Source: Thysanoteuthis rhombus (lineage: Eukaryota > Mollusca > Cephalopoda > Oegopsida > Thysanoteuthidae). Taken from it: a DNA stretch of 64,000 bases. Of this stretch, positions 1-64,000 are shown piece by piece (position 1 is the first letter of the stretch; every line of letters starts with the position of its first letter). The stretch spans positions 40,738,011 to 40,802,010 of the forward strand of contig OY735222.1 of the NCBI GenBank assembly GCA_963457665.1, in the 5' to 3' direction. Below the pieces are notes generated by a model. It was not told the DNA's origin. It worked only from the letters and a program-made list of their open reading frames with translations, and made no database searches. A program made the translations under genes and the position numbers.

Positions 1-480
1 ATCGGTTGTCAGCCATCCTCGCAACATGTCCAGCCCACCGCCATTTGAGATTTTTAATGGATTCTATGATGTCACTTACTCCTGTCCTTTTTTCCGGGTG
101 TACTCTGCTGTCTTGTGGTCTCTCCATCTGAAGCCAAACATAATTCTTTCATGTACACGTTGCATGGTTCTCCATTTGCAGATCTGTCTGTTCCATGTTT
201 CAGCTCCATAAGTGACTATCCAGAGGATACATTTGTTTTACACCCTTCTTTTTAGGATTAATGGGATCTTATTTTTGAAAGTTGAGTGTGTTCTGCTAAT
301 GGCTTGCCATCCTAGTGTGATTCTTTGCTTGATTTTTTTTCTTTTGAGGGTCTCATGAGGGTTCGTTGTCCAAGTTGATATAGTGATCTGCTTTCTCCTG
401 TTCTGTGTTTTAATCTTAGTGTTTCTCTCTCCGATATGGTTGTTGCACATGATTTTTGTCTTGCTCAAGTTAATGCGTTA
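1..480 (-). mobile_element. RTE-like LINE, C-terminal part of ORF, cut by window edge
   Basis: Read on the minus strand, this encodes the region after the reverse transcriptase domain of an endonuclease/reverse-transcriptase LINE. Recognisable peptides include ISTWTTNPHETLKRKKIKQR and a GWQA...STFKNKIPLILKRRV block, which recur in the LINE copies at 11883, 33955 and 50650. The copy is frameshifted and runs off the left edge, so its 3' end is outside the window. The clade (RTE) is inferred from the protein style and from the (GAT)n tails of sister copies. Confidence 0.8.
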
Positions 481-1854
481 TTTCGATTAGGATTGCATCA
501 TCGCAATAACTCTGTTGCTGTAATGGTATAACGAATTTATGAAGACGTCACTACTGTGTTATTACATCCAAAAGGCCGGAAAATTTGAATTGACCCCAAA
601 TCTTATCAGTTATTCCTTGGTTCATGAGTCACCCTCCCACAAAATGTCATCGAAATTCATCAGAACTCCTTTGGATATTGAGTAAAAAAATGAGAGAAAG
701 AAAGAAAGAAACAAATAAACACTCATAGGGACAAATATAGATGAAAACATAACCTTTCCAACTTTGTTGGCAAAGATCAAAATAAACAAAAAAAAGAAAG
801 AAAGGAAAGAAGGGAAAGTATTTAAACAAACAAACAAACATACAAACGTGTGGGCCAATAAATAAATACACACACGTGACATAAAACCAAGAAAAAAAAG
901 GAACAACAACGAATAAATAAGCATCACAAACAAATCGCGAATCTTAAAGAGAAACGGAGAATTTGATTAAAAACCAAATGCGATCAAAAATATAAAATAA
1001 GACGATAAGAAATGTTTTATGAAACTTTTACTCAACCAAAACATTATTTGCTCTCTTTATTGCTTTTCCCTGCCAAAACCGAGCAAGTTGAAGACTTAAA
1101 ATTATCCAATCACATTTTAAATTTGGCTAAAACCCAAAACAAATGAATGTCAATTTAAGTCCTAGGCATGATACTGCCTCTCCTGATCTGTCAACTGCAC
1201 AGGCTAATCTATATCAAAGTGATCCGATTTATATATTTTTTTTCATGCTTGTACGTTTGTTTAGAATGCAAGGAAATACAAAATGTGCGTGGAGTTTTCA
1301 AAGAAGGTGTTTTCACTCGCTGGAGACATTGATCACGAGTCGACAGAATTTTCGTGTAAAATGGGTTGTTATACTTGTGTGCATGTCACATAATAAATGA
1401 AAAACTCAAGGTATACAAATTATGAGGCAACGATGATCCTACTTTAGACAAGATAGATTATTGTATTCATTGTCAGTGATAGCACTCATTAGTAAGGCCA
1501 AATAAACTGCGTGCATAACATTCCATGCAGCAGCAATAGTCAATATGTACAAAAGACATTGCTTCCTAAGACTTGAAAATCATCGAAAAATAAACATGCT
1601 GAGCAGGTCATACATGGACAGAAAGGAATACACCGTAATCTCCTGGATGAAGTCAAATTAATAATGAAACTACATTACAAAGTGAGTTAACGCATGTCTT
1701 ATCGCTAAAACGAACTGACCTTAAAATTGAAATCTCTACTTCACCTGGTTTTGAACACCTATTTCTTGTGCTATCGATGAAGATTATGCCCATTTTAAGG
1801 TTTTACTGTCATATGAAAGAAAAAAATTGTTGATTACAGACTAAAGCAAAGAAG
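481..1854. other. AT-rich stretch without recognisable gene
   Basis: Nothing codes here that I can support. There are purine-rich A/G runs at 680-900 and short AT-rich sequence after them. Frames of 60-100 residues are low complexity or unremarkable. Confidence 0.5.
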
Positions 1855-2119
1855 GTGATTTAGTCTAATATCACTTGACAATGATATAGCACCAGGACAC
1901 TCTTGAGTTAATTTTAAATTCCCGATGAGGCTACATGATGATCATAGGTTTATCATTGAGTAGAATGAGATTTATTTAAAATTCCAGATGGTACATTTTA
2001 GCTAAGGATAGCAAGTAGTCTTTCAGAAGTCCAATCTAAGATGGATGATAAAAATTGTTTTAAAGACGTTTCCGAAAACTGTTTTCATAGAAATAAACAT
2101 TCATTGGCCAAAACAAATG
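1855..2119 (+). repeat. Interspersed repeat B, copy 1
   Basis: This ~265-bp block matches 8872-9137 in the same orientation with roughly nine in ten bases identical by eye. Shared landmarks are TATCACTTGACAAT, CACCAGGACAC, CCAGATGGTACATTTTAGCT and AGTAGTCTTTCAGAAGTCCA. It has no coding signal, no obvious terminal inverted repeats and no tRNA-like box. It could be a SINE 3' part, a MITE fragment or a segmental duplication. Confidence 0.7.
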
Positions 2120-3180
2120 AAAACTCATCTAGTTTCTGTAAATAAATCTAGTTGATATTTTCTCGACTTACAAAGAAGAAACACCTTTTCGATGACTTTT
2201 TCCACGTTGGAGTCTGTATAGTGCTGGTAATTCTTGTAAAATATGGAGCCACCATCGGTGGATCTACATTTTGGGGGCTCTGAGGCTTGGACAGTTATAG
2301 AGGCCCCTCTGCAACCAGCGATAATAGGACCACATCAAACAAGATACGGAAAGCATTTCTGCCGTTGCAAGAATTCTTTTTTTTTAGTCACTGTATATCA
2401 GTTTATTGTAACGGCGTGAAAAAGCTGCTAAACATTTGTAAAGAGTACACACGAGTGATCATCTTGAACGTAGGAAGTATCTCAATAACGTTCCTGAGCG
2501 CCCATAAACGAAACCTTTCCACCGCCAAGAAGAGCGCTGGCTTAGATATCATTTCCTTGAGCAACTGATCACTTATCTTTGAGCTTAATCTGAACAGCTT
2601 CAATAGACATGTCGACAAAACCTCATTCCGCCCTCTAAAAAGTAGTTGGCAAATCGAATACTACCGTGTGCGCAGTGCTACCATAGGAAAGAAAAATATC
2701 TGTTTATCACCGTCGTGTTCGGGATAGTACGATTGAAGGTCTGAGAATGTGTCGGTCGGAATGTCATGTTGACAACGCAAACAGCATGAAAAGAGTTCAA
2801 TTGTTTGAAGAACTTTTTGAATAATAAAAAACTTTTTACAAACTATCGACAGTATCTTTAATATTTTTTTAAAATCTTAATTTTCATTGCTTTTCAATGT
2901 ATCTAGTCAGACTGTCAGCCTAAAGCTGGAAGTAAATCGAGATAAAAAGAAAAGTCAAAAATTAGTAATGGTTGCCAATGCTTCATCAGAATAAATAAAT
3001 CAGGATAATGTTTCTATGCGTGGCTCGCATGGTTGACTGAATTTTCCAACACTCAACCAAAGCCTTTTGATAGACTTAACTTTTCCCCACTGATTTTCAG
3101 ACAAAAAGTAATTGGACTAAACAAAATATTGATAGAATATTTTCTTTCAGTGAATAGCAGCAACACACCAGTAAAAAATA
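2120..3180. other. Unannotated AT-rich stretch
   Basis: No gene, repeat family or RNA recognised by eye. Short frames at 2287-2618 on both strands have no conserved features. Confidence 0.4.
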
Positions 3181-3183
3181 AAT

Positions 3184-3600
3184 ATTTTTGTAACTGAACA
3201 CCCAAGGAAGAAAAGAAAAAAAAATGATTGATTCGAAGCGACCCGTAAAAAAACTTCTTACTTTGTCGGCAAAATAGTTTAAGCTTTAAACCAATACTAT
3301 CTTTTAGCTCGACAGGTTCGATAGTCAAAATCATCGATCACAACGAATTATTCAAAATAATTTGTTGTGATCGATGATATTTTTTGTAACTGTACACTCG
3401 TGCAAAAAATAATACTTACGATGCCACCCATGAAAACTTTTTACTCTGTCGACAAAATACGTCGTTTAAGATTTACGTTGTTTAAGCTTTACATCAATAA
3501 TATCCTTTTCTTCGACAGGTCAATAATCAAAATTGAATTATTTTGAATTTTTATTCAAAATTATTCATTATGATCGATGATTTTGATTTTCGACCCGTCT
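3184..3600. repeat. Two diverged ~200-bp tandem units containing a strong hairpin
   Basis: A unit beginning TTTTTGTAACTG at about 3184 recurs at about 3382. Both contain a CTTTGTCGGC or CTCTGTCGAC AAAATA block, TTTAAGCTTTA, a CGACAGGT block and a GATCGATGAT-rich end. In unit 1 the end forms a near-perfect 23-bp inverted repeat at 3330-3378. In unit 2 the equivalent palindrome is imperfect. Confidence 0.6.
3330..3378. repeat. 23-bp inverted repeat with 3-nt loop
   Basis: The left arm 3330-3352 and right arm 3356-3378 are reverse complements with one mismatch, separated by CAA. Each arm contains ATCATCGATCACAAC. The element could extrude as a cruciform or fold as a hairpin RNA. Confidence 0.85.
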
Positions 3601-3879
3601 AAGCGGAAGATATTTGTATCAGTTCGATTTATGGAGTCTGAAATTTAGCTTATGAGTCTGGTAAGTCATTCAATAGGAACCTTCACATGACCGACGACAA
3701 AGGAGTGATGAATGAATGTTAAACCTCTCGCCTTTCGTTGGCTAGTGATGACTAAGAAGTCCGAATGTAGAGGACAAAACAAGCATGAATGCTGCCAGGC
3801 AAGGGATAAGTGACAAATCTAGCATAAGTTTAGACTGCGAAATAAAACCCTACCACCAAAATAATTGGACGGAATTATA

Positions 3880-4200
<321 letters not shown>

Positions 4201-4515
4201 AGATCAGCGTTTCTTAAACTGGTAAATGATTCATCCAGAGGCGAAAGAAATTATTTAGGCGTTCAATGAAACTGCAGGTGTAAAATGAAACATGAAGTAT
4301 GGAAGAGTCGGTTCACTCATTCATGCTTTTTTTGTCTGTTCTTTATATTCTCAATTTTTTTTTGGTGCTAAACATGTACAGTAAGGAATCATTATTTAAA
4401 AAAAATTATGATTCTAAGTTCTAAAACAGTCGTTCATTTATGTGAATTAGAAATATTTTAATAACTTTTTGGTGTTACTTTATGATTTTTAGATTTTTTT
4501 AATATATTTATTAAT

Positions 4516-4743
4516 CTCAAATGGCGGTGGACTAGCCATGTTGCAAGAATGGCAGACAACTGATGGATATCACAACTCACGACATGGATCCCCTGAGATC
4601 ATATGTGCAACCGAGGCCGGCAGAATATTAGATGGAGAGACGAGCTAGACAAGTTCAGGAAGTACTGGCTTCGCGATGCCCATGATAGAGAAGTGTGGCA
4701 AATCCTGGAGAAGGTCTATGTCCAACGATGGACGTTAAAAGAC

Positions 4744-4801
<58 letters not shown>

Positions 4802-4802
4802 A
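4516..4802 (+). mobile_element. RTE-like LINE 3' end with (GAT)n tail
   Basis: This 5'-truncated copy encodes the C-terminal tail of the LINE protein: after a frameshift-tolerant read it resembles KWRWTSHVARM, then a DMDPLRSYVQPRPAEY-like stretch, then KFRKYWLRDAHDREVWQILE and a final VQRWTLKD before a stop. The coding end runs directly into (GATGAT)n at 4743-4802. Short tandem-repeat tails are typical of RTE-clade elements. Confidence 0.85.
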
Positions 4803-5202
4803 AGATGCCTCAAAACGTAGAATAAGTGATATAATTCATGCTATTTGTCAAATTTATCGTTCATTGAGAGGAGGGAAGAGTAAGAGGGTACTTTGGTAAT
4901 ATTAATCGAGAGGGACTGAATGTAAGAGGAAGAATGTCTGTTTTCAGTTAGCTGCTGCTGGTGAACCGTTTGCTTATTCGCATAGCGAGTAGGGACATCA
5001 TATCGTCCATAGAGAGGTAGGGAGAGTAAGGAGGTCAACAGTGGGTTCTTATGTATTATTCATAAACAGTGTGAGAGGAGTTTACTTTTATTGAGATAGT
5101 AAAAAAACCTTTAAAAGTCACTGATATCACTTATTAAAGACATTTTGTATTTAGCACTACCTAATTTCAATCAACCTATCAATCTATAGATGTATGCATC
5201 TA

Positions 5203-5235
5203 TCTATCTATCGATCTATCTATCCATCTATCTAT
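5203..5235. repeat. (CTAT)n microsatellite
   Basis: Imperfect CTAT tetranucleotides with CGAT and CCAT variants. Confidence 0.9.
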
Positions 5236-5539
5236 TTTATTATTTCTCTTTTCTGACGGCTATTTAGCACGCCCTTTAGTGTGGGTGTTTAGTCTAATGA
5301 TACAAAATCAAATAAAATCATACACAAAGAAGAATAAGATGAAAATGATCAAAAGCATAAGGAAATTGTGTCATAGATGAGTGAGATTTTGTGTTGAAGA
5401 CTTGAGGGTGAATGACACCAAAACACTGGTTTAGATTGCTATCTCAAAAGCTACGAACAATATTGATTTTACCGAGATTTCTTCTCATTGCATATTGTAT
5501 GAATACGTTCGTTTGATGGATTACTTAGCTGAAACATTG

Positions 5540-5830
5540 TACGTGATCAATTCGGTAGACCGTGGTCTAGTTCACCGCTAAATCATATCAAAGCTTTTTA
5601 AAATGGTACGCAATGCCTCTCCGCTAAGCACTAAGCACTAAGATCGATGAACCATTCTCTGATCACGGTCAACTCACGTTGATTACACCTATTTTCGTAA
5701 GATCACTGGTGTTGCTCATCGTCGAGTCTGTTACCTAGATGAGTGATTATTCGGGGGATACCAGATGCCATAAGCAGAACAAAGCCCCGTCAGATCTTGC
5801 AAGCCCAACGAGACACTCGTTGAAGATATA
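5540..5830 (+). mobile_element. 5S rRNA-derived SINE (degenerate tRNA-like head plus 5S-like module)
   Basis: A degenerate GACCGTGGTCTAGTTCACC segment corresponds to the tRNA-like head of the 46.9-kb copies. The linker CAATGCCTCTCCGCTAAGCA is shared almost exactly with the copies at 46965 and 47462. A 5S rRNA-like module follows at 5663-5775: it includes CACGTTGATTACACC, GTAAGATCAC, a C-box-like CCTAGATGAGTGA and a 3' end GATACCAGATGCCATAAGC. It is a pseudogene-grade copy, not a 5S gene. Confidence 0.65.
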
Positions 5831-6320
5831 AGCGGAGAACAAAGATTCATACATTGTGCGTATTCTTATCAGTTCTGAAATTGAAAATGTGTTTGCTCTG
5901 ATTACATATGTTGAAAATAAAAAAAAAATCATATTTACAGTTTCAGTTCTGTTAACGCACCGCTGATCAACCCGAAAGACTCATATTTTGTTGCTGAAGA
6001 CGGACGTACTTTCAACCCAGTGACTTTAATGCTGCAGTGGTCACATTATAAAATTAACCCAACACATTACTTTTCTATACGAACAATAAAGTTTTCACTC
6101 AGCGGCAGAATTTTGTTTCGCAAGAGTGTGGCCCCAATGATACTTTATACTTTTATTTACCTATATCTTTCGTCCATCTTTTGACAGGGGCGATTGTAAG
6201 TTTCGAATTTTTCTATTGTATTGAACAATAGTTCTATTGTTGTCTGGCCAAAACTGAATAATTACATTCTATTTATACCGTTTTCATTAAATTATGAAAC
6301 GGTGTGCATGCTTTAACACA

Positions 6321-6321
<1 letters not shown>

Positions 6322-6354
<33 letters not shown>
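6322..6354. repeat. (GTC)n microsatellite
   Basis: Eleven perfect GTC units after CAC. Confidence 0.95.
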
Positions 6355-6356
<2 letters not shown>

Positions 6357-6572
6357 ATAAACCTTTTGTACGGGTTGTGTTTTTTCATCTTTCATTAGTA
6401 CCGAAGGCCCCATTTGGGCCTTCTGCGGGAACTAACTGTAAATCCCTACCGCGTGGAGGGATTTCAGCTGATCCTTATTGTGATAATCGGAATTTTCAAG
6501 CGAAATAACGATGAGTATATTGGATACTAATTATAGAGTAGTTTCCCTTACTTTTTTAAAATTTGAAAATGA

Positions 6573-6576
6573 ATTT

Positions 6577-6615
<39 letters not shown>

Positions 6616-7082
6616 TTTTTAGCGTCTGTCGTTGGATATAGACCTCCCCAGACATCTCTATAATGGGCGTCGCAGAATTAATTCTTTCTGAACTTGTTTA
6701 GTTTGTCACACCATCTTATTTTTATGGCAGCCACAGATTTGCATATGATCTCAGGAGTCCATGAGTCGTCATATCCAGCGATTTTCTGACATCTGTGAAA
6801 CATGACTAGCCCATTACCATTTGACTTTTCTAATATATTTTATTCTATCTCTGACTCTTATTTTTCTCAAATATACCGCGCTGTCTTTTGATCTCTCTAT
6901 GTGATGTTGAGCATGATTCTCTTGAGTTCGGGTTACATCGTGCTCAGGTTCAATCTTTTGGTAAGGTTCCACGTTTCAGCTCCATAGGTGACTATCGGGC
7001 GGCTACATTGGTTTTATACCATTCTTTTTATGACTGATGGGATTCCCTCGTTTCTGTGCCGAAAGAAGCTATGCCTAATGAA
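6573..7082 (-). mobile_element. RTE-like LINE 3' end, minus strand
   Basis: The (ATC)n tract at 6577-6615 is the complement of the LINE (GAT)n tail. Reading the minus strand upstream of it gives the same C-terminal coding region as the copy at 4516, then the YGAETWN-type block (complement of CAGCTCCATAGGTGACTATC near 6980) and remains of the KK.PLILK block near 7040. It is frameshifted and 5'-truncated near 7082. Confidence 0.8.
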
Positions 7083-7379
7083 TATTCAAGGTCTGCTCGA
7101 TGGCTGAGATATCTGCCTATCCAACTACTGACAGAATTACAATTGCTGCTTTTCAGGGCAGGCAAATTCGACGCAATATGATTTTCGTAATGTGTACTAT
7201 GACAGTCACACTTATAGGATCAGCCCTTTTACTTTTGGTCCTTTCATTGAACTCAAATTCCCTTTTCCCTCTCTTCTTCCCTACTGTGATTGTTATCCTT
7301 ATAGTATCAGTAGCAGGCATCAATTGAGCTTGTTGGTGTACCCTGACGATGATTATCTTTGCCACTCTAGTATGGCAGC

Positions 7380-7690
7380 TCTTAGGAGAGGACACATGTT
7401 TCCTTCATAGGGCAGCGTGTGAGTAGGGAAGTACCGGGTGCACAGTCCGGTCCTAGGTTGGGAAGATGTTCCGTTGATCGATGGTAGAGCGTAGGCTGAG
7501 ACGGTCACAGAACAATCTTATTGCTGCGTTCGGCACCCGGTATTACCAGACGGTCACCCATCTGAATATTGACCAGGGCCGAAGTTGCTTAACTATGTGA
7601 TCACAGAAAAACCGGTGTATCCGGCATGATTTGGTTGCATACACTCCTGATAACCATTACTGAAGTCGCAGGTTATGGACTAGTATCTAT
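7380..7690 (-). mobile_element. 5S rRNA-headed SINE-like repeat, minus arm of an inverted pair
   Basis: On the minus strand a 5S-like module (complement of 7526-7645) includes CCGGATACACCGG, GTTAAGCAACTTCGGCCC, CAGATGGGTGACCGTCTGG and AATACCGGGTGCCG, clear matches to metazoan 5S rRNA including the C box of the internal promoter. A ~150-nt body follows with GATTGTTCTGTG and CCTAGGACCGGACTGTGCAC. The same body occurs in opposite orientation at 7935-8180. Confidence 0.75.
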
Positions 7691-7934
7691 AAACTATATT
7701 GTCAAAGTAGCATTGGTTGGTTGGTCTTTACTTAACTTTTTAGCGTTTTAAGAAAATCAATACGAACTCAATCGATAAAAACAACTTGGGTGTGTGTGTG
7801 TTTGTGTTGGGGTAGTGCCGGAATGGATTTATGAGGAAACGTCAAACAAAACTGTCACAAAACTGTCACCAAAGCCGTCAAATTTGGTCTTCAGGTTTCA
7901 AATTGGTCCGGTAGTATGCATGAATGTGTGCATG

Positions 7935-8250
7935 CACGCGGCCAAACCATGGTGGATACACCGGTTCCCTTGAAATCAAGTTAAGGGACGTTCAGTACCC
8001 AGATGGGTGACCTTCTGGGATTACTCGGTGCCGTATGCAGCAAGAAGATTGTTCTGTGGTCAGTTTAGTCTATGCTCTGCCGCCGGTCAACAGTGCGTCT
8101 TGCCAAGCTAGGACCGGACTGTGCACCTGTTCCTTTCTCACCCACACGCTGTTCATTGGAGGACAAATGATAATATGCTTCGCTGTGATCCACCATTGTC
8201 CTATCGAGTGTCTGTAATTCATACATTCGGCGTAAAGATCGCACCAAAGG
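7935..8250 (+). mobile_element. 5S rRNA-headed SINE-like repeat, plus arm of an inverted pair
   Basis: A 5S-like module at 7935-8040 reads CACGCGGCCAAACCATGGTG, ACACCGGTTCCC, AAGTTAAGGGACG, CCCAGATGGGTGACCTTCTG, then GCCGTATGCAG. The following body (GATTGTTCTGTGGTCAG, CTAGGACCGGACTGTGCACC, CACACGCTG) is shared with the minus copy at 7380-7690. The two arms are separated by about 240 bp and could fold into a long hairpin if transcribed together. Confidence 0.75.
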
Positions 8251-8329
8251 AGCCAGAGGGTTGAAAACATCATCCTTTATTTTTTATATATACAAAAAAC
8301 AGTTTTTTTCTTTCGAAAATCCACCTCCA

Positions 8330-8770
8330 TAGATAGGGTTTAATAGGAGGGTGTAATTTGCCAAGTAAGTTTATGCTAAATTGATCTTCAGATAGTGCCG
8401 GCATCCATGTTAGTTTAAAAAAAAAGTCAGATGTCAATTTTTGGTGATTACCGCAAAAGAATAAGCGAGAAAAGTAAGTTATTCATCGATCACTTCCTTT
8501 TCAAATTGTTCAGTTGATCACCCCTAACACAGCAAATAGGTTTTCCATGGAGTGACTAACCACACCTGTCAGTCTATTAATAGATTCCAACCCAAATTGT
8601 TAATGGCATCAGATAATAATTGAGACACAACAATGAATACTGGGGAAAACTTCATGAATTGCTTATGAGAAACGCCCAAAATGGTTTTTGTCTTGGAAAA
8701 ACAAAAAACAAAACGTAATACAGGTCTGGCTGGTCACTCAGTAGAAACTGTCACGGTACCAACGACTTTT
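8330..8770 (+). repeat. Interspersed repeat A, 5'-truncated plus copy
   Basis: Contains GTAAGTTTATGCTAAATTG, a TTTTTGGTGATTACCGC block, AAAGTAAGTTATTCATCGAT and a final GGAGTGACTAACCACACCTG, all shared with the copies at 29060, 29890, 36608 and 40480. The microsatellite-bearing 5' half is absent. Confidence 0.65.
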
Positions 8771-8871
8771 GGCAGAATGTTGTGTGATCAATCAAAAAAT
8801 TAGAATATGGAGGGATCAATGAATCGTCTTTTGTTGGATAACAGAAAAGTTTGATTGTTCAAAAATAAATG

Positions 8872-9137
8872 GGTGATTTAGTGTAATATCACTTGACAAT
8901 ATTATAGCACCAGGACACAGTTAAGGTAATTTAAATTTCCTGATGAGGTTACATGAGGATCATTGGTAGATCATTGAGTAGGATGAGATTTATTTGAAAC
9001 TCCAGATGGTACATTTTAGCTAAGGATAGTAAGTAGTCTTTCAGAAGTCCAACCTAAGATGAATGATAAAAATTGTTTTTAAGACGTTTTTGAATAGTGT
9101 TTTCATAGAAATACACATTCATTTGCCATAATGAATC
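8872..9137 (+). repeat. Interspersed repeat B, copy 2
   Basis: Same ~265-bp unit as 1855-2119, in the same orientation, with scattered substitutions and small indels. Confidence 0.7.
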
Positions 9138-9224
9138 TTAGATAGCTAGTAATCAATTTAGCATTGATTTACATTGTAAATTGAATCCCTTTACAGAAAC
9201 TTTATTGGGTTTGGGGTATTTTTT

Positions 9225-9445
9225 TTTCTAGATATGATAAAGTAATTGTTTAAATTTTCAGCCCTCTAGATCGATGGATGAAGCATTTACGAGTAATACA
9301 TACATACATACATACATACACAGCCTGCCAGCCCACCAGCCCGCCAGCCCGCCAGCCCGCCAGGCAACTAAAAAACTTGAGAAACCTATGTTGACATTTT
9401 CGGTTGACAGTTTCCGATATGGCGGGTTCGAAATGAAACATGAGC
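9225..9445 (-). repeat. Interspersed repeat A, minus copy with TACA and GCCAGCCC arrays
   Basis: On the minus strand the copy reads AAACTGTCAACCG, GGTTTCTCAAG, GGCGGGCTGGCGGGCTGG, TGTA repeats, then the TCGATCTAGAGGGCTGAAA block. The tandem repeats (9297-9363) sit exactly where other copies carry CA, TA, CTAT or TGTA repeats. Confidence 0.65.
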
Positions 9446-9559
9446 ACAAATACCACCCTCACTCAACCCCAAAACAATATGGACGGTTGCAATTAGCATT
9501 TCTAAATTAGTCTGGCTCGAGGAAAAATAATTTCAATAATTTCAGGGAACTGAATAATC

Positions 9560-10330
9560 GTTACTCGAGAAAAAAAAAGAGATAATTATTTCTAGCCGTT
9601 CATCAAATCTCCTTGGGGATCGCTGTTTGCAAGTAGAATAATGGAACCCCTCTTTTTCATATTTGTTTTTTTTTTACTATCCCTAGTCTGGAACAAGGCT
9701 AACAGCTGCTTAAACTGCCCGAGGTTCCAAAGTAGTCACTTCTGAGTACTAAACAGGTTCGACGCTGTTTAATTGCAAGTATTAGATGATACTTGGTAAT
9801 TTGCTAATTTCCTTTATCTTCATCTTATTAGGGCATATGTTCTTCATATAATTTTGTTATTCTCCCGTTAAATTAATTTCTGCACGCTACTACTCTATGG
9901 TCACTCTCTATATCTACTTTGTTTTCATAACAGTGACGTTATTAGTCTTGTTAGGAAGTCGACTTTTTTGTTACATCATTTGGGCTTCTCTAAATCCACT
10001 TACGACCTTCTTGTTTTTGAAAGAAGGCATTAGGTATCTTTAGTCGGTATCTCTCTGAAGTATTACATCTATTCTCTCGTTTCTCATATTTATTCCGCAT
10101 TTTCCCACACTGTCCCACCTTTCTTTTTCTTTACCTTAGCATTAAAGTCTTCCATTTACTTTCTCCCGATCCTTTATCTCACTGATGTCGTAATAGAACA
10201 CTTCAATATCCTGATCAGAACTTTTCGAAGCTGGTGCATAAAACTTGATTACTTTCAGTGTGTATCGTTTGCTTAGTCTTATTTCTACCCAGATTATTCT
10301 GTCTGATATGCTGTCAAAAACCTATTCGAG
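9560..10330. other. Unannotated stretch
   Basis: No gene or repeat recognised by eye. Confidence 0.4.
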
Positions 10331-11110
10331 TCATTCCATATCAAATCACCAGATCTTTGGGTCTTTCTCCAGAAATCCATAATATTACGTCTGTATCTCT
10401 AATAGTTTGGAAATTAAAAAATCTTCGACATTTTACTCAATTTTAAGCAATTTGCCTTTCTGTCCAAATTCTTATACTTTGATATGGCAAGTACTGCTTT
10501 AATATTGTGACTTGGGTCAAATTCCTCTTTAGAATTCAACAATGTAATCTGATCATGTGTTTTTATGTACTTTTCCTCTTACAAGGATCTGAAAATGGCC
10601 AAAAATCCCAACCGTAAAACAAAGATGCTTACTTTGAGAGCTTCTCATTTCGAAAGTATGCTAAATAAAGCGCTCATACTTTTTCCTGTCATTCGCAGCA
10701 TAGTAAGTCATGAGTACACTGTAACCATATATATTACTGTTATATGAGTGATAAAATGATTGTTTGAGACGTGCTCAGTTTTCGGGTGTCCTTAAAATTA
10801 CCTATTTTCATGACTGCGTTTGACGATATGGGTAGTTAACCAACACTCCCATTTTACCGTGGATTCTTATATATCTGGCAATGATTCGACAAAGGTTTAC
10901 TGCTGTTGCTGAGTTTCATAGTAGAGTAATCAATTTTTGATATATACAGGGAGTGCTAAAAGGTTCTCGGCTTGAGAAACAATGGCAGTCAGGTCGAGAT
11001 GTCAGTTTTTGGCCTGAACTACTTCACAAAACCTGAGCGTTATTTCGTCACAGTAGCTTGAAAGAGTATTCTTTCATATCGTAAGCTCAAAATTTTATAA
11101 GTGGAAATTT
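10330..11110 (+). repeat. Interspersed repeat C, copy 1
   Basis: A diverged ~800-bp block that aligns by eye with 61075-61870. Shared landmarks are GTACTTTTCCTC, AAAGCRCTC, TATTACTGTTATA, TGATTGTTTG followed by GTGCTC, a TACAGGGAG or CATGGGGCG start, then GGCTTGAGAAACAATG or GACTTGAGAAACAATG and GTCACWGTAGC. No coding potential is preserved. The TACAGGGAGTGCTAAAAGG stretch at ~10947 resembles the start of some mariner-type elements, but I cannot confirm that. Confidence 0.55.
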
Positions 11111-11680
11111 ATGGGTTTGTTGCACTTGAGAAAAAAACAAGAAGAAAGAAACTTGTTTCGATGTTATTCCTTCTTGGTCGGACCGAAAACTCACCAGCAA
11201 AAAGAGCATGACGGCTCAACTTTGAAAATTAATATTACCCAAGATGGAAGTTCGACAGCAATACCAAATCTGAAAAAAAAAACCAAAAACTATTTTAATA
11301 GTTTTGATGACAGAGTTGGTTGAGGGTTTCGGATCAGTCCAATAAATCTCATAACGTGAATGAAGGGTCGAGAAAAAAAAATCAGTTTTCGATGATTAGC
11401 CATTTTCCCCCAATATTTTGAGCGAAAATGAAGCAGCAAAAATTTTAAGTTGATTAGGAATTAAAAAAAAAAGAAGATTCATTATTGAAAATAAATAGTA
11501 CGGAAATGTTGATTGGAAAAATTCCGGCGTACATTTGACACCTGTCAAAGATCTCAAGTTGTTTTATGATCCCATTAAATATGAATTGAAAGAATAATTC
11601 GGCTGTTTTAAACAATGGCCACAATTCTCATAAATACGGACTCAGCCGACACCGGAGAAAGAAAAACGAATGCCGAGTCA

Positions 11681-11882
11681 ACATCATCATCATCGTCATC
11701 CAAGGCCAGACGTTGGTCATTGACCCTCTCCAAGATTCGCCAGACCTCTCTATCATAGGCGTCATGGAGCCTTTACTTTTGAACTAGTCTAGTTCGTCAC
11801 ACTGTCTTATATTGTGCCGGCTGCAGTTACGCGTATGATCTCTTGGGATCTACGTTGTGAGTCGTGGTGTTCGGCGGTTGGT
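11681..11882 (-). mobile_element. RTE-like LINE, 3' segment of a 5'-inverted copy
   Basis: The minus strand reads the LINE C-terminal end from the DNRWTSRLTT region to the tail (ATCATCATC complement at 11681-11697). It stops at 11882, where the orientation flips. See the adjoining plus-strand segment 11883-12305, which supplies exactly the upstream part of the same element. Confidence 0.8.
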
Positions 11883-12305
11883 TGAAGACAATAGACCACT
11901 ACATATACCTAAGACAACAAATCTCCATGAGACCCTCGAAAGAAGAAAAAAATTCAACCAAAGAATCAATTTAGGTTGGCAAGATGGCGGCAAAGCCTGT
12001 TCAACATTCAAGAAGAAGAAAAAGAACATCTCATGATCCACTAAAGGAGGTTTTACAACCAAATCATCTTCCCGATAGTCTTCTTTGAAACATGGAACAT
12101 AGCCATAATTGACCCTCTACTTGGGGACTATGCAACGTGCACAGGAGAGAATCACACTCAAAAATTAGGACAGTGCATTATAATAGAGAAAAACAGAGAT
12201 AGGCAGAGATGTCATAGAAACCATAAGAAACCATTAGAAAACTCAAATGGCAATGGGCTGGTCAATATTGGCTCAATTGGCAAGAATAAAACAATCAGCA
12301 GCACG
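11883..12305 (+). mobile_element. RTE-like LINE, inverted 5' segment of the same copy
   Basis: The plus strand reads TIDHYIYLRQQISMRPS at its start and ends at KWQWAGQ followed by a GGCAAGAATA block, which is the point in the LINE just before the part carried by 11681-11882. Order and polarity (inverted 5' piece joined to a 3' piece with tail) are those produced by twin priming during target-primed reverse transcription. Confidence 0.8.
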
Positions 12306-13370
12306 TGGACAGCACGACGACCTGGTCATCCACTGAATTCAAGTCCGTCTCCTGTCATCTTCACTTTGTCTTGACATAGGACCCTGACATACTGGAACGA
12401 GAGAGTGTAGCTAAGGAAGTGCACAACCCTTCCTCACTTTATGACACCAGACCCTGCTACTGCACCATTCAAAACGGAAGCCGAGGGCCCACGTCACTCA
12501 TTTTGACCAGACCGGTCTCCAGTTGTCCTTACCGTGTCTTGCCTCAAGACGGAAGAATGAGGCGGACGGCGTGTGCGAATCTCCTACACTTTTATGCAAG
12601 TCAAGCTATGACTTCAGACTTTGTAGTGCAATTGCAACAGTCAGAATTGGAAGCTTGGTCATCTTCGACGACAAAAAACGATCATCATCATCAGTTTTTA
12701 ACCTTGGGAGGCTCTTATCATCGCCTTTCCGATCTATGTGCTTCAAATGTTTCAAATGCTGGTTTCCAAAGGGAGCTGGTACTATCCACTTGGAAGATGG
12801 CGCAATACAGTCTTACTGAATTTCTATCCACCCTCCAATTTGATCATGTTCCCCAATAAACTAGACTTAGTCGATATCGTGGTTAAAAAAAAATCAGTCA
12901 GAATGATTGGCAAGTGAGACTAGACGCAGAAGTGTTCAGATCATGACTCTCTTGTAGCCATGAATGCAGAAATGACCTTAGAAATTTGAAACCTAATCTC
13001 AGCTTCTATTTTCCGACTAGATATGATATCATTTGACAATGCTACACAATACGACACATGGACCCACAGAAGCATTACCAGTTTGCAGTACGGAGGATGG
13101 GATTGTCAAACCGAATTTTTTAGCCTTTGTTGTCAAACCAGTAAAATCAAACTCCTTGTTCGGCGTTGTGAGGTGTTGACCACGGAGGTAGTGGGGATCA
13201 TGTTCTCGAAATGTGCAGTTAACAGTAATTAGATGAAGCCTCAGCCGGCCTAGCAAGCTGCAAGTGAATCATAATAGAATACTCAAGTGAAATAACAAGA
13301 ATCTAAAACCATCTCCGCCTCCCCACGGCACCTTGCGTACAAGTAGAAGATTGAAAAATGTAAAAAGGAA
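12306..13370. other. Unannotated stretch with a 146-codon open frame
   Basis: An open frame at 12419-12859 (plus) is the longest here that is not a microsatellite translation, and GC is somewhat higher than around it. I see no domain, signal peptide or splice context, and an overlapping 98-codon frame exists in another phase, so I do not call it a gene. Confidence 0.3.
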
Positions 13371-13374
13371 GAAA

Positions 13375-13500
13375 AATCGAACTCGCCACCAAAGTCAATA
13401 ATCGAATAATCGTATCGTCAAAATTTGAAGCCAGGAAAAATAAATACAGCCAGAATAAATTCTATTTGTGAATACATCCAGAATTAATTCTCTCTAATTC
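13375..13500 (+). repeat. Interspersed repeat D, short copy
   Basis: The blocks ACTCGCCACCAAAGTCAATA, GTCAAAATTTGAAG and CAGAATAAATTCTATTTGTG match 46090-46215 and, in opposite orientation, 52585-52690. Confidence 0.6.
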
Positions 13501-14075
13501 AAGAAGGTTTTTGGTCTGGTCAATGTTACCCCTCGGCCAACATTGTTGTTTCATACGAAAATGAAGTCAAAACTCAATAGTAAGAGTTGGACAAAGAGAA
13601 AAATGAGTGAATCTCTAGGTTGTAGCGAATATGAACGGAAGACACGCCATCCATATCGAACTGACGAACTGAGGGAGGTTTTTGGTCTGGTCATTGTCAT
13701 CTGTCATCTTTCACTGTTGTTTCACATGAAAATGAAGTCAAAACTCAATAGCAAAAGTTGGTCGAAAAAAAAAATGAGTGACCTTTTAAGTTGAAGTGAA
13801 TATTAATTCAATAGAAGACACGCCATTCACATAAAGCTGATGAATTGAAGAAGGTTTTTGGTCCGGTCATTGTCATCCACCCTCTGTTATTGTTGATACA
13901 TAAAAAAGATAAAATAAAATGAAAACTCAATAGTGAAAGTTGGTCAAGTAAGAAAATGAGTGACCTTCTAAGTTGCTGCGAATATGAATTCAAGTGGAGT
14001 CATATCAAGCCGGCAAATTAAAGTAGGTTTTTGGTCTGGTCATTATCATCCGTCATTGCAGTTACATACGAAGCA
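13500..14075 (+). repeat. Tandem satellite with ~173-bp unit, about 3.3 copies
   Basis: The marker GGTTTTTGGTCTGGTCA (one variant) starts units at about 13507, 13678, 13854 and 14027, spacings of 171-176 bp. Each unit goes on through CATTGTCATC, a KTTGTTTCATA block, AAAACTCAATAG, AGTTGG, AAAATGAGTGA and GCGAATATGAA. Units are diverged by substitutions and small indels. Confidence 0.85.
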
Positions 14076-14720
14076 TGGCGAATTAAGGAAGCTAGAGTCG
14101 ATGCACATGGTAGCATCTATGGTATTTTCCTCAAAACCGTTGGGGATATATGACCCTGTGGTATTTCCACATAAAGTGACAATGCAGAATAAATTCCTGA
14201 ATGTATCGGAAAGTTTTCAATGTCAGCATCCGCCCTTTCTCTGTCTTTTCATGAACAGGTACCCCCCGCTTCTTGGAAGTTCGCCTCATGCCACTTTCAT
14301 AAAATAAAGGCAAAAAGTGAAATTTAGCGTACAGTTTGATTTGCAGCGAGCCGTTATAGGGGCAGCGCGCACCCTTTTTCTGTTTGCATTCTACCCCCTT
14401 CCACCAGACTCCTGAATCTTCCTCCGACCCATCCCCTAATGAATTTGTCTTAAATACCATCATCACCATCTCTTTGTGTGTGTGTGTGTTTTTTTTTTGG
14501 GGGGGGGTACAACATTATCAGATTCTTATAAATCAATGATAATTCTTACTCCACTTTGCAGCATTTCGGCTTACAAAGGGTTTCCGTATGTTTCCTTCGT
14601 TATCTGGAAGTAGAACGTTTTTATAGAAACGATTCACTTCCAGATACCGGGGTGAATGTGTAACAGTTGTAAAATCAGCACGTGATCATAAGAAAACGGT
14701 ACTATCAACTTTCTCCCATC

Positions 14721-14897
14721 ATACACACACACACGCAAACACGCACACACGCACAAAGACACAGACGCACACCTGCTTACACACACATACACACGCACAC
14801 GGAGACATAGATAGACATCCACCCGAACACTGACACATACATATCAGCGTAAGCACATGCATAGATGAAAACTCACAAATACACAGACACACCCAGT

Positions 14898-14955
<58 letters not shown>

Positions 14956-15170
14956 TGCAGACAAAAAACACAGCTACAGGCACCCAGGCAAACACCGACA
15001 CGTACACATACACACAGATACAACCATATATATACAAACACGCACACACACACGGGCACATACATAGTCGCAGACTCGCACATACAAGAGCACAGGCACA
15101 CATTCGTGCACATACACACACACAACTCATCATCAATACAAATTCACACACACACACACACTCATTTCAC
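14721..15170. repeat. CA-rich simple-sequence region
   Basis: Imperfect (CA)n throughout, with a long pure tract at about 14902-14953. Several 60-107 codon frames on both strands are translations of this repeat. Confidence 0.95.
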
Positions 15171-15459
15171 TCTAGGATGAATTTTTAAAAAAAAATTGGT
15201 AAATTGAAGGAAGGGTATTCAGGAGAGAAACGTGACATTTTAGAAGAATCCTGTAAAAATGTCTCCGAGACAAAAGTTCTTGACGTTGCCTTTTGGTGCT
15301 GCCATTTTCAAAAATAGGAAATCAGAGAAGCCTGACTAGAGAGAGTCTCGCAAAAAGGTAGAATATTACGTAGACAGAGATGCCTTGCAGAAGAACTGAG
15401 CATGCGCCCATACACCAACCCAACCCATTCTTTCCTATCCTTCTATTCCATTCGTCTCT

Positions 15460-15551
15460 ATCTCGATTTGTTGAAACAATCTCAATAAATCAGTGTCCTT
15501 TTATATCTAAATCAGTTGATGTTTGCCTATCTATCCATCGCAGCATGTCCA

Positions 15552-15591
<40 letters not shown>

Positions 15592-15603
15592 ATAGAACGT
15601 CCA

Positions 15604-15650
<47 letters not shown>

Positions 15651-15763
15651 TCCATTGTCCATCTCGATTTGTAAAAAAAACAATCTCAATAAATCAGTGT
15701 CCTTTTATATCTAAATCAGTTGATGTTTGCCTATGTATCCATCGCAGCATGTCCATATCTATC

Positions 15764-15819
<56 letters not shown>

Positions 15820-15830
15820 ACAGAATGTCC

Positions 15831-15898
<68 letters not shown>

Positions 15899-15978
15899 TC
15901 CATTGTCCAACTCGATTTGTAAAAAAAACAATCTCAATAAATCAGTTTCCTTTTATATGTATACCAGTTTATGTCTGC

Positions 15979-16019
<41 letters not shown>

Positions 16020-16127
16020 GCAGCATGTCCATATCTATCTATTCAGCTATTCCATTCTCTATTTCGATTTGTTCAAACTATCTCAATAAATCAGTGTCCT
16101 TTTATATCCATATCAGTTTATGTCTGC

Positions 16128-16168
<41 letters not shown>

Positions 16169-16440
16169 ACAGAATGTCCATATCTATCTATCTATCTACC
16201 TATTCCATTTTCTATCTTGATTTGTTGAAACAATCTCAATAAATCAGTGTCCTTTTATATCTATATCAGTTTATGTCTGCCTATCTATCCATTGCAGCAT
16301 GTCCGTATTTATCTGTCCACCTATTTCATTCTCTATCTCGATTTGTCCAAACTATCTCAATGAATCAGTAACAGTTCATTTATGTCTATATCATTTCATG
16401 CCTTTCTATCTATCTATCAATCAATCTATCTATCTATCTA
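15460..16440. repeat. Compound tandem array: six unique modules alternating with (CTAT)n
   Basis: A ~60-bp module (CGATTTGTNNAAACAATCTC, then AATAAATCAGTGTCCTTTTA and a CAGTTTATGTCTGCC-type end) occurs at about 15465, 15665, 15910, 16065, 16217 and 16338. Between modules lie CTAT tracts broken by CGCAGCATGTCCATAT or CACAGAATGTCCATAT spacers. Spacing varies from about 120 to 245 bp because the CTAT tracts differ in length. Confidence 0.9.
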
Positions 16441-16654
16441 TTGGAACCAATCAACCAGAACCGACAAAAAAAAAAAAAATCACATAGGTTCTTTCAGTAT
16501 TTTGGTCTGAGGAATATAAGCTCTTATATAACATCACTTTATTCAAACTGTTTCTAAGAGAAGGGACGTTTTATCGGGAAAAACAAGAGATTGTTTTAAC
16601 GTGACAGATCTTGAAAATTTGTCGCATTGGGAAGAACCTCCAAGATCGTTTGGT

Positions 16655-16800
16655 GCGTTTCATCAGCAATGTCTCCATGAATTCCCACAAGAAGAAGAAA
16701 TCAAATAAAGAATCGCAAAAGGATGGCAAATTTCCGGCAGGTGCAACTCAAACTTCAAGAACAAAAAAAATCATTAGTCCTAAAAAGTTTGCAGTATTCC
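16655..16800 (+). mobile_element. Short RTE-like LINE fragment
   Basis: The reading SMNSHKKKKSNKESQKDGKF and TSRTKKIISPK is a decayed form of the SMKPSKEEEIDQRITLGWQ...FKNKIPLILK block of the other LINE copies. It is truncated at both ends. Confidence 0.6.
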
Positions 16801-17084
16801 ATTTTCCAAAAAAAAAAAAAAATGACGGTCGAACTGATTTTGCCTACTGGGAAAACAAGAAAGGTTTCGTGCGTGCATTTCTGAATGTCTGTCCTATAAC
16901 TGCTGCTACTTTTTCTTTAGGAAGTGTATACCAAGTGTATACATGTGTATTTGAAAGATTATATTCCAAAAGAGTGACTCCGTTAGATTAAAAGATTAAA
17001 TAAAAACTTAAAATTCCATTGAAAAGGATTTAAAAGAGTTCCCCAACATCAAAATAAAAACGATAATATATGTCTATTGGAGTA

Positions 17085-17545
17085 AGATGACAAGTCCGTC
17101 TGTAGAGCAAGCTCGATCTTTAAGGACAAGAAAATCCCATCAGTCCTAAAAGAGTAAACAAACAATTCATTCTCCCAATAGTCCCTTATGGAGCTGAAAC
17201 AAGGGACCTAAACAAGAGACTTCACCCACGAACGGAGACATGAAAAAATCATGATCAGCCTCATATGGAGAAATTACTACAGCATGGTATATTAGAGGAA
17301 AGATGAGAGTCAGAGATATGGAATCCTAAGAAAAAATAAATGGCAACTGACTGATCATGTTGCGAGAAAGTCAGACAACCGACGGAAATCATGACTCACA
17401 AAATGGATCCCCAGAGTTCACATGCAAAACCGGGTTCGACAAAATATAAGATGGCTAGACGAACAAAGAGGTCCGGCGAATCTTGTAGAAAGTTTATTTC
17501 CAAGATGGACGCTAAAAAGCTGCTGCTGATCATGATAGCAAAATT
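17085..17545 (+). mobile_element. RTE-like LINE, decayed 3' portion
   Basis: From the RASSIFKDKKIPSVLK-like block through YGAET, an AHERI-like stretch and KWQLTDHVARKSDNRRKS to the region before the tail. Multiple frame disruptions and an internal shortening near 17470 relative to other copies. It ends near TGCTGCTGATCATGAT, a decayed (GAT)n tail. Confidence 0.7.
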
Positions 17546-17639
17546 AATCGCTTATAGTGTTTCTTCTTCTACTGAAAGATAGTAATTCATAATGTCGAAT
17601 GGTAAATATTGCAGTGACCCTAATTGAGACTCCACCAAA

Positions 17640-17970
17640 AAAACAATTGCACCGATAGCAATGGAATTAACAAAGCAACTGTAGATTCCATTGAAGAGCT
17701 AAACAGCAGTAGATTATACACAGGGGCGTCTAACACGAATTTTAAAATCAGGTTCAGCAACCACAAATATTCGACAATGAAATGTCACAGAACGACAAAG
17801 CCTTGACCAAATACTTATAGAATTTAGGAGAACACAAATGAAACGTCTGTAATAAAATGAGAACTTTTAGAACCAACACTGAAATGCGAAAACGACACCA
17901 CAAAACGTCTATTATGCCTAGAATAAAGACAATAGAATTTATAAAAAGAAAGATCATACAACGGCTAACT
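17640..17970 (+). mobile_element. Penelope-like element fossil (GIY-YIG endonuclease part)
   Basis: The peptide NKATVDSIEELNSSRLYTG followed by ASNTNFKIRFSNHKYS has the form of the GIY-YIG endonuclease domain that follows the reverse transcriptase in Penelope-like elements (Y-x-G-x-S/T...F-K-x-R-x-x-N-H-K). Weaker similarity to the downstream KYIWxLKE and CxLCLxEK regions continues to about 17970. It is an old, broken fragment with several breaks. Confidence 0.6.
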
Positions 17971-17983
17971 CGATTATCAGAGA

Positions 17984-18160
17984 GGCGTAGCTAGAGATTT
18001 GGGCACCTGGGTTGTTTGGCTTTTTGGCCCCCCTCAAACTTTTAGGGACTTCTATAAGTGGAAATGAGGTAGATGAACTCCTATTTATATATTTATAAAT
18101 TGGGGGGCCCGGAGCGTCGTTTTCAAAGCGCCCCCTCATTCCAACCCTGTCAAGCCCCTG
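17984..18160 (+). repeat. Interspersed repeat starting GAGGCGTAGCTAGAGAT
   Basis: GAGGCGTAGCTAGAGATTTG and a C-rich GGCCCCCCTCAAACTTT block. The same module is seen in reverse orientation at about 63830-63952 (complement GAGGAGTAGCTTGAGATATG, then GGGCCCGGGAG and GAGGGGGGCGC). Confidence 0.55.
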
Positions 18161-18535
18161 TCGTCCACATCCTTTGTTTTTCGTTGTGTGAACGTCTTCC
18201 ATTCCAGGCAAACGCCAGTTTTTGTGCTATGTATCTGCATCACGCGTTTTGTGCGATTCTTGCACATGCGCACCCGATAGACGTGAACATAAGAAAGAAA
18301 ATAGAACAAAAAACAGATAAACGAAAAATTCTCCAGTAAGAAAGGACAAAAAAATGCAAACAAAACAATTCCTATTCGCCATCTCATCTCACCGACCACA
18401 TTGTCTTTCCTTCCCCATCAACCCCAGTAAACGCCGGAAGTAACTTCCGCGAAACCCAACTGATTCTATTTTATATATTCCAATTTTCTTTTTGTTTCAA
18501 ATTCATTTGCAATGTATATTTGAAGGCAGATACAC

Positions 18536-18546
18536 ACACACACACA

Positions 18547-18624
<78 letters not shown>
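18536..18624. repeat. (CA)n-(TA)n microsatellite
   Basis: Short CA tract followed by about 75 bp of pure TA. Confidence 0.95.
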
Positions 18625-18626
<2 letters not shown>

Positions 18627-19283
18627 AATATGTACTTTATGTACGGTTATATAGATACATACATATACATATCTGTGTGTGTATTTTCTTTCATAAATAA
18701 GTCCATACGTAGAGATACATAAGTACATACATTCATGTATACGTACATACGAACGCACGTAAATGTATACTCATGTACACCCATATGTAAATACTTGTAT
18801 ACATACATGTTCGTTTCACACTGCTGTAATTTGAAAAAAAAAATCATTTTTTTTCTTTCCTTGGTGCGGAAGTTAAAATTAATGGACCATTCCACACAGC
18901 AGGATAATCTTTTTTTCTTCTTTTCTTTGTCTTCAAATATCATTTTTTTATGGAGAAAAAAAATCTACTTATTCTTGGCAAATTACTTCCAACAGATGAA
19001 GCAGGATTTTCATGGGGGGTGGGGAAGACCGGCTAGGGGTTTCTAGAATCAACGAACAATCGAGAAAACCACTGAAGTGATTAACAAAGCAGGTGTCGAT
19101 GTGACTTATTTCCTGTCAAACGTAGCAGCGTTATTATGATTTTTCTGATTCCTGATCAACCTGGGAAGAGAAGTGTAGTCAAAGGGAGTAGAAGAAGACG
19201 AGCAAGAAGATTGGGGGGAAAAAATGAGAGAAGAGATAATGAAGACACCGCAGAAGAAGTTGAATAATGAAAATGAAACTAAA

Positions 19284-19362
19284 TGAAGAAGAAGAAGAAG
19301 AAGAAGAAGAAGAAGAAGAAGAAGAAGAAGAAGAAGAAGAAGAAGAAGAAGAAGAAGAAAAA
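19284..19362. repeat. (GAA)n microsatellite
   Basis: About 26 GAA/AGA triplets, nearly uninterrupted. The surrounding 19180-19780 is a purine-rich region. Confidence 0.95.
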
Positions 19363-19529
19363 GACGGCAAAGAAAATCAAATACAAAGATGAGGATGGAG
19401 AAGACAGGAAAGTTTAGGGAATAAAAGGAAGACAGGAAAGGGAGAGTAGAAAAAGAATAAAAAATAGATGAGGAAGAAGTAATAAGGAAAAGAAAAAAAA
19501 AAGGAAAGATAGAGAATGATATAGCGAGG

Positions 19530-19564
19530 ACAATAATAATTATAATAATAATAATAATAATAAC

Positions 19565-19636
<72 letters not shown>

Positions 19637-19640
19637 AAGA
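19530..19640. repeat. (AAT)n then (GAA)n microsatellite
   Basis: AAT triplets to about 19606, then GAA triplets to 19640, in a long purine-rich strand. Confidence 0.95.
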
Positions 19641-19799
19641 AAAGAATACTAATAATAATAAGAAGAAACGGGGGAAAACAACGGGGTCGAGAAAAGCAAA
19701 GTAAATCGTAATATATGAAGGAAATTGGCAAGAAATGAAAATGTGTTCAGAAAAAAAAAATCGGGAAACGAACATAAAATAAAAACACACAATCAATCT

Positions 19800-20430
19800 C
19801 AGAATTAAGAACGAGGAAAAAATCTTGGCGTTAAATGCTATAAGGAGAATCCGGTAAAAATCATGTTAAGAAAAGATCAAACAAATAAAAATAGGATTTC
19901 TTAGGAATGCAAATTACCTTCTTGCCTAAAGAGTCGTTAGACCTAGGCATACCTTTCATCAAGATTCTTAATAACACCTTCATTTCATTAACTTACTATA
20001 CTTATTGCTTTGATTTTATTGGCTCACTAGGTTTCTTGTACTATCAAGAATGACAGCATGTATGAAATATATGGATACACATTGTGTCTTCCTTACGTGA
20101 ATGGTAGAGTTTTTTTAAAAAGTGATTTTTGTTTTAGAACATGGATGAATTTCTTTTTTACTACGTCAGTTGCTTGAATGAAAGTCTATTTTACAACCTC
20201 AGTTGCATGAATGAAATGTGTGACAGAAGACACATTGATAATTACTATGAGTAGATGAGGATTACGAAAATCTGGAATCACATATTCCAAAAGTTGTCAA
20301 ATATAGACGCACACGAGCAAAGGGGGGTTTTGTTAGCTTCAGTTTCTTAATTTCTTTTCGAATTACGAACTGTTTTGAGTAATTTTTGTTTATTTATTCA
20401 ACTTTTGTTTATTTATCAAAAATTCATGTG
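19800..20430. other. Unannotated AT-rich stretch
   Basis: No gene or repeat recognised by eye. Confidence 0.4.
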
Positions 20431-20434
20431 GAGC

Positions 20435-20762
20435 ATAGGGCCACAGCCACTTTCCTCGTAGCAAGTAAGTTTTTAGGAGTTAGAGTTGCTTGCCTCATGC
20501 CAAACCCACCTCCTTTTCCTGACTGCTAAGTTGTAGATTTTTTTCCCTTTCAGAGTGACTGGCTTTTAGATGGACTGCTTTTCAGGGCTAAAGAGTTCCA
20601 ACTGTTCTGCCGTTCACAAATGGCAGGGGGACTGGCAGATTCATGCTTTTCCCAACGGCATTAGTGCGATTTGAACGGAAACTACTGCCATCGAGACTCG
20701 AACTAGGTCAACCAATTCCATCCTCAGAATCCATAACTGTTACGCCACTGCACACTTCCAGT
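20435..20762 (-). mobile_element. tRNA-derived SINE-like element
   Basis: On the minus strand 20685-20762 gives an A-box-like TGGCGTAACAGTTATGG and a B-box-like AGTTCGAGTCTC with tRNA-like spacing. The body (complement of 20571-20665, ATGGACTGCTTTTCAGGGCT, then GAGTTCCAACTGTTCTGCC and GATTCATGCTTTTCCCAA) shares a module with 45770-45892 (minus) and 52910-52960. Confidence 0.6.
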
Positions 20763-20879
20763 TAAGTGAATGAACAAGTAGAAACATCATAAAAAAAGTG
20801 TTTTTTGTCATTTTAAGGGCGACGAATGACTTCAATCAGTTCGAGATAAACGAAATAAATTTTAAAAGTATTTTTGGTG

Positions 20880-21620
20880 CCTACTTTCACAGCCTGATAG
20901 ATTTTAATGGGGGGGGGTGTATAAAGAACAGTTAAATTTTGCAGAGGTCAAATTGCTAAACGACTTGAAAATATTCCCAAGTTACAAGCTTCAATGATTG
21001 AGATGTTTGCCTGTCATAACCATATATAGAGAGATATCAACCGACATCCTTAGTAGCATATATACATTTATACATAAATATATTTTTCTTTTCTTGCAAA
21101 CGTATTACTTTATTTAATTTTCAATTAGTGATATTTCAGCCTTGTTGGTCATCATTGATCTCAACCAGAATTCGGAACGTTACAATCTAACCTGTTAAGA
21201 ATTGTTTTGTCATTCTCATGACACAATTGTTCAGTCTTTACTTTCATTGGCTGAATCGTTACCAATCTCCTGTAATCTCGACTCAAGGGTCTTTAATTTT
21301 TGATTTATGGTAATTGTTTCAAATGTTCCCCTTATATTTCTTTTTGTGCTATCATGTTGTATTTTTACAGTCTTAGGGTACAACCACTCAAATATCTATG
21401 CTCCGGAAAAGACAGAAGCTGGAACATTGTGATAGAAACAGCTAAGATGAAGATACTGGTTCGTGTATTCATGTGAACTATCACCCAGGAAACTTATTTT
21501 ATAGACGTCTGAAACTGATTCTAACCTCAGGAACCTTCAAAACTGAGAATCCTATCAATTCTTTGCTGACACTGCCATCGCTTCTGTTAAAAGTTGGTTG
21601 GCAAAGGGCATTATAAGGTA
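20880..21620. other. Unannotated stretch
   Basis: AT-rich, with a G8 run near 20911. No coding or RNA feature recognised. Confidence 0.4.
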
Positions 21621-21889
21621 CAGACTCCTGCTCTTAGTAGTGTAAGTAGATTGATTGATAGATGTGTAAAACCCAACTGAGATATACACGTATTGATAAC
21701 TGCAGATGTAGGTAGATTGATGAATAAAAATAGAGGTAAACAGGAACGTACATATATACGAAGATACCGTGACAAAAGATCATTAAATTTTTTATGACAA
21801 TTTCTTTCATTCTAATTGTAGTTCCTTCCCATCACGATTACTCAGGCCACCAGTCTGCAGCAGTTTGTGCCGATCAAAAATAAAAAATA

Positions 21890-21982
21890 AGCTCTGCGCG
21901 AGACTCGAACGTGGATACCTTTACTTTGAGAAGCCTGCCTATGTACGGTTGTTGCTCTACCGATTGAGCTACTACAGCTTTT
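21890..21982 (-). mobile_element. tRNA-like SINE head
   Basis: The minus strand reads GTAGTAGCTCAATCGGTAGA (A box) and, about 40 nt later, CACGTTCGAGTCTCGCGC (B box). The acceptor stem does not pair well and the spacing between the arms is too long for a normal tRNA, so it is a SINE or pseudogene, not a tRNA gene. Confidence 0.6.
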
Positions 21983-22243
21983 AATTCGATTGAGCAGTTT
22001 CTGTGCATAGCCAAGGTTCCTAACAGATGTAAGGAAATTTTTCCAAAAATCTCAAAAAACATTATTCTTGGAAATAAAAATTCCTGCGACCTAATAATCT
22101 TCATGGGATCCCCGGAGGTGTCCTGATCCAGAGTTAGAGAATCCGTGGTTTAAAATGCTCGAGTCGCTTATAAATAGATGATAAAAAAATTAGTTTATTT
22201 TCCCACCTAATTTGGCCTACTAGAAAATACGATGTGTGTGTGT

Positions 22244-22308
22244 ATGTTTAATACTGCTCCTTGTAGTGTAAGTAGATTGATTGATAGATGTGTAAAATGT
22301 TTAATACT
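22244..22308. repeat. 41-bp templated insertion flanked by a 12-bp duplication
   Basis: ATGTTTAATACT occurs at 22244-22255 and again at 22297-22308. Between them are 41 bp (22256-22296) nearly identical to 21630-21670, including TGTAAGTAGATTGATTGATA. This looks like a short copied insert with target duplication. Confidence 0.8.
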
Positions 22309-23006
22309 CATTGCCCTTTTTTTTGTAAAAAAAGCATTTTTCTCCCCAAATCAAAAGAGAAAATTTAGATAGTATCCACGAGATATACACATGCGAATTC
22401 CGAAGGTTCTACGTCAGACTGTGTGTCTGGCTGCGTCGATACTAGATGGAAAGGTCCCGGAAAAAAAATCCATTAAAGAAAATTGCTAAATCTCTAAAAT
22501 CGCTTTTAAAAGATGTAGAGAGGATTACATGCAACTTTACAAGTTTCTAGCCCGGATGGTGTGTCCGGTAGCGCTGACAGAACGAAAAGAGCCGAGTGAA
22601 TAGGAAAGAATAACGCGCCACTTGGTGTGTTATTTGGTCGAGTCGGTGATAATGGCCATGGTTATTCAATGATATCAAAATTGTGATAGATATGAATAGA
22701 CATATTTTGCTTGGCTGAATTATGATTGATCAATATGAAATTATCGATCTTGTTCCAAGCGTTGCATTTTTACGGCTTTTCCGAAAACGATAACATTTTT
22801 ACTGATATTTTATTTTCATTTGATATATTATTAATTCTTTCTTCCTATAAAATTTCATTAATTTTTCAGGCTAATATTGAAAGCATTACAGCTCATGATT
22901 TCCACCATTTATACGAGGTGCCATTCAAAAGTTCTGGGATTTTAAAACAGCGTTTGCGGACTGAATATCGAGCTGAATTTTTCTTCTACCGCTAGTGAGC
23001 AATAAC

Positions 23007-23395
23007 TTAAACTGAGAAGTATGCAACATGCGCATGAGAGAATCTTGTTCAATCTTACATGGAGAGATCATAAGACAGTACAGTATACAAGGAAGAAAAC
23101 GGGTGTCCGTGATATCATAGAAACTATCAAAAAACTCAAATGGCAATGGGCAGGCCATGTTGCAAGAATGAAAGACAACGGATGAACATCTCGTCTCACA
23201 ACATGGATCCCCAGAGATCACACAAGAAACCGAGGCCGACAGAACACAAGATGGAGAGATGAACTAGATGAATTCAGGAAATACTGGCTTGGCAACACCC
23301 ATGATAGAGAATTGTGGCGAATCCTGGGGAAGGTCTATGTTCAACAACGGGTGTTAAAAGACTGATGATAATGATGATGATGATGATGATTTGCG
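23007..23395 (+). mobile_element. RTE-like LINE 3' end with (GAT)n tail
   Basis: Reads KLRSMQHAHERILFNLTWRD, KTGVRDIIETIKKLKWQWAG, HVARMKDN, then the C-terminal RGRQNTRWRDELDEFRKYWL block and LGKVYVQQRVLKD, ending in a (GAT)n tail at 23363-23395. Apart from a stop after DNG and a base-level shift in the TTWIPRDH region, this is among the best-kept C termini in the window. Confidence 0.85.
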
Positions 23396-23399
23396 TGCC

Positions 23400-24870
23400 A
23401 AGGGGACTCTTTAAAGGAGAAGGTGGAAACTAAGTTTTAGGCTAAATAGTTTTTATGGTTCAATTTGAATGGCACAGCGTACTTATATGCTACGACTACT
23501 ACTGCAATTTAAAAAAATTTTATACGCGTTCGGCCTTCACACTAGTAGTATCTGGTGATTTTCCCTGGAGATTAAGTGACAGCAAATCTCCTGAATACCA
23601 CACCACCATCAGTAGTTTCTCGACTTTCCTATACATTTTTCGTAAGACTTCACAAGAGTGGTCCTTTACATTTTTGAAGAATTGATGCTCCCCAACTAAC
23701 AGTAAAAAAATCTAATCATATATCATGTGACAAATTTTTTGTAAGAAAAAATACTGATACATGGTCATTTGAGCGCATTCTAAGTTTTTTGTTGTTCATT
23801 TATTCTGCGAAATTGAAAACTATATAGCAATTTTTTCATCGCTTTCATACCTCAGAAACTTAATGAGTTACTTGGGAATCTAAAATGAGATTAGTTATTA
23901 CTATTATTGTATGATTGTATTCAATATATATGGAGTTATTGGCAAATCACAATAATGGTACCTAACCCTAACCCTAACCCTACTAATCTCTCCTTGAAAA
24001 GAAGGAGAGGAAAAGACTTCTTACATTGAAGATAAACATTGAAAATATAAGTTTGGCACTTAACTGGGATTCTTTGGCGTTAATCTCGAAGTAAAGTTTG
24101 GTTGAAGGAATTTTGTTACCAATATCGATAGTTTGAAACAAACTGATTTTTTTTTGTTGAAAGTTTGGGCTGATTCCATCTAACTTGTCTTATTTGCTAA
24201 TTTACATGGTCACCGGCTGATAGTAACAAGACCAGGCGCTCTACTCCTGCCCACTTCCAATCGGGAGAAGTGGCCTCTAGAAGATGTCTCTCAGATTAGA
24301 TCTAAAGTCACTTTTTGTTCATTTTGCATTCATTATTTATGAAGGTCTCATTGGCGAAACGTATTATACGCCAAATTTGGGAAGAAAAATGAGTTATACC
24401 CCTAGTCGCTTCTCCAGGGTGCTATCTATCAATATTTGCCCTGCTTTTTCTGCGAAACACGTTTCAAGCCAACCTATGGATCAGGAGAAAATTGAATTTT
24501 GTTGATGAATGAATTTTTTTTTTCTCATTTCAAGATATTTGGATATATTGCCTTTTGTCATACAGTCCTTCTTATGGTTGGTGGCAAATTACAAACATGT
24601 CACTTGTAATCTTCACTCGAAAAATAATTGGTTAAGCATTAACATGGTCTAGTTTTGAGCCGCAGAAGGCTTTGTGCTCTCAACTCCTAAATTAACACCA
24701 TGGATTACACCTTTATAGGACATACTATCCACGTTCGAACCCTTGCTCTATAGGATAGTTCCAACCAAACCAACGGTGATCAATTATCACCATAATATTC
24801 CAATTTTTTTATTTCCTTGTAAAGTCTAGATCATTGTCAAACCCCAGTCCCAACCTGGAGTTGACTGTTT
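23400..24870. other. Unannotated stretch with short telomere-like repeat
   Basis: No coding feature recognised. Contains about 3.5 units of CCCTAA at 23961-23982. Confidence 0.4.
23961..23982. repeat. Interstitial telomere-like repeat (CCCTAA)n
   Basis: CCTAACCCTAACCCTAACCC followed by TA: the metazoan telomere unit (TTAGGG on the minus strand) in a non-terminal position. Confidence 0.85.
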
Positions 24871-24972
24871 TTCTACCATAACAAGAACAATCCTCGACCC
24901 CGTCCGTGATTTGAAAATACGACCAAATGATCATTAGTCGTGTCTTTTACCAATTGAGGTAAATTGCCAAAA
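24840..24972 (-). mobile_element. tRNA-like SINE
   Basis: On the minus strand TTACCTCAATTGGTAAAAGA is an A-box-like element and TTTTCAAATCACGG a decayed B-box region, followed by GAGGATTGTTCTTGTTATGG. The latter matches the plus copy at 31786-31920 (GAGGATTGTTCTCGTTGTTC), so these belong to one SINE family. Confidence 0.55.
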
Positions 24973-25039
24973 TGAATGTTACAAATACGGAAGGGCTTAT
25001 TTCATTCTCATAAATGAATACATTCATAAAATTAACATT

Positions 25040-25105
25040 TCCCTGATTTGAAATCACGACCGAATGAGTGATCTTCAGCTCTCTTACCGACTGAGCCAGA
25101 CGAAC
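25040..25105 (-). mobile_element. tRNA-like SINE head, partial
   Basis: The minus strand reads CTGGCTCAGTCGGTAAGAGA (A box) and GGTCGTGATTTCAAATCAGG (decayed B box). Confidence 0.5.
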
Positions 25106-25337
25106 AAGTCTTACATATCTATGACATGTATTTTACAGATTCACACGGGATCATTCCATTCTAATGAATAAGTGGATTTATACTAAAAATTGTATTTTTT
25201 ATGTTTTCAAATTTATCATTCATAAAATACAAAAGTTGCAGTAATCATCTTCAGTCGGAATAAAAGTGGGAGTCAAATTCGACCCTATAGCAATCAGTCT
25301 TGTTCTCATTATTACTGTTGATTACTAAGAAGTGAAT

Positions 25338-25366
25338 AGTAGTAGCAGTAGTAGTAGTAGTAGCAT
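25338..25366. repeat. (AGT)n microsatellite
   Basis: AGT/AGC triplets. Confidence 0.85.
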
Positions 25367-25954
25367 TGATTTCATCGTCATTATGATGATGGTGTTCACT
25401 ATCATCATCATTTATATATGCATGTAATAAAAAGCAAAAAAAGAGGACGAAGACAAACTTAATTAAGCAAAAACCAGAGGATTTAATTGAGACATTAACG
25501 AGAAAATCCAATTTGATACCAAATTAATTTAGCTGGCATTCTCCGACGACAGTAAAGGTTTCTTCCAGTATTCCAAAGCAGAGCGTTCCAAAGAAACCTT
25601 CTGTTAGCCGAAATGGCCTAAAGTGAAGAAAAATTATTATTAATTTATACAGCAATTTTTCAACACCCTTATCCCCAATAACCTTCTTCTATATCTGTTA
25701 CTTTTATGCTAAGCATAACACCCTTAAGAACTCTCTTAGCTTTTTTCATAACTTGGGACGCATATCGCTAATGAATATGCAATATGGAATTAAACAAAGA
25801 ACACATGCTAATTAACGCAGTTCAAAGCAATAGGGGCTTGAGATTTTCCGGAAAAGTAGGTTTCAGCAAACTCTCGTGAATCTAGAGATATCCGTATTCG
25901 TCTCTTCTCCAAACTTCAGAAAAGAATAGGTTAACATCGAATTATAATTAGAAA

Positions 25955-26340
25955 ACATCAATCAAAAGTGCCAACCTGGGTATCTTCAGTTATTATGTTG
26001 GTCTGGCTGGCTGGTGTTGTATGCTTGTATCACGCGTAAAGGCCGTTCTGGTGGAGCCAGGGGGGTTAAGATCTAGGCAATTACTCTTAATCATGAGAAA
26101 TTTTTTTTTCAGAATTACTCCAAAATTACATTTTAGAAGGGGAATCAATTTACAATGTGAATTTATGCTATATTTGCTTGTTAAAAAGGCTCTTTTTAGT
26201 CAACATCGCCTAACAGAAGGCAAGAGATGAAATTTATACATTGATCACCCAATTTTTCCAATTTTTGACTGATCATCCCCACACAGCATTCTGCCAAATG
26301 ACGTAGGGCATTTAATGACAGACCTAAACTTTTATCATCA
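25955..26340 (+). repeat. Interspersed repeat A, plus copy
   Basis: Reads CAACCTGGGTATCTTCAGTT, TTGGTCTGGCTGGCTGG, TCAATTTACAATGTGAATTTATGC, CATTGATCACCC and CACAGCATTCTGCCAAATGACG. The tandem-repeat site after GGCTGGCTGG holds no expanded repeat in this copy. Confidence 0.6.
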
Positions 26341-26493
26341 TGATTGTTATTGACCTTCTTAACAATTAAAATCGATACTCTATATTGTCCTTGGTATGGT
26401 GACCTGAGAGGAAGATTCAGTTAAGCCTCTCTAACTGGAACGTTTCCTGATAAAGTATATTTTTTTTATAGATGTGCAACACAGGGAAATTAC

Positions 26494-26494
26494 A

Positions 26495-26570
<76 letters not shown>
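26494..26570. repeat. (CA)n-(TA)n microsatellite abutting the hammerhead SINE
   Basis: CA to about 26525, then TA to 26571. The SINE end begins within a few bases. Confidence 0.95.
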
Positions 26571-26574
<4 letters not shown>

Positions 26575-26795
26575 GTCATCCACAGACAGCTGTTTCGATG
26601 TATTACATCTCTTCAGTGTGGCTATACACTTTAACCCATCCAGTACTGCGAAGCAGAATTGAAACCCTCAGGCTGGAGGCCGATATCCTACCTCTGGACT
26701 ACGGAACTGGGTGGTCAGTAAGGCTAAATTTAAGCAATATATTCATTTTACGCAGAAACTCCTCATCCACCAGAGTGCTCTATTCCTATACACAC
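26571..26795 (-). mobile_element. SINE-like element with tRNA-like head and hammerhead ribozyme
   Basis: Minus-strand order: a TCTGGTGGATGAGGAGTTTC region, then a tRNA-like segment at 26640-26710 with A box TAGTCCAGAGGTAGG and B-box-like GGTTTCAATTCTG, closed by CCAGTTC/GTACTGG (6 of 7 pairs), then a hammerhead ribozyme at 26580-26621, then TGACACAA and (TA)n. A second copy lies at 49972-50187. Both copies have (TA)n on both sides. HHR-bearing SINE-like units with polymerase III boxes are known from schistosomes; here the family is unassigned. Confidence 0.75.
26580..26621 (-). ncRNA. Type I hammerhead ribozyme (predicted)
   Basis: Read 5' to 3' on the minus strand: stem I CCACA (26617-26621); core CTGAAGA (26610-26616, fits CUGANGA); stem II GATGT/ACATC with AAT loop (26597-26609); GAAA (26593-26596); a 2-bp stem III AC/GT with loop AGCT; cleavage triplet GTC ending at 26585; stem I return TGTGG (26580-26584). 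All five stem I pairs and all five stem II pairs are Watson-Crick and every core base is intact. The very short stem III is the form known in Penelope-like elements and metazoan retrozymes, which often act as dimers. Cleavage is predicted between 26585 and 26584. Confidence 0.8.
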
Positions 26796-26985
26796 ATATG
26801 TATATATATATAGTACAAATCAGGTTTGCGATACAGCATGATATAATATGATATGATATAAAACAATGTCTGATATGTGATGGATTTATACCGTAGAGTG
26901 CACAATGCATTCAACTTCAAACTCCAAGTGTTAAGTTGGTTTAGAATAAAGCTGGAAATATAGTAGAAAGTAGATTAGCAACACA

Positions 26986-27049
26986 TTTATGTTTCTGCCC
27001 TCTTTGTGCTTTCTAGTCTGAAGAGGCCGAAAGAGGGCAGAAACATAAA
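26986..27049. repeat. 20-bp perfect inverted repeat with 24-nt spacer
   Basis: TTTATGTTTCTGCCCTCTTT at 26986-27005 and its exact reverse complement at 27030-27049. The spacer contains CTGAAGAGGCCGA, resembling the CTGAAGA-GAAA theme of the nearby hammerhead, but without a stem II. Confidence 0.85.
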
Positions 27050-27080
27050 CATCTTTGTATAGTGAGTCCATAATCTAATA

Positions 27081-27177
<97 letters not shown>

Positions 27178-27233
27178 CTTGTCCACGTGTTTGAATCTGG
27201 AGGCATTATTCTGATTCATGAGCCATACATGAG

Positions 27234-27264
<31 letters not shown>

Positions 27265-27280
27265 ATGTGTGTGTGTGTGT
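27081..27280. repeat. (CTAT)n, (TA)n and (GT)n microsatellites
   Basis: CTAT to about 27122, TA to 27175, a 60-bp unique segment, then TA (27236-27253) and GT (27254-27280). Confidence 0.95.
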
Positions 27281-27284
27281 GTAC

Positions 27285-28690
27285 TCCAACATCACGGATG
27301 TGTGGTTATTTGTGTGATGGGGTGGGGCATAATTTTAATTCATGAACAATCAATAAGTTTTTATACTTGTCCTCAATCAATTTAATTTTCACTTGCATTG
27401 ACAGGCGAAATCTACTTTGGAAAGAACTTATAAATCACATCGAGAGAATTTTGGAAATTTATTGTGAAATTGTAAATTGAATTTGCTCTGCTGACATCAC
27501 TAAGAATAAGAAGTTAACAAATGCGCTTTCTCGAGAGATGATCTACTGCGTCAAAGACAGGCCGAAAATTACAATCAAGATAATAATGGTGGTTGCCAGA
27601 GAAAAGGATGCAGTCTGGGATATCAGAGACTATCAACCAAAACTGTCAACAAAGAATCCTCCAGAATTTGAGATACACGATTCTTTACCTTTAGAAAAAA
27701 TGACCGATGTTCGAACCAAAGTAGAAGCCAGCATTTCAAGGCGAGTTCTCTACACTTGTGGTACTGGTGCAACACAATCTTTCTCCATCATATACCATTA
27801 CTGTACCATTAGGTTGATTAGAAAATAATTGCAGTTTATCGCCAATAAATTTCAAAGCAGCATATCTCTGCTCCGAAGAAAAGTTATAAATTGAAATAAG
27901 AACCTTCAGAATCGACACATTTTTGCCGATTAGAAAGGAGTCCGTTTATTCCGAGAGCACATAATTCTGGGGTCCCGTTGGAGATCTTCCCTTTGCAGGA
28001 TGTGATCGAAATGATTGAAAAAGTGATAGTCGGTCGGGGGTAGGTCTGTAGCCTAGCAGGGTCTGCAGGGTCTGTAGGGGTCATTTGTGAGATATTCCCA
28101 GCATTTTTGCTTTTCGGATTTAATGCAAATGCAGAAGGAAATGTTTAGCTCACCAGCAACCTCTTCGTTTCGCGTCGGTCCTCCCCAATAATGGCCCTCT
28201 ATTGAAAGTCATCAATCATAGAAGAATGTCTCCCGTCTCCGTTTCGAATTTTTAAAAAATCAATGTTTATCTGTATGCTAGTTGACGGCCTCCTACCTCG
28301 TTGATATTGCGAGCAGTTTCAGCTGATTTACGTTCCATGTCAAAATTGCTCGAATCTGCTTTTTTTCCAATCTTCGAACTGACAGCCTCAAATGAACCAG
28401 AATAAACAGTGAAAAGAAAATATTTCTGTGCTAAATGAATGGAACTAAATTAACGCTTTGAAATCGTATGCAACACGAACATCGTTGAATAATAGTTTAT
28501 TCCAAAAATAAGCATCAAAGTTCAGAATAACGTAAACTGCAAGTCGAAGACATTATTCAAGGAAACATAAACATAGCGATTCCGATGTAGAGTGAAACGG
28601 AATTGAAAGTATGTTGAAAAATAACTCCCGGGATAGAAAGTCTTGCCCAAGGTCAATCGGTATTAGAGACGGTCAACAAAAACTGTCAAC
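27285..28690. other. Unannotated stretch
   Basis: A 96-codon frame at 27538-27828 has no recognisable domain. A short triple GGTCTGYAG repeat lies at about 28042-28078. I see no gene. Confidence 0.4.
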
Positions 28691-28700
28691 AACAACATAG

Positions 28701-29052
28701 TCATTTCTATTATCATTCGGACTATCCTCATCTTGGTTGTTTTCATACAATGTTTCGGCCGTTGTGCTCTACGGCTTTCATGGACAAATAGCGTAGTGGT
28801 TGAAGAATCAGTCAAAATTACTGCAAGTAATCTGATGGTTCTAGGTTCAATCCCAGTGTGAGACAATAATAATACTACTAATGCTAAGAGGAGAGTGCAG
28901 TCAATATACCCCGGTTGGTTGAATAAAGGGTTCGATTCGTTACTTCCCCACACCTACCAGATGATACCTGATGAAGGTTGTAGAGTACAACGGCCAAAAC
29001 GTTGTATGAAAACAACCAAGATGAGGATAGTCCGAATAATGATAGAAATAAT
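28701..29052. mobile_element. Foldback element: ~79-bp inverted arms around a tRNA-like centre
   Basis: Left arm 28701-28779 and right arm 28973-29052 are reverse complements over about 79 bp with few mismatches (shared GGACTATCCTCATCTTGG, GTTGTTTTCATACAA, GGCCGTTGT). The centre includes a plus-strand tRNA-like segment at 28790-28862. The outward-facing arms carry CTGATGAAGG...GGCCGAAAC-type motifs reminiscent of a decayed hammerhead core with one extra base. Confidence 0.7.
28790..28862 (+). mobile_element. tRNA-like SINE head inside the foldback
   Basis: TAGCGTAGTGGTTGAAGAAT (A box) and TTCTAGGTTCAATCCCAGTG (B box), 72 nt overall, close to tRNA length but without a clear acceptor stem. Confidence 0.6.
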
Positions 29053-29059
29053 AATAATA

Positions 29060-29490
29060 CCTCATCTCAAAAATTCAGAGATATACTGTCAACTTTTACA
29101 TGGGTTTTTTCAGTTTTTAAGTGGGTCTTGTTGTCTAGCTACAAAAGTACGTGTCATGCAGGCAAGCCGTACCAATCGAGATAGAAGGTTGAGAATCTAT
29201 TCAGGAAGTTTTAAAAAAAAGAAAAGTTTCCAAAGGTTTTTTGTAAGGTTTCAATTAACAACGTAAGTTTATGCTACATTGGTCCTTCATTTTGTGTCTG
29301 GCAAGGTTGACTTTTGTTTTTCTTTTTCAATTTTGACTTTTTTGTGATCACCGCTCAACAAGCGCCAAGAGAAGTAACTTATTCATGAATCACCCCTTCT
29401 TTCAATTTTTCTAACACGACACGCTGCCAAAAGACCTGGGTCGGGTAACGGTTTCTATTGAGTGACTAACCAGACCTGTTGTGATATTTT
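29060..29490 (+). repeat. Interspersed repeat A, plus copy
   Basis: Landmarks: ACTGTCAACTTTTACATGGG, TTTTTTCAGTTTTTAAGTGG, GTCTTGTTGTCTAGCTA, GCATGCAGGCAAGC-like, GTAAGTTTATGCTACATTGG, TTTGTGATCACCGCTCAAC, AGAGAAGTAACTTATTCATG and TTGAGTGACTAACCAGACCT. No expanded microsatellite in this copy. Confidence 0.7.
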
Positions 29491-29884
29491 TTCTATTTCT
29501 CATTTAGGTTCTACGCAGTTTTTCAACTGTTGTGGACTGACAGTCTGAATAAGTTGCGATGGAAATCAAGTAAATAATTTTAGATGAAAGAAAATACCAG
29601 TAAACAATTGATAGTGATCGAAAATGCTTCATCTAATAATAAAATAAACCGAGAAAATGTTACTAAAACGAGATCCTGGCTCTCAACGCTATGCTGCTTA
29701 TTTGCCTGCGTCATTCTGGTTGAGAAAATGAAAAAGAAGAAGAAACAAGCCTGTCTGCTGCATGGCCGAACTCCAGTGCAACTTCTATTCTGACTGAAGA
29801 TGAGTATTGCTACTTTTCATTGTATCTTCTTCTTTTTCTTCTTCTTCTTCTTCTACTAAAGAACAGTCCACAAAAACTAATCAT

Positions 29885-30215
29885 ACCAATATAGTCAACA
29901 TCAACATTGGTTTCTTCAGTTTTTAGGTTAGTCTGGTTGGCTAGCTATGAAAGTATGCCTCATGCGTGCAGACTGCACCAACGGAGATAGAGGGCTGAAA
30001 ATATAAACCTTCACTATGTCTAGAAAAAAAAATGAGTTGTTTTAATTTTCCCTAGAAGTAGGTTTCAATGACTAATGTAAGTTTATGCTAAATTGGTCAT
30101 TCAGTTTGTGTCGGGTAGGGTCGACGCTTGTTTTTTTTTCTCTTTTTTCTTGTGAAAGTTTGTGATCATTTTTGTCTTCTCCTCCCAAACGATGTATTGC
30201 TGCCTGAGCTAATGA
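29885..30215 (+). repeat. Interspersed repeat A, plus copy interrupted by a LINE
   Basis: Reads ATAGTCAACATCAACATTGG, TTTCTTCAGTTTTTAGGTTA, GTCTGGTTGGCTAGCTATG, GGAGATAGAGGGCTGAAAAT and GTAAGTTTATGCTAAATTGG. The 3' half is replaced at 30216 by a LINE insertion. Confidence 0.7.
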
Positions 30216-30251
30216 TTCATCATCATCATCATCACCACCACCACCACCACC

Positions 30252-30283
<32 letters not shown>

Positions 30284-30548
30284 TATCATCATCATCAGTC
30301 TTTTAACGTCCGTCGTTGGACATAGACCTTCCCCAGGATTTGCCACACTTCCCTATCATGGGCGTCACGGAGCCAGTACTTCCTAAACTTGTCTAGCTCG
30401 TCTCTCCATCTAACATTTTGCCGGCCTCGGTTGCGCATGTGGTCTCAGGGGATCCATGTTGTGAGTCGTGATGTCCATCGATTGTCTGCCATTCTTGCAA
30501 CATGGCCAGCCCACCGCCATTTGAGATTTTCAATGGATTCTATGATTC
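30216..30548 (-). mobile_element. RTE-like LINE 3' end, minus strand, with long tail
   Basis: The tail (complement of 30219-30298) is ATC/ACC triplets. The coding end reads on the minus strand as NRWTSRLTTWIPRDHMRNRG and the RQNVRWRDELDKFRKYWLRD block to VQRRTLKD. It is a short, well-preserved, 5'-truncated copy. ATGATTCA occurs at both edges (about 30211 and 30544) and may be a target-site duplication, although the LINE itself also has CTATGAT there. Confidence 0.85.
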
Positions 30549-30787
30549 AAGATGCCCTTAAACGAGAACGAGAGCGTGCAAAATAAATTCAGTGTGATTG
30601 TGACATATTAAAGGTCTTCGAGCGGGGCTTCTATTAACTACGTTACAAAAATGCAGTTTATGTTTATCATTCTGTTCACGTTTATTCTTTGAAATATTTT
30701 TTTATTTGCTCTATTTTCTGACAACTCTACCTTTTTGTAAAATTTTTCACTTTTACATGTAAATCACTTTCCAGAATATATAATTTG

Positions 30788-31480
30788 GAGTGCGAATAGA
30801 GGGTAACTTTTTCTTTTCAAAATCGGGACCGAATTTTTCCCCCACTTTTGGGAGTCAAAATGGCGGGGAGAAGTTTTTTTTTCCACCAAAATCTAAAATC
30901 TTTAACTTTATAAGTGTTAAAATCGAGGGTAAATTTTTTTTTCACTTTTAGGAGTCAAAATCGAAGGGGAACATCTTTGTTCAATTCAAGGGGTGAAATT
31001 GAGGTTCGGTTAACTCCTAGGGGTCGACATCTTTTTTTCAATCTTTTCTCATGTGTCAAAATTGAGGGGAATTTTTCATTTTCAGAGGACGAAATCGAGG
31101 GGAATTTTTTTCTCCTTTTTAGGTGTCAAAATAGAGGGGTATTTTAATTTTTTTAGGGATCAAAATGACAGTGGAGGGTCTTCCTTTTCTTCATTAGGGG
31201 TCAACATCGTCGGAATTTTTTTTGTTGCTCTTGGGGATCAAAGTATAGGCAAAAATTCTTTTCACTTTTAGGGGTCAAAAGTGTGCTGGTGGAATTTTCT
31301 CTTTCTCTTTTGGGGGTTACAATTGAGGGGAATTTCTTTTCCTTATCAGGAGGCAAATAAGAGCGGGTAAGGTTTTTCATTTTTAGGTTTCAAAAACAAG
31401 CGGTAATTTCCCACCCTTTACTAGGGCCAAAAGCGAAAGGAGCTTAAAAAATTCACATGCATTTTTAGGGGTCCAAAGGA
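30788..31480. repeat. Degenerate G-rich minisatellite, ~35-45 bp units
   Basis: About 15 or more units of the form TTTTTAGGGGTCAAAATCGA followed by GGGGAATTTTTTTTC, heavily diverged. The strand asymmetry (GGGG and T-runs) is kept throughout. Open frames of 72-77 codons here only reflect this repeat. A related block in opposite orientation is at 60560-60800. Confidence 0.8.
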
Positions 31481-31785
31481 AGGGAAGGCAGTGTTCTTAT
31501 ATTTGGTGTTATTTCTCCCCAGGCAACACTGGGAAGTATTGCTAGCATATAAAAATTTTCAGAAAATATACAAAGATATTTTTTAGTGTAAATATATCTA
31601 TCAGAGCGAAATAAGCCCTTCGCGTTCCAGTAAGATATTTTGGTAGATTTCTAAGACTTGTTACTTCCGCTAGGTTGGTGAGACAGCCGGCTACTAATAA
31701 CTTGGTCCTGATTTTTAATCATCGTATGGAAATGGTGATTTTACAAATTTATTTGTATATCTAGCATAATTTTTGATAAATTTAT

Positions 31786-32010
31786 GACGTTAATTTAGCT
31801 CAGTCGTTGAGAGACTAGGTTGATCAGTTGATTGTGATTTCAAATCACGGTGAGAGAATGATTCTTTTTACTATCCTAAGTTTGGTGAGGATTGTTCTCG
31901 TTGTTCTTATTACGGTGAAATCATAAAGACAACTTCAGTTCATGATTACAAGGCGACCTTTATAGACTGCGGATTGCACCTGAGAAAGGCCGTAGAAAAC
32001 ATAGGCCTAT
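31786..32010 (+). mobile_element. tRNA-like SINE
   Basis: TTAGCTCAGTCGTTGAGAGA is a good A box and GATTTCAAATCACGG a decayed B box, followed by GAGGATTGTTCTCGTTGTTC. The 3' end CTGAGAAAGGCCGTAGAAAA resembles the arms at 28779 and 28973. Related to the minus copy at 24840-24972 and a weak copy near 57395-57480. Confidence 0.55.
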
Positions 32011-32584
32011 ACGATGTATCAACTATAAAGATAGAGATATCAGTCCGAAGAATAGATAGAATCAGGATGTCCTTGATTTGCACAGTGACGAACATTGTGA
32101 TTATTTCCATGCTAATAAAGATATTCCTGTTGTGTGTCTTACTGCATTGCAGCGTTAGAGAAAATCAATAACGGCAAGAGCTATATTTCAACATCCTCCT
32201 CGCACAACTATTGTTATGGACTATTCATAGGTATTTAGAGCTCATGACCAATACAAGTGAGGTTCGGATATTTTACCATTGATTGATGAATAAAACTAAA
32301 AAAAATTAATGTATCTATACATTTGATGATTGGCAATGTGCAGATGTCTCCCGTCACGTTAAAAGACACAACTGCCATAGTAAAATACAATTCCATTCCT
32401 GCAATCGACGTAGTAAGATACAGTTACATTCATGTTCAAATGACGTAATAAAAAAGAACAGTATAAAAAAAGAAAAAGTAATGAAGTAAAAAAAAATAAA
32501 AATCCGTTTGTGGTCAACAAAAAATAATTATGCAATGCAAATCTCTATCATCTCAGTACATGAAATTCACTGTACATATCCAAA

Positions 32585-32900
32585 TATAGAAACTTATCTG
32601 AAATGATTTGTCATCGCTATAACGATTAACATAGACAACGTGAATAGTACAATCAATTAATGAAATTGGGGCTGCTGCAGGAATCGAACCTACCACCGAT
32701 GGGTAGCCACTTCAACGTAGCGTTGCACAAACCATTTTGCTGAACAGCCCGTCGATAAGACAAAGGCAGAATAACTGCTCTCAACCCAAATTATCATCTC
32801 GCTTATTTTCTGTCTTTCTGTCTCTTTCAACGTGGCAGTATAAATTTAAGATATGGACATTTAAGTCCGACAGAATGAATTATAAATTTATGCTACGATA
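32585..32900 (-). mobile_element. tRNA-like SINE, unit 1 of a tandem pair
   Basis: The tRNA-like part is the complement of 32668-32750: a 7-bp acceptor-like stem GGGCTGT/GCAGCCC (one G-T pair), A-box-like TTCAGCAAAATGGTT, a T-arm GTAGG-TTCGATT-CCTGC and a B box GGTTCGATTCC. It is about 82 nt, too long in the middle for a standard tRNA. The flank ATAGAAACTTATCTGARATG repeats ~316 bp later. Confidence 0.65.
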
Positions 32901-33180
32901 CATAGAAACTTATCTGAGATGATTTCTCGTCTTTACGCAGTTAATATAATATTCAATTTAGGCAACTTAAACAGAATAATAAATAAAAGAATTTGGGGCT
33001 GCTGCAGAAATCGAACCTGCCATCGATTGTTAGCTGCTTCAACGTAGCGATTCACTTACCATTGTGCTAAACAGTCTGTTGATGAGGTAAAGGCTGAATA
33101 ACCGTTTCCATCCGAAATTCTCATCTCGCCTTTTTATATCTTATATGCTGTCATTTTTTATGACAGAGTAAACTAGTATA
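32901..33180 (-). mobile_element. tRNA-like SINE, unit 2 of a tandem pair
   Basis: Same order as unit 1: ATAGAAACTTATCTGAGATG, then the complement of a tRNA-like segment at 32996-33077 (B box GGTTCGATTTCTG on the minus strand). Diverged from unit 1 by substitutions. A third family member lies at 43527-43602. Confidence 0.65.
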
Positions 33181-33339
33181 TATATATAATGATAAGACTG
33201 ATAAATATATCTACTCCCGACCATTTGAAACATTCATCTTCTACGAGTTCAGTAGTTTCTTAAATAATTCCTCACAGATCCAAGTATATCCGTGTTTTTT
33301 TCCACCGAGTTAAACTAGTGTAATAAAAGTAAAAGTGAG

Positions 33340-34490
33340 TAATGGATTTATTGTACTCAATTTCTTGAATTCATTCGTACCAGATGAAATCCAACCGCAG
33401 GAACAAGCAGGCCTCAGAAAAAGTTACTCAATCATCGACCATCTCCATTCAATAAACCAACAAAAAGAGAAGGCAGCGGCCTATGGAATCCTCTTAGCTG
33501 TAGCATTTGTTAGCTATAAAAAGGTCTTCAACCAAGTGAAAGTCCCCCAAGTCAGTGACACAATAGTACAAGTTGTAGACTCTGTATATATCAGAGTACT
33601 GCAACATATATACCGATACAGCAGTTCCTTCATCAGGCTACGTAAAGACCCTTAGTGAGACAAGGTGATACCAGCTCACCAAAATTCTTCACAGTCTGCC
33701 TTGGAATGATCTTCCAAAACGTTAACTAAGAACACGAAGGAATAAAAAGACGGCGAATACCTAAGTAAACTCAGATATGTTGACGACATCGTCCTCTCCG
33801 CAAAGAACTTTCACAATCTTAAAAAAATGTTAGACGAACTAAAGGAAGAAAGCAAAAAAGTTAGCCTTCATATGGGCTTCCAAAAAACGAACGTCACGTA
33901 CAGCAAACACGTAAAGGACACAAAAAACAATGATCAAAATCGAACAAGCAGACAATGAATCTCCATGAAATCCCCCAAAGAAGAATAAATCAAAGATTCA
34001 CACTAGGTTGGCAAGCATTCGGTAGAGCGAGCTCGACTTTCAAGAACAAGAAAATCTTATCAGTTCTAAAAAGAAAGGTCTACAACCAATGCCTCCTCCC
34101 GATAGTCACCTACGGAGCTGAAACAAAGAACCTAACCAAAAGATTGATACTCAAACTGAGAACCATGCAATGTGCACACGACAGAATCGTGCTGAACATC
34201 ACTTTCAGAGATCACAAGACAGCAGAGGACATTAGAAAAAAAACAATAACAGGAATTCTAGATACCTTGGAAACCATTAAAAAAACTTGGATAGCAATTG
34301 GCTGGATGTACTTCAAGAATGTCTGACAACATCCAGACATCACAACTCACAATGTACATCCCCAGAGATCATATGCAAAAATACGGCTGACAGAAAGTAC
34401 GATGGCGTGACGAGCTAGATAAATTCAGTGAGTACTGACTCCGTGATGCCCATGATAAAAAGGTCTGGCGAATTTTGGGAAAGTAATGGG
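33340..34490 (+). mobile_element. RTE-like LINE, reverse transcriptase to C terminus
   Basis: The longest LINE coding remnant. Reads LNSFVPDEIQPQEQAGLRKS and IIDHLHSINQ (RT motif 2 region), AYGILLAVAFVSYKKVFNQV (catalytic block 1, where the expected VDYEKAFD has become VSYKKVFN), YIRVLQHIYRYSSSFIRL, VRQGDTSSPKFFT, then YVDDIVL at 33776 (the catalytic Y-x-D-D box, intact), MLDELKEESKKVSLHM, and the C-terminal GWQAFGRASSTFKNKKI block onwards. Frames shift several times. 5'-truncated inside the RT domain, and no (GAT)n tail is present. Confidence 0.9.
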
Positions 34491-35215
34491 CGTCAAGCAA
34501 ATCTTGCAAGCGATTCATCGCGTGCTCCACTATTTTAGACTTATATATTGTTCATATGTCTGTCATTCTCGTCTCGCAAAACATTGTTTGGGAATTCGAT
34601 CCTCACCTTGTCTTTTACTTTCATAGCCTTGAACAATTAGGCGTCTTAACTGTCTATGCACGCATATGCAATCACATAGCCTCTCTCTCTCACTGTTCAT
34701 CTCACACACACAACAACTCAGATACACATACACACATGTATATATAGATAAAGAGATCGATAGAGATAGAGAGAGAGGGGGGGAGTCTTCTATCCTGATC
34801 ACTTTGGGATAGGTATTTCAATATCAATAGTCTGTTTATACCATCAAACAGAAGATGAATGAAGGAAGCCGCTTATTTTCACCAGTTGAAAAAAGTGTTT
34901 GGGACAAATTTCCATACCATAACCGTTTGATGAGACTACCTATGATTATGATTTTTAACATCCGCTCTCTGTCTCTGTCAGCCTGTTTGCCTGTTTGTCT
35001 ATCCGTTTGTCAGTATATATATATATAAAATGAGTAAATATTTCCAATGGTTCATTACATTTTGTACATTCTTCCTCGAGTAAAACAATGCTTTGTAATG
35101 AAGCATTGAAAAAATATTCACTCATTTTATAACCGCTCTGCCGATGGTGTCAATCACTTTCTTTGAAAAAAGATCCACCTAATACATATACACACACTCT
35201 TGTATATTAATTATT

Positions 35216-35216
<1 letters not shown>

Positions 35217-35290
<74 letters not shown>
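35217..35290. repeat. (TA)n microsatellite
   Basis: About 60 bp of pure TA followed by TATTTATATATA. Confidence 0.95.
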
Positions 35291-35292
<2 letters not shown>

Positions 35293-35319
35293 AATATAAA
35301 AAAAGTATGCAGAAATTTA

Positions 35320-35495
35320 CATTGGAAGTGAATTCTGCTCGACACCAGCAAATTTACTCCGTAGCAAATTGAGCAGCTTCAGATTACGTAAAATAAAGAA
35401 AAATAAAATGAGCATCATGCCAGGATCGAACCTAGGTCAACCAGAAAGCAGCCTACTCTGCTTTCACAAACTGAGCTGACAACATTTCATGGACG
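35320..35495 (-). mobile_element. tRNA-like SINE
   Basis: The minus strand gives GTCAGCTCAGTTTGTGAAAG (A box) and CTAGGTTCGATCCTGGCATG (B box). The downstream body (complement of 35348-35405, AGCAAATTGAGCAGCTTCAG) matches the copy at 43030-43156, so the two are one family. Confidence 0.65.
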
Positions 35496-35727
35496 CATGT
35501 TCCCTGCACGACGCTTGTTCATCTACTTGTTTCATATTGTTTGAGGCCAATCGATATACCAGCAAGTATAATCGGTGCCGAGAATAAGTTCCTGGACGTG
35601 GCATAAATGATATCATTTTCATTTGCTTGATACATATCACCCTCACCTAACAAAAGCTTATCACTCTGTTTAATTCTCAACGATCAATTTTCTATTAAAG
35701 CTTTTAATGAGGTAAACATCTTCATAT

Positions 35728-35734
35728 GTATATA

Positions 35735-35805
<71 letters not shown>
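35728..35805. repeat. (TA)n microsatellite beside a hammerhead-like motif
   Basis: About 75 bp of TA. The right edge is 11 bp from the stem I of the motif at 35816. Confidence 0.95.
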
Positions 35806-35808
<3 letters not shown>

Positions 35809-35815
35809 TGCTTCG

Positions 35816-35854
35816 TGGTGACAGCGAATTCACCGTGGTGCGATCCTCAGACCA
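35816..35854 (-). ncRNA. Decayed hammerhead-like ribozyme
   Basis: Minus strand: stem I TGGT/ACCA (35851-35854 with 35816-35819, four pairs), core CTGAGGA (35844-35850, fits CUGANGA), a stem II region with CAC/GTG, a GAA box, and a GTC triplet at 35820-35822. The first stem III pair is not formed and stem II is ragged, so it is probably inactive. Confidence 0.5.
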
Positions 35855-35989
35855 TGACGATTGCATCAGTGAGATACTTGTAGTCATCATGAAGTACTGA
35901 ATTGTCTGCGTATACCTATGTATACGGTCTATCCACTATCTCAAACACTCGTCATTCATAGATAACTGAAACCCTAGAAAATAATAACA

Positions 35990-35993
<4 letters not shown>

Positions 35994-36062
<69 letters not shown>
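35994..36062. repeat. (TA)n-(GT)n microsatellite
   Basis: TA to 36041, then GT. Confidence 0.95.
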
Positions 36063-36063
<1 letters not shown>

Positions 36064-36372
36064 ATATGTCATTGTCATTGTGAATCAGTGTTGGGACCTC
36101 AGCCAAATTCAACATCTTCGGCGTATTACATTGTGGTAAGGAAAAGTCTGTAAATTCTTGATTTATCGTTCAGCTGAATGCAACTTTACAAACTTTGTTG
36201 GCATTAATAAAATTACGAAAGGATGATAAATGTGTCGAGTTGCATAGGACGCTTCGGCTTATTTAAATATTTTGGCAGACTCCAACATGAGTCTATATAA
36301 TATCACAAAGCTCGAATTCTATCTTTCTGTCTGTTCATTAATATTCATTGTTGTGACCTGGTCTTTTTATAT

Positions 36373-36378
36373 CTATCC

Positions 36379-36422
<44 letters not shown>

Positions 36423-36473
36423 GTGTCCTCTCTATAAATCCCTTTCTATCAATTTCAGTCTGCTCATTTTTAT

Positions 36474-36512
<39 letters not shown>

Positions 36513-36515
36513 GCT
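36373..36515. repeat. Two (CTAT)n tracts
   Basis: CTAT at 36373-36421 and 36473-36513 separated by a 50-bp unique segment. Confidence 0.95.
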
Positions 36516-36607
36516 ATCAGGTCATGTATATTCATTGATGTGTTCCGTTTCTTTTCATCTATCTATCTATTTATCTTTCTACCTATCTATCCATCTATTC
36601 GAAACAT

Positions 36608-36980
36608 ACTACGAAGAAACTGTCAACATGGTCAATACCAGTTTCTTCAATTTCCAAGTTATTCTGGCTGGCTGACCACCTATCTATCTTTGTATGTGTC
36701 ACGCTATCAGGTCGCTCCATTGAAGCAAGAGAGCAGAATATAGAGACATTCACTCCAATTTACAAAGTGAATTTATACTAAATTGGTCCCTAAGTTTATG
36801 CTCAGGAGCGTTCACACCGTTTTTCTTCTGAAAATTAGGACTGTTTAGAGAGAAGTAACTTATTCATTGATCACACCTTTTTCTCAGCTATTCAATTCAT
36901 CACCCCCGATTCGGCATGCTGCTAAAAAGATGTTGGCCATATGATGGCTTCAATTGAGTGACTAACCAGATCTATTTATC
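36608..36980 (+). repeat. Interspersed repeat A, plus copy
   Basis: CGAAGAAACTGTCAACATGG, CAGTTTCTTCAATTTCCAAG, TTATTCTGGCTGGCTGACC, then a short CTAT-like tract, GTGAATTTATACTAAATTGG, GAAGTAACTTATTCATTGAT and TTGAGTGACTAACCAGATCT. This nearly full-length copy is a good reference for the family. Confidence 0.75.
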
Positions 36981-37817
36981 TATCTATGAACAAATAAATC
37001 AATTAATCTAATAGGGGAAAATATTTATGTCAGTATGTTTCCATGTTCCAAGATGTAGCCATTACTTTTGCACCAAGGGCGCTAAAATTTAGCTCAGAGT
37101 TACATCTTTTCCAACACAAATGTCATAAGTTTTCTTTCACCTTAATATGTGTACGAGATGATCAAGTTTTTGTTTTTCAAGTTTCACTCATTTCATGATT
37201 ATATTTTTGCTAATTTTCAATCCATAGCTTTTTTTTAAAAAGAAAATTTGTTTTGTGCTAAAATTTTAATGACCTTCAGAGCATAATTTACATATTTAAG
37301 GCTTATTACTACGATAGAATTGCATATTTTGAGATGTTACAACCTATATTAGCATATTCTTGAAATATTAGATGTATATTCATGTACTGTTCTACGTAAA
37401 GGTTTGGAATTTTTAAAATGTTTTTCCGAATAGACGTACACTGAAGGTACTTTGAAATCATTCGAACTGCCACACTTATTCCCAGATTCTTTCGAAATAT
37501 TCGATATCATTATAATGTAAAATACTTCTTTCTTTCTTCTGTTCTTTCTTTCTTGGTCTGATTTGATCTCTATTCTAGTCTGCTCTAATCTTTGCCTGGG
37601 CATTCCATTCTATACCAATAAAGCCTCAACCAATCTATCTCTGTGAGAACACTCTGAAATCTGATCATTCATACTGAATTAGAAATAAATAGATAAAATC
37701 AGTAAAAACGTTAATGGTAGAATTGACCCGATGTTCAAACCGTTCAAATGAGATTTAAGAATGAGAAATGACAAATTTAGAAAACTTTACATTTTGTAAT
37801 GATTTTACAAAATAGGC

Positions 37818-37818
37818 C

Positions 37819-37866
<48 letters not shown>
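37818..37866. repeat. (TA)n microsatellite
   Basis: About 48 bp of TA. Confidence 0.95.
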
Positions 37867-37871
<5 letters not shown>

Positions 37872-38246
37872 ACAATGAATTCATTGTCCCATTGAAGTAC
37901 AGGCCAGTTCTGTTTCACTTGGCAGATTTTCAAATGGGTAGTCGATCGACTCCTGCTTTCCTTTTATAGCGGTGATTAAGTGGTTTCAATTTCCCGGAAG
38001 TCAAATAATCAACAGTCAATTTTTGTTTACTTAAATGATTCAAGACAGTTGAGATATCTTTCGTGCATACATAGATGGAAAGAAAAAAAATTGTGGAGAC
38101 ATTGTCTTCTTACCCCCTTTTATGATGGCGTGGCCAAGCTCTCATTCAAATAACCTGAATCCAGTTTCATTATTTTAGTTTTCGTCTAGTCGGTTCATTA
38201 TTTAGTCAGATCTAATAAAGAATTGTTGAGTTGAGAATGTAGCTCA

Positions 38247-38248
<2 letters not shown>

Positions 38249-38295
<47 letters not shown>
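38249..38295. repeat. (TA)n microsatellite beside a hammerhead-like core
   Basis: About 46 bp of TA; the motif at 38319 lies 24 bp to the right. Confidence 0.95.
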
Positions 38296-38300
<5 letters not shown>

Positions 38301-38318
38301 CAAAACTATAGAGAACTT

Positions 38319-38349
38319 GACGCTGTGTTTCGCGAGGGACGCTCATCAG
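38319..38349 (-). ncRNA. Hammerhead-like catalytic core (stem I not evident)
   Basis: Minus strand: CTGATGA (38343-38349), stem II GCG/CGC with loop TCCCT, GAAA, a 2-bp stem III AC/GT with loop ACAGC, and GTC ending at 38319. Every core base fits the hammerhead consensus. However the sequences that should form stem I (ACCTTTGATG before, AAGTTCTC after) do not pair in register, so activity is doubtful. Confidence 0.5.
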
Positions 38350-38927
38350 CATCAAAGGTAGGGAGGGAAGTTATTCGTGTTGCATTAGTATCATTAAGAG
38401 AAATCCATCAATCTCACCCCCCCATATTTATTTAAAAAACTTAATTTATCGACTACTTGTACCTGAGTTGACAGTAGTCCCCACCCCTTTTCAGGTGTAC
38501 CCAGACTGCTTCCAGTGGCAAGGGAGGTCCACGTGCTCTCATATAGTGCCCCGCCCAACTCTCCTTTTTTTAATTCCTAGCTTTTAGAGTTAAATGAATT
38601 ATATTGAAAGTAATCGTTTATTCTCCCAGGTGGAGTTTTATTTTAATGTGATTTTATTTTGATTCCTGTGTATTCATCATTATTAGTGTATTTACTTAAT
38701 AGAGTTTCAATAGTAATTAAGCCGGTGTGAATTGATATGTATTCATTGTGCGTTTTCTCTCCTTAACAATTTTTTTGAACGTCGCTTATAAAGTTATCTT
38801 GTGTAATCTTTGATTAATGTTGAAGTCTATTGTTTTATTTGATTTTCACGCCGATACTATTTTTCGTTAACTGTATTAAATCTATTATAGATGTTTTAAT
38901 TGGTTTCACTATATGTGTTGGTGCATA

Positions 38928-38960
38928 TTTATTATCATTATTATCATTGTTGTTGTTATC

Positions 38961-39044
<84 letters not shown>

Positions 39045-39063
39045 GTTATCATTATTATTATTG
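38928..39063. repeat. (ATT)n microsatellite
   Basis: ATT triplets with occasional ATC and GTT variants. Poly-Leu and poly-Asn frames here are artefacts. Confidence 0.95.
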
Positions 39064-39439
39064 TTCATGATTTTTTCTGTTGCTAATTTCCTCTGCATTT
39101 CTTTTGTTCCATAGGTTACCTTGAGGGAAATATTTGCTCATTAGTCTTAAATATAGTTTACCGATATTTTTGTTTCTTAGTTTACAGTGGGGAGAATTGT
39201 ACAACATCATCTTACCTTTTCTTTTTTCTTTGTGTGTGTGTGTGGGGGGGGCTTTGTTATCTGTATATACCAATACATTATTGAATCCACTGTTTCTTAG
39301 GGCCTTATAATCAGTGCCTTTAATATCATGGAAGATTTCAATGTTGCACGAATTGTTTGAGATTCTTATGCTAATTAAATGTGTTGTTTGCATCAATACT
39401 TATTGAATTTAGTGTTGATGGATACGGTATCATGTAACT

Positions 39440-40765
39440 GCAATATGGAGGCAAACCAAAACTTTCAAAATAGGTTGCTTGAGTTATCAAGTTGGTTTGG
39501 CTGACTGGCTATGTATGTATGTATGTATGTATGTATGTATGTATGTATGTATGTATGAATACATACATTCTTTGTATGTATGTATGTATGTATGTATGAA
39601 TACATACATTCTTTGTATGTATGTATGTATGTATGTATGTATGTATGAATACATACATTCTTTATATGTATGTATGTAAGAATTCATACATTCTTTGTAT
39701 GTATGTATGTATGTATGTATGTATGAATACATACATTCTTTATATGTATGTATGTATGAATACATACATTCTTTGTATGTATGTATGTATGTATGTATGT
39801 ATGTATGTATGTATGTATGTATGTATGTATGAACACATACATTCTTTATATGTATGTATGTATGAATACATACATTCTTTATATGTATGTATGTAAGAAT
39901 TCATACATTCTTTGTATGTATGTATGTATGTATGTATGTATGAATACATACATTCTTTATATGTATGTATGTAAGAATTCATACATTCTTTGTATGTATG
40001 TATGTATGTATGTATGTATGTATGTATGTATGTATGTATGTATGAATACATACATTCTTTATATGTATGTATGTAAGAATTCATACATTCTTTGTATGTA
40101 TGTATGAATACATACATTCTTTGTATGTATGTATGTATGAATACATACATTCTTTGTATGTATGTATGTATGTATGTATGTATGTATGAATACATACATT
40201 CTTTGTATGTATGTATGTAAGAATACATACATTCTTTGTATGTATGTATGTATGTATGTATGTATGCATGTATATATGAATACATACATTCTTTGTGTGT
40301 ATGTATGTATGTTGGGTCGTGCCCTATCCCAATAAAAATCGGAAACAAATTTTGATAATGCAATGTCGTTTTTACGGTGTTTTCTCCAGATTGAAAGAAC
40401 CTTTTTGGTCTTAAGGTATCACTTATACAGCATTTTACCAAAACAGTGAGCTGAAAATCTACTCCTCATTATGTCAACAAAGATGATTCCTTTCTTTGTT
40501 TCGAAAATTCGCCAATTGGGATAGGCTTTTCACTGGAGAGGTTAATTTGCAATGTCAGCTTATAGTAAATTGTCTGTAGTTTGTACTTGCGATTTTTTTT
40601 CTATTGAAACTTCTTAGTGATCCAACAAAAGGCGAGAGAAGTAACTCGTTCTTTGATCAACCTTTTCCCCCATTTTTTTATTGATCATCCCCAACACAAC
40701 ATGTGACCAAAAGACGTTTGTCACGTGACAGTTTCTACAGAGTGACTAACAAGACCTGCACATGT
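39440..40765 (+). repeat. Interspersed repeat A, plus copy containing the (TGTA)n array
   Basis: Left part AAACTTTCAAAATAGGTTGC, TTGGTTTGGCTGACTGGCTA leads straight into TGTA repeats at 39511. The right part resumes after 40311 and includes GAGAAGTAACTCGTTCTTTG, TTGATCATCCCCAACACAAC and AGAGTGACTAACAAGACCTG. The array thus sits at the same internal site where other copies hold CTAT, CA or TACA repeats. Confidence 0.7.
39511..40311. repeat. Higher-order (TGTA)n array, ~800 bp
   Basis: Runs of TGTA are punctuated about fifteen times by TGAATACATACATTCTTTG or variants (TTTATATG; TAAGAATTCATACATTC). Each punctuation is a near-palindrome. Frames up to 233 codons on the minus strand are translations of the repeat. 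Confidence 0.95.
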
Positions 40766-40769
40766 ATAT

Positions 40770-41575
<806 letters not shown>

Positions 41576-41697
41576 AATTAAAGGAAGAAGAAAAATATTG
41601 CTAAACCAGGATGAATAAAAAGCTATGCAATGTCCTAGATCACTTTTATATTCGAATTTCCTTTGATTACGTTGTGTAAATTTTGTTAAAATTACAA

Positions 41698-41812
41698 GTT
41701 TATACGGTATAACACGCGTTGAATAAATCGATTCACCAAAGTTAAGCAATGTCGACCCCGGTCAGTACTTGGATAAGTGACAGTCTGCGGATTCCAGATG
41801 CCGTAATCAAGT
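41698..41812 (+). pseudogene. 5S rRNA pseudogene or 5S-derived SINE head
   Basis: TACGGTATAACACGCGTTGA, then (after a short deletion) TCACCAAAGTTAAGCAATGT, CCCCGGTCAGTACTTGGATA and ATTCCAGATGCCGTAA follow metazoan 5S rRNA in order, including the A-box and C-box regions of its internal promoter. Substitutions and the deletion argue against a functional gene. It is the copy closest to 5S in the central part. Confidence 0.75.
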
Positions 41813-41814
41813 AT

Positions 41815-42500
41815 TGAGAACTTCTTTCCTTTGGGGGCGTCCAGAGAGGTGGGAAGTGGAACTCAAACAAAACACTTTCTCTGTACTAAGCGCACAGGCA
41901 CAACAAATCAAAATCCCAAAGCTGCTAAGACAGTCTGCCATGACGAAATAAAAAAAAAAGCCATACATGCGAAGCTAGAATGAAAACAACATCTTTTTCT
42001 TACATTTTTTAAAAGCTAAATGATCTCGAAATAAAAGGATTTTTCCCCATTCGCTTGGTTGTTTGTCGAAAATAATTTCGGATATTTTTTTTCTTCTGTT
42101 CTGTCTTGTTATCTATTTTTGCATTGCCCCTTTTTTTTTCTTTTTTTCTATTTTTCACTGCGGAACGATTGGTTCAGCATAAACAAATCAAATCGAACAA
42201 AAATTGTGAAAGTTCAATACTGTTGAGAAGGCATTCAACATTCTCCCACATTCTGATGTTTGTTTCAGCAGGGAACTCGTCGGAATTTAATAAATAAAAA
42301 AAAGTTACATTTATAAATCATAAACATATATTGGCACTAATATTCAAAAGACGGTGTGGCTGAGAGAGAACATTGCGCTCGAACGTAAATGAATTCACGC
42401 AATCACGGAAGTATTACATACATTCCTTCTTATGTATATATGTTCTATGTATATGTTAAATATTTTACACTTACATACGCGAATAGAAGTTTTTACATTG
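41815..42500. other. Unannotated stretch
   Basis: No gene or repeat recognised by eye. Confidence 0.4.
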
Positions 42501-42508
42501 AGCTTACC

Positions 42509-42528
42509 TACCTACCTACCTACCTACA
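42509..42528. repeat. (CTAC)n microsatellite
   Basis: Five CTAC units. Confidence 0.9.
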
Positions 42529-43014
42529 CACGTAATCTATATTCAGACAGCAATTTTCCATTTTAGCAGATTTTATTTGAGACAACAGACGGTGATGGTT
42601 TTTATTACGTAAAGTACTTTTAAGATATATATTAAAATATATATTTGCAGTTATTTTCTTCCAAGGAGAGAACTGGGTATATTTGCTATTTGGTGCACAT
42701 CTATATATAACATTTATTGATTAAGCGAAATATAGTCTGGCAGAAGGCCATTGTTGTGGGACACAGTGAAAATCGAAATTTGTGTACTATTCAATTAAGC
42801 TGCGAGATTAGCACGCTATCACGTTGATTTATCAGTCTATCTATCTATACATTTCTCCCTCTATATATCTAGAGATAGATATTGTGTTCAAATATACACA
42901 ATATTTTCTACCAGAGATGAGTATGCATGTACATAAATATGTGTGCGTATGCATATGTGTGTATAAACTATCAAATTTTACGCTCAAAGACATTTCAGTA
43001 GGAACTATACTTTT

Positions 43015-43157
43015 TTCAGCACCAGTTTTGCTCAGTAGCAAATCGAATAGATCACGTGAATAAATAGAGAATTTAGCATCGTGCGGGTCTCGAACCCACG
43101 TCTGCCAGGAAGCAGCCAATACACTGTTCTGCTCTTACCAACCGAGCTAAAGACGCT
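43015..43157 (-). mobile_element. tRNA-like SINE
   Basis: The complement of 43076-43156 has acceptor GCGTCTT/ACGATGC (six of seven pairs, one G-T), A box TTAGCTCGGTTGGTAAGAG, and T arm GTGGG-TTCGAGA-CCCGC with a perfect B box. The anticodon region is about 8 nt too long, so it is a SINE or a tRNA pseudogene. The body is shared with 35320-35495. Confidence 0.65.
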
Positions 43158-43225
43158 CTTCCAAATTTAGAAATCGCCGAGAAAGCACACCTATATCACT
43201 CATTTCTTTATCCTGCAATCGTAGG

Positions 43226-43885
<660 letters not shown>

Positions 43886-44227
43886 GAATTATGCTTAATC
43901 AATAAGTGTTATATATCAGCATCAAGTGTCAAGGATTCCCGATTCTGCCCCAAGAAGAAGATAATTGCAAATATAACAACAGCGGAATGTTAATATATAT
44001 TTACTCACACAACGCAACAATTGAAAAATATTACTCCGAAAGATCGAAGTGTTTATGCACGAAAAAGTAGCAGTTACTGAGAAAGCATTCTCATGAGCAA
44101 AACAAATATTTTGAAAGGCCGTTTTGAGAAGACAGCATCAGTACTGCTCCCTGCAGGTACCAAGACATAAAGTTAAGAAAAAAATGTCTGAAAAGGGTTT
44201 TTCATTAATTGCACAACGTTCAGAAAA

Positions 44228-44315
44228 AAAAAACAAACAAAAAAACAAAAAACAAAAAAACAAAAAAATAAAAAACAAAAAACAAAAAACAAAAAACAAA
44301 AACGAAGCAGAAAAA
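44228..44315. repeat. (ACAAAAA)n A-rich minisatellite
   Basis: Units of 5-8 bp with A-runs separated by single C or T. Confidence 0.9.
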
Positions 44316-44379
44316 AAAAAAACGGGTTATTTAGCCCTTCAAGTTCTTTCGTTCAGCTGCAAAAATAATTTCTAATTCC

Positions 44380-44780
44380 AAATTGACTTCTGGTGATCTC
44401 TAATGACCTTGGAAGTTAGCACCACCTATCCCATCATCTATTTCTGCCCGGGTTCACCCAACTAACCAAGAATGTAATTATTTTTCCGCGATACAGATTA
44501 CAAATGCCACCCACTAATTCTACTTCTAATTACCCTCAGTGACCTTCAGAGTCGAAATTCACCTTTTCTGCCCTACCATTTGTGCGGTCAAAACATTTTG
44601 TTCCTGAATAGCAAACTAAACATCTCCATTTTGCCATGATTACAATTGGCTTGAAATGGCGTACTGTGCCGTCTTGTGACCTTGAATGACCCCTGAAGTC
44701 TACTTCACTTGGCCTATATTACAAGTCGACGTCCTCTGACCTTTCATGCCAATTATTTGGTCAATGAGCCTCGGCGTTTT
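44380..44780. repeat. Degenerate ~130-bp repeat with TGACCT half-sites
   Basis: Diverged units share CCAAATTGACTTCTGGTGAT or ATTACAATTGGCTTGAAATG starts followed by AATGACCTTGGAAG, AGTGACCTTCAGAG, TGACCTTGAATGACCCC and TGACCTTTCATG. Alignments are weak. Confidence 0.4.
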
Positions 44781-45116
44781 AACGTGACACTAGTGCAAAC
44801 ATACAAATGCATATATCGATGCATAAACGGAGTTAGTATTGATGAAAACGTCGGGCTTCTACGAACTTGTTCGTGTTTATATTTATAACATTGCATGTAT
44901 GGAGGATGATTGAATGTGAACATTTGTGTACGTTAGCGGAAGCATTCCAACATCTGGACATTTGCATCTAAGTATGGATCCATCTGTAAATAGCGCATGG
45001 ATTTCTTCGTTTTTATGTTATTACCACTGTATACGCATAAACTGTACATGTAAGCATTAATGTACGAATCAATATAGATATAGACGTAACATTTTTGATC
45101 ACTTTTTGCTCGGTTG

Positions 45117-45293
45117 AAGCCGCCATCTTTACTTTTTGGCGCCGGAAAAAAAAAGATGGCGAACGAGGATAAGCGACTTACTAACTGGTTTGTATTTTTA
45201 TGTCTTCTTTTTTCGAAACATTTTTGCGCACATCGATTCAGCGTTCTCAGTACTTATATTAAAACGCTCCAAATTGGTATGAGTTATTTGTAA
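45117..45293 (+). promoter_or_regulatory. Candidate YY1-type start region with a 45-codon frame
   Basis: GCCGCCATCTTT at 45119-45130 is a perfect YY1 motif on the minus strand (AAAGATGGCGGC). A matching inverted AAAGATGGCG lies at 45152-45161. The ATG at 45156 has a good context and opens MANEDKRLTNWFVFLCLLFS, 45 codons to a stop at 45293. A weak GTTTGT donor follows ACTG near 45188. It may be a first exon, but no partner exon is seen. Confidence 0.3.
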
Positions 45294-45331
45294 AGTGCAT
45301 ACATTTTTTTGTCTCTAAGCAGGTGGTGGGT

Positions 45332-45333
<2 letters not shown>

Positions 45334-45381
<48 letters not shown>
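45334..45381. repeat. (TA)n microsatellite
   Basis: About 46 bp of TA. Confidence 0.95.
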
Positions 45382-45385
<4 letters not shown>

Positions 45386-45859
45386 AGACCGGTTCAAACA
45401 TATTTTCTTTAAAAGCTAACTCAAAACACTTTTTTTCTGTTTTGTTTCTAAACAAGATATAAAAATGAAGTTAAAAAAAGAGGGAAAAAGGATGGTTATT
45501 TTTTCTTAAATCAATTCCTTCCGATGGAAGAGAAGCAGTAAGCTAAATCTTTCACAAATCGATTGCAATTACTGTAAACAGCCGCAGGTTATTTTTTCAA
45601 ATTAGTATTCGTTTATTTTGACGAGGAGAGACTATAAAGTAAAAGCTCAGTCATTCATAAATAGTTAAACTCATAAATACACGGAGAGTAGGATTAGCAA
45701 ACCCGATTCTGGGAAAGTTTGCGTGAATTCAGAACTAAGTACTTGGGAAAGGCATGAATCTAATTCTTTTTGACGTATGGGAAAGTAGCATTTCAAACAA
45801 ATATCCTTTGGAAAGGCTTGAATCCACTTCTTATTGACATATGGGTAAATAGCAGGGCA

Positions 45860-46440
45860 GTTTGAACCCTTTAGCTCTGTGAGGCAGTCCACTGTTGATG
45901 TTGAACTAGCACCCTGGATCAGTAAATGCCCAGAATTGCTACAAGCAACGATTTTGTTTCCAGAGAAATGTACACAAAATCATCGCCTCGTGTGTTGCGC
46001 AATTCGGGAGGGAACTTTGCTTGCTTGCATATCTCCAGAAAATGTGAAGAGGCGTGCGAAGGATGAGAAGTAATTAAAAGAACAAAAACAAAACTCACCA
46101 TCACAGTCAATGATTGAACAACTGTAAAATTTATAAGTAATGTATAAGTAATAAGTAATGAGTAATGTATGAAAGAAAACTCCACTGAAAGATGAATAAA
46201 TTCTCTTTGTGTCATCACGGAAAAAACCTCAAACGAATGAAAAAGAAACAAACATGTAGAAACGTCTAGATTATGGAGAATCAAGATGTTATCGATAAAC
46301 ATGTCAGAATGAGGCCTTCTAGAAGTATCTAGAAATGAAAAAAAAAAGATGTTCGAAGGGAACTAGTGGAGTACCGATGCCAATAGTCAAGTCTATATAC
46401 AAAACAGTATAGCCAGGAGCGATAGAACACACAAAAATAT
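45860..46440 (+). repeat. Interspersed repeat D, long copy
   Basis: Matches 52320-52990 in reverse orientation. Shared blocks: GGCAGTCCAC, ACAAAATCAT, ATCACAGTCAATGATTGAAC, GATGAATAAATTCTCTTTGT, ATGGAGAATCAAGATGTTAT and GTGGAGTACCGATGCCAATA. To its left, 45740-45860 holds two ~58-bp tandem units with TTGGGAAAGGCATGAATC or TTTGGAAAGGCTTGAATC. Confidence 0.65.
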
Positions 46441-46511
46441 AACCAACACATAAACTCAAATAAAAAATGATTGAAGCCTTTGGCATATTTGGCTACGGTT
46501 TTCCAAAGGCT

Positions 46512-46712
46512 GATGGTGAAGTCACACTGAAATCTGTAGAATCTTGATGTTATCAGTAAACCCGTCGGAATAAGGTCCAAAAAGCTTTACCAAAAAAAAA
46601 GCAACAACATTTTTCGTAGGGGTCTCGTGGAGTACTGATGCCAATTTCCGAGTGTGCTGACAAAGTAGTATGGCCAGGTCTTCTGGAGCACAAAAACATA
46701 AAAACACGCACA
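46512..46712 (+). repeat. Interspersed repeat D, second partial copy
   Basis: GAATCTTGATGTTATCAGTA, GTCGGAATAAGGTCC, GGGGTCTCGTGGAGTACTGA, TGCCAAT and AGTATGGCCAGG repeat the part of the long copy found at 46275-46430. Confidence 0.65.
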
Positions 46713-46755
46713 TATATCAAAAAAGGATAAGACTCTTCACCATTCTTTGATAACG

Positions 46756-47268
46756 CTGGTTCCAGAGCAAGTGGGATTTAAGAGTTGAACAACAATCAAA
46801 TATATTACTTGGCCGTGATACCCCAAAATATCTTTCTTTCATATAATTCCATTGACAACCGATCACCGTGGCCCAGTGGTAGGAGTGCTCCTCTCCCCCA
46901 GTTCAGTAACCCAGGGTTCAATCGACCGACGAGTCAAACAAAAGATTTTAAAAGTGGTACTCAATGCCTCTCCGCTAAGTACTCGACACAAAAACTAAGG
47001 TTGTGAAACCTCTCCTGGAGACTAAGATGTCATGGACAAAACACATTGGATACACAAGTTCTTGTAATATCACCAGAGTTGAGCAGCTTCAGGTTTACTC
47101 AGTACCTAGGTGGGTGATAATTAGGAGTTACCAGGTGCCGTAAGCAGAAAATGACAGCAACTAGCCTGGCAAGCCGGAAGTTTTCCTGTTTGTACCTAAC
47201 GCTGCGATTCTCTCAATGAAGGTGTAAGCAGGAAACGACGGTACGTACGTAAATACATGCAAATTCCA
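46756..47268 (+). mobile_element. Composite tRNA + 5S SINE, unit 1
   Basis: A tRNA-like head at 46868-46935 (A box CGTGGCCCAGTGGTAGGAG, B box CCAGGGTTCAATCGAC) is followed by the linker TACTCAATGCCTCTCCGCTA and a 5S rRNA-like module at 47029-47145 (CACATTGGATACACAAGTTC, ATATCACCAGAGTTGAGCAG, CAGTACCTAGGTGGGTGATA, TACCAGGTGCCGTAAGC). The unit begins near GCAAGTGGGATTTAAGAG. Both polymerase III promoter types (tRNA-type and 5S-type) are represented in one element. Confidence 0.75.
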
Positions 47269-47745
47269 GGGCAACTGGGATTTACAAGTGGAATAACGAT
47301 CGAAAGCATTATTTTGTGGGATGCCGATAAATTAAAAAAAAAATCTTGATTCATTCCTGACAGATCAGCGCAACCCAGTGTTGGGAATGCTTGCCCCTAG
47401 TTCGGGAGGCCGAGTTTCAATTGACTGCCGAGTTGAACCAGAAACTCGAAAATGTTACTCAATACCTCTCCGCTAACCACTTAGCACAGGGACCAAGGTT
47501 GAGGAATTATGGCTAAAATCACGTTGAATACACTGATTTTCGTAAGATCACCTAATTTTGGAGCAACGTCAGCCTAACCAGAACCTAGTTGGGTCACCAT
47601 TGAATAATACTTAGCACCGTAAGCAGAGCGTAGCTTTGACAGATCTGAAAAGTGGTTGGTGTTATTATCATTTGTCCATGTTTACCTAACTCTGCGAAAC
47701 CCTAGATGACGACAACGCATACATACAAACACCAATGCAATTTAA
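47269..47745 (+). mobile_element. Composite tRNA + 5S SINE, unit 2 (tandem)
   Basis: Same order as unit 1: GCAACTGGGATTTACAAGTG start, degenerate tRNA-like head at 47367-47437 (AACCCAGTGTTGGGAATG, GAGTTTCAATTGACTGCCG), linker TACTCAATACCTCTCCGCTA, 5S-like module 47505-47624 (ATCACGTTGAATACACTG, GTAAGATCACC, GAACCTAGTTGGGTCACC, ACCGTAAGC). A third unit begins at about 47741 (TTTAAGACGGATTTAAAAGT) and stops near 47780. Confidence 0.75.
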
Positions 47746-47789
47746 GACGGATTTAAAAGTGGAATAACTAACAAACACATCAGGGTGTT

Positions 47790-48305
47790 TCGGAAATGAT
47801 TACGTATTTCACTACTACGAATAAGGAACCAACTAACTAAAGCAAGACCAGGGTTATATGGTACAAAACAATGTTGGGTTTTAGTTCATCATCTTTCCGA
47901 TCCGGCAGTGAGTCATTTACAGTATTTAGTGACGTTTACCCCCCTGGAGGATAAGGGTTTTAGAGAGCAGAAAATCCCAAAGAACGCAGATTTTTTTTGA
48001 CGAAGAATTGAAGTTTTATCTGATGGTTGGACTGCTGTCATTAATAATGATGGTGATCATATTATTGATAAATCATGTTTATTTAAACTTCACCGACATT
48101 TGACATTTGTTTTTATCTCTTTTTTTATTTTGAAATACGTGATTTTCCAAACGTGAAAATACATAATCACTCTGCGAACACACCAATATTATTCCATGGA
48201 GATGCCCCGAAAGTTCTGCCTCTTTATTGTACTTCATTGATTGGCCATACATGTGTTATAACAGTAATTTGCAAACGGAAGGATCACACCTAAAGAAATC
48301 TCTGA
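47790..48305. other. Unannotated stretch
   Basis: No gene or repeat recognised by eye. Confidence 0.4.
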
Positions 48306-48310
48306 TCTGA

Positions 48311-48716
48311 TTAACTGCTAAAAATTAAACAGAAGTAAAGATAGCCATAACTGCTAACTTTATGACATGATTTCAGCTTTGTTTTTTTTGTGTGATCTAA
48401 ACCCTTTGAAAACAGATCAAAAGAGCTGAAATTTTAATATGTTGTAGCTTAGACAAACAGCTTTACAAAAACTGTAATAATTGTAAACTAATGCTTGATT
48501 TAATTTGTTAATCCAATTATTAATGCACAACTTGACCATCATCTGGAAAGTATGCTATACCCCTTTGAAATGCTCTATGTCTAAGCTACCATGAAGTAAA
48601 ATTTCAGCTCTGTAGGCCTGTTTTCAAGGGTAGGGTGTAAAAAATCTGGAACTAAGCTAAATTCATACATGTTAGCGGTTATCTTTGCCTCGGCTAAATT
48701 TTTAGCGTTTTATAAG
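48311..48716. mobile_element. MITE-like foldback element, ~405 bp
   Basis: Left arm 48311-48456 and right arm 48579-48716 are diverged reverse complements. Examples: AACTGCTAAAAATT versus complement AACGCTAAAAATTT; AAAGATAGCCATAACTGCTA versus AAAGATAACCGCTAAC; GAGCTGAAATTTTA versus its exact complement; TTGTAGCTTAGAC versus GGTAGCTTAGAC. The ~120-bp centre is AT-rich and non-coding. No transposase is present. Confidence 0.65.
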
Positions 48717-48882
48717 TTTAGCATTTTCTTCTGCTACGCCCATCACTTGATCCGAGGGGTGGATTTCAAATATAAGGGGGAGTTTTAGCCAGGAGATGTA
48801 TTGAGATGGAAGGAAATAATTTGTTTACATAATAACAACCGTAGAAGCATAATGGTTGAAAATTACTGGATGGTTATTCAAA

Positions 48883-48926
48883 ATGGCGGAGGAATTGAAG
48901 AAACCAAAGATGACGTCGGGTGGAAT
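48883..48926 (+). other. Candidate short first exon (low confidence)
   Basis: CAAAATGGCGGAGGAATTGA opens MAEELKKPKMTSGG in a YY1-like ATGGCGG context with TGACGTC (a CRE core) inside, followed by GGAAT and a possible GTAATT splice donor at 48927. The frame otherwise stops after 15 codons. No downstream exon is identified. Confidence 0.2.
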
Positions 48927-48929
48927 GTA

Positions 48930-49885
48930 ATTGTGAACTGAAAGAGCCACTCTGTTGTACCAAATTGTGTTCACTTTTGACCAAGTTGGCCAATTTTGAT
49001 GTTTTTGCTTTTACAGATTTGCGAATCTGGTGTTGACGATAGTTAGATGCTTTCTTTTTAAATGTCTTTGCGTTTTTAATTCCACTGTTTTCAAATGAGA
49101 TGATTTTTTTATCTTGTGAATTTGAGAGGGACTTCCAGGAACGAAATATTGGAAAATCACAACTACGAAGGCTACTTTGCTTATGACATCAAAAGCTGGC
49201 ATAGTTATGTGTGTGTGTGCGCGCATGAGTATGTGTATCAATCAATATGTTCCTTTTATTTAGAGTAAATAATCTATAGATGCATAAATACAAAAAATAG
49301 CACACATTCAAATAAATAATAGATGAATACTCTATAAAAATGGTTTTCACTGCGCAGTGCGCATATACAAGTTTAGATATCTATAAAAGTTTACACAATG
49401 ATACAAATTTAGATATTCTTAGAGACTTACACATAGGCATAAATTAGTTATTTCTCTCCTTTCATGGCTTGGCAACGATGTTGTAAACTTGACAAAGCTG
49501 AATGATGTAGAAAAACACGAAGAAAAACAGGTCCTGAAATTTTTGGGACCAGCAGACATTCGGTGGTTTCTAGTTCAAAAGTTCGCCACTACACCATTAA
49601 AAAGTGAAATAACTCCATTGTTATTTCCTCAACTGTGAGCAATTCAATGTTCTTTTTTTTTCAAGTTTCCAGTTGAATCTAGATTCCATAATTTTTTCTT
49701 TACTTAATATGGAGAAAAATATACCAATTGAAAGACAAAATCAGTCCAGTTTATTTGATGTATACTTCATGTAGCTGGATCTTCAGCTTTTTTGAAAAAA
49801 AAATGTTTTTATGGGATCTGGGATTTGCTGCGAAGTGGAAAAGCTGGATAACCATTCTATGATGATTCCATAGTTTTGACCAAGG
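48930..49885. other. Unannotated AT-rich stretch
   Basis: No gene or repeat recognised by eye. Confidence 0.4.
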
Positions 49886-49887
49886 TA

Positions 49888-49970
<83 letters not shown>
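49888..49970. repeat. (TA)n microsatellite on the left of SINE copy 2
   Basis: About 82 bp of pure TA. Confidence 0.95.
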
Positions 49971-49971
<1 letters not shown>

Positions 49972-49975
<4 letters not shown>

Positions 49976-50185
49976 GTCATCCGTAGACAGCTGTTTCGAT
50001 GTATTACATCTGTTCAGTGTGGCCATGGACATTATCAAATCCAGTACTACGAGGCAGAATTAAAACCTTCACATTGGACCCCGAGGCCGATATCCTACCT
50101 ATGGACTACGGAACTGGGTGGTCAGTAAGGCTTAATTTAAGTGATACATTCATTTTTATGCAGAAACTCTTCATCCACCAGAGTG

Positions 50186-50187
<2 letters not shown>
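49972..50187 (-). mobile_element. Hammerhead SINE-like element, copy 2 (decayed ribozyme)
   Basis: Aligns end to end with 26571-26795: the tRNA-like part (A box TAGTCCATAGGTAGGATA on the minus strand, decayed B box GGTTTTAATTCTG), the body GACTACGGAACTGGGTGGTC and CTTCATCCACCAGAGTGC. The ribozyme at 49981-50022 has core CTGAACA (the G8 position is C) and two mismatches in stem I. Stem II, GAAA and GTC are unchanged. (TA)n lies on both sides. Confidence 0.75.
49981..50022 (-). ncRNA. Hammerhead ribozyme, probably inactive copy
   Basis: Same layout as 26580-26621. The catalytic G8 is replaced by C and stem I keeps three of five pairs (CCACA with TACGG), so cleavage is unlikely. Confidence 0.7.

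Positions 50188-50263
<76 letters not shown>
50187..50263. repeat. (TA)n microsatellite on the right of SINE copy 2
   Basis: About 75 bp of TA. Confidence 0.95.
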
Positions 50264-50265
<2 letters not shown>

Positions 50266-50589
50266 AAGTGTCGGATGTACATTCTTTTTTTAGATATTAA
50301 TAGCTCTGTTTACCATGTTGGATATTGATTAAACCGCTATAACGAATAAACCTGTTTTCTATTTCTTTCTTTTTACAAAGTGAAAATATCACCCCCCCAC
50401 ACACACATATATATATATATAGACAAAGATTGACACACTGAATTTATATCTGATATCTTCACCGTATACTATTTGATCAATTCGATTATTATTCACCAGT
50501 GAATTAAGTGCCTTGACAAGATGGGTAATTATGTTCAGAAATAAATGTTTGTTTTGTAAAATATATTTTTTCCACCACAATGTAGCCAA

Positions 50590-51250
50590 AAGTCATGTGC
50601 AACAATCTCATCGAGAATAAAGGCATCAAAGCAAATCAAAGATGCAAAGCTGTGGAAAGTAGACCACTACATCTACCTAGGACAACCAATCTCTATGAAA
50701 CAAACAAGAGGAGAAGAAATCGATCAGAGAATCACCCCAGGATGGCAAGCTTTTGGCAGAGCAAGCTCAACTTTCACAAACAAAACGATCCCATTAATCC
50801 TAAAAAGAAGACTATACAACCAATGCATTCTCCCGATAGTCACTTATGGAGCTGAAACATGGAAATTAACCAAGAGACAGACCTGAAAACTGAGAAGCAT
50901 ACAGCGTGCGCATGAGAGAATCATGCTCAACCTCACATGAAAAGATCACGTGAGCACAATAAATCAGGAAGAAAATGAGGGTCTGATACATCACAGAATC
51001 TATTAGAAAACTCAAATGGCAATGGGCTGGTTATGTTGAGAGAATGACAGACAACCGATGAATATCACGACCCACAACATAGATCCCCAGAAATCACATG
51101 TAGATTTGAAGCCGACAAAATACAAGATGGAGAGATGAACTAAATTAATTCAGAAAATACTCGCTCTGAGATGCCCATTATAGAGAAATGTGGCAGATCC
51201 CAAGGAAGGTCTATGTTCAACGACGGACATTATAAGACTGGTGATGATGG
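50590..51250 (+). mobile_element. RTE-like LINE, C-terminal third
   Basis: Reads KQTRGEEIDQRITPGWQAFG, RASSTFTNKTIPLILKRRLY, NQCILPIVTYGAETWKLTKR, then AHERIMLNLT, KLKWQWAGYVERMTDNR and the C-terminal block to VQRRTL, ending with a short GATGATGG remnant of the tail. Several frame breaks. The stretch 50695-50886 is open for 63 codons, the longest clean run of this domain here. Confidence 0.85.
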
Positions 51251-51277
51251 AGGAAGCCAACTTATTGACATACCTAC

Positions 51278-51285
<8 letters not shown>

Positions 51286-51343
<58 letters not shown>
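51286..51343. repeat. (TA)n microsatellite
   Basis: About 56 bp of TA directly after the LINE copy. Confidence 0.95.
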
Positions 51344-51345
<2 letters not shown>

Positions 51346-51519
51346 TTATTTTCATTTGTCATTGTGATTATTTTATTAGAAACAATTCTATTGTAAACAG
51401 TATCATTATTATCAGAATTATTATAATCATATATGTACATATGCATATATGTATGTTGGTAAAATTGATTTGTTAATAAACAAGTTGTTCTAACAATTGC
51501 AAACCTTAATAAGAGCCTG

Positions 51520-51930
51520 CACACATGCACACACACACACACATACACACACATGTATGTGTGTATGTGCTCCACTTATTAAGGTTAGCAATCGGTGGGA
51601 TAGCTTTTTACAGTTATTACTAGCGTCCCTCTCTATCTTCCATTCTCCCCCCTCCCTCTCTCACACTCTCACTCTCTCTCTCTCTTTCTCTCTCTCTCTA
51701 CATATATATTGGATACGTATACACACAGACATACGCAAGTACATTTATATGTATGCTGTACATATGTGTTCTGCTTTTATTAAGATTGGCAATGGCTGTA
51801 ATAGCTTCTTACAGTTAACACTTGAGTCATTCTCTCTCTCTCTCTTTCACTCTCTCTATCCACCTCTCTATATATACATATATAGGACATGTATACACAT
51901 AACGTACACACATGTATGTGTGTATGTGTA
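51520..51930. repeat. CA, CT and mixed simple repeats, partly duplicated
   Basis: CTCTCTCT tracts at 51660-51702 and 51832-51860 each follow similar text (GTTAGCAATCGGTGGGATAG and ATTGGCAATGGCTGTAATAG) and each precede TATATATACATAT-type sequence and ACACACATGTATGTGTGTAT, so a ~190-220-bp unit is present about twice. Confidence 0.7.
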
Positions 51931-52319
51931 CGACAAAGATTGAATAAATAAACGCAAATTCCATGTAAATTATAGTCATTTCTGAACTGATGTTTTGTTT
52001 TGCTCATATGAATTTTTTAGACGACGGATTTATTCATCGTATTTTGGTTAATTAGAACTCATTTCCACGTTGCGATGAAGAACAAACAAATAATGAAGAC
52101 ACTGAAATTAGTATAACCTAACCGAAATGCAATAAATACTGCTTAGTCTGTCACAAGGTAGCAAGTTGCTCACGATACCCGATATTCCTTAAAGGTAACC
52201 TATCTGATTATTCAACAAGATTGATACTGTTTAAGGTTGCGGACCAGGCTAGATACTGTGATTTCAGAGTGATCGTACCCAAATATGGCAAAAGGTCATT
52301 TTTTTTTTATATGAGTATG

Positions 52320-52990
52320 AGTTTATATGTTTGTTATGTGTTTATGTGATCATGCGTTCCTGGCAATGCCTTTTTGTCCAAAGACTTGGAAATTGGCATC
52401 AGTACTCCACTAAATCTTTTTTGGTAAATCTTTTAAAAATTTCTGGAAACTTTTAGTTAGCCCTATTCTGACGGGTTATCACTAACATCTTGATTCCCCA
52501 GAATCTTGATGTTTTTACATGTGTTTTTTTCTCACTCTATTTTAATTTTTTTCCAGTGCAGAACGCCAATGATGTCATAAAGAGAATTTATTCTGACCAT
52601 ACTTATTCTTAGATGGATTTTTTTTACATGACTTCAAATTTTGACGCTACGGTTGTTCTATTATTGAGTGTGATGGCGAATTTTTTCTTAGTTCTGTTTT
52701 TTTTTCTTTACTCTTCATTTCTCGCACGCCTTTTCTAATTGCAGGCTTATTCACATTTTCTGGAAATCTGCAAGTGAGCAAGGTTGTTTTCCATATCGGG
52801 TGACACACGAAGCAATGATTTTGTGTCCATTTCTCGAAAAGTCCACCGAGACCAAATCATTGATTCTGTATCAATTGTAGGTTTTACGAGACTAGTTGCT
52901 GGCCCAGTGTCCACGATGGACTGCCTTACAGAGTTAACCGGTCAAACTGTCACAATATTCACTTATAGGTCGGTGGTGTGATAAATAGAA
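52320..52990 (-). repeat. Interspersed repeat D, long copy in reverse orientation
   Basis: Complement of 45860-46440: GGCATCAGTACTCCACTAAA, CTGACGGGTTATCACTAACA, GAATCTTGATG, GTCATAAAGAGAATTTATTC, TTCTATTATTGAGTGTGATG, GCAATGATTTTGTGTCCATT and ATGGACTGCCTTACAGAG. A further partial unit (GTTGTTCAATTATTGATTTT) lies at 52990-53110. Confidence 0.65.
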
Positions 52991-53109
52991 TTTATTCTGA
53001 TCATATTTATTTTTCGATGGAATTTTTTTTTCACAGGATTCTCACAAATTAGACGTTGTTCAATTATTGATTTTGATGACGATTTGTCATTCTATTCTCA
53101 TGGACCATG

Positions 53110-53585
53110 TGACCGACTAACAAAAAAAAAAATGACACATTTCACATAGAGTTCTATTTGACTGTTTGTTTTAGGCACTCAACTAAAGTTAGGGATCACC
53201 AAGTGAGAAATGGACACACTGATTATAGTTCGTACGTCAAGAATATAACCAAAGAAATCGGGAGTAATCTATATCTGTAGATATTTTCTTGGACTTAGCC
53301 TTGCACAGTGTTAAATGGAAAAGTAGAGAAGATAGTATTGCACCTATCTTCTTAGTGGAAAGGTTCTATAGTAAAAACCAGCGTTGGAAATCCTGCGTTT
53401 GAACATGGACAACTGGTGTTAGAGCCAGATATGCAATTATCTCGGCCACCAAATTGGCTCAGGTAATTTATATAGATGCGAGCAAAGAACTTGCGAAAAA
53501 AGGGATTATTTACGTTTGGATCGGTACTTCCTTGTATAATCGAAATTTGGCTCACTGACACCTCTGAATAGAATCAGAGTGTACC
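53110..53585. other. Unannotated stretch
   Basis: No gene or repeat recognised by eye. Confidence 0.4.
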
Positions 53586-54068
53586 TTTGAAAACAAGTCA
53601 ATCTCAATAAGCCTAAAAAGAAGTGTATACAACCAATGCATCCTCCCGATAGTCACTCATGGAGCTGAAACATGGAACCTAACCAAGAGGCAAACTGAGA
53701 AGCATGCAACGAGCACATGAGAGAATCATGCTCAACCTCACATGGGGCGATCAAAAGACAGCACGGTATATAAGGAAAAAGACGGGGGTCAAAGACATTA
53801 TACAATACATTAGAAAACTTCAAAACGGCAATGGGGAGGCCATGTTGCAAGAATAACAGACAACCGATGGACATCACGACTCACAACATGGATCTCCTGA
53901 GATCACATGCAAAACTGAGGTCGACAGAATACAAGATGGAGAGATGAACTAGACAAATTGAAAAAAATACTGGCTCCGCAACGCCCACAATAGAGAATTG
54001 TGGTGAATCCTGGGGAAGGTCCATGTACAACGACGGACGTTAAAAGACTGATGATGATGATGATGATG
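53586..54068 (+). mobile_element. RTE-like LINE 3' end with (GAT)n tail
   Basis: Starts at NKSISISLKRSVYNQCILPI, VTHGAETWNLTKRQTEKHAT-like, through the AHERIMLNLTWGD block, GGHVARITDNRWTSRLTTWI and the C-terminal RWRDELDKL block to VQRRTLKD, then (GAT)n at 54044-54068. 5'-truncated with a few frame changes. Confidence 0.85.
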
Positions 54069-55300
54069 TGTTAAACGAGGAGATTGAAGAGTTTTATGAC
54101 TCCATCAGTAGGTCAATAGGCAGGGGAACATAAACTATACGATACTCCCGGGATGGGTGGGTTTAAGCCCACGGTAAGGGAAAAGGAAAGGTGGGGAATT
54201 ATATGTTTGAGGATATTGGGTAGGACAGAGAATCGAAAGAGAGGAGACCTGCGAGTAGATGTCCCTGAAGAATACAGAATAAGAATAACAAACACTTCTT
54301 TTAAAAATATCGAGAAATGGACGTGAAAAAGCCCAAATGGAAAATCAAAAAACGAAATTGTTAACATAATAGCTGATAAAGTTGATAACATCAAAGACGT
54401 TACCGTCATCTGTAAAGTAAATATAAGGAGTGGCTATAGAATGGTAGCAAGCAGAATTACCATTGACTTGAAAATGAAATGGAACAAAATGGTCCTTAAG
54501 AAAAAAAAACATGCCCCGGTGAGATTGATAGAATAACCGATATCCGGTCAGCGATTTGGGCCGAGTAGAATGACAACAGTAGGGTACAGAGAAAGAGTAA
54601 AAGCCTGGTAAACATAACCAAAGAATCTGCAGGAATAATAGGCGGAATCAATGATAGCAATGAGATAGACCAATTAAAAAGAGAAGAAATACTGTGATAG
54701 AGACTGAAGGAGACAAAACCAAAAGAGCAGAGTTTAATAAACAAATAAGCAAAAAATGAAACAAGAATGAAAGAAGAAAAGTCAACAAGATAGGGAAAAG
54801 CTTGAAGCACGCCTGAGTTGCGGATCACTCTGTCAAGCAACAGATGTTTTCGTTAAAAGACAGAAAAGGCAATATTAAGAAAGTAAGAGCAAGACATTAA
54901 GAATAAGTGAAAATGACTGACACTTCGATAGAGAACAGTGATGTTCCAATAATTATAGTAGTTTTTGCACTACGTAATATAAAAAGCGGAAAGACCCCGG
55001 ATAACGATGGCGTAATGATAGATCTTTGAGTAGGAATGGAAAAAGTCGATTACAAAGGACTAGCGTATCTATTCACATAATGTTCGACTATTCTACTTTA
55101 CAAACTCAAAAATACTTACAAATTAGTTGAACACTTTAGACGAAAGCATAACCGTGCACACAGAAGGACTCTAAAAGTAGTTACTAGATATTAGAATCGC
55201 TAACACCCATCAGTCAAGAATACATCAAAATACAATAAATAACTTTGTTTGGCTTATGTAGACTATGAAAAATCCTTTGATTCAATTGGAAGAGGTATAT
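54069..55300 (+). mobile_element. RTE-like LINE, endonuclease to start of reverse transcriptase
   Basis: Immediately after the (GAT)n tail of the previous copy. The APE-type endonuclease C terminus is recognisable: LNEEIEEFYDSISRSIG, KKPKWKIKKRN, then DKVDNIKDVTVICKVNIRSG followed by YRMVASRITIDLKMKWNKM. The family's SDHRMV catalytic box is SGYRMV here, so its D and H are lost. The linker LRNIKSGKTPDNDGVMIDL follows, and VDYEKSFDS of the RT domain (55258-55284) is intact. The copy stops at about 55300. Many frame breaks. Confidence 0.8.
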
Positions 55301-55304
55301 ATAT

Positions 55305-56035
55305 ATTCACTTATATTTGCCTATTATCTACACAATATTTCCAAAAGTTCTCCACGAATCTCAATGAAATCTTATGGAAGGTTGGGCAATGAGTTGAGGA
55401 AGAACTGATTAAACGTCGGGATGGATCCAAGTTCGATTAAATATATTTCCATAAACGACAATAGTCTGAAATATTGGACATCAAAACTCGCACAATTACT
55501 TCCCATGCATCTTAGCTGATTTTCATTCAATTTTTAATTAGTTTACGATGTTGGCAGAGGTAAGCACTCTCTGAGTGCTTTCCAGCAGAATTGATTCCCC
55601 TCTTCGACGAGTCAAGACAGCCAAGCTGTTTGATAAAGTATTCAGGACTTCAATTCTATCCTCAGGAAACCAGCAATAACTTTTGAATAATTGAAATGGC
55701 TATGCCCATCCTTTTCTTTGCTGTGTAAAAGGTTTTTGCCATTCTGCACAAATTCCTTATTTATTGATTCGTTCAATAGTAATATAAAGTAGGTGAGAGA
55801 TCGGGGATAACTATGGCCATCAAAATACAGAAGTGTTGCGGAAATTGCTGAATATGACCGAGAGCAAATAAGTTAGTCGGACGACGCCGATTAGAGAATC
55901 ACTTTTTCTTTATAAGTATCGCTGAGGGTCACACATTTGTAGAAGAATACGTATGTTTGGCCTTTGTTTATAAGAATATAGGGAGTATAAAAATACGTAG
56001 ATGCAATAACAAAAATCTGTCTACCTATCTATGTA
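55305..56035. other. Unannotated stretch
   Basis: No gene or repeat recognised by eye. Confidence 0.4.
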
Positions 56036-56136
56036 TATATGTACGGAAGATCGATCGATAGATAGATAGACTGGGAAGTGATAAGAAGGGAGGAAAAAGA
56101 GAAACTTTTACGTAAAAATATTCAAGATGATACACT

Positions 56137-56456
<320 letters not shown>

Positions 56457-56459
56457 TAA

Positions 56460-57390
56460 TATGATATACTACGATTTAAAACTATGCACATTTTTATGAT
56501 GTAATAAAAAAAACGGTTGACTTTGCAACTGATGGGCCCACAAAATCTCAACCACGATCGAAAAATATGCACTTTTTATGAATGACCTCATTAAAAAATG
56601 GTTGACTTTTTGACGGATAAGCTCAAGAAAACGCCACGACTACGATTAATAACAATACATTCTTTTTATGACGCAAGAAAAAATGACGATTAAAGAAGAA
56701 TGCGTAGAAGGAAGAACACTTGAAGAATTGTACAGGAATCTTAAGAAATAGCAAATATCGTTTCGTTCTGACTAGTAAATTAGAATTCATTCAACAGATT
56801 CAGAGTCAGGTGAAGCTTTGCTATTGGTTCATGAATTCGATATCAAGGGGAGATAACCTTTATTCCGTTGGTTGTAATGATCCATTCGTTTTATCGTTCG
56901 TTATGTACGATATAGAACTTGATACCGTCTGCTACCTGGCAGAAGAAGGTTGTGCTAAGTGTGTATTACAGTAATCTCCACAGATCGTTGGTAGAAAAAT
57001 AGATGAATCAATAGAGAAATAGACTGAAAGATATATAGATAGAGATAAATGGATAGATAGGTAGACAGAGAGATGGATAGCGTGATAGAGAGGTAGATAA
57101 ATAGATTAAGAACGAGAGATGAGAACACAAGGAAATAATAACCAAATACAAATTATTAAAAAAAAAATGTCCATGAATATATACGCATTCAAGACTGCAG
57201 GGTTAAAATCTACTCAAATTTTTTTTTTCGCCTGAAGATGAATTATGCATATTGGGCACGGTATATCTTATCGAAAAAGATTATCATAAAATATAAATTC
57301 TTTGCATATATGAATTAATGATACATTTCCTTTTATAATGTCAATTTATCTGAATCAGTAAGACAGCCTCCTGGCAATCAGTTGGACGTG
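56460..57390. other. Unannotated stretch
   Basis: An 84-codon frame at 56720-56974 has no recognisable motif. GATA-like simple sequence lies at 57000-57110. Nothing else seen. Confidence 0.4.
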
Positions 57391-57754
57391 TGTTGAAATT
57401 ACGATAGGGCAACGTGAATTTTACATATAATTGTGGATTTTTCTTGTTGTTCTTGGTACGGTAGGAAAACAAAGTCAACTACGGACTTTATACTTGAGTT
57501 TGAGAAATGCTTACTCGATCGGTATGAATTATGAATTATGGGACAGGTTCATAGTGGCATATTTCCGTTCGGCGCTAGAGGTAGGGGTTCGAGAACATTC
57601 AAAAGGCCATTGTTTCTACTGCTGACTTTCGAAGCAGCAGGCTTTCCACACTTGGGAGATTGGAACAAAATCATCTTCACATTGCTTCACTGTCCAACTA
57701 TTGACTTATACCGTGCTAAACTGAACTTAATAAACATCGATAGATAGAAAAGAA

Positions 57755-58205
57755 AAGAAGAAAGTTACTTCTCTTGCCTTTTGTTGAGCAGTTCTCACAG
57801 AGAGGTCCGAATTTTTAGAAAGGGGGCGACACAAACTTCGAGACACCTTTAAAATTAACTTTAATCGTATATTGATCCTCTATCTAATTTTTTTCCAAAG
57901 TGGAATTTGAAGAAAAAAAAAAAGAAAATTATTTTAGATATAATAAAGAGTAAATGTTCGAATTAAGGATCACTTAAAAAACTGAAGAAATCTTTTTTGA
58001 ACATCGTTTTCAATTTTTAATTGATAGATAGATATGAACGGGTTGCTATAGATGGTTAGATTGTTATAGATAGGGAAGGGGTAAATTTTCAGCCCTCTAG
58101 CACAATTGGTGTGGTACGTATACATCGATAGTCAAGCAGATAGACATACCTGTTTAAAAACTGGAGAAACCTTTGCTAATGCTCACTGTTGATATTGACA
58201 ATTTT
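57755..58205 (-). repeat. Interspersed repeat A, minus copy
   Basis: Complement reads GTGAGAACTGCTCAACAAAA, GGCAAGAGAAGTAACTTTC at one end and AACTGTCAACCAAAATTGTC, GGTTTCTCCAGTTTTTAAAC, then GCTAGAGGGCTGAAAATTTA at the other, matching 9225-9445 and 36608-36980. Confidence 0.6.
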
Positions 58206-58214
58206 GGTTGACAG

Positions 58215-58640
58215 TCAGTAATTGATAGATAGATAGATAGATAGATTGATAGCCAACAAGCTGGCCAATATGACCAATATTGACAATTTCTTAGTTGACT
58301 GTTTATATGAATAGATAGATAGATAGATAGATAGGTTGATAGATGAGTACTTAGATAGATAGATAGACAGTTAAGTAGATAAATAAGTAATTAGATAGAC
58401 AGTCAGTTAAGTAGATATATAGATAAGTAGATAGATAGTCAAGTAGATAGATAAATAGATAGAGAGATTGAGAGTTGAGTAGGTAGATAGATAGAAGAGT
58501 GGATAGATGGAATGATCGATATATAGATATATATGTAGATGGATATATTAGAGATATAGATAGAAGGATAGATAGATAAGTAGATAGGTATACAGATAGA
58601 TAGATTAGTTGATAGATAGATACCTGAAGATATATATTTA
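58215..58640. repeat. (GATA)n-type simple repeat region
   Basis: Imperfect GATA/AGAT tetranucleotides with TAAGTAGATAG variants. Confidence 0.95.
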
Positions 58641-59052
58641 CAGAAAAAGAGAAACATCTTGAAGGCTTTCAATGATAAATTGTAATCGTTGGGCCATTTT
58701 GATATTGGAGAAATATTTTGATATTTTGATTCTTTTTATGAATAAGCAGAATAGTGTTCCCACCTTATATTTAATCGAAATTCAACTGACTGCGTCTGAT
58801 AACGACCTGTGAAAATCAAATACATAAAATATGCCCATTAACGGCAGTCACTCCAAATTATTCCTTCAATCATTCATTTTCCTCATTCATCCATTCCTTC
58901 ATTCATTAATGCAAAATTTCATTCATTATTCAGACCTCATCACTCCATCCAAAATTAACTAAAGCAAAGAAATGGAGATTCATTGGTTATTATTAGTCGT
59001 TCATTGTGTATGCTCATGTTATAGATGTTTATATCAACACCAGTATCTATCA

Positions 59053-59056
59053 ATCC

Positions 59057-59087
<31 letters not shown>

Positions 59088-59156
59088 GATCGATCTATCT
59101 ATCTACTTATCTATCTGTGTATCTATCTATCTATCAATCTATCTATCTATCTATGC
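59053..59156. repeat. (CTAT)n microsatellite
   Basis: Imperfect CTAT, followed by CA-rich sequence to about 59350. Confidence 0.95.
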
Positions 59157-59637
59157 ATTGCTATACACACACATAGGTGCAAAAAAACGCATGCACTTGC
59201 GCATGCTCACACACTCACACAGACACTTGTATAAAGGTTGCAATCTATTCGTATTTTTCACAAAAGTTTGTTCAACCCCACTACTCACGTATACGCCTGA
59301 AAATATACACACAAGCGTACACACATATACAGAGACAAGCACACAGTCATGCATACCAGTAACATTCTCTCAATGATTCTACCCTTCTCTCCCTTTGTTT
59401 GTCTCCTTCTCTTCCTTACTTCCTATTCTCAAATCTTTTGTCTGTCCATCTCGAAAGATCGTCGAAATATAATTTTATTTATTAATTAAATTAATTGAAT
59501 CATTGTTATCAATTCTTCCTACTATTTACTTTCATCTTAATCGTTGTTGCTTTTTATCCCGACTGTACTCAGGCTGGGTTCTTTTCAGCCATGATTGAAT
59601 AAATCAAGAGTGCATACCGGAATAAAGAATTAATTTC

Positions 59638-59715
59638 AGGAGAGAATCGAACTCACGACCCTCACCTTGATCTTATTCTTTATTCAGATCAGCAGTGCTA
59701 ATTTATCAACACACG
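59638..59715 (-). mobile_element. tRNA-like SINE head, partial
   Basis: On the minus strand GAGTTCGATTCTCTCC is a good B box; the A-box region (GATAAATTAGCACTGCTGAT) is decayed. Confidence 0.5.
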
Positions 59716-59989
59716 TCTGAAGGGAAACCAGTCTGAGTAAGGTTGCGATAAAAATCTACATGCAAAAAAATGAAAGTATATAGTCTTAATAGTTTGCACA
59801 GCTATTTTCACCCATTCAATTTGTTTCAATTTTTCAAAATACTGACTGTAATTTATAATATAGTCATAGAATACTCATTTACCATTGGCAAAAATAAATC
59901 GAATTTATTCCAACCCCAAAATGGTAATCTCAAATCTATGTTAGTATTTCACATTTTAATTTCACTTTAAACAGCAGAACTTTCCACTT

Positions 59990-60555
59990 TAAAGATATAT
60001 CGACACGTCCAAAAGAGAGGGAATGAGAGAGGCCCTTTTGCTTATATCCTGTCGTTGGATATCATCCTACTTTGAGGCACAGGATTCCTTTTTAGTGAAG
60101 GACCTTACACGGACGTTGGAAGGGCCATCAATTGTCAATCCCAGAGGCATCAGGGAATTGGTCTGATCATATCTTTTTAAGCATTGTGGAGAGGTACTGC
60201 TCGGGGAGCAGGTCTCCCTGAACAAGACATGATACCTTTCATTGGGCCCTAGTCACGAGTCTTCAGAGCGTTGAGCAATAGATCCATTTTCAGTCTTTGC
60301 CTGTAGGTCAGATAAATGTGGATTAATTTTCTTGAAAATCGGTATGATGTATGCATGTATCTGTTTTAGCTTAAATTCATTTATATTTGTTCTAGAAATT
60401 ATCAGGACAATTTTACACATAATAATCATTGTTGACTTACTGGATTACAAAGTTACTAGCTGAAATACCCGACTACGCCTGGTTAGATAACAAAGAACTA
60501 AAAAAGGCAAAAGCTTTTAGACTTTTTGGATAAGTGTTTTCCTTCATTTTTGTCT
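59990..60555. other. Unannotated stretch
   Basis: No coding feature. CTAGCTGAAATACCCGACTA at about 60458 resembles a motif at 31515-31545 (complement CTAGCAATACTTCCCAGTGT), suggesting both minisatellites adjoin the same repeat end. Confidence 0.4.
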
Positions 60556-60559
60556 GCTT

Positions 60560-60800
60560 GAAGGATAAAAGTTTCCCTCCTGGGGAAAAGGGACTCCTTT
60601 CACTTTTCATCCTTTAAATTGGAAAAATCCCTTTGCTTTTGACCTATAAAGAATTATATATATAAACATATCTGATGAGAAAATATGTATATTTGGAGGG
60701 GGAGATTCCCCGTACATTTGGCCCCTTTATAGGGGAATACCTTACCTTCACTTCGACCCCTAATACCAGAAAGAGATTATCTTGACATTTGACACCCTTA
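60560..60800. repeat. Degenerate minisatellite, reverse orientation relative to 30788
   Basis: Units such as CACTTCGACCCCTAATACCA and TTTGACACCCTTAAGAATC are complements of the TTTTAGGGGTCAAAA-type units at 30788-31480. Confidence 0.55.
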
Positions 60801-61074
60801 AGAATCATATATGAGAATATAGAAAGATGTTTGTATGTATATATGAATATTGAAGTAAGGGTCCAGTTGAGCATTATACTTACATTGTAAATAGGTCCTA
60901 AACCCTTTAAAGATACTTTAAAAAACCTCCCCCATGTTCATTGACTATGCATGCCAGATTTGGTAGGCAGTGCCCATATTTAGTTTGTTCCTATTGCGTG
61001 ACAGACAAACACACAGAAAGCGTGACACCTCTCTCTTAGATAAACAGATTGTATAGAGTTATACTAACCAGGAA

Positions 61075-61870
61075 AGTCATTCAAAATCAAATCGTCCAGG
61101 GCTCCCTAGATCACACTCTCAGATTCTGCTGAAAAAAATCATTAGTGCTCTTATACCAAACTTATAGATAAATCTGAAATACAAGGCCTGCATCTTGAAA
61201 AGTCTTGGTATCAAAGATCTCTAAAAAATTTATCCAATTTTATGCTTTTTGCCAAACGAACATTTCCGTCCAATCCTCGACGCTTATAGCTCCTTCGATA
61301 TGACATGTAAAGCTTTGAAACTTTGTGACTAACGCTAACTTTTTTCTTTAAAATTCAAAATTTTAATCAGATTTGGTGTATGTACTTTTCCTCCAAATAA
61401 GCTCTGAAAATTGCCGGGAATCCAAAACGAGAGTTTCTCACTCAAACAGTCCTGCTAGATAAAGCACTCTCACGGTTTTCCTATCATTCATATCGTAGAT
61501 CATGTGTACGTCGTTACCATATTTATTACTGTTATAGAACAGTCAGAATGATTGTTTGGAGTGTGCTCTGTTTTCTGGTATCCTCAATTGCCTATTTCCT
61601 TGTTGTCATTTGATCATGTAGGCAGTTGACCATCATTTTTATATTTTTCTATGTATTCTTACATAACTGGAGTTGATCGCATGAAATTGTGGTGCAGCAG
61701 CTGAGATTCATTGTGGGGCAATTATTTTGTAATGCATACATGGGGCGGAGGCTGAATAGTTCTTGACTTGAGAAACAATGTCAATTCTCGGTCTGACCCC
61801 ACCCCCCAAAAACTTATGCGTTTTTGTGTCACTGTAGCCGGGAAAAGTGGTCTTCTACATTGTATAGGTT
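61075..61870 (+). repeat. Interspersed repeat C, copy 2
   Basis: Diverged homologue of 10330-11110 with the same order of landmarks (GTACTTTTCCTC, AAAGCACTCTC, TATTACTGTTATA, ATGATTGTTTGGAGTGTGCT, GACTTGAGAAACAATG, GTGTCACTGTAGC). Confidence 0.55.
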
Positions 61871-62179
61871 GCGCAAGTACACGCATATGTATAAAAAAAA
61901 CGTCAACAGACAATGTCAAAAAACTTGGGTTTCTTTCAGTTTTTATTCCATCTTGTCAATGTATGTGAGTTCATGGATCGTCTACAGGCGGCACCCATCA
62001 ACCTATAAGGCTGAAGATTTTCTCATTTGCTCAAGCACTCCACTAGACTTTTTCTGGAAACGTTCTTTCTTCCTGAATAGTTTTTTTAGCGTTGGTTTCA
62101 AAAAAATTATTCATATCTATAAATATTTTTACTGATACGTATACGGCTTTTGGTGTATAGATGCAAGACTTTATCTATA

Positions 62180-62245
62180 TGTCTATATCTCTCTCTTTCT
62201 TTTTCTCTCTTTCTCTCTCTCTCTCTATGTATGCGTGTGTGTGTG

Positions 62246-62283
<38 letters not shown>

Positions 62284-62550
62284 CACATGAATACGTGTGC
62301 CTGGGTATATGAGTAATTAGGTGGGTATACGTGGAGAAAAAATCTACGGGTATATATATATGAGCCTCCGTGTTAAATCAGAGAAGAATGAATACATTCG
62401 TAAATGTCTATGTACTTTATTTTGTGCTCCATTACATCAACTTGCTTTATATCTATATATATATATATAAATATATATATATATGTGTGCGTGTGTGTGT
62501 GTGTGTATAAATGAATATAAGTATATGTGTGTGTGTGTATGTGTGTGTGT
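62180..62550. repeat. CT, GT and TA simple repeats
   Basis: CTCTCT at 62187-62226, several short GT and TA tracts to 62550. Confidence 0.9.
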
Positions 62551-62626
62551 ATGAACTCAAAATTCCCATTTTTGCTTATTCACGGCCTATATCTGCTCTA
62601 TTCGATTCTTTATACGAGATAGTATC

Positions 62627-63031
62627 TAATAATGATAATAATAATAATGATAATAATGATAATAATAATAATTAGTAATAATAATAATCATAATGGTAAT
62701 AATAATGATAATAATAATGATAACCACCAGGCAACTGGTGTGAGATTCCTAATGATAATAATAATAATAATGCATGATATGCAAAAGACGGAGGAGACGT
62801 TAGCTGAAGACCTGAGGAGACTTATTGTCACTCAGCCTTCAGCGATAACCACTGGGTAACCGGTGTGAAACTGTTAATCGCAGAATTACTGCGACCTATG
62901 AGTACTAGGAGAGGAGGGCTGGAGACTTGAGGAGACTTGCTGTCACTCAAACTCCAGCGGTTACCACCAGGCAACTGGTGTGAGATTCCAAATAATAACA
63001 ATAATAATAATTATGATAATAATAATAATTA

Positions 63032-63093
<62 letters not shown>
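62627..63093. repeat. (AAT/GAT)n blocks alternating with an ACCACCAGGCAACTGG module, then (TA)n
   Basis: AATAATGAT-type triplets at 62627-62725, 62752-62772 and 62992-63035. The module ACCACCAGGCAACTGGTGTG then AGATTCC occurs at 62725 and 62955, with a variant ACCACTGGGTAACCGGTGTG at 62847; GACTTGAGGAGACTTGCTGT follows or precedes it. TA at 63037-63093. Confidence 0.85.
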
Positions 63094-63096
<3 letters not shown>

Positions 63097-63555
63097 ATCA
63101 CTTATAAAAATCTCCCCAAAACGCTAAACGATATTTACTTATTTACAAATTGAATTACATTATTTACGTAAAATTTACAATATCCATCTACCTATCTATC
63201 TCTCTTTCTATATATCTATCTATCTATCAATCTAATCTCTAACATTATAAGATATATATTTTGATTTTTGTCTCTATTGCTAATTTGCTATCTCGATAAT
63301 TCCATCTAAATGACACCATCTCTCCGTGGCTTCTCAACTGACATGTGCGCGTCCATGCATCGTGTTGTTCGCTGCCCATTTATGGCAAACACTGACTCTA
63401 TTTACACAGTGCGCCAAGCACAGGAAAGCCGACGCAATCTATGTGTGTTTTGCCATATATTAAAACATCCAACTACGGTAATGTTAGAATGTAGTATGTC
63501 ACTGAAGTGAGGTCTGACACGAGCGGGGATATTATCGCAGTCATAATCAAACCTA

Positions 63556-63562
63556 TATATAT

Positions 63563-63654
<92 letters not shown>
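63556..63654. repeat. (TA)n microsatellite
   Basis: About 95 bp of TA. Confidence 0.95.
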
Positions 63655-63656
<2 letters not shown>

Positions 63657-63829
63657 TTCTTCTTGCAGACGAGACGGTGAGAAGGGTTGATTTGCAGTAG
63701 GAAAACTAAATGATACAGTAGTGTCTATCATTCGATCCATCAGTTTGCGCAGCAATTTTATTCAGTAAATAACGTAAATAATTTCGTTGGTTTCAAAATA
63801 GGTGTAGCTGGGGTTGAAAACACTCCAGA

Positions 63830-63952
63830 ATTCTCAATGAACCCCCTCAAAAGCTTTATAAATAGTAGTTCAACCATATCGGAAGCGCCCCCCTCAAAGA
63901 ACAAAGACCCCCCCCCCACTCCCGGGCCCACATATCTCAAGCTACTCCTCTG
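63830..63952 (-). repeat. Interspersed repeat GAGGAGTAGCTTGAGAT, minus copy
   Basis: Complement of 63830-63952 begins GAGGAGTAGCTTGAGATATG and continues with a C/G-rich block, related to 17984-18160. Confidence 0.5.
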
Positions 63953-64000
63953 TTTAAAGTCTTTCTATTATTGAGCAAAGTGTTGAAAATTCTGCGACTT

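Follow-up and report, generated by a model that had tools for sequence, protein, structure and literature searches.

The 64,000-nucleotide stretch of DNA analysed here (the window) contains on its minus strand a short repeat with a complete type I hammerhead motif near the 3' end. We hold with moderate confidence that this repeat is a copy, shortened at its 5' end, of a retrozyme-like element that a Penelope-like reverse transcriptase mobilises at (TA)n tracts. We favour a retrozyme-like element because the repeat belongs to a family of ~306-nt units that occur head to tail, because the 3' ends of the copies lie just past the ribozyme and adjoin (TA)n, and because a Penelope-like element of the same genome ends alike. 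Judged from these sequence features, the element appears to be closer to a metazoan non-LTR retrozyme than to an ordinary tRNA SINE.

The hammerhead motif and the repeat family

An earlier note on this DNA had described a complete type I hammerhead on the minus strand, and at 26621-26580 every core letter is indeed present, in the right order. Along that strand the motif comprises CCACA (26621-26617), the core CTGAAGA (26616-26610), GATGT (26609-26605), the loop AAT, ACATC (26601-26597), GAA (26596-26594), the palindrome ACAGCTGT (26586-26593), C17 (26585) and TGTGG (26584-26580). CCACA and TGTGG form stem I, GATGT and ACATC form stem II (5 bp each), and stem III, with 3 bp including A15.1-U16.1 and a 2-nt loop, lies within the palindrome. 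The conserved core is thus surrounded by three helices, of which stem I is open, the arrangement of a type I hammerhead. Cleavage is expected between 26585 and 26584, the position that had been predicted. Stem I may be extended by an outer helix (GTGT 26629-26626 / ACAC 26576-26573; 26573-26629 in all) across an internal loop, ATAG/ATG.

Both strands of the window were scanned and contain one such motif. One strand of 70 Mb of sequence simulated with a first-order Markov model gave 28 relaxed matches and none equally good; exact-pattern scans gave 0 matches in viral contigs and 0 in prokaryote genome contigs. The covariance model by which the earlier note had proposed to check the motif, Rfam RF00163, does match 26578-26623 (minus) when 69 bases are searched, but the score of 23.4 bits (E 3.9e-4) is under the gathering score of 34. 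A search of 451 bases (26450-26900) up to E 10 returned no hammerhead family, nor did a search of the entire window at the gathering threshold. Two further RF00163 matches, in the family locus L016, score 20.1 and 19.9 bits, both under 34.

Folding of the 48-nt motif gives a structure other than the hammerhead as the most stable one (-11.3 vs -7.0 kcal/mol), the latter value being that of stems I and II alone, as the folding program is unable to draw a 2-nt stem III loop. The best dimer fold (-31.0 kcal/mol) is not a half-open double hammerhead (-23.7 kcal/mol) either, and fold energies of this kind would neither support nor exclude a double hammerhead. The palindrome ACAGCTGT, identical in 85 of 122 family ribozymes, could give 8 bp between two molecules. 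Amphibian retrozymes are reported to cleave as dimers (PMC7229834), and so are type I motifs whose helix III is weak (PMC7761336).

The repeat, previously placed at 26571-26795, corresponds to a homologous copy at 26571-26789 (minus strand), 93.3% identical to the full-length copy L005 by blastn. It covers positions 76-300 of a 300-nt reference copy and is therefore truncated at the 5' end. A (TA)n tract follows its 3' end (26526-26571; 23 copies of AT with 100% match by tandem repeat finder). A second, degraded copy at 49972-50186 (minus strand; 87.4% identity over 215 nt) has the core CTGAACA, with G8 changed, two mismatches in stem I and (TA)n on both sides. A protein search with an antisense frame of this second copy gave five weak, uninformative matches, and a literature search with short stretches of the sequence returned two papers, both unrelated by title. 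Two cephalopod SINE strings have no match in the window.

A search of the source genome (2,731,506,558 bases), which had also been proposed, revealed the element as one member of a large family. With a 225-nt query, 40 of 4,222 first-look candidates were scored and 41 matches listed. We aligned 44 copies and, after removing four divergent sequences (identity to the query ~70-81%), kept 40, including that of the window, in a sample biased toward close matches. Most of the sampled copies are monomers or truncated. Measured from expected cut to expected cut in three natural partial dimers, the unit is 302, 297 and 309 nt long. The unit of ~306 nt is non-coding, has a G+C content of 0.41-0.43 and is within the 150-450 bp range of retrozymes. 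Circular folds of units beat shuffled sequences weakly (z -2.77, -2.03 and -1.01). At L003 (~1841-2125), ~290 nt of foreign sequence with ~11-nt near-duplicate flanks lie inside an element copy, as if another repeat had inserted.

The ribozyme is the slower-changing part of the aligned copies, with substitutions in 51 of 2,357 cells vs 245 of 6,181 in the body, counts from a sample that favours close matches. The whole core is kept in 26/40 copies; in 7 of the 14 broken cores G12, at a CpG site, is changed to A. Covariation was examined in 122 ribozymes (108 distinct), of which 103 distinct ones passed a core filter. Pair II.2 of stem II is A-T in 86/103 and T-A in 11/103, a level reached by 0 of 1,000 shuffles, and these double changes may go back to one event or a few. 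At the other ribozyme pairs of the 103 copies double changes are not above chance. The outer helix of stem I reads GTCT/ACAC in most copies, with one mismatch: its second pair is formed in 3/103 copies and the other three in 85-94/103.

Head-to-tail arrays, insertion ends and a Penelope-like element

The junction between two consecutive units, CACAATAATTAATGCTCCTCTATTCAGGG, has 1,959 matches in the genome with at most two mismatches, and the backwards control has none. We took 90 of 100 listed junction places, all of them exact matches in the first contigs, and dropped L060, which belongs to the same array as L059, so that 89 arrays remained. For 29 arrays 3-kb loci were available; in 24 of these arrays the last unit extends to between positions 295 and 300 of the 300-nt reference, just past the ribozyme, and L056, L059 and L061 contain a further unit. 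The 3' end is thus constant, whereas the truncation of the first unit differs from array to array. The element ends at a fixed point, 18 nt beyond the expected cut. Constant 3' ends combined with variable 5' ends are expected of reverse transcription that begins at one internal point and may run round a circle or follow a multimer.

Insertion sites are rich in TA repeats. A tract of TATATATA is found at most 14 nt from the 3' end in 34/40 copies, and in the remaining six the sequence there is TA-rich but imperfect; at random points of the window (TA)n is met in 2.3%. On the 5' side TATATATA is present in 22/40 copies, and two of the 18 misses are arrays with an upstream unit. Insertion beside (TA)n hides target-site duplications.

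The 5' starts of the 40 copies cluster at unit positions 1-18 and 58-77. We set these clusters aside as evidence of copying for one round, as TA microhomology or a hairpin could cause them. The hairpin-like GCTCTTCCATAGGAATAGAGC adjoins positions 58-77, where many of these copies (L001-L040) start, as if reverse transcription often stopped near it. In the 89 arrays, 22 starts are located 1-11 nt upstream of CACAAT, with the expected cut at 9, and two at 12-27 nt; L069, counted among the 22, is really an internal deletion. This pattern is suggestive only, because CACAAT was a condition of the array sample and ends can be shifted by TA microhomology, and both could have shaped it. A subfamily with a 5-nt insertion probably accounts for the eight array starts at 57 nt, which would then be an artefact.

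A search of the genome for GIY-YIG domains, with 150 of 1,161 candidates scored, identified three matches in open frames of 809 aa. One of them (L131) is a single 809-aa frame with RVT_1 (E 2.9e-14) and a GIY-YIG score of 20.7 bits, just below the whole-protein cut-off of 22.6. The L131 protein is matched by 1,576 of 8,000 scored proteins at ≤1e-10, and among the 120 matches listed the domains are mainly PF00078, PF28514 and PF26215, with some PF01541. A separate GIY-YIG match is located in a 1,921-aa open frame (G000:C36:11643548-11643826, minus strand).

Behind the 809-aa frame there is a minimal hammerhead-like motif, CCACTGATGATGAGAAAAAATCTCGAAACATGTATGG, which is present in L131 and L132 and altered in L133; stem I in these Penelope-like copies is 3 bp. 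The Penelope-like 3' end, TCTCTAAAGTACACATT, lies ~84 nt beyond the expected cut, and (TA)n comes after it. Twenty further copies (L134-L153) were represented by 3'-end stretches, which leave out the hammerhead-like motif, and 18 of them end at (TA)n; L137 has interrupted TA and L135 is unaligned. At the 5' end, (TA)n borders L131 but not L132, and L133 is ambiguous in this respect. In stretches of 1.4-1.5 kb at ten other GIY-YIG places, a hammerhead was found at 0/10 and a (TA)n tract at 3/10. The unit itself is missing a frame for reverse transcriptase and GIY-YIG, for which ~306 nt is too short, and could therefore only be a non-autonomous user of the Penelope-like element.

Mobilisation by this Penelope-like element is our best current guess, and we infer a cycle that includes transcription, cleavage and possible circularity of the RNA. 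Head-to-tail copies would be transcribed, and the RNA would be cut by the type I hammerhead that closes each unit, perhaps mainly in dimeric form, given that stem III offers a hairpin of 3 bp but an 8-nt palindrome. Unit-length RNA, circular or still multimeric, would then be taken by the RT/GIY-YIG protein encoded in the same genome. This protein would nick DNA at (TA)n, and reverse transcription would begin at the fixed internal ACACAATAAT, just past the ribozyme. The cDNA would end early, giving 5'-truncated copies, after about one unit, or beyond it, giving partial dimers and trimers. Against this reading count the more stable folds of monomer and dimer, the weak excess of circular folds over shuffles, the hammerhead-free stretches at ten other GIY-YIG places, the copies that lack strict (TA)n at the 5' end, and the long sequence that the unit and the Penelope-like element fail to share. 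We speculate, more tentatively, that the insertions carry a two-part footprint, in which self-cleaved or circular retrozyme RNA serves as template for a (TA)n-targeting Penelope-like reverse transcriptase and some 5' ends mark the cut made in vivo.

Retrozyme-like units and a Penelope-like 809-aa open frame thus occur in one genome with similar 3' ends beside (TA)n, which makes a partnership between them testable. Among the open-licence papers screened we found no report that uses insertion sites to connect a retrozyme with a Penelope-like element. Should the 5' ends of arrays indeed mark where the ribozyme cuts, its activity in the germ line could be read from a genome sequence alone. A Penelope-like family whose 3' ends adjoin (TA)n is also of interest on its own.

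Alternative origins of the repeat

The repeat could instead be a non-autonomous derivative of a Penelope-like element, such as a relic of its pseudo-LTR, that kept the hammerhead and the start of reverse transcription and passes through no ribozyme-made or circular RNA stage. The hammerhead-like motif and the (TA)n 3' end of the Penelope-like copies would suit such an origin, and partial tandems are usual for these elements. Mutation of the hammerhead, moreover, left insertion in vitro unchanged in the experiments of PMC11167929, where 0 reads are given as ending at the cut site; both findings count against the cycle that we favour. Nevertheless, we consider this origin rather unlikely. The unit and the three copies of the one Penelope-like family examined have no long sequence in common, and array 5' ends thin out just beyond the cut (from 22 to two in the intervals given above). 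ACAC-A/T-TA-like letters before (TA)n are common to the unit and the Penelope-like element, a likeness that may be due to chance.

A conventional tRNA-derived SINE, with a pol III transcript moved by a LINE and the hammerhead as a passenger or a trimmer of RNA ends, is in our view improbable. The earlier note had read the repeat as a self-cleaving SINE with tRNA-like A and B boxes. The A box fits: TAGTCCAGAGG at 26701-26691 (minus strand) matches the consensus TRGYNNARNGG. The B-like stretch downstream, GGTTTCAATTC at 26666-26656 (the pair spanning 26656-26701), has 3 mismatches in 11. The same A-box rule is satisfied by five distinct sites across the window, the element's own among them. ARAGORN detected no tRNA gene in the window, and tRNA families searched up to E 10 gave no match for 26450-26900 or for the related copies in L016. 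With so weak a B box and tRNA models silent, a pol III tRNA SINE is not established, whereas the description as a short, dispersed, non-coding repeat with a complete type I hammerhead holds; of the note as a whole, the hammerhead was confirmed and the promoter claim proved weak.

In favour of a tRNA SINE, both boxes are slow to change among family copies (12/440 substituted cells in the A box and 9/440 in the B box), the copies are short, dispersed and 5'-truncated, and schistosome hammerhead repeats are described as carrying a tRNA (PMC4918200). Against it stand the 1,959 head-to-tail junctions and the ends past the ribozyme, and also two LINE copies of the window (4513-4799 and 30242-30528) that adjoin (TGA)n/(TCA)n and not (TA)n. 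Transcription of the element by pol III is possible, as far as the boxes indicate. In the alignment of 40 copies, gaps recur at one spot between the A and B boxes (118 gap cells in 20 columns), which may be a deletion hot spot or reflect several subfamilies.

LINE-like copies with a reverse-transcriptase-like frame are present in the window at 4513-4801, 23114-23390, 30217-30546, 50718-51266 and 53591-54068, and a LINE-like frame at 33934-34326 (plus strand). Pfam gave no match for the LINE-like window frames tested.

Unequal exchange at the DNA level in a satellite-like repeat would also yield the tandem copies that we observe, but what we see are short, dispersed arrays that keep one 3' end, vary in their 5' truncation and have (TA)n adjoining the 3' end, and we regard this origin as very improbable. 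That the hammerhead is a chance resemblance, as its Rfam score under gathering and its different lowest-energy fold might be taken to indicate, is barely credible given that nothing as good arose in 70 Mb of simulated sequence, that the core is whole in 26/40 copies and that one pair covaries.

Comparison with known hammerhead elements

A retrozyme-like element mobilised by a Penelope-like reverse transcriptase would combine features of several known systems. Minimal hammerheads of Penelope-like elements, which reportedly act as dimers, resemble the motif described here in their very short stem III with a palindrome; stem I, however, is 5 bp long here, perhaps with an outer helix, and 3 bp long in the Penelope-like copies of the same genome. 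The hammerhead SINE-like repeats of schistosomes (Sm-alpha / W elements) provide another comparison. Like the element here they are short and have a hammerhead and a claimed tRNA-like part, but a full tRNA is reported for the schistosome repeats (PMC4918200, PMC8490949), whereas tRNA models are silent on ours. The giant squid genome is likewise a large invertebrate genome with many type I hammerheads; 235 hammerhead_1 loci are listed, without a tie to an element in the sections of that report drawn on here (PMC6962438).

The Poseidon element of Anolis, a Penelope-like element, has AT-rich targets and partial tandem copies, and past its hammerhead an AC-rich stem loop serves as the internal site at which reverse transcription initiates (PMC11167929). 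Hammerhead, partial tandems, a start past the hammerhead and AT-rich targets are all features that it has in common with the repeat described here. Poseidon encodes a protein, in contrast to our unit, which is without such a frame.

The enzyme that mobilises animal retrozymes is presented as an open question in PMC7229834, with Penelope-like elements or LINEs proposed. In Nematostella, repeats with LINE-like duplications of 15 bp are described (PMC4918200), and these speak for LINEs there. The metazoan non-LTR retrozymes are among the closest systems: they too are small, non-coding, head-to-tail repeats of 150-450 bp with type I hammerheads, low G+C and a weak stem III (PMC7229834). Their expression, cleavage and circles have been demonstrated (PMC7229834), whereas for the element here they are predicted. 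Unlike the retrozymes of that account, the copies sampled here are mostly monomers or truncated, and they adjoin (TA)n as the Penelope-like element does.
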